NCBI RefSeq assembly: GCF_035083965.1
Contig: NC_089738.1
Coordinates: 8,706,734 to 8,770,733, forward strand
DNA from: Branchiostoma lanceolatum
Taxonomy: Eukaryota > Chordata > Leptocardii > Amphioxiformes > Branchiostomatidae
Length of the DNA stretch: 64,000 bases
Reading direction: 5' to 3'
Positions 1-64,000 of this stretch are shown here, piece by piece. The translations under genes and the position numbers were made by a program. Positions within the stretch are counted from its first letter, which is position 1, and the number at the start of each line of letters is the position of its first letter. Under the pieces are notes generated by a model. That model did not search any database. It was not told the DNA's origin and worked only from the letters and a program-made list of their open reading frames with translations.

Positions 1-152
1 AGCTGAAGGAAGGGATGGGGAAGCTCGGAATCGAGAATAGCGACGCAACCGTCGACGTCATCGCCCAGGTGGCTGACGTGAACGGAGACGGTAAGATCAG
101 CGTCAAGGAGTTCGCAGCAGCCGTCGGCTACGGAGAGAGTACAGCTGTCTAG
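1..152 (+). CDS. EF-hand calcium-binding protein, last coding exon (partial)
   Basis: The reading frame is open from the window edge to a TAG at 150-152. It encodes a helix beginning LKEGMGKLG, then a canonical 12-residue EF-hand loop DVNGDGKISVKE (D, N, D, K, S, E at the calcium positions) followed by FAAAVGYG. This is the C-terminal EF-hand of a calmodulin-superfamily protein; the rest lies upstream of the window, so the exact member cannot be named. The 3' UTR follows, with an AATAAA at 633-638. High codon-position GC contrasts with the AT-rich sequence after the stop, which supports coding. Confidence 0.8.
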   Translation, partial: LKEGMGKLGIENSDATVDVIAQVADVNGDGKISVKEFAAAVGYGESTAV

Positions 153-1411
153 AAGACGACTGCAAATGAGCAAATCACGCCTGGCTAGCTAGTGGCTTTT
201 TCCCACAGTCAGGCCCCTACGGAGAGGGGCTGCATAGAGCTATAGTCTGTAAGAGTTTGTGCTACACAGATTAGCTATTCCCAATATCCATATCATTGAT
301 TAACGTCTCAAGCTTGTACTACAAACTTTTTGCAATGTGATTTTTGTTTTCTTTCTTCTTTTAAAGCCAAATATGTAAACGTTCATTTGATTCATTCTCT
401 GTACATGTGGCTATTCGGTATCTTTACAATCAAAAGTAATTTTCGATGACATTTCTGTGATCAAGGTCTTAAGGAATCAATAAGAGAAGATGCCTGGCTA
501 TCTTAACCGTTAGTTAACGAAAAGAAACACATTGAAAACATGTCAAGTACGTAGCATGTGCACTTTTCCAGCTTATTATCAATTTCATCGGTTGGTCATT
601 TATGATTTTTCAAACATTGGTGGAGGAAGCGAAATAAAAGACTGGTGCATGCACACCATTAGATATGAATCATGAGTGTTTCTTTGAGTTTTATTTAAAA
701 ATAATGTCTCAAAATAGCACTATTGACAATGGTCGCTTGAAGTCTGAAAATTTTCTTATGGCATAGAGGAACAAAATAAGTGGGAACATGTCCAAGTCCA
801 GTTAAATGACATAAATGAGATCCATTGATGAACAAAACACGATACATTATGATCAACTACCATGGCTCTCTAAGAAACGTTTGACACATTACGTAAAATA
901 CTATGTATTGGTTTTCGTGTTGTGTTTACCACAAACGTTCACTGTAAGACAGACAACTTGCCCTAAGCCAAGGCTCGTGTAGGGAATTGGTGGGTTGTTG
1001 AATCTTTGCCAAACTACATGTAGGTGTCGGAGAGAACACCTGGTTGATTGAAGTTATACCGCATGATCACCCTCATCGTGCGGTGATTTTTGACCTGCAC
1101 ATAGTGATAATTGGTACCTTGCTAAAAAAAGGCAACGCCTTATGTTTGGGCAGGTTCAATGTAGCTGTGTGTTTCTTGATAAGAGTCACAGATCTTCATT
1201 GTAACTACTATATGCCTGAAGGGGCCAATTACAGGTCGTGTCGTGACAAACCGTGGTGTTCTTATATCAACAATCATGTTCACATCGATAAGAAACCAGA
1301 TTGGTTAGCAAGATCATGACCTACTCAAGTTTTATTATACTTAGGCCTCTGAATCATATATCTAAGACTCTGGAAGACGTTGATCCGGTTCTTTCAAGCC
1401 GATGATGCCCC
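153..1411. other. 3' UTR and intergenic DNA
   Basis: The 3' UTR of the EF-hand gene probably runs to about 655, just after the AATAAA at 633-638. From there to 1411 I see AT-rich DNA without a convincing exon. An open frame at 1044-1319 has no splice context, no recognisable motif and no coding-like composition. Confidence 0.5.
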
Positions 1412-1603
1412 ATTCACGTATGAGTTGCGTATCAATTTTGGGGGGTTTGCTTTGCGGGAAAAAAGTTGTTTTCTACTTTGACCCTCCTTTGTGCAGCCTG
1501 GATTGCGAACCGAAAAATGACTTCTTCTTTCGCAAACTTTAGCTAAAGCTAAGGAAAACATGTTAATATGCAACTCATACGCACTTGAATATACGCACAA
1601 GTG
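1412..1603. repeat. Foldback MITE, family A copy 1
   Basis: Roughly 190-bp element with imperfect terminal inverted repeats. The right end (gcaactcatacgcacttgaa...tacgcacaag) is the reverse complement of the left ends of the copies at 25512 and 26972. The interior contains a conserved core around the words gtgcagcctgg and gcaaacttt. Three copies in this window make it a mobile family rather than a chance palindrome. No coding capacity. Confidence 0.7.
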
Positions 1604-1837
1604 TACATGTGAGCGGGCCCTACCATCACTCTGGGTCGAGGATCTAGATACAACAGGATATTAAATGAGGCCTGATTATCTGACCGATCAATCTCACACT
1701 TGACTAGTATGCGACCCTTTGATATATCACTTCAGGACGTTTCGAATTACATATTTCACTACTCTCCACTGGAATGAACCTAACATGTAACTGTCAATTC
1801 AGTTACTAATAGTTAATCAAACTCTTTTCCGCACCAG

Positions 1838-2090
1838 ATGGTGCATAGGACGGCGCCCATCTCCGTTCCAATAGCCCTTGGGCCACACAACTTTGTACCG
1901 TCGCCACAGCAGGGGGCTAGTCCACTGGTAGTGGTGTGTGTTCAACTGCTATACTCTTTCCCAGATGCTGAGTGCTCAGAAGAGAAAGCAGTACGTACCA
2001 GTTTAGAAGTCTTTGGTATGAGTCGGTCGGGAATCGAACTCACGACCTATCGTGTGCAAGGAGAATACTCAACCTGCTAGGCCGTCGAAC
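1838..2090 (-). mobile_element. tRNA-derived SINE
   Basis: Read on the minus strand, 2090 to about 2020 resembles a tRNA head: an A-box-like stretch, then GTCGTGAGTTCGATTCCCG, which contains a B-box. The body downstream shares a block of about 55 bp (words gcccatctcc and agcccttgggccacaca) with the repeat at 51057-51205. The 5' end is degenerate. An open frame on the plus strand here is only the translated repeat. Confidence 0.65.
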
Positions 2091-3279
2091 CCAAACCTGT
2101 CGTATCCAGACCCGTGCCTATCCAGTTCCGTGTCCGACCATCCAGGACTGTACCCGGAAGTGCTGTCAATCACTGTGATTGACCGGACAGTGACCTACCA
2201 CGTGCTGTGCGAACTGCACCAGTCATCAGTACTACTTTTGATTAGTTCATGGTGCCCCCGTAGGGGTTCACAAAAATTGCCGTGGTGGACGGTATTTCAC
2301 GTCCCCCAGGCGGGGTATTGGGAAAAGTTTTCAACTAGCAATAATCACGCCTCGGTTGGACCTCATCGGCTATGATATCGCCTCTGCGCAAAGTTAACGA
2401 TGTACACGCCATTTTGCGGCCAGCTCAAGAACAAAAACATTTTGTTTGTGGTCCATTGCTATCACCAAAACCATTTTGTACGCTAAGTGAATATGCTACG
2501 AAGGCTGATACTTCTTAAATCTATCTATTGAGAACGAACATATCTATTAATTTTTTTCATACAAGTCTTTTTATGTCAATTAGGTGTTTTGATCAATTAG
2601 ATGCTACAATGATCAACTTGAACTAATGAATATCAACTGCGACATCAACGAGGCCTCATTATCATAAATTATGCATTAAATTGCAGACAAACGCAGTAAA
2701 CAGCGTCGGGTCAGAGGTAAATGCTCTTGGGAACATAATTACATGTATGAACATGTACTACATGTATAATGTTCTAGCAAATATGTACTGATAACTATGT
2801 ACTAAGTGGACAATAACCAAAACAAGTAAAATTAAGTGCATCGCAATCATTATACATTTGAGCCGTAGCATGGGTAATATCAAGGAGGTGGTAATATAGA
2901 AAGGCAATTAAAAGTTGGATTTGACATAAGTACATATGGTGGTCACTTGAATTGTCCTGTTCAGAACCCTTGAAATCCATGGAATTTGAATGAAATTAAC
3001 CTTATTGATGTAACGTACTAGGTGCATTTATAGCAGTCAATATCAGATGGATTTACAGTATTATACAGCTCTGCTAAAGGAGGTTTCCATGTCACCTCCC
3101 AACTTTCGTCTGGGATTAATCCAATCAACGGTCGAGGCCAGCTATATCACGTGACCGGCCTCAACCAATCAAACCACCGCATGGGTCAGTCATGAATTTT
3201 GATTACTTGCAAAGATGATCAGTTACTCGGTAACTTCCTTAGCCATAGGATCTGTCGTGTTTTTCTTCTGCAAGACAAC
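2091..3279. other. Intergenic DNA upstream of the small secreted-protein gene
   Basis: Mostly AT-rich sequence with no exon I can support. The last 250 bp look promoter-like: a CCAAT box in the segment caaccaatcaaacc (about 3160-3173), and a short GGAGGT/ACCTCC palindrome near 3077-3098. No clear TATA box was seen. Promoter assignment is inference. Confidence 0.4.
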
Positions 3280-5837
3280 ATGAATCCCTCTACTCTGTCC
3301 ATGCTACTACTGGTTACTGCCTGCTGTTTCCTTTTCATCGAGGTGGCTACTGGCGAGGACAACAGCGTTACATCTGGTAAGTAAACAAATTATGCAGTAT
3401 TTCTTAAAAGAATAATTCTAGCCTAGACAAGATGGGTGAATGTGTCTCAGTCATAACCAGAGTAACAAACAGGCACCAGCGACAAAGCTTAAATAGAAAC
3501 CTACAATTTTACATATGGATATGGAGTCTTCTGTATGATGACTTTGATGAGGCAAGGGTGTTTGATATATCCATATCATTGGATGGTGTAACAGGTAAAA
3601 GATGTATAACAGGTTTCTTGAAAGAACAATTGTTTAGAGAAATTGAGGTTTATGCTTATTATTATTATAATGATATATGTATTTGTCAGTTCCCGAGCTG
3701 TTACCATAAAGTGACGCTATTCCACATGATTTTCCAGAGTTTGACAGTCCAGGGTTCGGTAACAGGTCTTTTCGCCCCCTGACCCGTTCGTCCCCTGGTC
3801 CTTTCGTCCTCATCATGGACATTTCGTCCTCCCATTTAACAACATTTAATCCCTAAATGACTAGTTATTTTATCACGTATTATTCAGATTCATTTAGATA
3901 TTACTTTAAAAGTATTTTCCGGCAGCTAAACTCTGAGCCGGCGAAGTACTTGCCGTTTCCAGACGAGTCATACTTCGATCGCGGTACACTTCCAGTCGGT
4001 CTTGGGCAGCGTTTTTAAAATACAGTCCCATACAGTCAATTTCCTTGTCAAAATTTCATTTCAGTCAGCTCATTTACTCACACAAACTCCGTAAAAGGCG
4101 CCCACGAGCGATTTGCAACATGCGTAAACATCCAATATGGCGGGCGCGGCGGCGGCGACATGATGATGTCCCTCGCCGCTCGCGCGTCACTTTAGTCATG
4201 TTAGTGTCGGTTTTCCAACGTGAAAGACTTGAGAAAGCAACACTGAAGGTTTTTTGAGATGTTATGATGAAAATTGAGTACTTTGTAATTGTGAGACAAG
4301 CGTCATCCTAGAACGAAATGTCCATGACGGGGACGAAAGGACCCGGGGACGAACGGGTCAGGGGGCGAAAAGTCTTGTAACCCAGGGTTCCTCACAGACA
4401 AGAAAGCGATCAGGAGCTACATCAAAAAGGCCGACAACAGTGAGTGTGTATGATTCTTTTGAATTAGAACATTTATGTTCTAAAAATCAAGTTTTTCTGA
4501 AATTATATATATGTAAGTAAGGAGGTTTATTATAACCGCCATTAATCCTCCGGTTTAGACACGCATATTTCAAGCACATTCGGAGCCGAAGTTCGACTTA
4601 GCGGAGTCACTTTTGGACTGTGTAAACAGATATTTAGTATTCATGGATTCTATTTTGCCACCGGTAGGTCTGCTTGGAGATTATACCCACCCTATTCCAT
4701 CCAACAGCTGTTACTATAACCAAGGACATTATATGTCCTTGCTATAACCAAGTTGTCTGACTGTCCCATGTGAATAGTTGCAAAACACCTCGGATTTTCA
4801 GAGCGATACCACTTATTACCATTGATTGATTGTTTAATTTCCATACGAAAGTATGGCCGACCAAAGCTAGGTTCAATTCACACCACACAAAGCCTACGGA
4901 ACTTTGAATGTCAAAGATGATACCAGCCACTGAATAGATCTAGCCGTATATGCAAATACTGCGTCATTAGCATTATAAATACAACATACATTTGATAGGC
5001 TTAGCTCAACTTAGAACTGTGTGTTGTTTTCTGTTTGTTGCGATTTCACAGCCTTTCGTTCTGATTGAAATGTTCTGTTGATACATGGCATCATTGTCTC
5101 TGAGGTGAATTCAAAACCAACAAAGAAGAAAACTCACACAGACCATAGACACTACACCCAACTTTTTTCCTGATTTTTAATACCCGATCAATCTACGCAA
5201 ATCAAACATGCCCGAAAGTTCAGAAACGCTGTATCTTTTTTTCTCGTTTACTATTCCAGAAGTGAAGGCGGTACATGATGTCCACGCCATGATGGTCGCT
5301 AAGGGACTAAACAAACGGGCAAAGAAGTTCATGAAAAGAGAAAAGACTCGTTGTGAGTATTTGTTATATTGTCTACCTCCTTTATTTTCAATACTGCACG
5401 GGCCAACCAATAATAAGAGTTTATTTGCAAGTTCTTGCCGAGGGCTAATTGCAACATGAAATAGTACAAAGAACAAGAACACAGATAGACTAATTACTAT
5501 TCTAAAGAAGAACTTCTACTGAAAACAATCTAAGCCTTTAGGGTTTGGCATCTTTTTCTAAAGCAACGAAAAGACAAATAACGCTTATCCCCCAGATTCG
5601 CCTTTTCACGTCCCTTTGATGGTGCGTTTTCGATGACGCCAACCAAATTTAGCTTTTAAAGATTGAATCACTGTCGACTCAAGAATGACTATCAAAGACT
5701 AAAACTGACGAATTTATTTCCCTACAGTGGAAAAGTACAAGCAGAAGCTTAGGAACGATCGAAGAAAGAACGGCATCTCCAAGCGCACTGACAGTCGCCC
5801 CGGCGGAAACTATGCAGGAAATGCCCGAAGGGGCTAA
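3280..5837 (+). CDS. Small secreted basic protein, dibasic-rich (possible peptide precursor)
   Basis: Four exons: 3280-3376, 4398-4439, 5260-5352, 5728-5837. All introns are phase 1 with good GT-AG sites (GTAAGT, GTGAGT, GTGAGT), giving a 113-residue product. Residues 1-25 are a clear signal peptide (hydrophobic LLLVTACCFLFI core), so the protein is secreted. The remainder is strongly basic, with KR/RR pairs at 65-66, 72-73, 89-90, 96-97 and 111-112, possible prohormone-convertase sites. No cysteines occur after the signal peptide. I do not recognise the family. A weak resemblance to the parathyroid-hormone core (AV...KG then RLEKYKQKL against RVEWLRKKL) may be chance. It is flanked by repeats and has no partner gene nearby. 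The start is the Met directly before the signal peptide; an upstream in-frame Met would bury it. Confidence 0.65.
3758..4382. mobile_element. 625-bp non-autonomous DNA transposon with 8-bp TSD
   Basis: Long terminal inverted repeats, about 70-80 bp each: the left begins GGTAACAGGTCTTTTCG and the right end is its near-perfect reverse complement (...gtcttgtaacc). Flanking direct repeats CAGGGTTC at 3750-3757 and 4383-4390 form an exact 8-bp target-site duplication. An 8-bp TSD points to a hAT- or P-like transposase, but the interior has no transposase. It sits in intron 1 of the small secreted-protein gene, its right end 15 bp from exon 2. Confidence 0.85.
5404..5462 (-). repeat. LINE 3'-end fragment
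   Basis: The words tttatttgcaagttcttgcc and gggctaattgc match the segment at about 49752-49795, which is the 3' UTR of the LINE remnant on the minus strand there. It lies in intron 3 of the small secreted-protein gene. Short and without coding. Confidence 0.45.
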
Positions 5838-5971
5838 GGAGGATATAGAGGCTATGCCTATGGAGGATAAAGTGGCTGAGATCATTGCTGCAATGAAGAC
5901 TTAGCTTCTACCAGTTTCCAGGCGTGGCTGGAAAGAGAAGAACTTGATCGGATAACAAATCAAAGGAGTTT

Positions 5972-6022
5972 GCCGGCCGATAAATACAGTTTGCAACGCC
6001 AAGACCCTATTTATCGGCCGGC
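5972..6022 (+). other. 3' UTR hairpin (15-bp perfect stem)
   Basis: GCCGGCCGATAAATA at 5972-5986 pairs perfectly with its complement at 6008-6022 across a 21-nt loop. It lies 135 bp after the stop of the small secreted-protein gene, so it is probably in the 3' UTR. It could be an mRNA structural element or the remains of a foldback repeat. Confidence 0.6.
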
Positions 6023-6779
6023 CAACTCATCTAGCATGTTATCTCTCTATTTGGCCGATGTCTACTCTTTCCAAATACGCATGGAGCCTTTAGTATTAAC
6101 CGTTTTCTTTTGTATAGTCTTTTATCCAGTAACCAGCTAATCTGTGGACATAATCTTCCACGACATTTCTTTGCGATACAATTTTGATCAGAACGATTGG
6201 TAACGTTAGGTAGCATGCTTGTATTTTCTGCCTTGTACTTGTTTTAGCGAATCGCCCTTGATGTAACTGAATTAAAGCATCTTCACAACCCAATATATTT
6301 TCTTATTTATTATGACGTTGGTACATATGTTCATATGGTGCAAAGTAAGCATACACATATCTCGCCCAAATAATGATTCAGAAACATTTCATATTCATTA
6401 ATACTATAGTATATTATTCCGGTCGTCCCAATGACTGTGCGTTCTTTTACGTCAGCTACAAACGGATAGGCCTGTGGTGCGACCAAAAACTCCGTAAGTT
6501 CCTGTAGTCAGGAGTTTATGATGTTGTTGCTGGATGTCTTCCATGTCGGCTTTACTTTCATGAGGAGATTCAACGGATTTTTGTTTTCAGAAAGTCGGTG
6601 GGTCGATGGTTGAGTTTTCTTGTGGTTGTTTCAGACGTACAAAGTCCATCGTGGCATGGTGTACCATGGTCGTGGATTGTACCAAATACATAGAAATCTT
6701 TATTGACACGACAAATGTACAGCGACTTTCGTAAGGTCTTCTACAGCTATACATGCAAAACAACAAACAATGGTATACC
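6023..6779. other. Intergenic DNA
   Basis: AT-rich; possible poly(A) signal variants (ATTAAA-like) near 6272 for the preceding gene. No exon or recognisable repeat was found. The right part may be the 3' UTR of the adjoining LINE remnant, because it carries an actttattg-like word near 6700. Confidence 0.35.
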
Positions 6780-7215
6780 AAATGATTAACCTAAGTACAA
6801 GTACTAGTATATGAATACTTCAACATGTCGAGTTTAACGTATCACTTACACTGCTAGTTCTAGGATCTAAACATTCTTTGATATATTTACCTATTTGCAT
6901 GCAGTAAGGGTTGTCTCCTTCTTGAATGTATTTGAATTTATCTATAGACTGGAATGTATCAAATTCTGTTGAACAAGCGGATAAAAGGCTGAACAGCTTT
7001 GAGCGTTTATCATGATATCGTGGACAATCTAGGATAAAGTGTTGTTCATCTTCAATTTCATTTGGACAGAATGGACAAAACCTCTGGTCACTGGGAATTT
7101 TATGGTATCTTCCGATTTCCACATTTAATCTATGACTACATATTCTTATCTTACTGACTGCTCTACGAACTTCAAAATTATGTATGAAGTATATCCGATC
7201 GGTAATTTTCTTGTC
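6780..7215 (-). pseudogene. 5'-truncated LINE remnant, C-terminal zinc-knuckle region
   Basis: The minus-strand frame 7122-6820 reads IGRYHKIPSDQRFCPFC, then IEDEQHFILDCPRYHDKR: a CxxC...H...C knuckle typical of the C-terminus of non-LTR retrotransposon ORF2 proteins. A second remnant at 49876-50396 has the same motif order. The reverse-transcriptase and endonuclease domains are missing, so this is a dead 5'-truncated copy. Confidence 0.7.
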
Positions 7216-7633
7216 CGTGCCTTTTATTTAAAACGGAATAAATGTTAAGTTTTGAATTGTTTTGAATAGAAGTATGCCATTTTTGCATGTATATATCCTG
7301 TAAACGGGTTCGCAATTGATCACTTTATATGACCCAGGGTTTGTCCATGCATGCCCCAAACCATTATAGTTATATGTACTAGTAGTCAAGGTGTGTCGGG
7401 TAACAGCAAGGAGATAAAACCGCTTTGGTAACAGCAAGGTCACCTGGCTGTGCTTTTGTGCCAAGCTCAGGCGCTTTGAGTTAGCTGTGACCAATGTCTT
7501 AAGACCTACACTTGAATCCCCACAACTACTTCCAGAGCGTGTGCCAATCACCCCCGACCTTCACACAACCGCCACGTGACGTAACTACCAGTCAGTCACC
7601 AGCCAACCCCCATACTCATCAGCGTACGCACAC

Positions 7634-7639
<6 letters not shown>

Positions 7640-7708
<69 letters not shown>

Positions 7709-7735
7709 CACACAAAACACACAAAACACACACGC
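7640..7735. repeat. (CA)n microsatellite
   Basis: Nearly pure CA dinucleotide repeat from about 7640 to 7705, then CACAAAA-type variants to 7730. The Thr/His-rich open frames here are artefacts of the repeat. Confidence 0.95.
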
Positions 7736-8000
7736 GCGCACTTAAAGAGGCCAGGAGACAACCCTAGCTGTCCAACTAATTATAGAATCAGGCCACACAG
7801 GCTCTTAATTATTCAAATACCATACATGGCAAAATTTCAACAGAGAAGAGAAATATGGATCATCCACTTCTTGCATCGAGACGCCAAGCAAAAAAAAAGG
7901 CAAAAGCAATACATGTATAGTCTTGTTATAGTCGCGGAGAGAGTTGTGTATCAGTCAGGAGGAAGTCGACAGAATCATGGCGTGACGGTGTCTTCATCTT

Positions 8001-8168
8001 CAAGCAGATATACAGATGACAAGACAGTATCCAAAGGGCCAAAACAGTATCCAACTTGCCACCGACATTATAAACTTCCGACTGAAGGCAGATCCTCGTG
8101 GCGACCAGTTGGATACTGTTTTATCCCTTTGGATGCTGTCTAGATCTTGTCACTGGTACATCTGCTTG
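8001..8168. repeat. CCAAGCAGA-type foldback element
   Basis: Two arms of about 60 bp in inverted orientation. The left arm (8001-8060) contains acagtatccaaaggg and aaaacagtatccaact; the right arm (8102-8168) is its reverse complement with a few differences. The outer end reads ccaagcagat, linking it to the foldbacks at 41038 and 42296. The central loop is about 40 bp. Confidence 0.75.
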
Positions 8169-8590
8169 GTGGTACTACATTGTACTTTAATAGGAAAGGC
8201 CCGGGGGGATATCTAACAAAAGACAGTGACCAGACAGGTTAGGTGGCTTTTCAGACCTCATTGTTCAAACCAAGGGCGTTTCTAACCTCACTGCACACTG
8301 CAAGCTACGGTCGTGCATTTTTGTCTCACAGGTGAGAATATATCTACTGTTCAAATGCCAGATATCTAATACAGGAATGAATGTATAGAAGCTTTGTTCC
8401 CAAATCATCGTTAACTTACAAAGTCGAATTACGTCAACATGCAACTTACAAAGCACAACTCATTCGATTGGTGGAGGTGTCTTTAGATATCGAGTCTGTG
8501 GCTGAAATTGTTTAGTTGTAACGTTACGAGGCGTGTCATCATGAGTCTGCTTACCTTTGTTTTCAACACAGTTGTATTTACCGGTGTAAG

Positions 8591-8885
8591 ATGTTGAAGC
8601 TTCTGACGTCGAGTTCCCGGATTCTCTGTGAGAAGGGCTTGCCCGACTTGCAGAAACTGACAGCTGCAGTACCGGCAGTTATCGCAAGAAGGCAGCATTC
8701 CCATACGAGCAATGGGCCAAGTGCAACACCAGTGGGGAGTCCAGGTATGGAGTTTTTTTTTCGTTCTAGTGTGAGGTAAAGATTTTACGTGATGACGAAT
8801 GGAAGAGCACGTTTTGTGTGAGTGTGTAGTAAGCGTGTATGTTGTATGTATGTGTGTGTGCACGTGTGTGTGTGTGTGTGTGTGC

Positions 8886-8917
<32 letters not shown>

Positions 8918-11900
8918 GTGTGCATGTGTGTGTGTATGTATGTGTGTGTGTGTGTGTGTGCATGTGTGTGTGTGTGTATGTATGTGTGTGCATGTGTGTG
9001 TGTATGTGTGTGTGTGTGTGTGTGTATGTGTGTATTTGTATGACAGAGTGCGACAGAATCAGAGACACAGAGATCCATTTGAGATTTTTCTTGCTGTATA
9101 TACAACAGGTTCCCAGCCGAAGATCGACTTCACAGCTCGTCTCTTGGAAATGCGAAACGGCCAAAAGGTAACGTCTACTACGGCTTATCAAAATTCCTTG
9201 AAATGAGAGTGATCCATGGACATATCTAAAATAGCTACACATTAAAACGTTTCGATGACATAAATTCTTATAGAACATTTGAAAGGAATATAAAGTATGG
9301 AGAACTAGAGTTCCACGACCTCATACCTTCGCCAAATGATTTGAACCTTTATGACTGACATATTAGGAGTGTTTCTCATCAATTCTAAATCATACCAGTT
9401 GATTGTCTTAAAATATAACATGCCCAAAGTATGAGCTTAACAAATTATGAGCTTAACAAAGAAGGTTGTGCTAATATTTATACACACAAACAAACGCTAC
9501 CCTCTGCATAACCTTCTCGGCGAAGGTAATCATATCCCTCCTAACTTGAATGAGAGGCTGACACTATAGCCCGATTTACACAGATGTCTTTGCGTGTGTA
9601 GAATACGCGTGTGTAAATCTGGCTTATGAATATGATATATCCTAACCGTCCCGTAGGTCCAGCCAACATTCTCAGTGGATGAACTCCAGCGGAGACTAAA
9701 CCTGCTGCGTACTCTCATGGTCAGCAGTAACATAGACGCCGCCCTGTTCACGTCTTACCACAACATCAACTACTACAACGACTTTCTGCACACTGCATTC
9801 GGCAGGCCCTATGGGCTGGTCGTCACCATGGACAAGGTGCTCTCCATATCCGCAGGTACGTCACATCCGGTTTTCCCACCGCAGGTGTTTGCACTCACGT
9901 GACCGTGACGTAAGCATTGTCCGCCATACTGGATGGTTAAACCTGGGCTAAAAGTTGGATTTGTGGGCGAAAATTTGGATTTGTATACATTATTAATCTT
10001 TAGTGTTTTAATAATGATGTACAGCGTACCTACGCAACATTTGGGAATATAACATACATGTAGTCTAATTAATGGTAGACCAGGACCAGGCAGTTGCAAA
10101 TTAAGTACAAAATGTAGCAGTCATTATCTGCTTGATAGATAGTCATAAAGTGATCATCACCCAACTGGTCCCTAAAATGCGATGTTAAAACAAAAACAAA
10201 AACAAACAAAAATACGGAAAATGCATTTCGTTCCCGTGGGCCGCCGAAACATTTTCAGTTTTCATATTAAAAGCCGGCTTGTTTTTCCTTTTGAAACCTT
10301 GCAGCCGTTGACGGCGGCCAACCCTGGAGACGGACACAGATAGGCGAGAACGTCTTATACACCGACTGGGTGCCCGACAACTTCTACCACGCGGTCCAAA
10401 GAGAGCTGGCGGACCGAGGCCTCATGACGCTCGGTGTGGAGTTCGACCACATGACGCTAGATGGCTTCGCCAAGCTAAACCAGGCCGTGCCCGACATGCA
10501 GAAAATAGACATAGGGAACCCCGCCATGCGCCTGCGCCTGAAGAAATCGGACGAAGAGATTGCGCTTATCAGGTGTGCATGCCAACTTTTTCTTGCTATG
10601 ACCTATGTCTGGTCAGGATTCTGACAGTTGTGCCCTTTAAATGCTAACATATCTATAGCTTTATTATATCCACAGAAGAACTGAATTTCATTAACACAAT
10701 CAGGTCAAAATAATGTATCCTAACTATATACTATATGTTATATTTCATAAAATATAGAGACAAACTTTTCAAAAGGTAAATCCCAAACCTTCTTGAAACA
10801 ATTAGAGATTGTCTTCATTGTTTCTGTTGGTTTCTTTCCTACTCTTCTCCATATCCCTGTATCTGTGGTCCATTCCGCTGTGGTATTGGAACAGAGAGGG
10901 CGCACGTATAGCTGACCTGGGCGGGTGGGCTGTGGTGGAGGCGCTGGAGGAGGTCGTGCCTGAGTACGAGCTAGCGATCCACGCTAAAAACACCATGATC
11001 AATGAAGTGGCCAGGACCTACCCGCATGGCGAACTCATGGACAGTCAGTACAAAATTACTTCCTTATATGGTGTTGGCTGCATATGACGTCACGGCCGCC
11101 ATATTGGCTGGTTAAACCTTGAGTAGTCAAACCTATAGGTTTGCATGTGTATAATGTGTAATCATTATTCCTCTTTAACTGCCGGGGTATCATGCAAAAT
11201 TCTTTAGACAATTGCAATGTAAGCAGATCTTAATTGCCCATTTATCAAGACTGAGTGTGTTCCCCTCTCTTCCCCCAGCTTGGTCGTTGATCAATTCAGG
11301 TCTCAACACTGACGGGGGACACAACCCTTTGACGTCACGGCGCGTGCGCAGTGGGGATATCCTGTCAGTCAACGTCTTCCCCATGATTGCTGGGTATGGC
11401 CTGAATTTCGGAATATTGTCACGTTTTCAATTTTTGTCGAATTGAAGTAAGACAGTGAATGGCTTACCTGGGGCGTTTGTGCGAGTTCTCTTGACTCGGA
11501 AGCAAGCACATAAGCTCCAAGCAGATGTAGAAAAGCAAAACCGTAACGTTTCTCAACTGTAGGTATCTCTGTCCTTACATTTCAGGTACTACACTGCCCT
11601 GGAGAGGACCATGTTCCTGAACCACGCCTCCGACGCTCACCTAGCCCTGTGGGAGAAAAATTGTCAAGTAAGGCTGGTCGCCATCTTGTCGAGTCATTTT
11701 TGTCTCAGGGCAGCTGGGTTTACAGAATTATGTTATGAGACAAAGTGTACTTTTTTTGTTCGGTGGAGACGCTTATTACTATACGTTTTTCGACTTGGCT
11801 AGGTCGTCATCTTGTCCTTGTGCATTCCGTTGCATGGGTTTCTTCAACAGAAAATTGAGGGAACTTCACTTTGACTTTATTTGGACCAGTCTTGGGATAA

Positions 11901-13081
11901 CTGTGGTAAACACATGTTCGTCAACTGTCTCGTGAATCGAAAAAGGACTAACGTTAATAGCTCTTTTTCAACGGTCGGTCCTGTCAGTGACTTGCCTAAG
12001 TAGCTGCGGCCGCCGCCCGCTGCCCGCCCTCATCAATGAATATAGACACATTCATTTTTCTTTGATGGATACTATGTGCACATACATAAACGTACATGTC
12101 CTTGGTGCTGAACACCACCAACGCACACAAAATACCTACATGTCCTTGGTGCTGAGCGCCATCCACTTAAAAAGTCTAATTTCTCTGCCGTTGTTCCCAC
12201 CCCTGTGCCTACCAGGTACACCGGCGGGGTCTGGAGCTCATCCGCCCGGGAGCGCGTTGCTGTGACATCGCTAAAGAGCTGAACGAGATGTACCGGGAAA
12301 AAGGGTTGCTGGAGTACCACCCCATCGGCTACGGACACTCCTTCGGCGTCATGTGTACTTACTACGGCAGGGAAGCAGGTCTGAGAACAGATTTACTAAA
12401 TAATCGTTTGGGATTCAACTTAAGTTATATATTAATTTAATGATTAAGGAAAAATATGTTTATCGAATTCAAGTAATGTGAACAAGAACATTGGAATTTG
12501 TACATTAATATAGCTTGGCAAATAAAGTTCACTCTGCATTAAGCCCGCCTCCTGAGTAGTGACCCTTCTGAATCGGGTTGGCAGAAAGAGCTGTCCAGTC
12601 AAGATTTCGAAAAGCTGTCTGACCTTTTCTTCGTGTGGTTGCTCCCCCTGACAGAAAGTGATAGAATTGCAAGCATATGGTGTGTTCCAGTATATATCCC
12701 CTCGTGAAGCTTTTTCCGATGTCCAGACTGGACACCCTCATAAATCAGGCCCCCTACGCTCCACGATACATCGGTCGCGAAGGGTATCGTGGAGCGTAGG
12801 GGGCCTGATTTATGAGGATGAGACTGGACAGCTCTTTTCACTATCCCCTTCTGATCTTCTTCCTTCCGTTCTTGTTCCCAGATTTGGAGCTCCGTGAGGA
12901 CATCACGACCGTTCTCGAGCCCGGGATGGTCATGTCCATGGAACCAATGATCACGATCCCCGAGGGCATGCCGGGAGCGGGCGGTTACCGTGAGCACGAC
13001 ATCCTGGTGGTGACGGAGGACGGGGCGGAGGACATCACAGGCTTTCCCTTCGGTCCTGAACACAACATCATCAAGAAATAG
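8591..13081 (+). CDS. Creatinase (creatine amidinohydrolase), bacterial-type, with organelle-targeting N-terminus
   Basis: Nine exons: 8591-8744, 9109-9167, 9657-9855, 10305-10572, 10895-11043, 11279-11393, 11586-11667, 12216-12378, 12882-13081. All phases agree; product 462 aa. Known activity of the family: creatine + water to sarcosine + urea (EC 3.5.3.3), by a homodimeric M24 pita-bread enzyme without metal. Residues 60-462 match the whole bacterial creatinase of about 403 aa. The catalytic set is present with a constant offset of 59: His291 (in TDGGHNP, bacterial H232), Glu321 (ALERT, E262) and Glu417 (SMEPMI, E358). Other hallmarks are DGGQPWRR, FPMIAGYYTALERT, GYGHSFG, YGREA and PGAGGYREHDIL. 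Residues 1-50 are rich in Arg, Ser, Leu and Ala with no acidic cluster, suggesting mitochondrial import (inference). Exon 8 uses a weak donor, GTCTGA. AATAAA occurs at 13218. Vertebrates are not known to carry creatinase; the introns show this is a host gene, not contamination. Confidence 0.93.
8845..9045. repeat. (TG)n compound microsatellite in creatinase intron 1
   Basis: About 200 bp of TG repeats interrupted by CATG and TATG units. It ends about 65 bp before exon 2. Long Cys/Val or His/Thr open frames on both strands are translations of the repeat. Confidence 0.95.
9893..10060. repeat. Dispersed repeat, creatinase intron 3
   Basis: The words gtccgccatactggatggttaaacct and gtatacattatt recur in intron 5 at 11085-11170 (ggccgccatattggctggttaaacct, gtgtataatgtgtaatcattatt). 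It is a pair of related interspersed repeats in the same orientation inside one gene; no terminal repeats were identified. Confidence 0.5.
11082..11172. repeat. Dispersed repeat, creatinase intron 5
   Basis: Second copy of the repeat described at 9893-10060, shorter, beginning just after the donor of exon 5. Confidence 0.5.
12736..12817 (+). repeat. Perfect 34-bp-stem hairpin in creatinase intron 8
   Basis: The left arm 12736-12769 and right arm 12784-12817 are exact reverse complements (34 bp) around a 14-nt loop (atcggtcgcgaagg). Partial pairing continues outward through the related words gactggac and gagactggac. It is either a very young foldback element or a pre-miRNA-like intronic hairpin. 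No protein frame uses it. Confidence 0.85.
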
Positions 13082-13589
13082 CCATGTCCTTCATGATAAG
13101 GCAATAGCCAGCATGCAATTGACGTCGTCAAAATTAAACAAAACATGGTCCTTATAAAACATCTTTACCTTTGTCTCTTTTTTTCTTTCTTTTTTAAACA
13201 TCAGAAAGATGTATTTGAATAAATTGCAAAGGACGACTTTGTTACATGAAACGATATCACTTTATGTATGAAAGACGATATGAAGTTATGGTAAACACAC
13301 AGCGCAATAAGAAAGACATGCGGTGATAGCAATTGGGTCGCCAGCGTAAACGGTAATGAATAAAGCTTTCCAATGATATACAATACGAAACAATCAAGTT
13401 TCCGAACTTTTTGTGTTAGGTTTAATTTGATTATGAAAATCATTTAGAAAACACTTCACGGTGGAACCAATATCTACAAGAGACCTGTAGCCGCCTTTGC
13501 AAACCGTTTAGCTATAGGTGGCGTCGGCGTCAATTTTTTTTAGGGACTGATTATTCGCGATTTTCAACATTTTGTCGCTCCCTAAAAAT

Positions 13590-13741
13590 AAAATTTGCAA
13601 GTGTAGGCAGGCCTCGCACAACCTACATACAGCAGCTGTGTGAGGATGCAGGCTGCAATTTAGAAGAACTGCCAAGAGCAATGGAGGACAGGGAGGACTG
13701 GAGGAGGAGGGTGATGTTCATCCGTGATACTCTCACGACAA

Positions 13742-13827
<86 letters not shown>

Positions 13828-13830
13828 AAA
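13590..13830 (+). pseudogene. LINE ORF2 extreme 3' end with (GAT)n tail
   Basis: The plus-strand frame from about 13606 reads PRTTYIQQLCEDAGC, later AMEDREDWRRRV, and ends TTR-stop at 13742. This pattern (RPR.T, then D..DWR.RV) is the C-terminus of many animal non-LTR retrotransposons. It is followed directly by about 85 bp of ATG/GAT repeats, the kind of simple tail such elements carry. The 5' part is missing. Confidence 0.7.
13742..13828. repeat. (ATG)n microsatellite, LINE tail
   Basis: Almost pure trinucleotide repeat starting at the stop codon of the LINE remnant. Confidence 0.95.
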
Positions 13831-15020
13831 ATAAACGTACGTCGCAGCGCCGCCTATATAAGGCCTGCAAATGAGGCTACAGGTACAAGAAAACGGTGGC
13901 GGTGGGTACCTAACGTTAGTTGCATTTCATTCTGTAATCTGATTTGTCAAACAGCGCTTCTGGAATGTCTATGGAAGATCTCATTACCACTTCATCCGTT
14001 TACACCTTTAGTCTTTTCTTCAGAGTGGGTCTGACTGGGGGGTTGCCCGGTTGGTTACGCACTGAAATTTTGCGACACCATTTTCGAAACGTCCCTAACG
14101 AATCATCAACAGCCGGCCATGTAGTACTACGGCATTCACAGATTCAGGCTTTTCAGGGAGTTGGGGCACACAAACCCATTTTCATAAGGTGCTATTCAAT
14201 AGTGCAAAACTGTAACGTTATTCATATAACGTTGACGTAATACACGCCAGTTTTTATGGGGACACTGGTGATAGCAATATGTTCAGCTGAGGGCTAGGAC
14301 GACTTCATGTACTAGTATCTAGATAACTTTATTGCGCAACAATTGTACACGGTACTGCAAAGTATGGCTTGTGCATAACTACGGTTCTATATATATATCT
14401 AAGGACTAATCTACCTAATACAAGACTGTGACGTCATAGTATGGGATTGGAATGGGTTCTTAATCTTACAAACATTGGAGGAATTTAAAAATATATGTTA
14501 TGTCATATAACGTTAACGTTATAAACATAACCGCATGAAGACAAAATTAACAGTAAAATTTTAACATTCTGTAAGACGTGTTCAAGAGAAACCTATCTAC
14601 TTTTTTGAAGCAATATCACAGTCTTCATGATATGGGTTAATATTTCCGTTTATATAAATTCAAAGAACATTCAGGTCCCCGAAAACGTGAATGGAACGTT
14701 CCGAACTACCTTCGTTGTCACGTGACAACCTTGCGGTCTCGAAGACAGTATCGTTTGCGCTGAGGAGAATGTTGACATTTTGTGTTGAGCTTTTCCGGCT
14801 CAAATATCCTTCTACAATCGAAGTCCTTCATCTGAGACTGTTTGTCCACATTGGTGAAGAGATGTAGCTTTCTACCAGGCTGAATATGGCTCGTTTCTGT
14901 GTGAAAGATGTCTTCAAAACGTCCTTGTACCGAGTGGCAGAAGCCAAGGAACCCCCCAGATTTCAACATCGCACAGGACAACGTGAATGCGAGTGTAAAT
15001 AGGGGAAAGTCTGTGTAAAT
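13831..15020. other. Intergenic DNA and putative promoter of the EF-hand gene
   Basis: Around 14318-14420 there is a LINE 3' UTR-like stretch (ataactttattgcgcaacaa). Near 14715-14730 the palindrome gttgtcacgtgacaac contains an E-box (CACGTG) about 300 bp before the ATG at 15021, so the interval 14700-15020 is a plausible 5' UTR/promoter. Open frames here show no splice or family support. Confidence 0.35.
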
Positions 15021-15269
15021 ATGACATCTTCTAGTTTCTTAAACCCGACGGTTTGTGAGGTGAGTTACGACGATGAGATCGCGACTGGTGGACGGGAGGT
15101 GGTGGCGGCGTACACCCGACCGAGAACAGGCGGGCTGTCTCCTCCCCGCGCCCGCCCGCAGGTGCTCCGCGACACGCCGTCCCTGTCCTTCGGAGACTAC
15201 GAGGAGTATCGGGAATACGTCAAGTGTATCTACCGGGACAGCAGGCCCGTCTCACAGCTAACGTACTCC
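15021..15269 (+). CDS. Candidate alternative first coding exon of the EF-hand gene
   Basis: ATG at 15021, 83 codons, ending at a strong phase-0 donor (tcc|GTAAGT). The frame is GC-rich and coding-like, with the motif SLSFGDYEEYREYVKCIYRD. The next in-phase acceptor downstream is exon 2 of the EF-hand gene at 21794, so it may be an alternative first exon giving a 944-residue product, or the first exon of a different transcript. No exon between 15270 and 20044 was found that would make it a separate gene. Confidence 0.5.
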
Positions 15270-15635
15270 GTAAGTAGAGTCGCCAGCAAAAGAATATGGT
15301 ATATAAAAGTACAAGGAGCTCGAGCACTTGTTGATATGTTTTGTGAAGGAAAAAAAATTATGAACCTGTCTCTGAAAACCCGAAGGGGTTTTCTTACTTT
15401 GAAATCACAGAGGGGTGGGGAATACAAAATTAATTTGATATCAAGAACGGTTCTGGGTTGGTGTTTGAACACCTTTTCATCTACAACTGTCACCAATGTG
15501 AAGTGAACAAAGGCAAAACTTTCCAAAAGTCACAGATTTCCTTGATTCGTTTAAGAGATTTTTCCGTGATTGGTTCGTGTCTCTGCTTTCAGGCATTATA
15601 TAAAAAAAATTATGAGAATTCTTGATGATCATTAA

Positions 15636-15855
15636 TGTCTACTAACATAATTCCACCAGGGTACATAATTCCGCCACCCTAAAAAGATACATCCAAACAG
15701 ATCTCCGATCGACCCAACATCCCCCAGTATAATGCACTCCTGTATATCTAAACTGTGCATACCTGGGGGGTCCGGTGCTGCACTAGAGATCTCTTAAATC
15801 CACAGTTTTTTTCAAAGTGGCGGATTAATGTAACCTGGCGGATTAAAGTTAATGG
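15636..15855 (+). repeat. About 210-bp interspersed repeat, family B copy 1
   Basis: Contains ctactaacataattccacca, gtataatgcactcctgtatat and tacctggggg. The same order occurs in inverted orientation at 42630-42838 with roughly 80-85 percent identity by eye. No open frame; probably a MITE. Confidence 0.7.
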
Positions 15856-16444
15856 AGGTTACATGCTCTGTATACGTATAATGATGAATTCCCAGATGTC
15901 CCTATGAAAACTGCAGTAATCTTTTCCAACTAATTGTCTTACGGCGTTTTATTATACTGGCCATGTCTAATGAGAAATGCAGCATATGCTGTTTCCAGGT
16001 GATTTTTCTTGTTTGACTCTCAACAAAGCTATAGCAGGTAAGGTTATCAACTGAAATATTTCTCATTCTTCTTCTAGCAGCTGTGTGTTGTGTATACATA
16101 AACCTTTTCAGGAAAGAATTACATGTACCGTAGTCGATACCAGAAGCATATTGTTATAGTTAAGGTGGCATTTTTGAGTGGGTTGATGCAGGTTTATCGT
16201 TTCTAATGAGTACTTTGCACAGTTGTATAAAATGTACGTATATACGTAGAGCCGTTGCTTTGTTTTATCAGCCATGTTGTACTTTCACCTGTATGACCCG
16301 TAATTGCGATACCATGATGTCAACTGTATCAATCTGGGGCTGTTTGTTTACTTAGCGTGGTTACTTGGCGTATCGAGTGGCCTGTGCGGCCATTGTTCAG
16401 ATTGAATGGGCATTCACCTCTTGATACCACTGTAAGGACTGCAT

Positions 16445-16512
16445 TTAACCTCCCACATGCTGCCTAACCCTGTAACCAATACAAATCTGATTTGATGCCA
16501 AAAAAGGCTAAC
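16445..16512 (-). repeat. TTAA-bounded mini-element, diverged copy
   Basis: Begins ttaacctccc, contains tgctgcctaaccctgtaacc, and ends in a degenerate ggctaacct. It matches the family described at 40620-40700. Confidence 0.6.
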
Positions 16513-18861
16513 CTCTAAGTCTGACTAATTGCTAGATAATGTTACACTTAAGTCTAAAGGAAATATCACCTTTCTATATAATTGATGAGAGGATATCCCT
16601 GTCCATTTGTTACTATAGTGTAAGCCCCACTGGTATTACAGCAGTTTGACAGAATCAATGGCTAGAGCTTTTAAGGTAGTAGTTACAAAATGTATGTAAT
16701 AGTTTAAGTATGTTGTAGCATTGGTTTCCTTTGTGTATCTACAGACAAAAGAAGATAGGATGTTTCTTGACCTGGTTTGAAATTGACGGAATCTTCTCTT
16801 TTTTTTCAGTGGAACAGTGGCTGTCTTTTTATTTCCTTCCAAAATTGACCTTTAAAGTGGACTTAAAAAAGAACAAGAATTGAAGATCTCATAGCTCCGT
16901 GAAATATCTTTAGTTTTTGTGAATTATTCGTTATTAATATTATGAATATCTAGTTGATTCTGTCCAGTGTATTTTCCACACTGGCTCTCATAAGGCAAAA
17001 GTAATGCATCTAGCAGCGGATTGAAGACAGGAAATGGCAATTTTGACCTAACTTCCTGTCAGTGCCCCCAGCTGTCCAGCAGGTGGAACCAGCCTGTCGG
17101 GGGAATTACAAAACATGTAGGCCACTTCACTTCCTGTCGGTCTGCAATTTTCCTGTCACTCTATTATATTGAAACAACTATGAACACACAAGCACAGAAA
17201 AGAACGATATTGAAATAACTACGAACACTCAAGCACAAAAACAAACAGACATACCAAATATAAAGGTAAGAATACAATAGCCACAAGGCATTGTACTTTG
17301 CTGGAGGAAATGATACTGAAAAGCAATGAAAGAAAAAGTTATCACAGTGATACATTGGGCCTCTCCGACTTAAATGTTGGCCCGATTTACAAAACAAATA
17401 CAAGCATTCAATTTCTAATGTTGATTCATATGCTAAATGGTACATTATTCTTCTAGGATCTTTTTTTTTTTCAAATCAGAAAAAAATTGAAGTGGGTAAA
17501 TCCGAGAACCAAGGAATTAAATTGCAGGGGCCAAAACAAGAGTTATGTTTGTTTTTCTATCATGTGGCAAATCTCATTGTCCAGTCGAAAATCCATATCC
17601 CTCCGAATGTCTGGTAAATGTTCCACCAGTAGATTACAATCACGCATGCACACCTGGCTTTCATCTGCATAATCTATGGATTACATCTCAAAGCCCACCT
17701 GAAGCCAGTTACCACATACCACATTGTACCATCTGAAATCCTATAGCAACTGTTGAAATACTTTAAAGCAATGAACAAAAAGGCAATATGTCAAAGATTT
17801 GCATTCATCATTAGAAGAATATTTCTGCACACGTTACGGTAACCATTTTTGTCAGAATGTGTACATGGATACAGACGTTTTGATAGCTGTAACATCTGTA
17901 AGTCTCTTTTGTTATGTTACATGCCTATAGAATGATAGGGAGTGTGGATATCATATTTGTAAGGTAAATCTGAGGTGTGTACATTGTTTGTACATGATTT
18001 AATGCTGGTGTTTGAAGTCTATCTTAAGAAGTTTATAGCCCATATGACCAGAGGTTTCTTGCAATATTTTGTTGGCAAGAAGTTTGAGGCAGATACTCGT
18101 AAGTGCTACAAACAAACTTTTTTTAACTTTGAGAGCAAAGTATATATCAATCTGCTCAAGATACTCAAATATATTAATGTAATTTGCAGAAGGAAAAAAG
18201 GTTTAAGATCAAAATATGCAATTTTGCAGGATGCAAAAAATTCATGCATGGTATCCTAAATCATATTCAAAAGTGTATCTGGACGGAGATTCATTCATCC
18301 AACCGAAAATCCGTCCACCCGGATAGATTTGCCAAGTGGCAGCATAGTAAAACATAGATTCACAGATCACAATTCTTGTTGTATTACAAGAAAAAAATAT
18401 AAAGATACGCTGTTGTTTGATTACCATAGCAACAGGCAGTCCTAACATATAGGTCAGTAAACTTGTTATCTTCAACGAAGGCCCACTAATCTTCCTAATG
18501 TGTCTTTAATGGTGCTAATTGATATGTACCAACCTACCTGTTCCAGGCTTGAGCACACAGAGATAATATATTGTGCCTATGGGCCACAACAACAGTTATC
18601 TGATTTCGGGGTGTTCTGTTAGGTTCTGTATGTTTACAGGTTGAGATATTTCAGAACTCAATTGAGAGGGATTATCATAACATTTGCAAGGAAATGGGAG
18701 ATAAATTTTCTACATAGAATATATGGAATTCATATGTTGCTGTTTACATGTACTAGCATAAACCAATATGCAATTGTACTTTAAATTTGAAATTTTTGCA
18801 ACATAATTTTCTTACCAGAGCTGAATTAGAAATAAAACAAAGGTCGCACACCAGGGGGCCC

Positions 18862-19035
18862 AAAATCAACATTGACCTTTAAATTTGTCTCTTCAACACC
18901 TACCCACAAACCAAATATCATCACAATCCATCCAGAGGCTTTCAAGTTCTGCTGACCACAAATATCTGGAAACACACACAGATGCACACACAGACAGACA
19001 CACCAAAAACAATACCTCCATTTTTTATGGAGGTA
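18862..19035 (+). repeat. Interspersed repeat with internal CA tract, family C copy 1
   Basis: Ordered words: cattgacctt, ccaaatatcatcac, tgctgacca, aatatctgga, CACA tract, accaaaaacaatacctcc and atggaggtaac. The same order recurs at 23380-23575 in the same orientation. Confidence 0.65.
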
Positions 19036-20044
19036 ACTAAACAATAAATATGTGATTACTAGTAATAGTGATGCTTATTGGACCTTGAAGTTATACATTT
19101 TATAACATTGATGTAATCAAGACTTTTCTCAAGGTATTTACTAATTAACTGCATATTGATTTGTATCTATTGGAATGTCCCCTTGTTCAGCACATATCTT
19201 GTACATTAGAACTAATAATAGGAATTTGCAAGAAACTACATGTAACACACAAAAGTACATAACCTGTCCCTCCTCTTACATTTAAAAGTGGAATAGCCTG
19301 GAGAAATGTTGTGCCATGTTGTCATGGTAACCTTTAAAACAGCCACAGGTGCAATCCTTGGCCCAGATGAACTGTCATAATGATGTATGATAAATAGTTT
19401 ATTTGAACCACCGTTTCCAACTTTGAGTGATTACTGCTTTCTTTGTTGTACTCTTGAGAATGGTGTCACAACTTGAAAATCTGTAAACAAGTTTTCATGT
19501 TTTCACAACTAAAAAGAACAAATCTGTGAGCCTTTAGGGCAAAAATACAACTAGCTGCCTTTCAAATTCAATGGATTCAACAGCAAAATATGAAGGTGAA
19601 ACATGTTTTTTGTTGCCTGTCTCAGCTTTGCTATACAAAACGTGCATAAGCACAATTTTACAATCTGCACTTGTTATTGGATAATCTCCAAGCTATGGTA
19701 AACTGAGTCTTTACCAGTGGACGTTTGGTTAGTTGACACGAAAACTCAGTCTGTCCTTTTGATGTCGGAGTACAAACACCCCACTAATCTGTATAGTTTA
19801 TGTTCAGAAGCACCTATTATTGACATGTTTCCATGGCTGCAGTCAAAGGCTTGTAGTACTTCCCTGGGTACTTCATGCTTGGTTTATAGGCATGTAGTTG
19901 GCTAGGAGACAGGTTTGGACTGGAATGGCATTGCCTTGTTTTTACCGGGAGTCGGTACAGAGTGGCTTGTGTGTGCGGGCCCTGCACTCAAAACTCTAGC
20001 CTTAGGGGCACACGCAACCCAGGCCTTCTGAGAACGTATTCGCC

Positions 20045-23000
20045 ATGAGTGGAGGTTACAGGACAGCAATAAGGAGACCATATATACCTCCCGTGGTAAG
20101 TTGAAGGCTTTGTGACTTTTAAACTTATTACTTAAGGCTTAGGTTCACATTCATATTAAGCTTTGTTGCAAAATATATACTTAGGTCAGACTCTATATTA
20201 TAGGTCAAGGAAGGGCTGTTATTAGCAATGGCTCTTTTTCTTTGAATAATTGAAAGTTCTGTTTCTTTGAAATGAAAAAAAAAAATGTTTTGTGATGTAG
20301 GACAGTTTTTGTGTGGAAAAGGTGTCAACTTGTGGGATCGGGACTTTATCTGTAAATGTACATTGTACAATTATATATGATATATGATCCATGAATATTT
20401 TCATCAGGTTGGTAAGTCATAGGAAAACTGTTAAGGAAAAGTGGAGTCCATTCAGGCCATGAGAAAGTTGTTAGTTTGGTAGTTAACAAAAGGAAGGTTT
20501 TGGTTTTCCTATAAATTATATGTTTCTATGAATTACATGTGTTTCTCCAGTGCTCTATCCTGACCCTCAAATTTGTGCACTGGTAAATAATGTATAGTAT
20601 GCAGGGCTAGAAATTCATTTTTGGGAATAGGTGCAATTATGCACAAACTTGGGGTGCACAACATAAAGTTAAGTATGTTAGCAAATTAAAGCTTAAAAGT
20701 TATTGCAAAAAAATTGTTTTAAAAGTTGCCTCTCTTCAGAGTTTGAGCATATTCACCCAGGATTTTGAGCCCTCGTACTATATCAGCATGTTTCTACATC
20801 TGACTTGGCCATATCTTTATCGATTTGCCACCCAGAGTGTTACAAGGTTTAAGCTGCTTTCCGCAATAGGTCAGACCAACTACAAAACATACATTGTCGC
20901 AACCCAAATCCAATCAGGCCAAGGCTTGGTACATGTAGTCAATTTGCCATGGATATAATAAGCTAGTGCAGTGAACAGTAAATACAATATCCCTGAATAG
21001 TCTTGTTACATGTACAATGTTATCAATATCAGGACTTTGAATGTGGATTGCTGTATTGTAATCAATGAATAGCTCATAGATTCAAGCTTTTTTTCAGTGG
21101 TTATTATCTATATTGGCATATATTTGTACATGAACAAACAAATTGGCAACAGCAGAGTGATAAGTTTTAACCTTTAGCACACTGAAGTAGCTGTTTGGCA
21201 CCCAATTTTCTATTAGTTACAATTAGGTAGCAGGGAGAAGGTTAAAGAACTTTGATCTAATCAATAATTAAGCTCTACGTGTAAGTAAGTCCATTGGAAT
21301 ATTTTTCCTTGTGTCTCATGGTCTTGCAAAACAGTCCCGTCCTCCCCCCACCTGTTGAACAGCCTCGTTACAGTAATAACAGGGCACCACCCAACGCATC
21401 TGACAGACATCATTAGACCCTGGCAAATCGGCCCAATTTAGAACAATAGCAGGAGATTTACCGACAAAGGGACGAGGTGCCAGGGAACGACAGGTGCCCT
21501 GATTGATGATTGTGTCGTTTTTTATGGCCTTTTTCTGTCTTCTTTGCATTTCTTAGATCGCGGAGCCATGGAGGAGCCGTTTTTGCAGTGTATTCCTATA
21601 AGGATTGAACATGTATGTGTATTAGATGTACTAATGGTGGAAATAAGAGGTGTTAGAGAATGGTAGGGGACTATGGAAAGGTGATATTCAGGTAAGGGTA
21701 GGTCAGAGTTGGTGTGAGAGGTTGTGTCGCATCATGTATGGGAGTACAGCACTGTATTAATGCTAACTAGATCATAATTCTCCGACTCTACAGCCAAGAA
21801 ACACACCCAGCACTCCGTTCATCGGTAACACACAGACAGTCCTCCACCAGCCGAATGCCTGGGAAGTCGGAGCCCGGCGAGAACGCGTCCACACCGCCCC
21901 CTGTAGTGCGACGCGCCGAGTCCCCACGGCACGCACCATGCCCGGCGCGGTACGCAGTACCCCCACGGTTCCCAACCGGGTGCCTACCAGTCACAACATC
22001 AACGCTGAGACATTCCGTAGACCACAGTGGATACCGGCTTTAAATGCTTGGGTACCTGAAACAAAACAGGTAAGAACATTTAGAATCCAGAAGTTTATGT
22101 TTTATTTCTTTGTGTTTGTATGTGTGTGTGTGTGTGTACAGGATAGCTGTGTATTGCAGGTTGACATGATGTAGAAATTATCAAATGCTAGTGGGTCCCC
22201 TAGAGACTTCCTTTTGAATAGCAGCTTGTTGATTGTTTCTTGGATAATAAGTAGAAAGTAATAGATGGATTGCCATAATTTTTTGGGGCTCAGTAGGTTA
22301 TACTTAAAGAACTCAAGAATACAAGAAGAGTCTGTTCCCAGTAACAACAGGGCTGGTTGGATGCATGCCCTGAGCTTTTCTTTGATCTGCTTAGTGTTGT
22401 AAGCCGTATTGATTTGTATTGATTGAAGGGATTAAGAGAATTAGGGGATCATATAAGCCTATTAAGTTGATGGCATTGTGGGATATAACGACTTGGTGCC
22501 ACTAGCAAGCACAACGAATTTTTTGATACAATTTGAAGGAAATTATGTTTGAACATCCCTGTACCAAAATTGTATAGTCATGGTAGAAAAAAAAAAGCTT
22601 TGGTATTTTCTCTTCTTTTGCTATTTAAAAGTCAATTGTTAATTGTAGAAAACAGCAATTAAAACATTTCAAAATGGCCTGATTAAAAACAAACAAGTGT
22701 TATAGTTTTGTACATTAAAGTGTTTGATAGAAAACTAATGTACCCTTTCTTTACTGTGCACATGTAGATCAACTTTTTACACACACAAAAAAACAACATT
22801 TTGGAAGATTTCTGACAGGTTGTTGGCTACAGAAATCAGAAGGTACAGATGTGTGGATTATATCCTTGTGTAAGGGTGTTTAGCGGCTCTTGTAATTTGT
22901 AATTTGTTTGTATTACCTCCACTCCAAAGTGGCCACACAATGGCCAGGATACGCTCATCTGACCCCCGACCCATGACGAGTATCGTGTTTTCTACGGCGC

Positions 23001-26000
23001 GACGCTCAATGGGCGGAGACAAAGGGGCTGGGGTTGGGTGTTTGTTTGAAAACATCTCCTGCATTGTGGAGGTTTATTCAGAAGGAGTTAGGGTTTCACA
23101 AGGGAAGAGGATGTGGTCACACTGTTTAACAGTATTAGATATGGTGTTGTAGAGGACTTATTTTGGGAGGTAAAGCTTGAAGGCAGTGGTTGGATAAATT
23201 TTCCACCTGTTGTGCCACTTCTTAACTATTACTTCAACAGGCCTTGGTAGGGAGGCACACAAGCATCTTTGTAATAAAAGTGCCCACTGTGCTAGTGGTT
23301 ACTAGTACTGTAAAATTCATCCATTTGAATAAATTTGCTGGAGGAAAACATTGTGACATGCTAGAAATCTAGTGTGGACCTTGACCTTCATCTTCCCAAG
23401 ATGTACCCACATACCAAATGTCATCACTTATCCATACAGACTATCTTTAAGTTATGTTGACCAAAAATATTTGGAACGCACACACACACACACGCACACA
23501 CAGACCGCCTATAACCTCCTTGTACAAACACACAGACACACCTAAAACAATACCTTCAATCTTCATGGAGGTAGCAAAATGTGAAGGATGGCCAAGAAAC
23601 CCCACAGTTTAAAAGCACCGCAATTTATATGAACTCTTCACTCTCGTGTCCTACTTCTAGTTTTCCCTATTCAACATTGGTCTTTCTTATGTTAATTTTT
23701 CTGGTCCACAAACTCTTAAATCATCGAGTTCACTGTGTGCAGTACAAAAGCTTGTTTGGGCATTGTGATGGAGTTCTGATGGTCTCTTGAGGTATCCATG
23801 GTGACTACCCCTTCAGACAAACCCATATCAACTGGTACCAGTATTTATGAGTACTTCAGTTGGGCAAAATCTGGAACGTCCACTGCATTGAAATGCAAAG
23901 AAAATGCATCCATGTGCAGGAATATTAAAATGTTATGTAGAGTCTTGCAGCAATCTTTCACAGTAAAGCTTTTCACACAATCTGTGCAAAAGTTTTGATG
24001 AAATGCCATTGTTATGATCATTGGTATGTAACGAGGTTCCAACCATATGGCACTGAATGACCATTGTGGGAGGTACATTTCCATATCTAAAAGAGCCTCA
24101 AACAGCTAAAGTGGGGCGTGTATTATTGATAAGTGTTACTGGGCCACGTTCACTTGTAGCAGGATTGTATACGTGGACGTGGGTTATGAACTATAGGAAT
24201 AATCATGAATGGATATTTTAAGTATGATATAGCTACCATCATTAGGAGGAGATATGTGGATGAGGTAGGTCAGAGTGTTTTTATCTCCAAGCAGATGTTG
24301 GGGTGTTTTCTAACTGCAGTGCTGGGCCTTTCATTGTTTAGCAGCTGTTATGATACTTGGTAAGCCATGTAAGTTACTTTTTGTGAGATTGAATATTCTG
24401 TTTTTCAGAGAGAAAAGGAGTCTTCTTACATCAACTTTGTGGGTTCTGTTAGCCTGCTGGATAGGGGGATCTACCATGAGGTGAGAATATCAGCTGCTGT
24501 TATGTCTATACCCTCTTTATCTCCATTACAATAGTCGGCATGTATTCAGTAATAGGTAGTGCATGCCAGAGGATTTTTCTTGTCCCCATTATTTGATGAA
24601 ATCTTGTTGCTAATGGTGGACAGCCATTTTGGCCAAACAGTCACTTTTAATTTTATGGACAAAAATGGTGTTGAACTTGAATATGAAAACATTAGAATGA
24701 TTTTTCTTTGGCTGACAGATTATAGTAAACTGTAGACAGTAGAGCATGATATATATTACTAACAGCACAGTAGCAATTTCTCTGCATTGTAACTTTTTTG
24801 TAGCTGACTTTTTTTACCCCAGGTCAAAGCTGTTGAATGTCTAAATGTAGCAAAAATACATGTGACACTTCATTCAGTACTTAAGTTTTGCCTCAATTTT
24901 TCTTCAGGAACCCAACTTAGATGGAAGAGAACCGCCACAACCATGTCCAAGATTTATGACGTGAGTTTGAAAATAATGTGATTATCAACTTGGGAGATGG
25001 CAACTTTTTTTTCCAAATTTTTAAAGATCCAAATATGTTTAACTTAATGGTTTCCATGTGGTACAAAGGATAGTCATTGACAATTAGAAATATCAAGGGA
25101 TTGTTCATTATGTGTAGTCTTATCACAGCTTATGTTGTTGTATGTCAATGAACAGTATGGTTATAATGATGATGTTTTTCAGCCACATGACACAGTCTAT
25201 GCCCATCGGACCAGTCAATGCTGCTAAGACTGTGAAGAGGATAACCAGTAAGAGATCTCCGACGATTCCCAAGACTCCCTTCACAGGCCGCAGGAGAGAA
25301 GACCTGCTACCAAAGTCACTAACCAGACCTCCTCAAAGTGAGCTTTAGTTCTTTGATGATACAGATGATGATTTAACACTTTCATTGATCATCAAACTTT
25401 TTATATCATTTGGTGACATTTTGTCCTCACTAATCCAAAAGAGAAAGAATCCATCCCTTTGTGAGTGGATCAAAGTCTATAACAGTCCAATCTTAATGCC
25501 CGTTCACAACACTGGTGTGTATAATCAAGTCTGTACGAGTTGCAGTGTAACATTTTTTGTCTCTGGTAAAGTTTGTGGCCAAAAAAATGTTTTTTGTTCG
25601 ATAACCAGGCTGCACAACACTGGGTCAAAGAAGAAAACAACTTCTTCCCCGCAAACTTTTGTACTATATGCTGACCAAAAATAGAAAAATGTTAATAATA
25701 TGCAACTCATGCGGACTTGAATATACGCACAAGTATATTAAAATTTGATTGGAATTCTTGAAGATCATTGAAATCTGTTTTGAAAACAAACAAGCAAAGA
25801 ATGAAAAAAACATAATCTTGTAGATGAACTGCTTTTGTGAAACATTTGTGTCTTGCAGCTGTAACATCCTGTTTTCTTCCGACAGGATTTGTGCGACAAA
25901 GAGTACCGGATTATGATGATAGGCAGGAAGTGAACGCTGAAGACGTACTTCTGGCCGTGCCTCGCTCCCCGCCACCCAGCGTACAGGACAGTGAAGTAAC

Positions 26001-29000
26001 ACGGGATGAGGAGGAGGATTTTCGACACGGAAGCTTAAGGTTATTCTAGAATCTTCTTAGTTTGATTTACTTATTGTGTATATTGAATTGAATTGAATTT
26101 CTTTATTTTGTGTACATGTACATGTATTTCACCCATAGCTGTACAAACATAAAAACAACTATGTATGCAAAAATTTATACATAATGAGTTTCTATACCCA
26201 TGGCCAAAGAAAGGAGAGGGAAATGATTGAGCCTTGTTGATATCAAGATCTGTTGCTTTGGACAATAAAAGAAGCATGTCGAGGTTACTCTTGCCATGTT
26301 ATGACTATGATATGAGATGCATTTATTGTTCATGCATTGATCCCACCGCTGCCACCAAGTTATGTTCTATGGTCCTAGATCCATTATATAGATCTAACAG
26401 CACAGAAATGACAGCCTCAGTGAAGAGCTGATTTCAAGCTTTATTCTGAGTGCCATGCCATATGAGGCGGAGTGATACAATCTTAATTATAGTGATTCAA
26501 GATCACAATCAATGTACCTGATGATGCTTAGGTGGCGGTTACTTATGCCTGATGTCTATCTTGAGTATGTAACACTGATACACGTTGTTGTAGAGTTACT
26601 AAAAACTGGTTTTCCTGCTACAGAGACCCTCTGTACCGTCGAGAGGAGCTGGCAGACGTGGAGAGTTTAGGACACACAGCAGGTGACCCAGAGGATGATG
26701 GGATATTCTCCATGCTGAGTGGTTACCGTGGTGATGTGGTGAAGAGCGGTGGTTCAGGTGTCAGTGGTGGCGCAGGTGCAGGTGTGAGTTCAGGTGGTAG
26801 TGACTCGGGTGGAAGTGAGGAGGAGGGGCTGCAGGTGGCAGCAGGCGCAGACACAGGTGCAGGTGGTGGGATGGGGGTGACATCGCTTGCTGGGAGTGGT
26901 AGTGTCAAAGGTAATGTGCTGCACACTAACAGTAACTGTAACATTCAGTGTCTCAGTAGAGGGTTGGGCACACTAGTGCGTATATTCAAGTCCGCATGAG
27001 TTGCATATATACAAATGTATTGACATTTTTTTGTCTCTGGTAAAGTTTGCAGCAGAAAAAATCGCGGTTTGATGACCAGGCTGCACAACCGTGGGTCAAA
27101 GTTAAAAACAACTTCTTTCCTGAAAACTTTACCTGAGCCAAAAAATGTCAAAACGCAACTCAAACAGATATGTGCACTAGTGTGAACCCCCCTTAGCTAG
27201 CATGTTGGTGGTCATAATTATCATGGTAAATAAAATGATCTTGTTACTAAAACATTTAGCTTATAGTAAAGGGTACATGTACATTTAGAATCGTGTACAT
27301 GTACTTGTCCACTATGGCAAAAGAAACATTTTCTTGGCAATGTCATCACAGCCATGTACATGTGTACATTTGGATCCCATTCTAACTTTACTTTCAGGGC
27401 TGTGTTGTCAGAATTTACCCTTCCCTCCAAAAAACAACACTTTCAATAAAATTGTGTCAAAAGACATGTCAAAAAGGGAAGACTAACATTCTATTTGTTG
27501 ATTGGCAAGAAAAATGTTGACTGTACTGTATATACAATATAACTAGCCATCAAAGTGTGTAACTCCTATCCACCAGGACTAGAGTTGTTACATGCTGTCC
27601 TGAAGAACCTCCTAGGCTCCACCAGTGTGGAGGACATCGACACAGAAGTGCTAAGGACGACCCTGGACAAACACCTGGAGGAATGTAACACCTGCACGCA
27701 CCTGGTCAGACAGGTGGTGAGGAGCCAGCTGGGCCCCGTACCTGACAACTACCTGCTGTCTGGACTAATCAGCATTCTGCCCCTACTATCCGCAGGCATG
27801 TTGGCATGGTCACCCATTCCTGGTGCAGGGTGGTGGAGGGATCTGTCTCTTCTTTTGCAGTTTTCCAGCAAATATTTTTTTTCTTATGGCTTCATTTCCA
27901 CAGAACTTAGACTGTTGTCCACCTTATGAGCCGACCATAAATGTTTTGGTCATTGAGATCAGTGAAAGGTCATTGGAGGATCTTTAAGATCATTAGAATT
28001 TGATTGGAAGTCCTTGAAGATCATTGAAATCATTGAAAGACGAGAGATCATTTGGAAGAGATCATTGAACATTCATTAACCTTTAGCACATGGAGGTAGC
28101 CGTTTGGCACCCAATTTCCTATTGGTTACAGAGTTAGGCAGCAGGGAGAAGGTTAAAAAATCGTTGAGAGAACTGCCAAAGTTTTGGAAGCTCAACGGTC
28201 TAGTTCTGTGGAATTCTTACCTACCTTCAGGCATTTTACAGGGCACAATGAAAGGAAATGGTTTGCTAACTGTTTTTACTTTGTATGAGTCAGCTTTTCT
28301 TTCAGCTCGCTCCCAGTTTTCAGGAAATGCTAAGTTCCCAAAGGATGTCACCTCAGCAAGCACACACGTACATATTTTTCCCTACCATCTGTGGGATACT
28401 TAGGGATAGAGAAGAGTACATCTATTTCTTGTGTAATCTACAACTCAGGAGGAAGTGCCAGATCCTTGCTATCCCTCCACTCAAACCATGATTGGAGCTG
28501 GGAGGGAGAGGTGGAGGGGAGAGAGAGGAAAGGTATGGAGGAGGAGGAGACAGAGGAGGGGGTGTCAGGTGATGGTGGTGGGACAGGTGAACAAACAGGT
28601 GAAGGGAGCACTTGTGGTGAAGGGCAGGTGCAAGGAACTGCTGGGGAAGTACAGAGCCTGAAGGAGGAGGAATCATTGAAAGGTCAGTTAGTAACTAGTT
28701 ATTTTGCATTATATGGTAATACAATGTACATCTATCTATCAGCCTATTCATCTATTTATCCATTCATCTACCTGTCTAGATTTTGTACTCATCCATCCAT
28801 CCATCTACCTATCCTTCTCACACTATCATTTTATCTGTCTATCCATGATCTCACACCCTCCTTCCATCCATGCAAGTCCATCGTCAATTTTGCAGTACAC
28901 ACAGCGCCATCTAGTGGCAACAATAAGAAATGCAATTTTGATGCTGTCTAAAATCAGTGCTAGTACATGTAATGCTTCATTTTCGGGAAATGTTATAACT

Positions 29001-32000
29001 AAAATCTCATACACTTAATTAGAGTTGCAAATTTTATCATGGCAATATTTGATATTCTTTTTGATACTTTATCATTCATTTTCACAATCAATATATAATA
29101 GCAAAATCAATATGTAGCTCCGTGTCATATTCCAGCCAGAATGACCAGCCTTTACAACAGCAGTTCTACTGAAATATTCAGATGGGCCCCATCACCTGAG
29201 GGAATAAATCAACCAATTAGACTAATCAGTAACCTTTATTTAGACTGGGTCGTCCTTGTCCACTGATCCTAGAGGTCCTGTGGGAGGTTGTTGCTAAGCA
29301 AGCTTTGTCCAGAACACATGGAAAATAACATCCTCTGACCTAGGGATAGGGACACTGTCTTAAGGGGTTTTATCTAGAAAGTATATCTAGTTGAGTTTCT
29401 GTTGTGGCTTCTGTACAAGTCCTCAGCAAAGCCAGGTATTTTTGACAATGTTATGTTTGGATAAGGGCTTCTACATCTAAAATTGGTTTGTTTTAATGGC
29501 TTGCAGCTGGATGTATTATATGTGAAATTCCTCCTTGCAAAATCAATGGACTAAATGCTATGCTGGGTGGACCTTCGTCTTTAATAGTTACAAAAATATG
29601 CCCCGTCAATGGGTCATCAAAACATTCAGATTTGTATTGACCACTTCCTGTAAAGAAAAAGCATTTATGCAGATGATAAGTTCAAAATGTGAGCAAATCT
29701 CCAAGAATTTTGAAAAACGTCATTACCTTTGATAAATACTGATATGATAATACATGTGTATGAGGGCCATTGTGATTGGATACGCATTGTATTTGTGTAA
29801 GCTAAACTATTTTCTCCCTTCTCACAGCCTTTTTTTTAATCAAAATGTTGTGAAATCTGAAATATTTCATGTGGGATGAATTTTCAAGTTGAACTCATTC
29901 TTTCACTCTAGTCCATTGTTCACCGTATTGCACAGGTTAGACGTACATTCAATTAATTTCAAAAACGGTATGAATCAGAATGAAGGACAATTCTCTGTTT
30001 TGCTAGGACACAGTTGAATGCATCAGGTATATAACGGTACAGAGCAATTGGATATGCTATGGCTAATCTTAAATTCCACCATTATGTTTCACAGCAGACA
30101 GTACAGCCAGGTCTAAGAAAGACAGAAAGGAGAGAAGACGAACTTCTACCACATCAGTAGAGGCTGAAGATAAAGTGAGTACAAATTCTGAAATGTGAAA
30201 ACTGGAGCAGGACGCAGCTACCATGTGAAACATCATATAAAAATAAGGAATCAATTTTGCAACGCTATGTTGTATACAGTATCATGACTTATACATTTGA
30301 TTATTTTCATCATCATCATTATTATCATCATCATTTGCAAAACGTTAAAAATTACTCACTGCTTTTTTTTTCTACAATGTTCATGGAATATTGTAGCTCT
30401 CAACATTATAGTAGTTTCTCTGTAAATTGTGCTATTTATCAAAAAGATATATCATTACTACTAATACTAGATATATTTCCCATACAAGCACGTTGCACTG
30501 TTCCTTCATTTTCCTGAAAGATTTCTGCAAGTTATTTTCCTTGTTTCATACTAGGCACCAAAATCCATAATGAAGAAGACCAAGACCCAGCCCAGAAGAA
30601 TCTCGGCCCCACGTGTGACCATTGAGACGGAGCCCCAGTCCTCCATATCCCAGCAGACAGACACAGATGTGCCCACTGCTGTAGAGGACTATCCCATAGA
30701 GGAGGAGCTGGAGTCTGTGTCTGAGGTCTCCACCATTGAAGTGCCACAGCCCAAACTTATACTGGACAATAAAGGTGAGAGCACAGGATATACCGGTAGT
30801 GTACTTTGTATTCTGACTGTAATTTACTAACTATATTATATAACCGCCCTTCGGCGAAACAAAACAGCTTCAGGTTGACACTATAGATTGTATAGCCACA
30901 AATGATTGTGACTCTTTGTTTGTGACTTTTGGCTTGGTACAATGACAAAGACTTACAACTTTTGCACAACCAAAAGATGAACACTGAATTTGTACAAAGG
31001 TCTTGGTCAGATTTTGAAATATGTGCATTTTGGGCTTTAGTTCAAGGTGTAATACATATTTCTCACTCAAAGCCACTGCTTTTAAAACAATGACCATCAA
31101 AGATGTCAACGTTTCTAACCGTCCATCCATTAGTATAATGTAGTCTGTCCTCTTAGACAACGTCCTCCAAAAGTCATTCAATGGAGAAATCTGGACATAG
31201 ATTTTTTCTTTCAAGGATTTTCAGCCTAGTTGCAGTCAGATAAGAGATACATGTAGTTCACTCATCCTCATGTGGTTTTGTTCACCATGGTGAAAGAAAT
31301 GCTTGTCTTTATTCAGATATCTACATGTTAGTCAGCATAATCCTTAGGTTTAGAATAAGCAATCTTGTCTAGTTTTGTGGGTCAGAGATGAGTGTTGACC
31401 AAAGGTTATTTAGTCACTGCCCCACCTGAGTAAACAGCTGGAGTGGTCTTACCTGTTTTCGCTCCCATTTCCACACCACAATGTTTGTCTGTAAACATCA
31501 TTGTTTTCCACTTAATGAAATCTATTTCGTGATCATTTACATATTGCTGTCTATCACAGCTTCTTACAGTATGAAATGTTCTTTTGACAAAGAACTTGTG
31601 TGATTCTTTTTAAAGTTTTAGTCCAGTGTACAGATGCAGCATTATTTTGCATCAGAAGATGATTTTTGTGTCATGAAGTGAAAGCTGCAGAGGGTTCGTC
31701 TAATTGTGGTCAGTTGTAGTCAGCTGTTGCTGTGCATACCAAGGTTTGAAGTGTTCTTTACCTAGAGCTTACTGTAAATGCAGAAATGTTCGCGGGGATT
31801 TAATTTCGCTGTAGGGAGAAAATGGAGTGTTCGCGGTGGTTTTGAGTTCGCGTTTGAAATAATAGTGGTGCTACAGTCACACAATGGAACAGCTTGTCGC
31901 GGTGGTTTTAAGTTCACGGTAGAGAGTTTACATCGAAAACCGCAAACATAAAATCACAGCGAACATTTCTACATTTACAGTATTATGTGCCATCTTTGTT

Positions 32001-35000
32001 TGATCACCAGGTAAAAAGAAGGGACGGGATCTGAAGTCGGAGCACGCTTGCAGACAGAAGTCTCCCAAAGTGTCGGCGGTGATTTCGTTGCGGAGTCCGA
32101 AGCCGCGAGACACGACGCTACAGGACGAGCTCCGACGGCAGCAACTGGCGGAGGAAAGGCGGGCGAAGGCGGCACAGATGTACGAGAAACTGAGGAGGAA
32201 GCCGACAGACAGAGGGGATGAGATGGAGGAGGGGGAGGACAGGGCATTACAGCAGGACTTTAAAGACTGTGAGTTACGGTAGTCTGCAAAGTGTTTTGTG
32301 TGCAGAATTTGGAGCTACATGTGTGTAACTAGCTGTAAGTTTGCCTTTTCCAGCAATGAATGCACCAAGTACACTTTTTTAGTTATAACTATTAAGAGAG
32401 AAAAAGGAATATTGTTTGAATGTATAGTTTTAAGCATCATGCTGGGAAATTGTCCAATTTGCAATGAAGAACATTTTCGATTTTGTATGCATTTCTACTC
32501 TTAGTCTACAGTTTACTGCATTACTTCTTGTTAATGAAATTTTGATTTTGATCTGGAGACCATAGCAAGAAATGAAACAGGCCGTAGGAAATAGTCTCTT
32601 CTTTTGTGTGACATGATTATTTTGTTCCAGATGGCTTCCTCTCCAAGTACTGCATCTTCAACAAGGACAAACTCAGGATGTACCGTAAAGCCTTTGATGC
32701 TGTAAGTACACCATCTTAAATTGATGGCATGGAATTTCCCTAATCTGCACTTTCTACTAGAAGATTTTTTGTCAACTCTTGATTGACTGGTAGTCAGCAC
32801 TTTCTTGCCAATTTCACTTTTAAGTTACAACTTTTATAAGGAAAGAAAATTCTATTTTCTATTCTCACTGTAATAAGCAAAGAAGCAAAATAGCTTTGAA
32901 TGTAACTGCAAAAACCATGCTGCTAAAGTTGGTATCAAAGATGCCTTCTATCATTCATAAAGCCATATACACAGTGACTCTTTGGAATTTCAAAAGAATG
33001 ATATGGTACTGGTAGGGTTATGGTATTGCACTGTATTGCCATGGACTGCATTGAGCTGTTGATTTCAGGTTGATGAAGACAAGGATGGGTACCTGTCAGG
33101 TCCAGAGGCTCTGATGGCCCTGAAGGGTGTGGTGTACTCTGGCTCACTCAATGATGCAGAGGAGTACTATGTCTACAGGGTAAGGACATCACTCTCTTCA
33201 ATATATCATAACAGTTGTTCCATTACTTTGATATAATCTGATTGGAAAAATACAACTCTAATTAAAAGTGTAGAGATTTAAGTTCCCAGCAGCAATGCCT
33301 TTATTCTGTAGGAACATTGGTTCAAGAGACCATTATTCAAATTTTTGACGGTGGCGCATACAAAGCAAGTTTGAAATATTCTATCAAAGCCCAGGGTGTA
33401 CCATATTTAGTACAGTGGTTTATATTACTCAGGTACTCTTGTGGTCATGTCAATTCATCAGGTTACTGAAATATGAAAGTTTCATGAGTACTAAATATAG
33501 TAATGCTTATTTTCACACTGCTTCTTGTAATGGACAATGAAGATTTGTCCACAAGTGAGTACCGGTATTCTTGCTTTTATTATGTTTCGCCAACGAAACA
33601 TATTGTTTTTGTAAGGTTTCTTCTCCTTCTTCTTCTTCTTCTTCTTCTCCTGTCAAACCTTGAAATCGCTTCTTCTCGGTCGTCCGTCGACCAAATTAGC
33701 TGAAATTTGGTATGCAGGTAGAGTACGTGTATACCCCTAGACCCTTTTAAAATTTTTTTGATATAAGTTTTTAAAATGATTTTATGGAGGTTTTTTGGTC
33801 ATTTTCAGACAAAAGTCGCACATGATGGCCTCCAGTGCCGTGGTGTTGAAACCTGAGGACCTCAAATTTGGTTTAGTTGTGCATTGGATATTTACCCAAA
33901 GGACCCCATTATTTTTTTTGGCATACACTACTTCAAAATGATTTATTTTGCAATTTCTTGATGCAATTTTTGGTTATTTTCTGTCGGGGCCAGCAAGAAC
34001 TAGGTCATACTGTAACATAAGCCCTCCTACATGTCTGGGACTTAAAACCAAGCAGATGTCAGGGGGTACCTCTACTAATGGTATGACAGAAAGTTATATG
34101 TACCTTATGTTACATGGTACGGATGTTATATTTGAGATGTAGGTACCTATAGGAAAGGTGACTACACCTGACAATTACTTATGCTAATGAGGACCTAATT
34201 CGCATAATGTATGCATAGAGTTGTATGTCCCTTACCGTAAATGCTGCGGATGTCATCTTTGAGATGTAGGTACCTTTAGGAAAGGTGAATGCACCTGGCC
34301 AAAAATTATGCTAATGAGGACCTCGTTTACATAATTTATGCTGAAACTTGTATTTCCCTTACCGTACAAGCTGCAGATGTCATATTTGAGATGTAGGTAG
34401 CTTTAGGAAAGGTGCACACGCCTGGCCATGACATATGCTAATGGGGACCTCACTTGCATAATTTATGCATGATGTTGTATTCCCCTTACTGTAAAAGCTG
34501 TGGATGTCATCTTCTACATGTAGGTACATGTAGGAAAGGTGAAAGCACCTGGACATAACTTATGCTCATGACGACCTCATTTGCATAAATTATGCAGAAA
34601 CTTGGATTTGCCCAGGAGTTATTTTTGGACAGCCCACTTCTTGCATGAGGAGTATGGGCGAAACATCCTGAATTTGCTCTTAAAGCAAATGACGGCCAGT
34701 CTAGTTTTTTTTATTTTCTGTGACAGGATTTGAATGTTCTGTTTTTCTACTTCAAAAATTAAGAATTGCAGTACACCATCAGAATCTTGGTGTTGGGTGA
34801 CTCTTATTCTTTAAGAAAAATTGTACTAAGCAGTTCAATGTCGTATTTGGGATATTCATGTATGTGTATGTTGCTAAGACCATTTTACCGAAAAGGTTGT
34901 TGTAGAATCTTAGCAATGTTTAGTGCTGTCTTAGACTCGCTGAAAAGACTTCAAAGATGACTATGCCTCAACAGAGTATTAGAATATTGGTATGAGCTAT

Positions 35001-36427
35001 GAGGGATTTTTCTTACTAACACCCTCCTTGTTTGAACAGATACTGGAGTTAGCAGACTACAAAGTAACGGAGGGAGCAGACTTCAAGTTGTTTGCTGTGA
35101 TGTCAGCTCTTTCTCAGAGAATAGCTTCTCTAGAGTAAGTCTGGAAAACCTTTCCTCTCTAATGATTGTTCAATCAAATAGTATCAGGATGTTCAAATAA
35201 CATGAAATATGGGTTTGATATGTATGTACTTTACTGGCAAAAACCTTACTGGCCTGACCCTGTCAAAATGTACCTCTTCCCTCATGACCTCAATGAAAAG
35301 TGGCCTGCAGGCCGATTTGAGCTTTTCATTAAAAAACAAAATTAAAAAAAAAAGACAGCTGAATTTTGTGTAATAAAATGAAATGAATAAGATTGAATAG
35401 TTTGAATGCATTGCATACTAGACTTTAAGTTTACTGTCTAATGTGAATGTCTGATTTTTCTTTTTCAGCAATTTTATGAAAGATCTGATCAGAAAACTGG
35501 ACTTCAAATCTCTGGAGTACAAGATGTTTCGTCTAAAGGTTTGTTAGATCACAGAAGATCTCATATTCCTCACATCTGTATCATAACTTCTCTCTGTGCA
35601 CTCACAATACAGGCACAATTTGCCACATTTTGGAGGGCTTTCACTTACACTTTCCATGGTGCTGATATGCCTTCCAATGGTTGTCCTTTGAAATCCCAGA
35701 AAATGCTTGCTTTTTAAACACACCAATCAATATGTGAACAACCACAAGTGCCCATTATCTTTGCAACAAAAGCCAAAGAGAGTCCAATGTGTTCCTTGTT
35801 GTTACAATTTTTCTGTTTATGAATGCATTAGAAGTTTAAAAGTGATAATTTGACATGTTTAACTGCCTTGTATGTTGCCTTCGAATTTTCTGTGTTAGCA
35901 GTAGAATCTATCCTAGGATATGTTTTGTTTTTATTTTTATGGTCCCACCTGCTTTAACTTACTGTAAAAAAACAAGAACCAAGAAATGGACTTGGTGTAG
36001 CCTATGGGATGAAATATTTATTAATAAGTATCATTTCCCTAGCCTGGTGTCCAAACTAATAATAGTGGCTGTGTCTCTTTGTCCTCTCCGCAAACTATTT
36101 GCAGATAGAACAAAAATACTTGCAGCTATAATAGGTTTGGATGCGAAGCTAAAATTTCTCATCTTTGTTATTAACCATAACGGCCTTCCATTTCAGCAAC
36201 TGTTCCTGTGTAATGTGGACCCCTCGTCCAATCGGATTCCCCTGGAACATCTCATGTTGGAGTTGCAGGCAGGGGGGGTCAGCATGGCGCACCAGAACGA
36301 AGTCCGGGCTGAGCTGGCTCACCTGGATAACCTTGACCTTCTGGACTTCCTGGCTTACGTTCCTCTCTTTACCATGATCCACCAGTCCGTAGTCAATAAT
36401 CCTTTTGATAACCAGTGGAATAAATAG
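20045..36427 (+). CDS. EF-hand protein of unknown function, 17 exons
   Basis: Exons: 20045-20095, 21794-22069, 24409-24480, 24908-24960, 25183-25337, 25886-26039, 26624-26910, 27577-27795, 28449-28682, 30095-30174, 30555-30774, 32011-32268, 32631-32701, 33069-33179, 35040-35134, 35469-35538, 36197-36427. All phases agree, giving 878 aa. The N-terminal half is low-complexity: a Gly/Ser stretch in exon 7 (about 285-335), Glu/Gly-rich exon 9, Lys/Arg-rich exons 10 and 12. A leucine-rich segment in exon 8 (LHAVLKNLLG) may be helical. The C-terminal 200 residues are well structured: a canonical EF loop DEDKDGYLSGPE (712-723), then helices and a degenerate second loop (CNVDPSSNRIPLE), ending LLDFLAYVPLFTMIHQSV. 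Intron 8 appears to start with GC. No signal peptide or membrane span, so probably cytoplasmic. I do not recognise the orthologue. The start at 20045 lacks upstream support, and 15021 is the alternative. Confidence 0.75.
20602..20700 (+). repeat. CAGGGCTCG-type element, left-end fragment
   Basis: Starts cagggctagaaattcatttt and continues gggaataggtgca and gggtgcacaacataaa, matching the left half of the complete copy at 54087-54485. The right end is absent. Confidence 0.65.
21167..21245 (+). repeat. TTAA-bounded mini-element
   Basis: 79 bp from TTAA to TTAA: ttaacctttagcacactgaa to agcagggagaaggttaa. Member of the seven-copy family described at 40620-40700, opposite orientation. Confidence 0.8.
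23380..23578 (+). repeat. Interspersed repeat with internal CA tract, family C copy 2
   Basis: Same order of words as 18862-19035 (ttgacctt, ccaaatgtcatcac, tgttgacca, aaatatttgga, CA tract, aaaacaatacctt, catggaggtagc). The CA tract appears to be part of the element, not an independent microsatellite. Confidence 0.65.
25512..25733. repeat. Foldback MITE, family A copy 2
   Basis: Lies in intron 5 of the EF-hand gene. Ends are inverted (ggtgtgtataatcaagt against acttgaatatacgcac), with inner arms gtctctggtaaagtttg and gcaaacttttg and core aaccaggctgcacaacactg. Related to 1412-1603 and 26972-27181. Confidence 0.8.
26076..26250 (-). repeat. Probable LINE 3'-end fragment
   Basis: Starts attgaattgaatttctttatttt and continues with a tacatgtacatgta stretch. 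The layout resembles 3' ends of LINE copies on the minus strand (poly-simple tail, then ctttatt). No coding part. It lies in intron 6 of the EF-hand gene. Confidence 0.35.
26972..27181. repeat. Foldback MITE, family A copy 3
   Basis: Lies in intron 7 of the EF-hand gene. Left end actagtgcgtatattcaagt, inner arm tttgtctctggtaaagtttg, core gaccaggctgcacaaccgtg, right end tgtgcactagt. The outermost actagtgc/gcactagt are perfect inverted repeats. Confidence 0.8.
28076..28156 (+). repeat. TTAA-bounded mini-element
   Basis: 81 bp, ttaacctttagcacatggag to cagcagggagaaggttaa, in intron 8 of the EF-hand gene. Confidence 0.8.
28730..28870. repeat. Degenerate (CATC/CTAT)n microsatellite
   Basis: Runs of catccatccatct and atctatctat-type tetranucleotides, in intron 9 of the EF-hand gene. 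Open frames across it are repeat artefacts. Confidence 0.7.
31772..31980. mobile_element. 209-bp TA-flanked MITE, family D copy 1
   Basis: Terminal inverted repeats CTGTAAATGCAGAAATGTTC and gaacatttctacatttacag, flanked by TA on both sides (31770-31771, 31981-31982). TA duplication is typical of Tc1/mariner-pogo elements. The right end lies 30 bp upstream of exon 12 of the EF-hand gene (32011), close enough to supply branch-point sequence. A second copy is at 52217-52427. Confidence 0.8.
33582..34704 (+). mobile_element. Probable Helentron-type (HINE) element
   Basis: The 5' end has a perfect hairpin ATGTTTCG-CCAA-CGAAACAT (33582-33601), and CGAAACAT recurs subterminally near 34658-34667 (gggcgaaacatcc). 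The 3' end has a 7-bp hairpin ATTTGCT/AGCAAAT (34672-34690), then 10 nt, then CTAG (34701-34704) before a T run: the Helitron/Helentron 3' signature. The centre carries a tandem repeat (34060-34600). No Rep/helicase coding. It lies in intron 14 of the EF-hand gene. The exact 5' boundary is uncertain. Confidence 0.6.
34060..34600. repeat. Minisatellite, unit about 127 bp, about four copies
   Basis: The word gagatgtaggtac and relatives start at 34133, 34261, 34388 and about 34514, a spacing of 126-128 bp. Each unit also has aggaaaggtg, cacctgg and atgctaatgaggacct. It is inside the HINE-like element. Confidence 0.85.
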
Positions 36428-38699
36428 TTTAACGCTTATCAGTTGTAGAATGTCTACTAAGATGATTTTGCTCGGTCACCTATATCTGCAACACTGAAAA
36501 AAATGTGTCTGAAGCATTGCTGTCCTCAATTTTTTCTGTCTGTTTGGTAGTACTTTTTTCTAACGATTAAAAAAAAAGAGGGATTTCCTTGCTGCTGAAT
36601 ATTACTATTAAAGGCCTGGTTTATTTGGGAAAAAAATGTGTCATATGTGCAGCATCTGTGAAGGGGCTTTAGGAGAAATTTGTTCAAATATTCCATTAAA
36701 AGTTAAGGTCCATTTTTAATGTCTGTATGTTACATGTATGTTTTACAAATTACTTACAGTAGTTGAACATGAGGATAACAAATATCCTCTGAGCTCTGAT
36801 CATCAGACCACTGAAACTGTTTGTTGTCAATGCAGTTCGGAACTCATAAATTTTGGACATATTGAAAATGTTTGATGGTTTGAATTTCTTGTCATGCCCA
36901 TTTTTTTCGAATACAATCATAAATCATATCATATAAACAAAACAAATGTACTATCTTTTTATATGTGCCTACTGGGGAAAACCGAAAAGGCTCTGGTCAT
37001 GACATCTACAACCTTGTTATCATATTTTCTGGATTAACGTACGCACACCCGATTTGGGGCTGGTTGTAGACAAATCTGCAGGACTGAAACTTGAGAAAAC
37101 TCAAAGTATGCACCCCTTCACCTATCTTGAACACATTATAAACTTGACAAATTAAAATTCATGATGGTGTTTCTTCTCTTCTCCCCAGGTAATTAAATGG
37201 TAATTAAATACATTGTATTTTCTTCTTGCTACTCAGTGGAAAATGTGAGAAATGCATTTTATTTGTAAATATTTGCAATACTTCAGGATATATCTTTATT
37301 GTTATTACATTTAGCATGTTTACAGGGAAGTGAATGGGGCACATTGTTTATGAAAATAATTTCAAATATACATGTAATGTCATTTATATCAGTGAAAGAC
37401 TCTGGCAAGAAAATAAATGACCTTGTTGCATGTTTCAGTTGGTCTTGTATATTCTGTATCAAAGAAACATGACATTGTATATCTAGCTATTATTGGGAAA
37501 ATAATTATTGCTCACTTTGTGAAACATGACAATAAACTGTGAACAAATGGACGTAGGATCCTGTCTTTCTGTCTAGTCCCTTAAATCAAATGATAAATTA
37601 TTGTTTAAATGTAGGTTGTCACTGAGTTCTAGCGGAAGCCATTTGACATTCAGATAAAGGCAAGGAGTGGACTCACATTGTAGGTGAAGTTTTTTGTTCG
37701 ATGTCAAACACGAACATGCCTACTTTTGCTCGGTGATTCGCCCTGGGTATGCTTGACACTTTGACTCAGGTAAGCACCAGCATTCCGAAAGAATAAACTA
37801 TGAAATATTGTCTCTGTGTGGTTTACATGTACATGAACAATGACAACACATCAGTCGTTAATGTGATAATGATTTAGTAGAACTTCCACAGCTTCACAGC
37901 AACAATATGTCCTCATCATTAACGGGCTCTGCCCCAAACTCATGGTTGTACAATATTATATGATTCTAATAGATGTAACATGAACAAAAGGTGCTGCCAA
38001 AGCAATATATGCTAAATAAATGTACAACTTTGTAAACAAAAACAAAAAAAATGACAATATGGCAGACAAGGATAACAATTCATACTGCAACAGGACTCAC
38101 TTCGTGAAAAAAATAAGTCAGTCTAAATATTTTTGTGAAAAACTTCTGCACAGTGCTCCATCAAATATTCCTTTTTTCTTCCACAACAATATCTAAAGCA
38201 TTTACCTGAATATTTGATCAACTTGACCAACATAAGACTTAATGGAGCAAGTTTTCATCATAATTGAATACAGTCAAGTCTTCATTATTCAAGATATGAA
38301 TCCACCTAGTAAATGCTCGTATCTTGACATCAACAGTTGAAGGAATTATATATTGCAGTCAGTATATTTATTTTCCTTTATCAATTCATTAGAAGCTGGT
38401 GTTACATACAATACATCATACTTATTATCTGAAATGATATTACAGGCTGGTATGTTTACTTTGAGGCTGCTTTATATGATAGCAGTTGAGTGTGCCACAG
38501 GATGCCTTTGTTTCATTTCACCCACGCACCAACTCCATTATTTTCCTACATAGTCTAAGAAATTTCATAGGTGTAATCTAGTATCTTGCAGTTCAGCCTT
38601 GTTAGCTTAAGTCCCCTACCAACCTCACTACTTGACAGCGATGTTGGGATATAGCTAACAAGGCTGGACTCCAGGCTAGTAATCTTAGGAAGTAGAGAT
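36428..38699. other. 3' UTR of the EF-hand gene and convergent intergenic DNA
   Basis: AATAAA signals near 37410 and 37531 could end the EF-hand transcript. 37030-37165 is a dispersed repeat whose second copy is at 41645-41775. From about 37560 to 38699 there is AT-rich sequence that may include the 3' UTR of TMEM19 on the minus strand. No exon was found. Confidence 0.45.
37030..37165 (+). repeat. Dispersed repeat, family E copy 1
   Basis: Words ggctggttgtagacaaatct, gcaggactgaaac, ctcaaagtatgca and cttgaacacatt recur in order and orientation at 41645-41775. Confidence 0.55.
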
Positions 38700-44166
<5,467 letters not shown>

Positions 44167-44311
44167 GCTTCATGAAAGGTATAGTTGAAGAGGTATGGCT
44201 CCAATACACCCGTACGTGACCGCACACACGCCACTGTTTGCACAGAGACCGTGTGCTACAGGCTGCGAAACTGCACCTGAAGTGGGTAATTAATTATGTG
44301 ACCTTTGACAA

Positions 44312-44324
44312 TTTTTGGCGGGAA
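44312..44324 (-). promoter_or_regulatory. E2F-like site upstream of TMEM19
   Basis: TTTTTGGCGGGAAA on the plus strand, that is TTTCCCGCCAAAAA on the minus strand, about 150 bp upstream of the TMEM19 start codon. It matches the E2F consensus and is nearly identical to the site at 46909-46921. Function is inferred. Confidence 0.5.
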
Positions 44325-45593
44325 ATACAAACTCCACCCTGTGATGACGTCATGCATGTATTATATTGCATGAGGAGAGCAGATAATGGGGAGGATTTTC
44401 ATCGTTTATCCAAAAAAAAAATTTAAAATTCCCTTTCCTGTTTAAATCTTGCATGGCAAAATTATTTGGGACATTGTATGGCTCATATCTTCTCTCCCTC
44501 TCACTGAATGACCAAAATGATATATAACTTTAAAAAAAATATGAGAAAGGTCTAAAATAGATAAAAAAGAACAACTTCTTGTTGTATTATCATAAACAGG
44601 GAAAATCTATTCAGGATGTGATCCATGTAATCAATTTTTCATGGCCAAAAAGATAGAAACGAGAAAAAAAACCTTCCTGTTTCTTTATTAGAAATTGGGA
44701 AAATCTATTCAGTATGTGATCCATGTAAGCAATTTTGCATGGCCTTACCTAGTATATAAATGTTTTAGCTACATGCCATTCCTTTGATTACTTTCAAATT
44801 GCACTTGACACACATATGGGTATTGACAAGCTTTGCATTATTTACCTAATAGCTAAGGCTTGTTGTGACCAGTATCTCACCTATCCCTTGACCAGTATGT
44901 TCATTTACAAAATAATATACACTGAAATAGTATTTCGAAGATTGTAAAAGAAAGATTTATTTCAACAAACCTGATGTATCATGATGGAAAATATGTTACC
45001 AGAAAGTATCTACTCATGAAAACAGGTGAAGCTACAGCAACAGTATGAACAATAACACAACTGAGCTTTCCTTGACAATAAGCAACTTTTTTTACATCAC
45101 ACCGTCACATCACATTTAGTGAACATAGGGTCTAGAAAAATGCTTTCAGCCTTTTTACAAAAAGACTGTTTCAGTACTTGCAACTTGCAATTAACATCGA
45201 AGAATAAAAAACCGTACATGTACATGTAACGTTAATACTGTTCCTATAGACCACATGAAATGTTTGTGAACTTTGTTTACTGCTGTGTGAGTAGTGGTGA
45301 GGTTAATAACAACTTTACTATTGAACAATTCAGCAAGACGCTATTCTAGACAATGTTCAGTTCTTTGCATGTTCTACATAGAAACTGGCAACTGACACAT
45401 CTATTGACATACACATACTGTAACTACACTGTAGTAGCAAAATACAAAATTGGGCAAAGTAGGTGGCTAAGAGAATTAACTCTACGACATTGTTATGAAT
45501 CATCAGCCTACACTAGTCCTCACTAAATAACTAACAGTAACGTAGTGTGTACATAATAAATGTCATATAGAAAGAGTCTCAGTGGAAAAGCTA
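44325..45593. other. Intergenic DNA
   Basis: AT-rich and without recognisable exons. Two related words, gggaaaatctattca followed by gtgatccatgtaa, occur near 44598 and 44696 as a local direct duplication of about 100 bp spacing. The right half is probably the 3' UTR of the minus-strand P2X7-domain gene (possible TTTATT, that is AATAAA on minus, near 44957). Confidence 0.4.
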
Positions 45594-46400
45594 TTACATG
45601 CATCCCTCCTCCTCGTAATGTCCCTTGAACTCTCCACTTGGGTCCGGGAACGTTTTGTTGATTGCCCGAACGGCGCATGAAGGAATGACTCTTCGTATAT
45701 GTTCCTCGTGCGGGTTGCGGATCATAAGGAAAGTAGCGCACTGTCTGTACGCATGGACCCTGTAGGCTTGGTTGTCCATTTCTTTCGGGCCCCTGGCTTC
45801 TTGTCCCAAGGCTTCATCTTCATCATCATCATCATCGTTGCCGACATCATCATCATAGTTATCATCATCATCGTAACCATCATCATCTGCTTTTCGGTCT
45901 TGTGCAATCTCCCATTGTGCAATCATTGCACAAAACAACACATCTTTGCTGAGGACAACGGAGTTAAAACCGGGGTGTTCAGTAAGACAATGGATTTTAC
46001 TGCCCACGCCTAACTTCCCAGCTTCCACCAAGTCGTGACAACACACGCTCTCGCGCACGGTCTTCATCTGTCTGCATTTTCCACCGCATCTGCACCACAC
46101 GAAGTGCTCCAGCCTCCACTTGTCGGTAGTCTCGTTGGTGTTTTCGTCCCACTCTCTCATGGTGACGGCACCGATGGTCTCAGGTTCAGCCGGCGGGGAC
46201 ATAGATGCCGCAGCCCCGGCAGTGTCTCCACCACTGCCCCCCTCCCCACTCTCTCCTCCCGACGAGCTCGGCAACCTTGGCTCGAAGTTGTAAGGGACGA
46301 TGTTATTGGGGTCAAACTCCCAGCGCTCCATGGTGTTCTGCTTTTCCAAGTTGGGAATTCTGCGGGCCCTAACACGCAAGTTCAGGTCCTTTCTTCTCAC
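45594..46400 (-). CDS. P2X7-receptor C-terminal (ballast) domain protein, stand-alone
   Basis: Single uninterrupted frame of 268 codons. There are no membrane segments, so it is not an ion channel. The segment from about 98 matches the cytoplasmic C-terminal domain of P2X7: WCRCGGKCRQM and ESVCCHDL supply the cysteine cluster (103, 105, 109, 120, 121) that binds zinc in P2X7, and YRVHAYRQCATF, RRVIPSCAVRAI and FPDPSGEFKG close the domain. Residues 45-75 are a Gly/Ser/Ala-rich linker. Residues 171-196 are almost pure Asp/Glu, encoded by a TCATCA-type triplet repeat (45813-45890) that sits inside the domain between its two conserved blocks. A second Met (MERWEFDPNN, residue 24) could be the real start, since the first 23 residues are basic and less conserved-looking. 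Domain-only relatives are known in invertebrates; their role is unknown to me. It is head to head with IPO5. Confidence 0.85.
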   Translation of the reverse strand: MRRKDLNLRVRARRIPNLEKQNTMERWEFDPNNIVPYNFEPRLPSSSGGESGEGGSGGDTAGAAASMSPPAEPETIGAVTMREWDENTNETTDKWRLEHFVWCRCGGKCRQMKTVRESVCCHDLVEAGKLGVGSKIHCLTEHPGFNSVVLSKDVLFCAMIAQWEIAQDRKADDDGYDDDDNYDDDVGNDDDDDEDEALGQEARGPKEMDNQAYRVHAYRQCATFLMIRNPHEEHIRRVIPSCAVRAINKTFPDPSGEFKGHYEEEGCM

Positions 46401-46974
46401 AAAATAAACGTGGCGTCCTCACGTTCCGGTGTAAGCGTGTGAAATATGATGTACACAATGTCATGCAAATCAGTTTTCCCGCCACGAATAAGTTTAAAGG
46501 TCATGACGCGTGGCCAAAAAAAACAACAAATGACGTAATTCTTTATAATACGTTATTTTTGCTGTACCTTATGTTTTCACGTTGCACTGTTATAAATGTA
46601 GCAGTGGTGATAGAGGTGAAATAAAGTTAAAAGCTGATCAATCCTCTCCTGCTCTCCAAAGTAAAGTAAAGTAGTCTACAAGCATACTTGCATTTCCTAA
46701 ATATGTCGCTAGGTGACAGTGTTGCACGGTGAACTACGAGACCACTTCAAGAATCGTCCTTTACTTCTGTGGAAGCTGAATGATCCTGAATGCGATTTCT
46801 TTTCACTGTAGAAATGTGATTTTCAGCGTAGCTAGTGACGTTTCACCCCCTTATGTCAGAAAGCTTTCTGACTTTCTTTTTTCGTCGTGTGCACAATCAG
46901 GCATCAAGTTTCCCGCCAAAAATAAGGTTAAAGTTCACAGCGCAGGACAGAACGTCGGCCTTTTCCCCAGCAAG
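46401..46974. promoter_or_regulatory. Divergent promoter region of the P2X7-domain gene and IPO5
   Basis: 574 bp between opposite start codons. It holds two E2F-type motifs, TTTTCCCGCCA (46474-46484) and TTTCCCGCCAAAA (46909-46921), the latter 54 bp from the IPO5 ATG. Both sit in related blocks (cccgcc-a-aataag-ttaaag-tca), so one may be a duplicate of the other. No TATA box. Shared control is inferred. Confidence 0.5.
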
Positions 46975-49900
46975 ATGGCGGAGCAGGCACAGTTCGAGAC
47001 TCTGCTGGCCAACTTAATGAGTCCTGACAACGACGTCAGGAAGCAGTCCGAGGTAAGGCGAACCCTTGGATAGACCCTTACAATATCCGTGTCTTCTATA
47101 AGTCCCAAATCTATGACGCCTACGGTGTAAAAGCGGCAAATTTGGCCTTAACATGTGGCGTGTTACCGGCATGGGATCGCCTTGCCCCTAGCGATGCTCA
47201 TGACTAGAGTAGAGTAGACTACTCCATGATGTCATTTGTAACAGGATCTCGGTACTTCAAACTACACTTTCAAGGCCGATATACAACTGGGATAGACCTC
47301 AGTAGACTATGTATCTAATGGCAGTCTTTTTATACATCTTAAGTACTCGCATGGAGTTGAATATTATCATTTTCGTAGCGGTGTTGGAAGTCACTTCCGG
47401 GTTGCGCCATCGCATGGTGGTGGTTGGGTAATCTCCAAGCAGAGGTTGGGGTAGAAGATCGCAACGTTTTAAGACAGCCACACACACCAACATGTGTAGA
47501 CAGTGGATAGATGGTGGATGAGTGTCTGTCAGAAATCTGGTTTGACTGTCTTCCGGTGTTCTAGCTAGCATAGTTTGAGCATAGGGGCCCCTAGTGATTT
47601 CTGTATCTGTATCTGGACCCCCTATGCTGTGATAATTTTTTAGGCCCCCCCTCTATCTTTCAATCAGCACAGGCGTGTTGTTGTTTTTTGGGGGAGGAGA
47701 ACCTCATGAATATTTGTTTTAAAAAAAGAATCACATTTAGCTTTAGAGTAAGGCTGTAACAAAGGGAAAACTTTACTTCACAAAAGTTGCCCCTCAAGTC
47801 AAAATGCAGGAAATAGTATCTCAGAGGGTTTTGAATTCTAGAATATTCTGTGGGAGGGTGCCAACATGTATGGCATGTGTCATACAAAGTTTGTCTTCTA
47901 TACCTGACCCCTACGCAGTGAAAAAATTCTGGTAAGAGGCTCTTATTATACTTTGACTACTGCAAATCTGAAATATTTGGGCTGGTTTTATTAGCATTTC
48001 CACTGTATTACTTGTACTGCAGAATTTTTTCAACTGCAAATTTAAGAAGTTGCGAAAACTCTTTGCCCCTCCTACTGCAAAATTAAGTCCCTGCGACAAT
48101 AAATCAATCTACAGTAACTTAATAAGTACCAGCTAAACTTTAAACCCCAGCACGTGCCAACAGCAATTCCACAAGGACTTCATGTAGATCTTGTGCCAAC
48201 ATTCCAACACAATCTAGGTCTTACTACTTGTGTGATTACTTACACCTGTTGTGTATTGTCATTATCAATTAGGATTAGCATAGGGAAAATAGGCCAGATG
48301 CACATATAGAATACAACACGGTGTATTCCGTATTGCCCGAGGCCTGACCGTGGGTTGTGGGAGGGTTGGGACCAAGGGTGATGCGGAATACACTGTGTTG
48401 TACTTTATTCATGTCATACCCTACTGAAAAAACACACATTTCAATTGGAAATGCACCAAGAGTTTTCTGTCCCGGAATAAAGAAATTGTAACAACATCGA
48501 TTCCAATGTCCAAATCCGGTATTCAAATTTTCGACAGCGGCGCAACCAGCGACCTTGAAATGCATTCTTAATATTCTATCGAAGCCCGCATGATGCCGTA
48601 AATTATCATACGATGCAGAACACCCGTAACAAACGTTTTCGCTCATACATCATGAAAACAAATTTCTTGATTCATGTACAGTGTACTTAGAATTGATTGC
48701 ACGTTGGGAACTTAGATTGGATCAAGGAATTTGAGCAGGTAAATGTATTCCTTTGCACATGTGTGTCATAAATAAAGAATGCAATGCTGAATTGTTTACC
48801 ACATTTTCATGTGCTCACTAATGTTAGGTATCGCTCCATCTTGTAACCTAATAGCTAACACTCACTATTCCTGTGTGCCAGTAAATCAATTGTTCTCATC
48901 ATGTGATGCTATTTGTATTGATCTGTGTGGGGAATGACTACAGGCACTTGGGACTTTGCTATATAATATGTATTACATCCCCTTTTCACCTCACTGTACC
49001 TATTGAAGACTAGTTAAACACCAACATTACATCCGAAAATAATTTCATCAGGTTAGTAGAACATATGATATTGGAGTTTTCTTTTTACACAACCAACAAT
49101 GTCTCTCATCACACAGTTTGTGTTCTTGGGTGTTGGAAATTTACGAATACATATCCCATAGATGTCTTTCATGGTTTCATAAGACATTGGTGTGAGACAG
49201 ACATAATGTGTGATGCTGTAATTCTTGATGAATGTACAAATGTATTTGTATGATATACATTAAGCAAAAACTTGTTTCGTTGTTACTCTTCTCTTAGAAA
49301 AAAAAGAAAATCAGAACCATTAATTAAATATAACTCAAAGTGGACTGTCTTTGCTGCTCACTCACTACCTAATCTCCTTTATGGAAATCAAAATTAGCTT
49401 CCGTCAGGTGCATTTGTAAACTACTTAATTTTTGGAAACTAGGTGTGTTTCTGATGATGATTTTCTTTGCCCACAGACTATGTACGATGGCATCCCTGTG
49501 GCCAATCGTGCTCAGTTTCTCCTCCAGGCCTCCAGGAACACCAGTGCTGCAGCAGAGGTACGTTGTTCCTTTTTTATAACCATGTAATTTGGCCCTTAAC
49601 ACTAATAACAGGGCTCGGAATACTGGATGCATGTGCACTTTTGTGGACCTAAAATGGGAGCTGTTTTGTACTGGGTGCATTGGTGCACCTAGATATTTGT
49701 GTAGGTCTACATACATAAACTGATTAAGGTACAATTGTGCACTAATATATAATTATAACTTTATTGCAAGTTCATGCCCGGAGGCTAATTGCAGACAAAC
49801 AAGTACATGGGAATACATGGGAATCAAAAATAGGTATCTAGACTACTGTCAAAGTTCTAAGTTAACTAAGGTTGACTATGGTTGGGTTTGACTTCTTTTT

Positions 49901-52900
49901 TGAAGGCAGTGGAAAATGAAGAGACCCACGTTTTTCATCGTAAGTGGGTTTGTTGATTTTAGTAGTGATATGGATTTTTGTAAGCTATTCAAATGGTGAA
50001 AGCTTGGAGAATTAACGGAAGCTGTTTTATATAAATCGATTCTTTCGGCCTCATATAGAGGGCATTGGCAAAGGAAATGTATTTCATTTTCCACTGCGTT
50101 CATTGTACAAAACTTACACATTCTCTCGTGAGCGGGCAGCTTTTTATATCTACCCTTTTCTATTTCTAGTGGATGTGCACTTATTCGTATCTTACACACA
50201 GCTGACCGTTGTTCAAAATCTTTGTTGGAAAGATATTTTTCCATTGAGTATTCTGTTTTAACATTCCTATAAAATCTTAACTTACTGTCATCGATAGATA
50301 ATTTATAAAGAAAACTTTGAATGTAAATGTCGGTCAGCCTTTTTCTTAACAATGTACAATATAAACAACATAAATTCCTCACATTTAAGTGTCAGAAAAA
50401 GCAGCTGAAGAAGTTGGGTTCATCGCAATTAATTTTGAATGTCTGAAGCTGTAATGCCAGTTGTTGTTGTTTTTATTATGTTCTGCACCTAAGATCTTTT
50501 TCGTGCACCTAAATTTTTAGGTTAGGTGCACCATTGCACCTATTCCTGAAAACAAATTTTGAGCCTTGCTTGCATTTCATCAAATACCTTATCCAATACT
50601 TATGATAAAGAACATTACTAATACTAGTACACCATGTACAAGGATGACATGGTTTAGTTGGTATTTCAACCAGACAAAAGAAGGAGTTAATCATTCACGA
50701 TCTGGCTTTCATTGAGTCGCCAATCATGAAACCAGTCTTGCTGTTTTATTATAATATTATATTGCTGTTTTATTCTTTCGTCTCTGCCAGTGTACAGCCA
50801 TAATTACAGTGTCTTATAGATCTGAAAATAAGAAAATCAATATGGGCAAAAATTAAAGTACAAAAGTTGGCAGCCTTCTGAATCTGAATTGGTTGGCCGA
50901 TATAATGCCCTTTGGCACAACACACCAGCTATTGTTTGATATATATACCCTACTTAGGAATGATGGTATGTGTGCATGCAGAATACAATGTAAGCTGGAA
51001 GCATGCCAGGTACAAGTGCAACAAAATCATTCCACAGTCACATTGGTATTCCTCTATGAATAGCCGACTGGCTGGCAGAGTACTAAATTTGCATGCGGTA
51101 TTTGCTGGATTTGTATTATCTGTACTGTGCTTGCACAGCTGTGTGGCCCAAGGGCTAAGGAAATGGAGATGGGCACTGCCCTATACATCATATGGTGTAG
51201 GGAAGACTTAAGTAACCTTTGGCTCACTGAAGTATCCATTTGTCACCCCATTCTTTATTGCTTACAATACACGAGTTAGGCAGCAGGGAGAAGGCAGAAC
51301 TGAAACACTGATATACATGTAATTTTGAGTGCACAACATAAAATACAGCAAAATGTCAGCAAAACATAATTACAAATCTTACTGCCCCTTCCATTTGTAA
51401 TTCTATAAAAGCATGTAACTTCAAAATACATCAAAGTACAACAAAGGTTATATTGCTTTCTCTGATGCCAAGATCTAGAATACTAGTATTCTGTATACTG
51501 TACCTTTACCATATATCCTACAAAAATATCTAGCTGCACCCACAGTGAAAAATTAGGTGCACAGCTCCAATTTTGGGTGCAGAAAAGTGCACATGCACCC
51601 AGTATTTCGAGGCAACCAAAGCAATATTAGGGCCCAAAAAATGGAAATAAGAAAAATGCCGAAATCTTTATGGTAGTGACATTTACTAATTAAATGTTTA
51701 GCGCATTTGCGTAATAACTTCCTACGTTGAGCATTTTAAAACTGAGCTGTACGATGATGCCTTAGTTTTGCGATCCTGCAAAAAACCCCACAGTTCCCAC
51801 ATCACAACAACGTCATATTTTTGCATCATGGACGTTGCTATACTTTGTGATAGTGTTGTTTGAACTAATCATGTATAGAAATGACTAAATAAATTGACTT
51901 TCAGAATCCGATTTTCGGGCCCTAATATTGCGTGGGTTTCCTTTAAACCACTGTTTCTGTCACAGGTGCGTCAGATGGGCGCGGTCCTGCTTCGCCGTCT
52001 CCTGACGATGTCGTTTGAGGAGGCGTGGCCGACCTTCCCGCTGGAGCTACAGGCCGCCATCAAGACACAGCTGCTGGCGGGGATCCAGCAGGAGACCACG
52101 CCCAACGTCAGGCGCAAGATCTGCGACGCAACTGCTGAGCTGGCTCGCAACCTTATGGGTGGGTCATAGCAGTGTTAAGACTTATCTTAGCTACAGTAAC
52201 TGTAAGTTTTAAAATACTGTAAATGCATTTAAGTTTGCGTTGTTTTTATTTCGTGCTAAAGGGGGAAAATGGAGTGTTCGCGGTGCTTTTAAGTTTGCGG
52301 CAGCGCTATAGTCACATACTGCTACAGTATTGGACAAAATGTTTGGGGCGCTTTTAAGTTAGCGGTGAAACGGTCGCTGTGAAAACCGCAAACACAAAAC
52401 CACCTCAAACATTTCTGCATTTACTAGTCTCAGTATCTATAAGATTGCAGTTTTTGTGGTCACTTCCTCACCACAAGCTCAAACTTTAGAGAAGATATAA
52501 GAACTTGCAAGGACAATTGTAAAAGAAAATATAAGAATGTCTTTTAGTACTAAGCTGAAAGAATATCATCTGAATCAAGGTTGAACTGTGAATTGCCAAC
52601 ACAGAAATTGAAATTAACCAATTTTTGAGCGATCAATCTTTGTCATAGAAAGTATTTTGAGCCCAGATACCCAATTTTCATGTATGGTGCAGAACATGGT
52701 TCTAGAAACATTTACGTACAAGTACTAGAGTAAAACTGTGTCCACAAAATAGTATGCTATTAATTTTTATCCATCCCCGCTTCTCAGGTGATGATGGTAC
52801 GAACCACTGGCCCGAAGCGCTGAAGTTTCTGTTCGAGTGTGCGAGTTCTCAGGACCCCGCCCTGAAGGAGAGCGCTCTCAACATCTTCTGGTCAGTCATT

Positions 52901-55900
52901 GGTTCATTCATGTCTCAATCACTGTCAAATTCTCATGTCAAAACCAGAGTTGTATCCAAGTTGCATAATCAGTAGTAGTAGTTGACACACCAATTTAATT
53001 TTCTGGTCTGTGATTATTGTAGGTTATTGATTGTGCAGGTGAGTGAAAGAAAGATAGAGGCTTCCTTTTACTAGTATATACATGTACCTAGACGTGCTTC
53101 TACAGGAACCACAAAATCATCATACCAGTCTAGTATACATTTCCAGAAATAACTTTTCACGACAGAAAGTGGACAAGGATTTAATTCAACTGTTGGTTAC
53201 TTGGTATACCAAAATATTAGAACCTGTGGATTGGTACACATTGTGATTAATTTCCAAGACAAAACGAAGCAGGCAAGTGAAAAAATCAAGCTGACTTTGA
53301 AAAAATGTATAATAGAATTGTTGTAATTATTTGTCAGTTACATTGTTGGCAAATTGATAGCATATACGTTATAGTTTGCAGTATTGCATAATGATATGAA
53401 GATCAAAGTTGCAACCACAGCTGAAGAGATGGCTTCTGTGTTCAGTTCTATCCCAGGAATCTTTGGGAACCAGCAGGCCCACTACCTGGAGGTCATCAAA
53501 CAGATGTTGTACCAGTGTATGACTGACCAGGCCAGTCCACAGGTACAGTGTAGGAACTTAATGTATATAGTGGTACTTTATACAATAGTGGCCATGGTAC
53601 AGGCATCAGCATATAGCCACTTGTGGTACTAATTTAACCATAATATATACATGTTTATGTACAACTATGTGATTTCTGTAGACACAAAACATTATTAATG
53701 AAGTTGAAAACATCATTTCTGACCTTAAAAAGTTATATTATTATATATTAGATTGCTGCAATACTCTGAATGAACTAAGAATGCTTTGAAAATAATTCAA
53801 GTCCATCTCCTTCCTATAATCGTACAATAGTCTGTTTACAAACATTTGTATTCTTTTTTGTGCAGGTACGAAGGTTGGCTGCCAAAGCCACCGCTAATTT
53901 CATCCTCGAGAACGAGAATGACGCCGCGCTGCAGCGACAGTTGTCAGATCTCCTTCCCGGGATCCTACAGGTACAGTTTCAGGAACCTAACCTAGAGCCT
54001 GGTCGCATATGCAGTACCACGGCCTTACATTGGCACTTGCTTGGCAGTCAGAGATGCATTGTGCAAAATTCTGCTGACATGTGACTCAGGGCTCGAAATT
54101 CATTTTTGGGAATAAGTGCACAGGTGCACCCAACCTAAAAATTTAGGTGCACAGAAAGAATTTTGGGTGCACAACTAGAAATAAAGTAGAGTGTCAGCAA
54201 AACTTAATTACATAGTTTAACACTACATGTACTTCCATCTGTAATTCTATAGCTAAGTTCAAGTCATACATGAAATAAAGTACAACAGAGGTTATAATAT
54301 AATGCTTTTTCTGATACTCAGATTTCAAGAATATCCTGTCTGCTAGTGTACAATAGTACCTTATTCATATAGCCTTAAAAAAAATCTAGGTGCACTGGTG
54401 CACCCACAGTTAAAAATTAGGTGCACGGCTCCAATTTTGGGTGCACACAGGTGCACAAAAATTGCACCCACTATTTCGAGCCCTGTGACTGAAAGTCCTA
54501 CATCTAATTTATGATCAAGCTTGCTTAATTTTGACTGGAAGATCTTGGCTATTTGGCGCTTTTCAATTAGTTTTGTGTCATTTTGTGTGAAGGTGTCATT
54601 CCTCAATGACAAGACCATGATAGAGCATTGAAAAATTTCTCAATGATTTTTCAGTGAGCACTGAGTGATTGTCCAATTACTAATGATTTTTGGATCACTT
54701 GTGGTTTCCGAATAATCTTCGTCCTGTAGAAATGGGTCCTTATTAAGTTGCTTTATAACATTTTTGTTCACTTTCCTTCAGAGCCTGTCTGAGAGTGCGA
54801 CCACTCAAGATGACGACTGTGTCCTGAAGAGCATGATTGACCTGGCAGAGAACACACCAAAATATCTACGTCTACAGCTGGACTCTGTGCTCAACATCAA
54901 CCTACAGGTAGAGATTCAGGCTGCAGTCCTTAATCAATCTGCTAGATGTCACTTTTGATCAGGTCTAGTCTTAGCCATATATTGTTGTCTTCAGCTAGAC
55001 TCTGTGTGCAACATTAACCTATGCGTAGATATTGAAACTGCAGTACTTCATTGATCTGCTAGATGTCACTCTTGAACAGGTGTCATCTTGGCCATATATC
55101 AGTTACCATTGTTTTCAATAATCTTGACAATGGTCACAACTATTTTCTAATCATTCATATTAGGTTTCAATATTGAAGCGTCTTGTGTCACCTCAAATGA
55201 GGATGACTTGAAACGAATATAGTAGTTTTTACATTGTCTAATTTCGTTATTTCATGGGGACCCTTTGACACTATTTGACTGTCTTGACCATTGACCTATT
55301 GTGTGATTGGCAGATCCTGTCCAATGCCGACCTGCCCGACCAATGGAGACATCTGGGGTTAGAGGTCATCGTGACACTGGCTGAAACAGCCCCGGCCATG
55401 GTCCGCAAACGTGGAAAAATTGTTCCACTCCTGAGTAAGTAAAACCTCTTGAAACTTCTCCCTTTAAATCTGTGAATTGTTTTAACTTGGCCAGAAACTT
55501 TATTAGATTACTCAGTAAAATAGTGTACTGAACAACTGTTGTGTGATGCAAGTCAACTATTTTGTACACTTGTATTTTTTGACAAGCTCTTATATATAAT
55601 TCTGCTTGAGCTGATTTTTACCTTGACCTCAGTCCCTCAGGTCATGGCCCTGATGGTTGACCTTGAAGAAGAAGAAGACTGGGCGACCTCTGATGAGGCT
55701 GAAGATGAAGACAGTGACAGGTCAGCATACCACGATTTCTGTTCAGTTTGGACAAAAATAACAAACTTAGAGTCTACAAATTCTTGTTAGTTACCATTTC
55801 CAGCATAATCGTATTATCTACAATTTGTTACATGTTGTTCGAAAGAGGAACAGTCACTGGTTTGTCATTGTATGTCATGGCTGTGCCTTGCTCAAGTGCC

Positions 55901-58900
55901 ACCTGGTAGAACTGATACAAACTGCATGTACTACAAGCTGGCAGGAGAGGCAAGTAGGCACTGTTAAGATAGCTGCAACTAGTGCATGACTTCAAATCAA
56001 GGTAAATTATTAGACTAGTGTGGCTTTAGCTATATGATTCTGCCTCAATAGAAGTGTGTTGTCGGTCACTCAAAAGAAAATGTTTTTGATTATTTTTTTT
56101 TTCAGTAATGCCATCGCCGGTGAGACAGGGCTGGACAGACTGGCGTGTGGGTTGGGAGGGAAGACTGTCCTCCCCCATGTGTCCGCTGCACTGCCACAGA
56201 TGCTACAGAACGGTATGGATCATTTCAACATCTGATTGTTCGTTCGTTCATTCAGACCCTTGTAATGCCTAGTGGCACATGGGCACCAGGTGACCTATGT
56301 GCCACCTTTCCTTGCTGTTTCAGTAGCAGGGTATATCTTTCCTTGGTTGCTGCCTAGTGTTACAACAAACAACTACTTGAACATAAATGGACCCAGGTTT
56401 TAACTTAAGGAACTTGTTATTCCTGGCAAAGAGGGTACCAAACACTATAATTACTTCACAGAGGTTTGTGTCCTACGGACTCTTGTTCTTGTTGCAGCTG
56501 ACTGGAGATACCGCCATGCTGCCCTGATGGCCATCTCAGCCATCGGTGAAGGCTGTCACAACCAGATGCAGGCGGTTCTACCCAGCGTGGTGGACGCTGT
56601 GCTGCCCTACCTGCAGGACACGGTCAGTTCAAACATATCACGTTGTACATGTACCCAAACTATTACATAATGTACCTGCAGCTAGCAGGGTGTATGCCCT
56701 ACACTAAAAACAAAGAAATTAGAAGCCCTCCTTTTGCATGGGACACCCAGAGGACACCCTGTTTCTCATAGTAACTACGTACACATGTACATTTGTTCTC
56801 CACAAACACTGCCACTGTTGTTTTTTCCTCATACCAGACACTGGGACTACATGTACACTGTAAATTCATATACTTTTGCAGTTTTACTATATTTGTCTTG
56901 TGTCTTACTCTAATCCTTGTATAATTATCCTCCCAGCACCCCAGAGTCAGATATGCAGCCTGTAACGCCCTGGGACAGATGGCCACTGACTTCGCTCCAC
57001 TCTTCCAGAAGAAGTTCATTGATAAAGTACGTACCATCGGCGTCCTTACATGTACTTCTTCTTTTCATTTTCTTTGGCAGGGTAATGAATAAAACGTTGG
57101 GTAACATAAATTCGCGGGGTACTTAAATTCGGGATTTTTCGAAAACGGGGTATTTAGGGATATGTGCTAGATGCAACATCAGTAATACCGCTAGAAATGC
57201 AAACTTGACAGACTAACGTATTCAGAACACTGTCTGAAAAGCTTCGATAACCATGCATTAGAAGTTGGCTACGTCAAAAACTCTCCGTCCCTTATTGTCA
57301 CAGTCTGAGGGCTTCGTGGGAGAATTATATTACATAGTTGTTCGCTGGTTTATAAGACAAATGTCACATCCGCTTCCTGCTCAACACACTTATTTACAAT
57401 ACAACTTATTAGAATCTCTTTTGCTAACCTACAACTGGACTCTAAGTGTGATTAATCATCAAAACGCCTCTTTGTTGCTACAACCAATGGCTACGGCACT
57501 ACGGTGAATTTTCCCGCCGCCATATTCGTTACCCAGAATCCTGCTATTCGGCAGACGACAAACGTTTGCGAGGAACACTTTTTTGTCCAAATGTTGTGTG
57601 TGATAGTGGACTGATGGCGATATTTTCCTCAAAGTTTGCTCTTAGCACAAGCAGAAACACATGGACATAGTAATATTACCATTTCTACGGCATCCAGCCA
57701 ACGCCCCGATGAATAATGTACAAATTTCCATGACGGTGGGGGTGAACTTTGAGTGACGTTCTACCGACTCAACACACGGGTTGTTCCTGAGGCCTGATGT
57801 GTGCGGTACGGCCGTTTTTTCGTGTATTTTTTTTTACTTGGACACGTCTATATCAATAGCACTCTCCTCAAGCCAAGGATGGAACGAATAGCTGCTGTAC
57901 AAAATGTAATTAGCGGTAAGATATTCAAGACGAATCTTCTCTCCCGAATTAATGTTCACCCCTGTCCGACAGCACTGTCATTGTGCGTGCGGCGGACGGT
58001 AGTTTCAAATTGAAATATTATGGTGTCAGCACGACTAGAGACAAAATCTACCATATATATGATTAGTGCAAAGATAGTACATGATGCTGACAGAATAATA
58101 GAAAAAAAGGATGGTTTATTGTTCTGCTAGATTGATTCCAGTCAACCATTATCGGAAAAATCCCGAATTTATGTTACCCAACGTTAGAAAAGCAGAGATG
58201 GATGAATTTTGAGAGACATGAACATATTGAGAAAAACTCATACTGTAGAAATCTAGTAATAGATAAGTGATGTGTTTGTATGATGCACTGTATTCTGAAG
58301 TTTTTGTTTTTGTATACGGTGACTTTTTACACACAAATATCATTGAACATGTATACAAAGAGTATATAGACGGTATTTTGCAAGCTTTTCTTGTACAATG
58401 TATTTGTGTACTTTGCCTTATTATATACAAGTAGTATTTTAATCTTTTCTAGTATTTGTATACTGTGCCCTATACACAAATATCATTGAACATGTACTAA
58501 AATGTACACAAAGAGCCTATAAAAGGACAATACTGTGGAAATGTAGTATACTGATTGATTGATTGGTTGAATTATTGATTGATTGATTGATTGCTCTACT
58601 CTGCAGGTTATCCGCGGTCTGCTGATCGTGTTGGATGACCTTCAGCACCCGAGGGTTCAGGCTCACGCCGGCGCGGCGCTCGTCAACTTCAGCGAGGACT
58701 GTCCCAAGTCGCTGCTACTGCCATATTTGGAACCCATTCTGGCAAAGCTGGAGCAAGTCCTGAGTGTGAAGATTCAGGAGGTGTGCAGTTTGCTCTCACT
58801 TGAAAACAGATATTTTTTCAGTCTAGTCACTCCTACTTTTCTTGATGAGAGTGTTGAGTTTTTTCTACCCTCAGCACACTAAAGTATCTATTTAGCTAGC

Positions 58901-61900
58901 AATTCCCTATGGTTGCAGGCCGGGTTAGGCAGCAGGGAGAATTTGAAATGGTCTATTATTGGTATATCTATTGGTATTTTAACTATGTATAAGATGATTT
59001 GCATGTTGACTGTCAGGCTCACATTTGTTTTTAATTCAGTTTGTTGAACTGCAACAAACTAATGAAAGACATCTTGAATTTGAGACAAATGTTTTGGTTG
59101 CGTTTTATGTTTCTGAAGGTCTTTGCCAAGGGAACAAAGATGGTGTTGGAACAGGTGGTGACGACCATCGCTGCGGTCGCGGACACTTCGGAGGACGCGT
59201 TCGTACCCTACTACGATCGCTTCATGCCCAGCCTGAAACTTCTCATGCAGAGTGCCAACGTTAAAGAGCTGAGGTTACTGAGAGGGAAAACCATCGAGTG
59301 CATCAGTCTCATTGGTCTGGCTGTGGGAACGCAGAAGGTAGGGACATGTGGACTTTTTTGTTTGTTCGCATAATTCGGAATGCTAGGGTCACGTTTTGAA
59401 TCCGGGGCCCAGACGGTCTTGGGGGACAAAAAGTATGATATAAAAGACAAAAAAAACACAAAACGTACCAAAAATTACTGAAATACAGTTTAATTTTTCT
59501 TTCCCCCAAACAGCCCGGCCAGGCCTTGGTTGGGAAATGTCATTTTTTTAAATCTCAGGTTTTCCTGTCATTTTGTACTGTGTAGTTTTTGGTCTCCCCC
59601 TATATTCATATTTAGCTGGTACATTTATGCTGCATTTGGGGCTATATTCAGATAGTCATAGTTAGTATTTATGCACTTTTGAGTCCCCTACACGTACAGC
59701 TGACATGTTTGTGTAAGTGTGTGTGTGTGTGTGTGTGTGTGTACAGTTCATGCAGGATGCGGCAGATGTGATGCAGATGCTGCTGGCCACACAGACAGAC
59801 TCCCAGGCCCACGAAATGGACGATGATGACCCTCAGGTACGACAATGCTTCAGGCTATTGTTTCCCCTAACCATTGTTCAGTACTGTATTATTCTTCCTA
59901 CCCTGCTGACTTCATTGATGAGTGTAACTAAATGAAAAGAAAATGTAGTGAAACCTATTGAAACTGAATCAAACTGACTTAAAGTCTCATTTGTTTAAAT
60001 TCTACTGTAACAACATCTTTCTGTAAGGGAACATATCCTGAGATATATTCCATGTTTGTGTTATATACAATGTAGATGTATATTTGCAAGCATTATTTTT
60101 CTCTCCTACTTTTGAGTGATATTTCCCTGGATATGTTTCTGGTTGTCCCAAAGCCCATTTACACAATTTTAAAGTTTTAACAGACAACACAGACCTAGGA
60201 TTGATACTGATTAAAAGTTTTTTTTTTTTTTGCTGGCTAAACAGCAACTTGCAAGGTAAAGAATCATTTTCTTCAGTCTATCATTTGCAAAGATACATTC
60301 AGTGTCTCATGATTGTAATGTTTTCCCCCCTTCTGTCCCAGATGTCGTTTATGATCTCTGCCTGGGCGAGGATGTGTAAGCTGCTGGGGAAACAGTTCCA
60401 GCAGTACCTGCCTGTGGTCATGGGACCGCTGCTCAAGGCTGCTGCCATCAAGCCTGAGGTGGCACTGTTAGATGGTCAGTCTCATTCATGCAAAACCTGT
60501 TAATGGTAGTCAGGCTTTCTGGTGATTTTTTTGTTTCTACTACTCCGTGAAAATGGAGGTATTGCTTTCCAGTATGTGTGTCTAGATGTGCGTCTGCAGT
60601 TATTTGAATATAGTTGAGTGACAGGATGTGAGGCAGAAGATGGTGTAACAGGAGATTGGTAAGAAGGGAAAGTTAACTTGGCCCAGTTCAAAGTTGCAAA
60701 GACAGGAAAATGCAGAGACAGAATTAGCAAGAAATTCACTATAATGAATAAAATGAGAAATTCACAAAAACTATGAGATCTTAAATTTCTTGTTTTTAGT
60801 TAGTTTGATTTTGTGTTTCTTAAATAAATGTAATTATCTGTTCTTGTTTCTGCTGTATTTCAGAGGATGACATGAAGCATGTTAGTGAAGACGAAGGTTG
60901 GCAGTTTGTGTCCCTCAGTGATCAGGTAAAATTGAATTCTTGGTGTGATGTCTTCATATTGTTTTCTTCACAAAATTTCATTTTAATGTATGACTGACTG
61001 ACTATGAGACAGACTGTAGAACTGACTGTAACACTGACTGACTGACTGGCTGTAAAATGATTTGATGGTGAACTTTTGTTCACAACCAAAGTTTTGTCAC
61101 CTGCCAACACTTTGGTGGCTTCATATGATCATCAGGGCCTAACATGTCTTGTTTTGTCCAAATTGTAGCAAAGTTTTGGCATCAGGACGACGGGTTTGGA
61201 GGAGAAGAGCACGGCGTGTCAGATGCTGGTGTGTTACGCTCGAGAGTTGAAGGAGGCGTTCGCAGACTACACGGAACAGGTGGTGAAACTGATGGTGCCG
61301 CTGCTCAAGTTTTACTTTCACGATGATATCCTTTCAAAGACAATTTTTTAAGATACAGGTACAGTCAAACCTACAACAGCAACCACCTCTACATAAAGAC
61401 CACCTGGCTTTTTTTTTGTGGTCCTTAGATAATTTTTCCCATTGACACAAGCATTAGAATCCTGTCTATAGTGACCACCTGTCCACATAGACCAGATTTT
61501 ATCGGTCCGCTGATTGGTCTTTTTGGACAGTTTTGACTGTATTATGACATGTATATTATCAATAAATTTGCATATGTCAATAAGAGAAGGGGTCCTCCCT
61601 GGATTGCTCTAGCCAAGTATGCTTAAAAGTCATGAAGCCAGTCAGAACTGACCTGTTTAAAACAGAACAAAGCTGTTGGAGTTCTCTTGTTACAAAAGCT
61701 ATTTAAGATAGTCCGATAGCCTTTTTGAGGCCGTAGGGTTAGTGGGTTGTTATCCATTGTATCTAGGGTACGGTATTGGAAGGCGGGCCCATCCCTCTCA
61801 TTCCACTGCCTTTTACCTCCCCAACCAAAGTCAGGTACCCATTTTTACACTTGAGAGGAGTGATAAAATTTGTGTAAAGTGCCTTTCCCAAGGGCACAAC

Positions 61901-62188
61901 ATCAGTGACATGTCAAGGGATTCGAACCCAGGAGCTCTGGTTCTGGGCCAAACACCCTAACCACTATGCTAACACAACGCCACTTGTTTTACTCCATCCT
62001 CCTTAACCTTGGTACTTGTGAGATTGTCGGCTGCAGAGATCATGCCGTGTCTGATAGAGTGTGCGACGATCAAGGGGGAGGCGTATGTACGGGAGATGTG
62101 GAACTTCATGTGCCCTGAGATCATCGCCGCCATGGGAACAGAGCCGGAGAGTGACGTCCTGTCACAACTCATGGAGTCCTTTGCTAAA
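46975..62188 (+). CDS. IPO5: Importin-5 (karyopherin beta-3), N-terminal 774 codons; continues beyond window
   Basis: Nineteen exons: 46975-47052, 49477-49557, 51966-52158, 52788-52890, 53446-53542, 53866-53970, 54782-54907, 55314-55434, 55633-55720, 56106-56212, 56498-56622, 56937-57026, 58607-58780, 59119-59337, 59747-59836, 60342-60474, 60864-60925, 61169-61325, 62016-62188. All phases agree. The product is a HEAT-repeat nuclear import receptor for ribosomal proteins and histones, binding RanGTP with its N-terminal repeats. Landmarks: [30 protein letters not shown], the acidic [10 protein letters not shown] loop, [58 protein letters not shown] and LKFYFHD. The human protein is about 1,097 aa, so roughly 320 residues are missing. 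Exon 4/5 joining gives Cys where human has Trp (IF-C-SIPGIFG). Intron 18 is AT-AC. Exon 15 has a TG tract in place of a pyrimidine tract. RANBP6 is a vertebrate retrocopy-like paralogue, so IPO5 is the better name. Confidence 0.95.
47053..49476. other. IPO5 intron 1
   Basis: Contains a single CTCCAAGCAGAGGTTGG arm (about 47431-47447), a foldback repeat at 48300-48420, and AT-rich sequence. 48515-48620 (ggtattcaaattttcgacag, tattctatcgaagccc) is related to 33335-33395 in the EF-hand gene. No additional exon was seen. Confidence 0.5.
48306..48405. repeat. Foldback repeat in IPO5 intron 1
   Basis: gaatacaacacggtgtattccg pairs with cggaatacactgtgttgtac about 60 bp downstream, with mismatches; the centre is GC-rich. 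It is probably a small foldback MITE. Confidence 0.6.
49609..50568 (-). mobile_element. CAGGGCTCG-type element interrupted by a LINE
   Basis: The left 49609-49735 (cagggctcggaatactgg, tgggtgcattggtgcaccta) and right 50480-50568 (aggttaggtgcacca, tattcctgaaaacaaatttt, gagcctt) match the two ends of the complete copy at 54087-54485 in opposite orientation. The LINE remnant lies between them, so insertion order is readable: element first, LINE later. IPO5 intron 2. Confidence 0.7.
49740..50396 (-). pseudogene. 5'-truncated LINE, ORF2 C-terminus
   Basis: The minus frame 50382-49876 (168 codons) reads [35 protein letters not shown] and [17 protein letters not shown], then [10 protein letters not shown]: the pre-knuckle region and CxxC-H-C knuckle of animal non-LTR retrotransposons. 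The frame is intact to its stop, so the insertion is fairly recent. The 3' UTR ends tataactttattgcaagtt (minus-strand tail) near 49750. Reverse transcriptase is missing. Confidence 0.75.
51057..51205 (+). mobile_element. tRNA-derived SINE, degenerate
   Basis: An A-box-like tagccgactggctggcagag at 51060 is followed by a body sharing gtgtggcccaagggcta and ggagatgggcactgccctat with the SINE at 1838-2090 (reverse complement). IPO5 intron 2. Confidence 0.6.
51212..51294 (+). repeat. TTAA-family mini-element, diverged copy
   Basis: taacctttggctcactgaag ... gagttaggcagcagggagaagg; the terminal TTAA is lost. It directly follows the SINE at 51057. Confidence 0.65.
51322..51607 (+). repeat. CAGGGCTCG-type element, right part
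   Basis: From ttttgagtgcacaacataaa to acccagtatttcgagg it parallels 54165-54485 in order (taattctata, tacaacaaaggttat, gcacccacagt, aaattaggtgcac). The left end is missing. Confidence 0.7.
52217..52427. mobile_element. TA-flanked MITE, family D copy 2
   Basis: Begins ta-ctgtaaatgca, contains aaaatggagtgttcgcggtg (also in copy 1 at 31772-31980) and ends catttctgcattta. It starts about 58 bp after IPO5 exon 3. Confidence 0.75.
54087..54485 (+). mobile_element. Complete 399-bp CAGGGCTCG-ended MITE with 5-bp TSD
   Basis: Ends CAGGGCTCGAAAT and ATTTCGAGCCCTG are perfect inverted repeats; TGACT flanks both sides (54082-54086, 54486-54490). CAGGG ends suit hAT-like elements, and a 5-bp duplication fits a hAT5-type subgroup (inference). 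The interior is full of ggtgcac words. IPO5 intron 6. Partial relatives are at 20602, 49609 and 51322. Confidence 0.85.
57099..58179. mobile_element. 1.08-kb DNA transposon with GGGTAACATAAATTCG ends
   Basis: Left GGGTAACATAAATTCG and right cgaatttatgttaccc are inverted repeats, with a further cgggatttttc-g block inside each. AACGTT flanks both sides (57093-57098, 58180-58185), either a 6-bp duplication or the outer part of the inverted repeat. No transposase frame was found. It fills most of IPO5 intron 12. Confidence 0.8.
58866..58945 (+). repeat. TTAA-family mini-element, diverged copy
   Basis: tctaccctcagcacactaaa ... gggttaggcagcagggagaa; terminal TTAA lost. IPO5 intron 13. Confidence 0.6.
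59718..59746 (+). promoter_or_regulatory. (TG)n tract at the IPO5 exon-15 splice acceptor
   Basis: TG repeats run to within 4 nt of the acceptor (gtgtgtacag|TTCATG at 59747), taking the place of a normal pyrimidine tract. In human CFTR, a TG tract at the same position modulates exon inclusion; the effect here is inferred. Confidence 0.6.
61362..61539. mobile_element. 178-bp pogo-like MITE inside the U12 intron
   Basis: Starts TA-CAGTCAAACC and ends gttttgactg-TA; the interior has gaccacctg words, as in the 1.1-kb element at 39243. It begins 36 bp after the U12 donor. Confidence 0.8.
61722..61985 (-). mobile_element. tRNA-derived SINE inside the U12 intron
   Basis: On the minus strand: a tRNA-like head with A-box GCATAGTGGTTAGGGTG and B-box GGGTTCGAATCCC (61910-61981), then a body containing gtgcccttgggaaaggcac and a further conserved block around ttttacctcccc. 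It stops about 15 bp before the U12 branch site. Confidence 0.8.
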
Positions 62189-62312
62189 GTAAGTATACAT
62201 ACCTCAGCATGAAGTTTTCCAGTAAACGCCCTCAGTTGTATGTTGCATGTACTTTACTCCTGTTACATGCTACAGGATGTAGCATGTACATAAAAGAACT
62301 TTTCTTTTTTTT

Positions 62313-62340
62313 GCGTTTCGGCGCCTTCGCGCCGGAACGC
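62313..62340. repeat. GC-rich perfect hairpin
   Basis: gcgtttcggcgc-cttc-gcgccggaacgc: a 12-bp stem with one mismatch and a tetraloop. Just upstream, acatgctac-aggat-gtagcatgt (62264-62286) is a second 9-bp hairpin. Confidence 0.7.
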
Positions 62341-62739
62341 AATGTCCTGGCTTTTACCTTCGATGCATGCATATCGCATGCAGGATGCTTCGATGCATGC
62401 TGTTTGGTTCAACACTGTGTCGCACACCAGAAGACCTTATATGGCAATACGTTCCCAAATCCTTGTATAGCCGTTGCCTTATATGGCAAGGGAGCACGAA
62501 AAGGCAGGCAGGCTAGATTTGCATGACACACAGGAGGGCGACCGCATGTAACTGCTACAACTGTTCGGAAATATCATTGCATTGTGGTTTCGGACTTTGA
62601 TATCCTGAAAAATGACCATTTTACATCTATTCCACAAGATTGCAGAAGAAAAAAAAATGATTTCGTCAAGAAAACGACCAAAAATCGACATAAATGATAC
62701 CATATAGTGAGGTTATAGCATTACGTACAGAGAGACGGG

Positions 62740-62900
62740 TTACGTACCGCAGCTTAGCCCATCTGGCAACGCGAAGCACTTCGGACCCAGAAGATCCGGG
62801 TTCGTGTCCGTGCATGGATATCAATATCATATTTATGAATATCATTTTTTCATTTTTTCATTAATAAATAAAGAAATATTTTATATTTGTTATTTTTAAA
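62740..62900 (+). mobile_element. tRNA-Arg(UCG)-like SINE with A/T-rich tail
   Basis: A-box-like tagcccatctggcaacgcg, anticodon-loop-like CTTCGGA, agaagatccgggttcg and B-box-like gggttcgtgtcc match the layout of tRNA-Arg(UCG). The stems are broken, so it is not a functional tRNA. An AT-rich tail with aataaataaa follows. Confidence 0.6.
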
Positions 62901-64000
62901 TATTCATTTAATATATACAAGGCCTTTGTCTTATGAACAGGACTTCATAGATTCCAAACCCGGCATTCGAATTTTTCTGTTCATTGTAATGGAAAATACC
63001 GTGCAGCGGCTCCTATGCGCGGTAAGATGATTCTTGCAAAACACTCGCCACTAAACTTCTATCCCCGATGTAAACAGAGGCTCTTGATGTTGTTTGCAAA
63101 ACAGCGATCCTTTGTTACAGTAGCAAATGCTCCATTGTTCAGTATCGACTTCATTCAGACAACACGGACGTGGAAAGTGGCGCCGCTCGGCACAAAACTA
63201 TGGGAATTTTCATGAATTTTAGCAAAATTACCCAGGAAAATAAGGAAGAAATGTTGTAAATGCGGAAACCAGAATAATACGGATGAGGTAGCTGTTGATT
63301 TGTTTGACATTTGGTAGTCATTTTAGATAGAACCTTAGCTGTTATGAACTTCTATTTCACTTAATTACCATAGTGCTGATGATTCAATGGTGCTTTTTCA
63401 AATTTTATGTTTTATTGCGTGCCATGTACATAATTACATTGATAGCTTTTATAATGAGCCTATTGTACATTTTACAAATAAGTACAAGTTGTAGGCCAAG
63501 ACCAGCTTTTTCAAAAGCACTTAAGTTAAGTGACGTAACTTCAAAATTGCTTTCCCCAATCTGCCTTTCTCTATTAAAACAGTACTCATTTCCCAAAATG
63601 ACAATTTTTCTTATAGACTGAACAGCCCTTGAGTGACTTCCTCTGGCACATTTTACTTCAAGTAAAGGGAAAAGACAATTCACACTCATAAACGTAGCTG
63701 AAACGCCAGCTTTTTTGAAAAGCTCTTGTTTTACTAGTCACCTTGCATGGTGTATAGTACAAGAAAGGCATGAAGTTGCAACTTGAGCTATCGGTTTTTA
63801 CTATTCCAAATTTAGGCATATTTCATTCTAAACCTGGGCATTTGCCTTCCCAAATATTGGCTTTTTTCCATTACAGATTTTGATCTTATACAAAAAGGAC
63901 ACAAACCTCCCTCACCTGTCACATGGAAATGTATTATTTTAACCCCAAGAAAGTGCAATTCGTATGCCTTTCAAACACATGAAAACTTACGCATTAGTGT

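Follow-up and report, generated by a model that had tools for sequence, protein, structure and literature searches.

The 64-kb stretch of Branchiostoma lanceolatum DNA analysed here (hereafter the window) carries, judged from its sequence, a genuine animal gene that is intact and belongs to the creatinase family. Bacterial creatinase (creatine amidinohydrolase, EC 3.5.3.3), an enzyme of the M24 or 'pita-bread' fold, converts creatine into sarcosine and urea, and we think it probable that this is a normal nuclear amphioxus gene whose putative product most likely catalyses the same hydrolysis.

The gene occupies nine exons on the forward strand (Table 1), which splice into a 1389-nt frame encoding 462 residues and a stop codon. 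No stop or frameshift interrupts the frame, and all eight introns start with GT and end with AG. Upstream, an in-frame stop ends at 8521, with no in-frame ATG between there and the start codon, and a pyrimidine tract followed by CAG just 5' of exon 1, acceptor-like by eye, may mark an intron in the 5' UTR. Junction 1 falls within an N-terminal extension that bacterial creatinases lack; junctions 2–8 lie inside the region shared with the bacterial enzyme and are gap-free against the solved structures 1CHM and 7YTO, and a match that runs across seven splice joins is not chance. Exons of importin-5 follow downstream on the same strand. An earlier note on this DNA had described an intron-bearing gene in a probable chordate genome, with nine exons yielding 462 residues, and our analysis reproduced that exon chain in an animal locus. 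No second creatinase copy was found in the window, where the best tblastn match outside the gene had an E-value of 0.015.

Table 1. Positions of the creatinase gene, its parts and other features in the window.
Feature	Position	Strand	Content
Creatinase gene	8591-13081	+	Nine exons
Exon 1	8591-8744	+	Translation start; bulk of the ~60-residue N-terminal extension, not present in bacterial creatinases
Exon 2	9109-9167	+	End of the extension, start of the creatinase core
Exon 3	9657-9855	+	Creatinase N-terminal domain; Phe119 and Arg121 (F62 and R64 of 1CHM)
Exon 4	10305-10572	+	N-terminal domain
Exon 5	10895-11043	+	Beginning of the M24 fold domain
Exon 6	11279-11393	+	Catalytic His291 (codon 11320-11322); departures L280, N282, G290
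Exon 7	11586-11667	+	Tyr317, Ala319, Glu321 (Glu321 codon 11602-11604)
Exon 8	12216-12378	+	Cys357, His383, Arg394; departures H377, I379, T390
Exon 9	12882-13081	+	Glu417 (codon 12941-12943), Met419, His435, stop codon
Three candidate poly-A signals	13133-13364 (starts 13133, 13218, 13359)	+	AATAAA or ATTAAA, string matches only
mir-2060 precursor match	12084-12172	-	Intron 7, antisense to the gene
Inverted repeat	12733-12820		Intron 8
U4 spliceosomal RNA match	2255-2395	-	Full model length
ORF with P2RX7_C domain	45597-46418	-	274 residues
ORF resembling the start of importin-5	46780-47073		Resemblance by eye
Importin-5 exons	about 51885-59370	+

Two of the introns hold features of their own. 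To our knowledge, the mir-2060 family is confined to amphioxus. The match to its Rfam precursor model in intron 7 scores 58.7 bits, slightly above the gathering threshold of 54.5; it overlaps two copies of a 33-nt direct repeat spaced 44 bases apart and has a modest fold of its own (-23.9 kcal/mol), so that, with a score so little above gathering, it is possibly a repeat-derived look-alike. PMC5650284 lists bbe-miR-2060c-3p in Branchiostoma belcheri, and this mature sequence aligns to the window twice, once with 2 mismatches and once with 3. Together with the importin-5 exons downstream, the mir-2060 match fits an amphioxus genome and narrows the chordate guess of the earlier note. The inverted repeat of intron 8, whose 37-nt arms are near-perfect (97%) and enclose a 14-nt loop, is possibly a small palindromic mobile element. 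Elsewhere in the window, the U4 match scored 122 bits, and 4 of the 20 other ORFs compared with Pfam gave a match. One ORF carries a P2X purinoreceptor 7 intracellular domain (E = 2.2e-12); the ORF resembling the start of importin-5 had no Pfam match.

A phmmer search of the PDB returned the three solved creatinases with E-values of 1e-165 (1CHM, which we take to be the creatinase of P. putida), 5e-163 and 9e-152, matching residues 62–461 (66–461 in the third), and the best non-creatinase, a proline dipeptidase, at 5.2e-22. Collinearity with the bacterial enzyme, as the earlier note had proposed, thus extends over residues 62–461 when the protein is set against 1CHM, 7YTO and 1KP0, with identities of 60.6% to 1CHM and 60.2% to 7YTO. 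Unlike these bacterial creatinases, the amphioxus gene has eight introns and its product an N-terminal extension of ~60 residues. At 12 positions that we assume to be catalytic or substrate-binding in 1CHM (F62, R64, H232, Y258, E262, R335, E358, H376 and others), the amphioxus residue is identical in all 12 cases; in the same comparison, the Glu262 column reads X in one of 21 class A rows (classes defined below). The alignment also agrees with the placing, in the same note, of the catalytic histidine and both glutamates (His291, Glu321 and Glu417, equivalent to His232, Glu262 and Glu358) at a constant offset of +59, an offset that is +57 at Phe62 and Arg64.

Close bacterial relatives in whole genomes are 55–66% identical to the amphioxus protein, the best reaching 66% over the aligned part as counted in the search and 65% after realignment. 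At E <= 1e-60, relatives were present in 32 of 398 whole genomes of one phylum; at E <= 1e-145, a cut-off used for both class searches that leaves out the class B proteins described below, they were present in 32 of 385 whole genomes of one class and 12 of 369 of another. Further whole-genome matches lay outside our locus set: two class B places and one distant place from the phylum search, and 13 places from the first class. In plasmids, tblastn matched 638 records, with identities of up to 62.9%. When GTDB contigs were scanned with this one protein, three loci came back, all of them relatives at 37–38% identity, probably because the peptide patterns of the scan were too specific. A scan of IMG/VR found no relative.

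We grouped these proteins into class A, the rows near 1CHM and 7YTO, and class B, 21 creatinase-like rows (L015–L035, from the search of one phylum) that are 47–55% identical to the amphioxus protein and carry the same 12 active-site residues. Six positions separate the two classes, with at least 90% of rows in each class agreeing, and at every one of them the amphioxus residue is that of class A. In more distant M24 rows (L001–L003 and L045), His376 of 1CHM is replaced by Ala or Ser and Phe62 by Trp. Rows L001–L003, with Ala and Trp at these two positions, form a third creatinase-like family 37–38% identical to the amphioxus protein; they come from MAGs whose titles suggest marine sources. 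Seven neighbourhoods of close bacterial relatives were annotated (two further records carry no annotation there), and in four of them, from Burkholderia, Mesorhizobium, Limimaricola and Azoarcus, sarcosine oxidase, glyA, L-serine ammonia-lyase or creatininase lies near the gene; those from Shinella, Paracoccus and Caballeronia have transporter genes and, within the stretch read, none of these enzymes.

Unlike the bacterial class A creatinases, the amphioxus protein departs from columns that are invariant across 49 class A rows, keeping 97 of 104. When class A rows are left out one at a time, none falls as low as this share (0.933), the minimum being 0.963, and the nine class B rows included in the comparison keep 98–102 of the same columns. 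The seven departures, in 1CHM numbering, are I206V, W221L, Q223N, A231G, R318H, F320I and H331T, all of them absent from the 49 class A rows and from the 9 class B rows (of 21 in that class) in this second alignment; at six of the seven columns, H331 being the exception, the original letter is kept even by three outgroup rows only 37–38% identical. The earlier reading of the gene as a plain creatinase holds for family membership, but it overlooked these departures.

Because six of the seven (all except I206V) fall in the two segments that contain His291 and His383 (His232 and His324 of 1CHM), a changed substrate is possible: the enzyme could have kept the creatinase fold and chemistry with a remodelled pocket, its main substrate being another guanidino compound such as guanidinoacetate. 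The departures do cluster with one another (seven pairs within 15 residues against a permuted mean of 2.09, P = 0.011), and Fisher's test gives p = 0.0018 for their concentration in the histidine segments, with intervals that were picked after the departures had been seen. All 12 listed active-site residues are nevertheless kept; measured along the sequence, the departures lie at distances from those 12 positions that are not significantly shorter than for other invariant columns (P = 0.22); and no creatinase in the tree has a longer branch than the amphioxus protein (0.67), so that some extra departures are to be expected. On balance, we consider such a change of main substrate unlikely. The same seven changes in 104 invariant columns could instead be those of a non-functional or unexpressed relic, a reading that we regard as very improbable given an open frame through nine exons with clean splice borders, 97 invariant columns retained and an intact set of active-site residues.

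The Pfam domains of the spliced protein, PF00557 and PF01321 alone, are common to the whole M24 superfamily and would suit an ordinary peptidase, a prolidase or aminopeptidase P, that merely resembles creatinase. That possibility is extremely slight: the protein scores 555 bits against creatinase and 81 against the best prolidase; the match to prolidase, aminopeptidase P, ectoine hydrolase DoeA and methionine aminopeptidase, which have the M24 domain in common with it, is at most 81 bits; NCBIfam peptidase models fall far under their cut-offs (PepQ, 73.3 bits against 630; Xaa-Pro aminopeptidase, 34.8 against 465); and both trees group it with the creatinase rows, apart from the outgroup, with support of 100/99 (47 rows) and 100/100 (62 rows). 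A position among prolidase or aminopeptidase P proteins, raised in the earlier note as a check on its claim, is thus not where the protein falls.

The best tree puts the amphioxus protein within class A (60/80), and placement inside rather than beside this class is weakly supported by these sequences: AU tests rejected neither a tree in which it branches outside the whole set of 58 class A and B rows (p = 0.361) nor one in which it branches outside the 49 rows of class A (p = 0.232). Row L006, whose match figures equal those of L003, was left out of both trees, and L045 and 12 of the 21 class B rows were left out of the 62-row tree, the AU test, the invariant-column counts and the statistics on the departures. 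As the tree rows are bacterial, almost only Pseudomonadota, with no eukaryotes among them, the trees do not separate transfer from bacteria from old retention. A recent transfer into amphioxus seems unlikely in view of the long branch, the introns and a third-position GC content (GC3) of 0.72, like that of the importin-5 exons in the window (0.65–0.82 in four segments). Bacterial contamination or an assembly chimera, which high similarity to bacterial genes might suggest, can be given practically no weight beside eight GT-AG introns inside the frame with a GC content (0.41) like that of the whole window (0.40), GC3 matching the importin-5 exons and a long branch of its own.

We return to the reading of the gene as an amphioxus creatinase. 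By homology, the predicted enzyme would combine creatine and water to give sarcosine and urea. His291 would act as the general base, and the substrate would be held by Glu321, Glu417, Arg121 and Arg394; we presume that these roles carry over from the bacterial enzyme. The first 38 residues of the protein have a net charge of +4, and the highest hydrophobic moment among its first 40 residues exceeds that of 92% of windows across the whole protein; these properties weakly suggest that the ~60-residue extension may be a mitochondrial presequence, and it may direct the predicted creatinase to mitochondria. Animal sarcosine dehydrogenase is mitochondrial. Sarcosine would then be formed where that enzyme acts, and would return to glycine and one-carbon units. 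We tentatively propose, as an idea that is possible but falls short of being probable, that amphioxus imports a nuclear-encoded creatinase into its mitochondria, where creatine would yield urea and sarcosine, the latter being converted by sarcosine dehydrogenase back into glycine and one-carbon units, and that the creatinase itself has been remodelled at positions that do not vary among the 58 bacterial rows compared, possibly tuning its affinity or substrate so as to spare the phosphagen pool.

We know of no creatinase reaction in vertebrates. Automatic RefSeq annotation may use the term 'creatinase-like' for some invertebrate proteins. Searches of open-access PMC found no creatinase in amphioxus or Branchiostoma, an absence that is weak evidence; creatinase combined with sea urchin gave no animal creatinase, the match being on natural products of sponges, and broader combinations gave none among the matches listed, as judged by title and start of abstract. 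On the supply side, creatine should be available to such an enzyme, since Branchiostoma belcheri sequences of GATM, GAMT and CKM were used in PMC6443941. According to PMC8070484, mammals lose creatine as it cyclises spontaneously and non-enzymatically to creatinine.

If the proposed function is correct, an animal with genes for creatine synthesis and a creatine kinase would be able to break down its phosphagen on purpose. Creatine breakdown would then be either an acquisition of a chordate lineage or an ability lost along the line leading to vertebrates, and amphioxus would offer an animal creatinase that has changed where the bacterial enzymes are constant.
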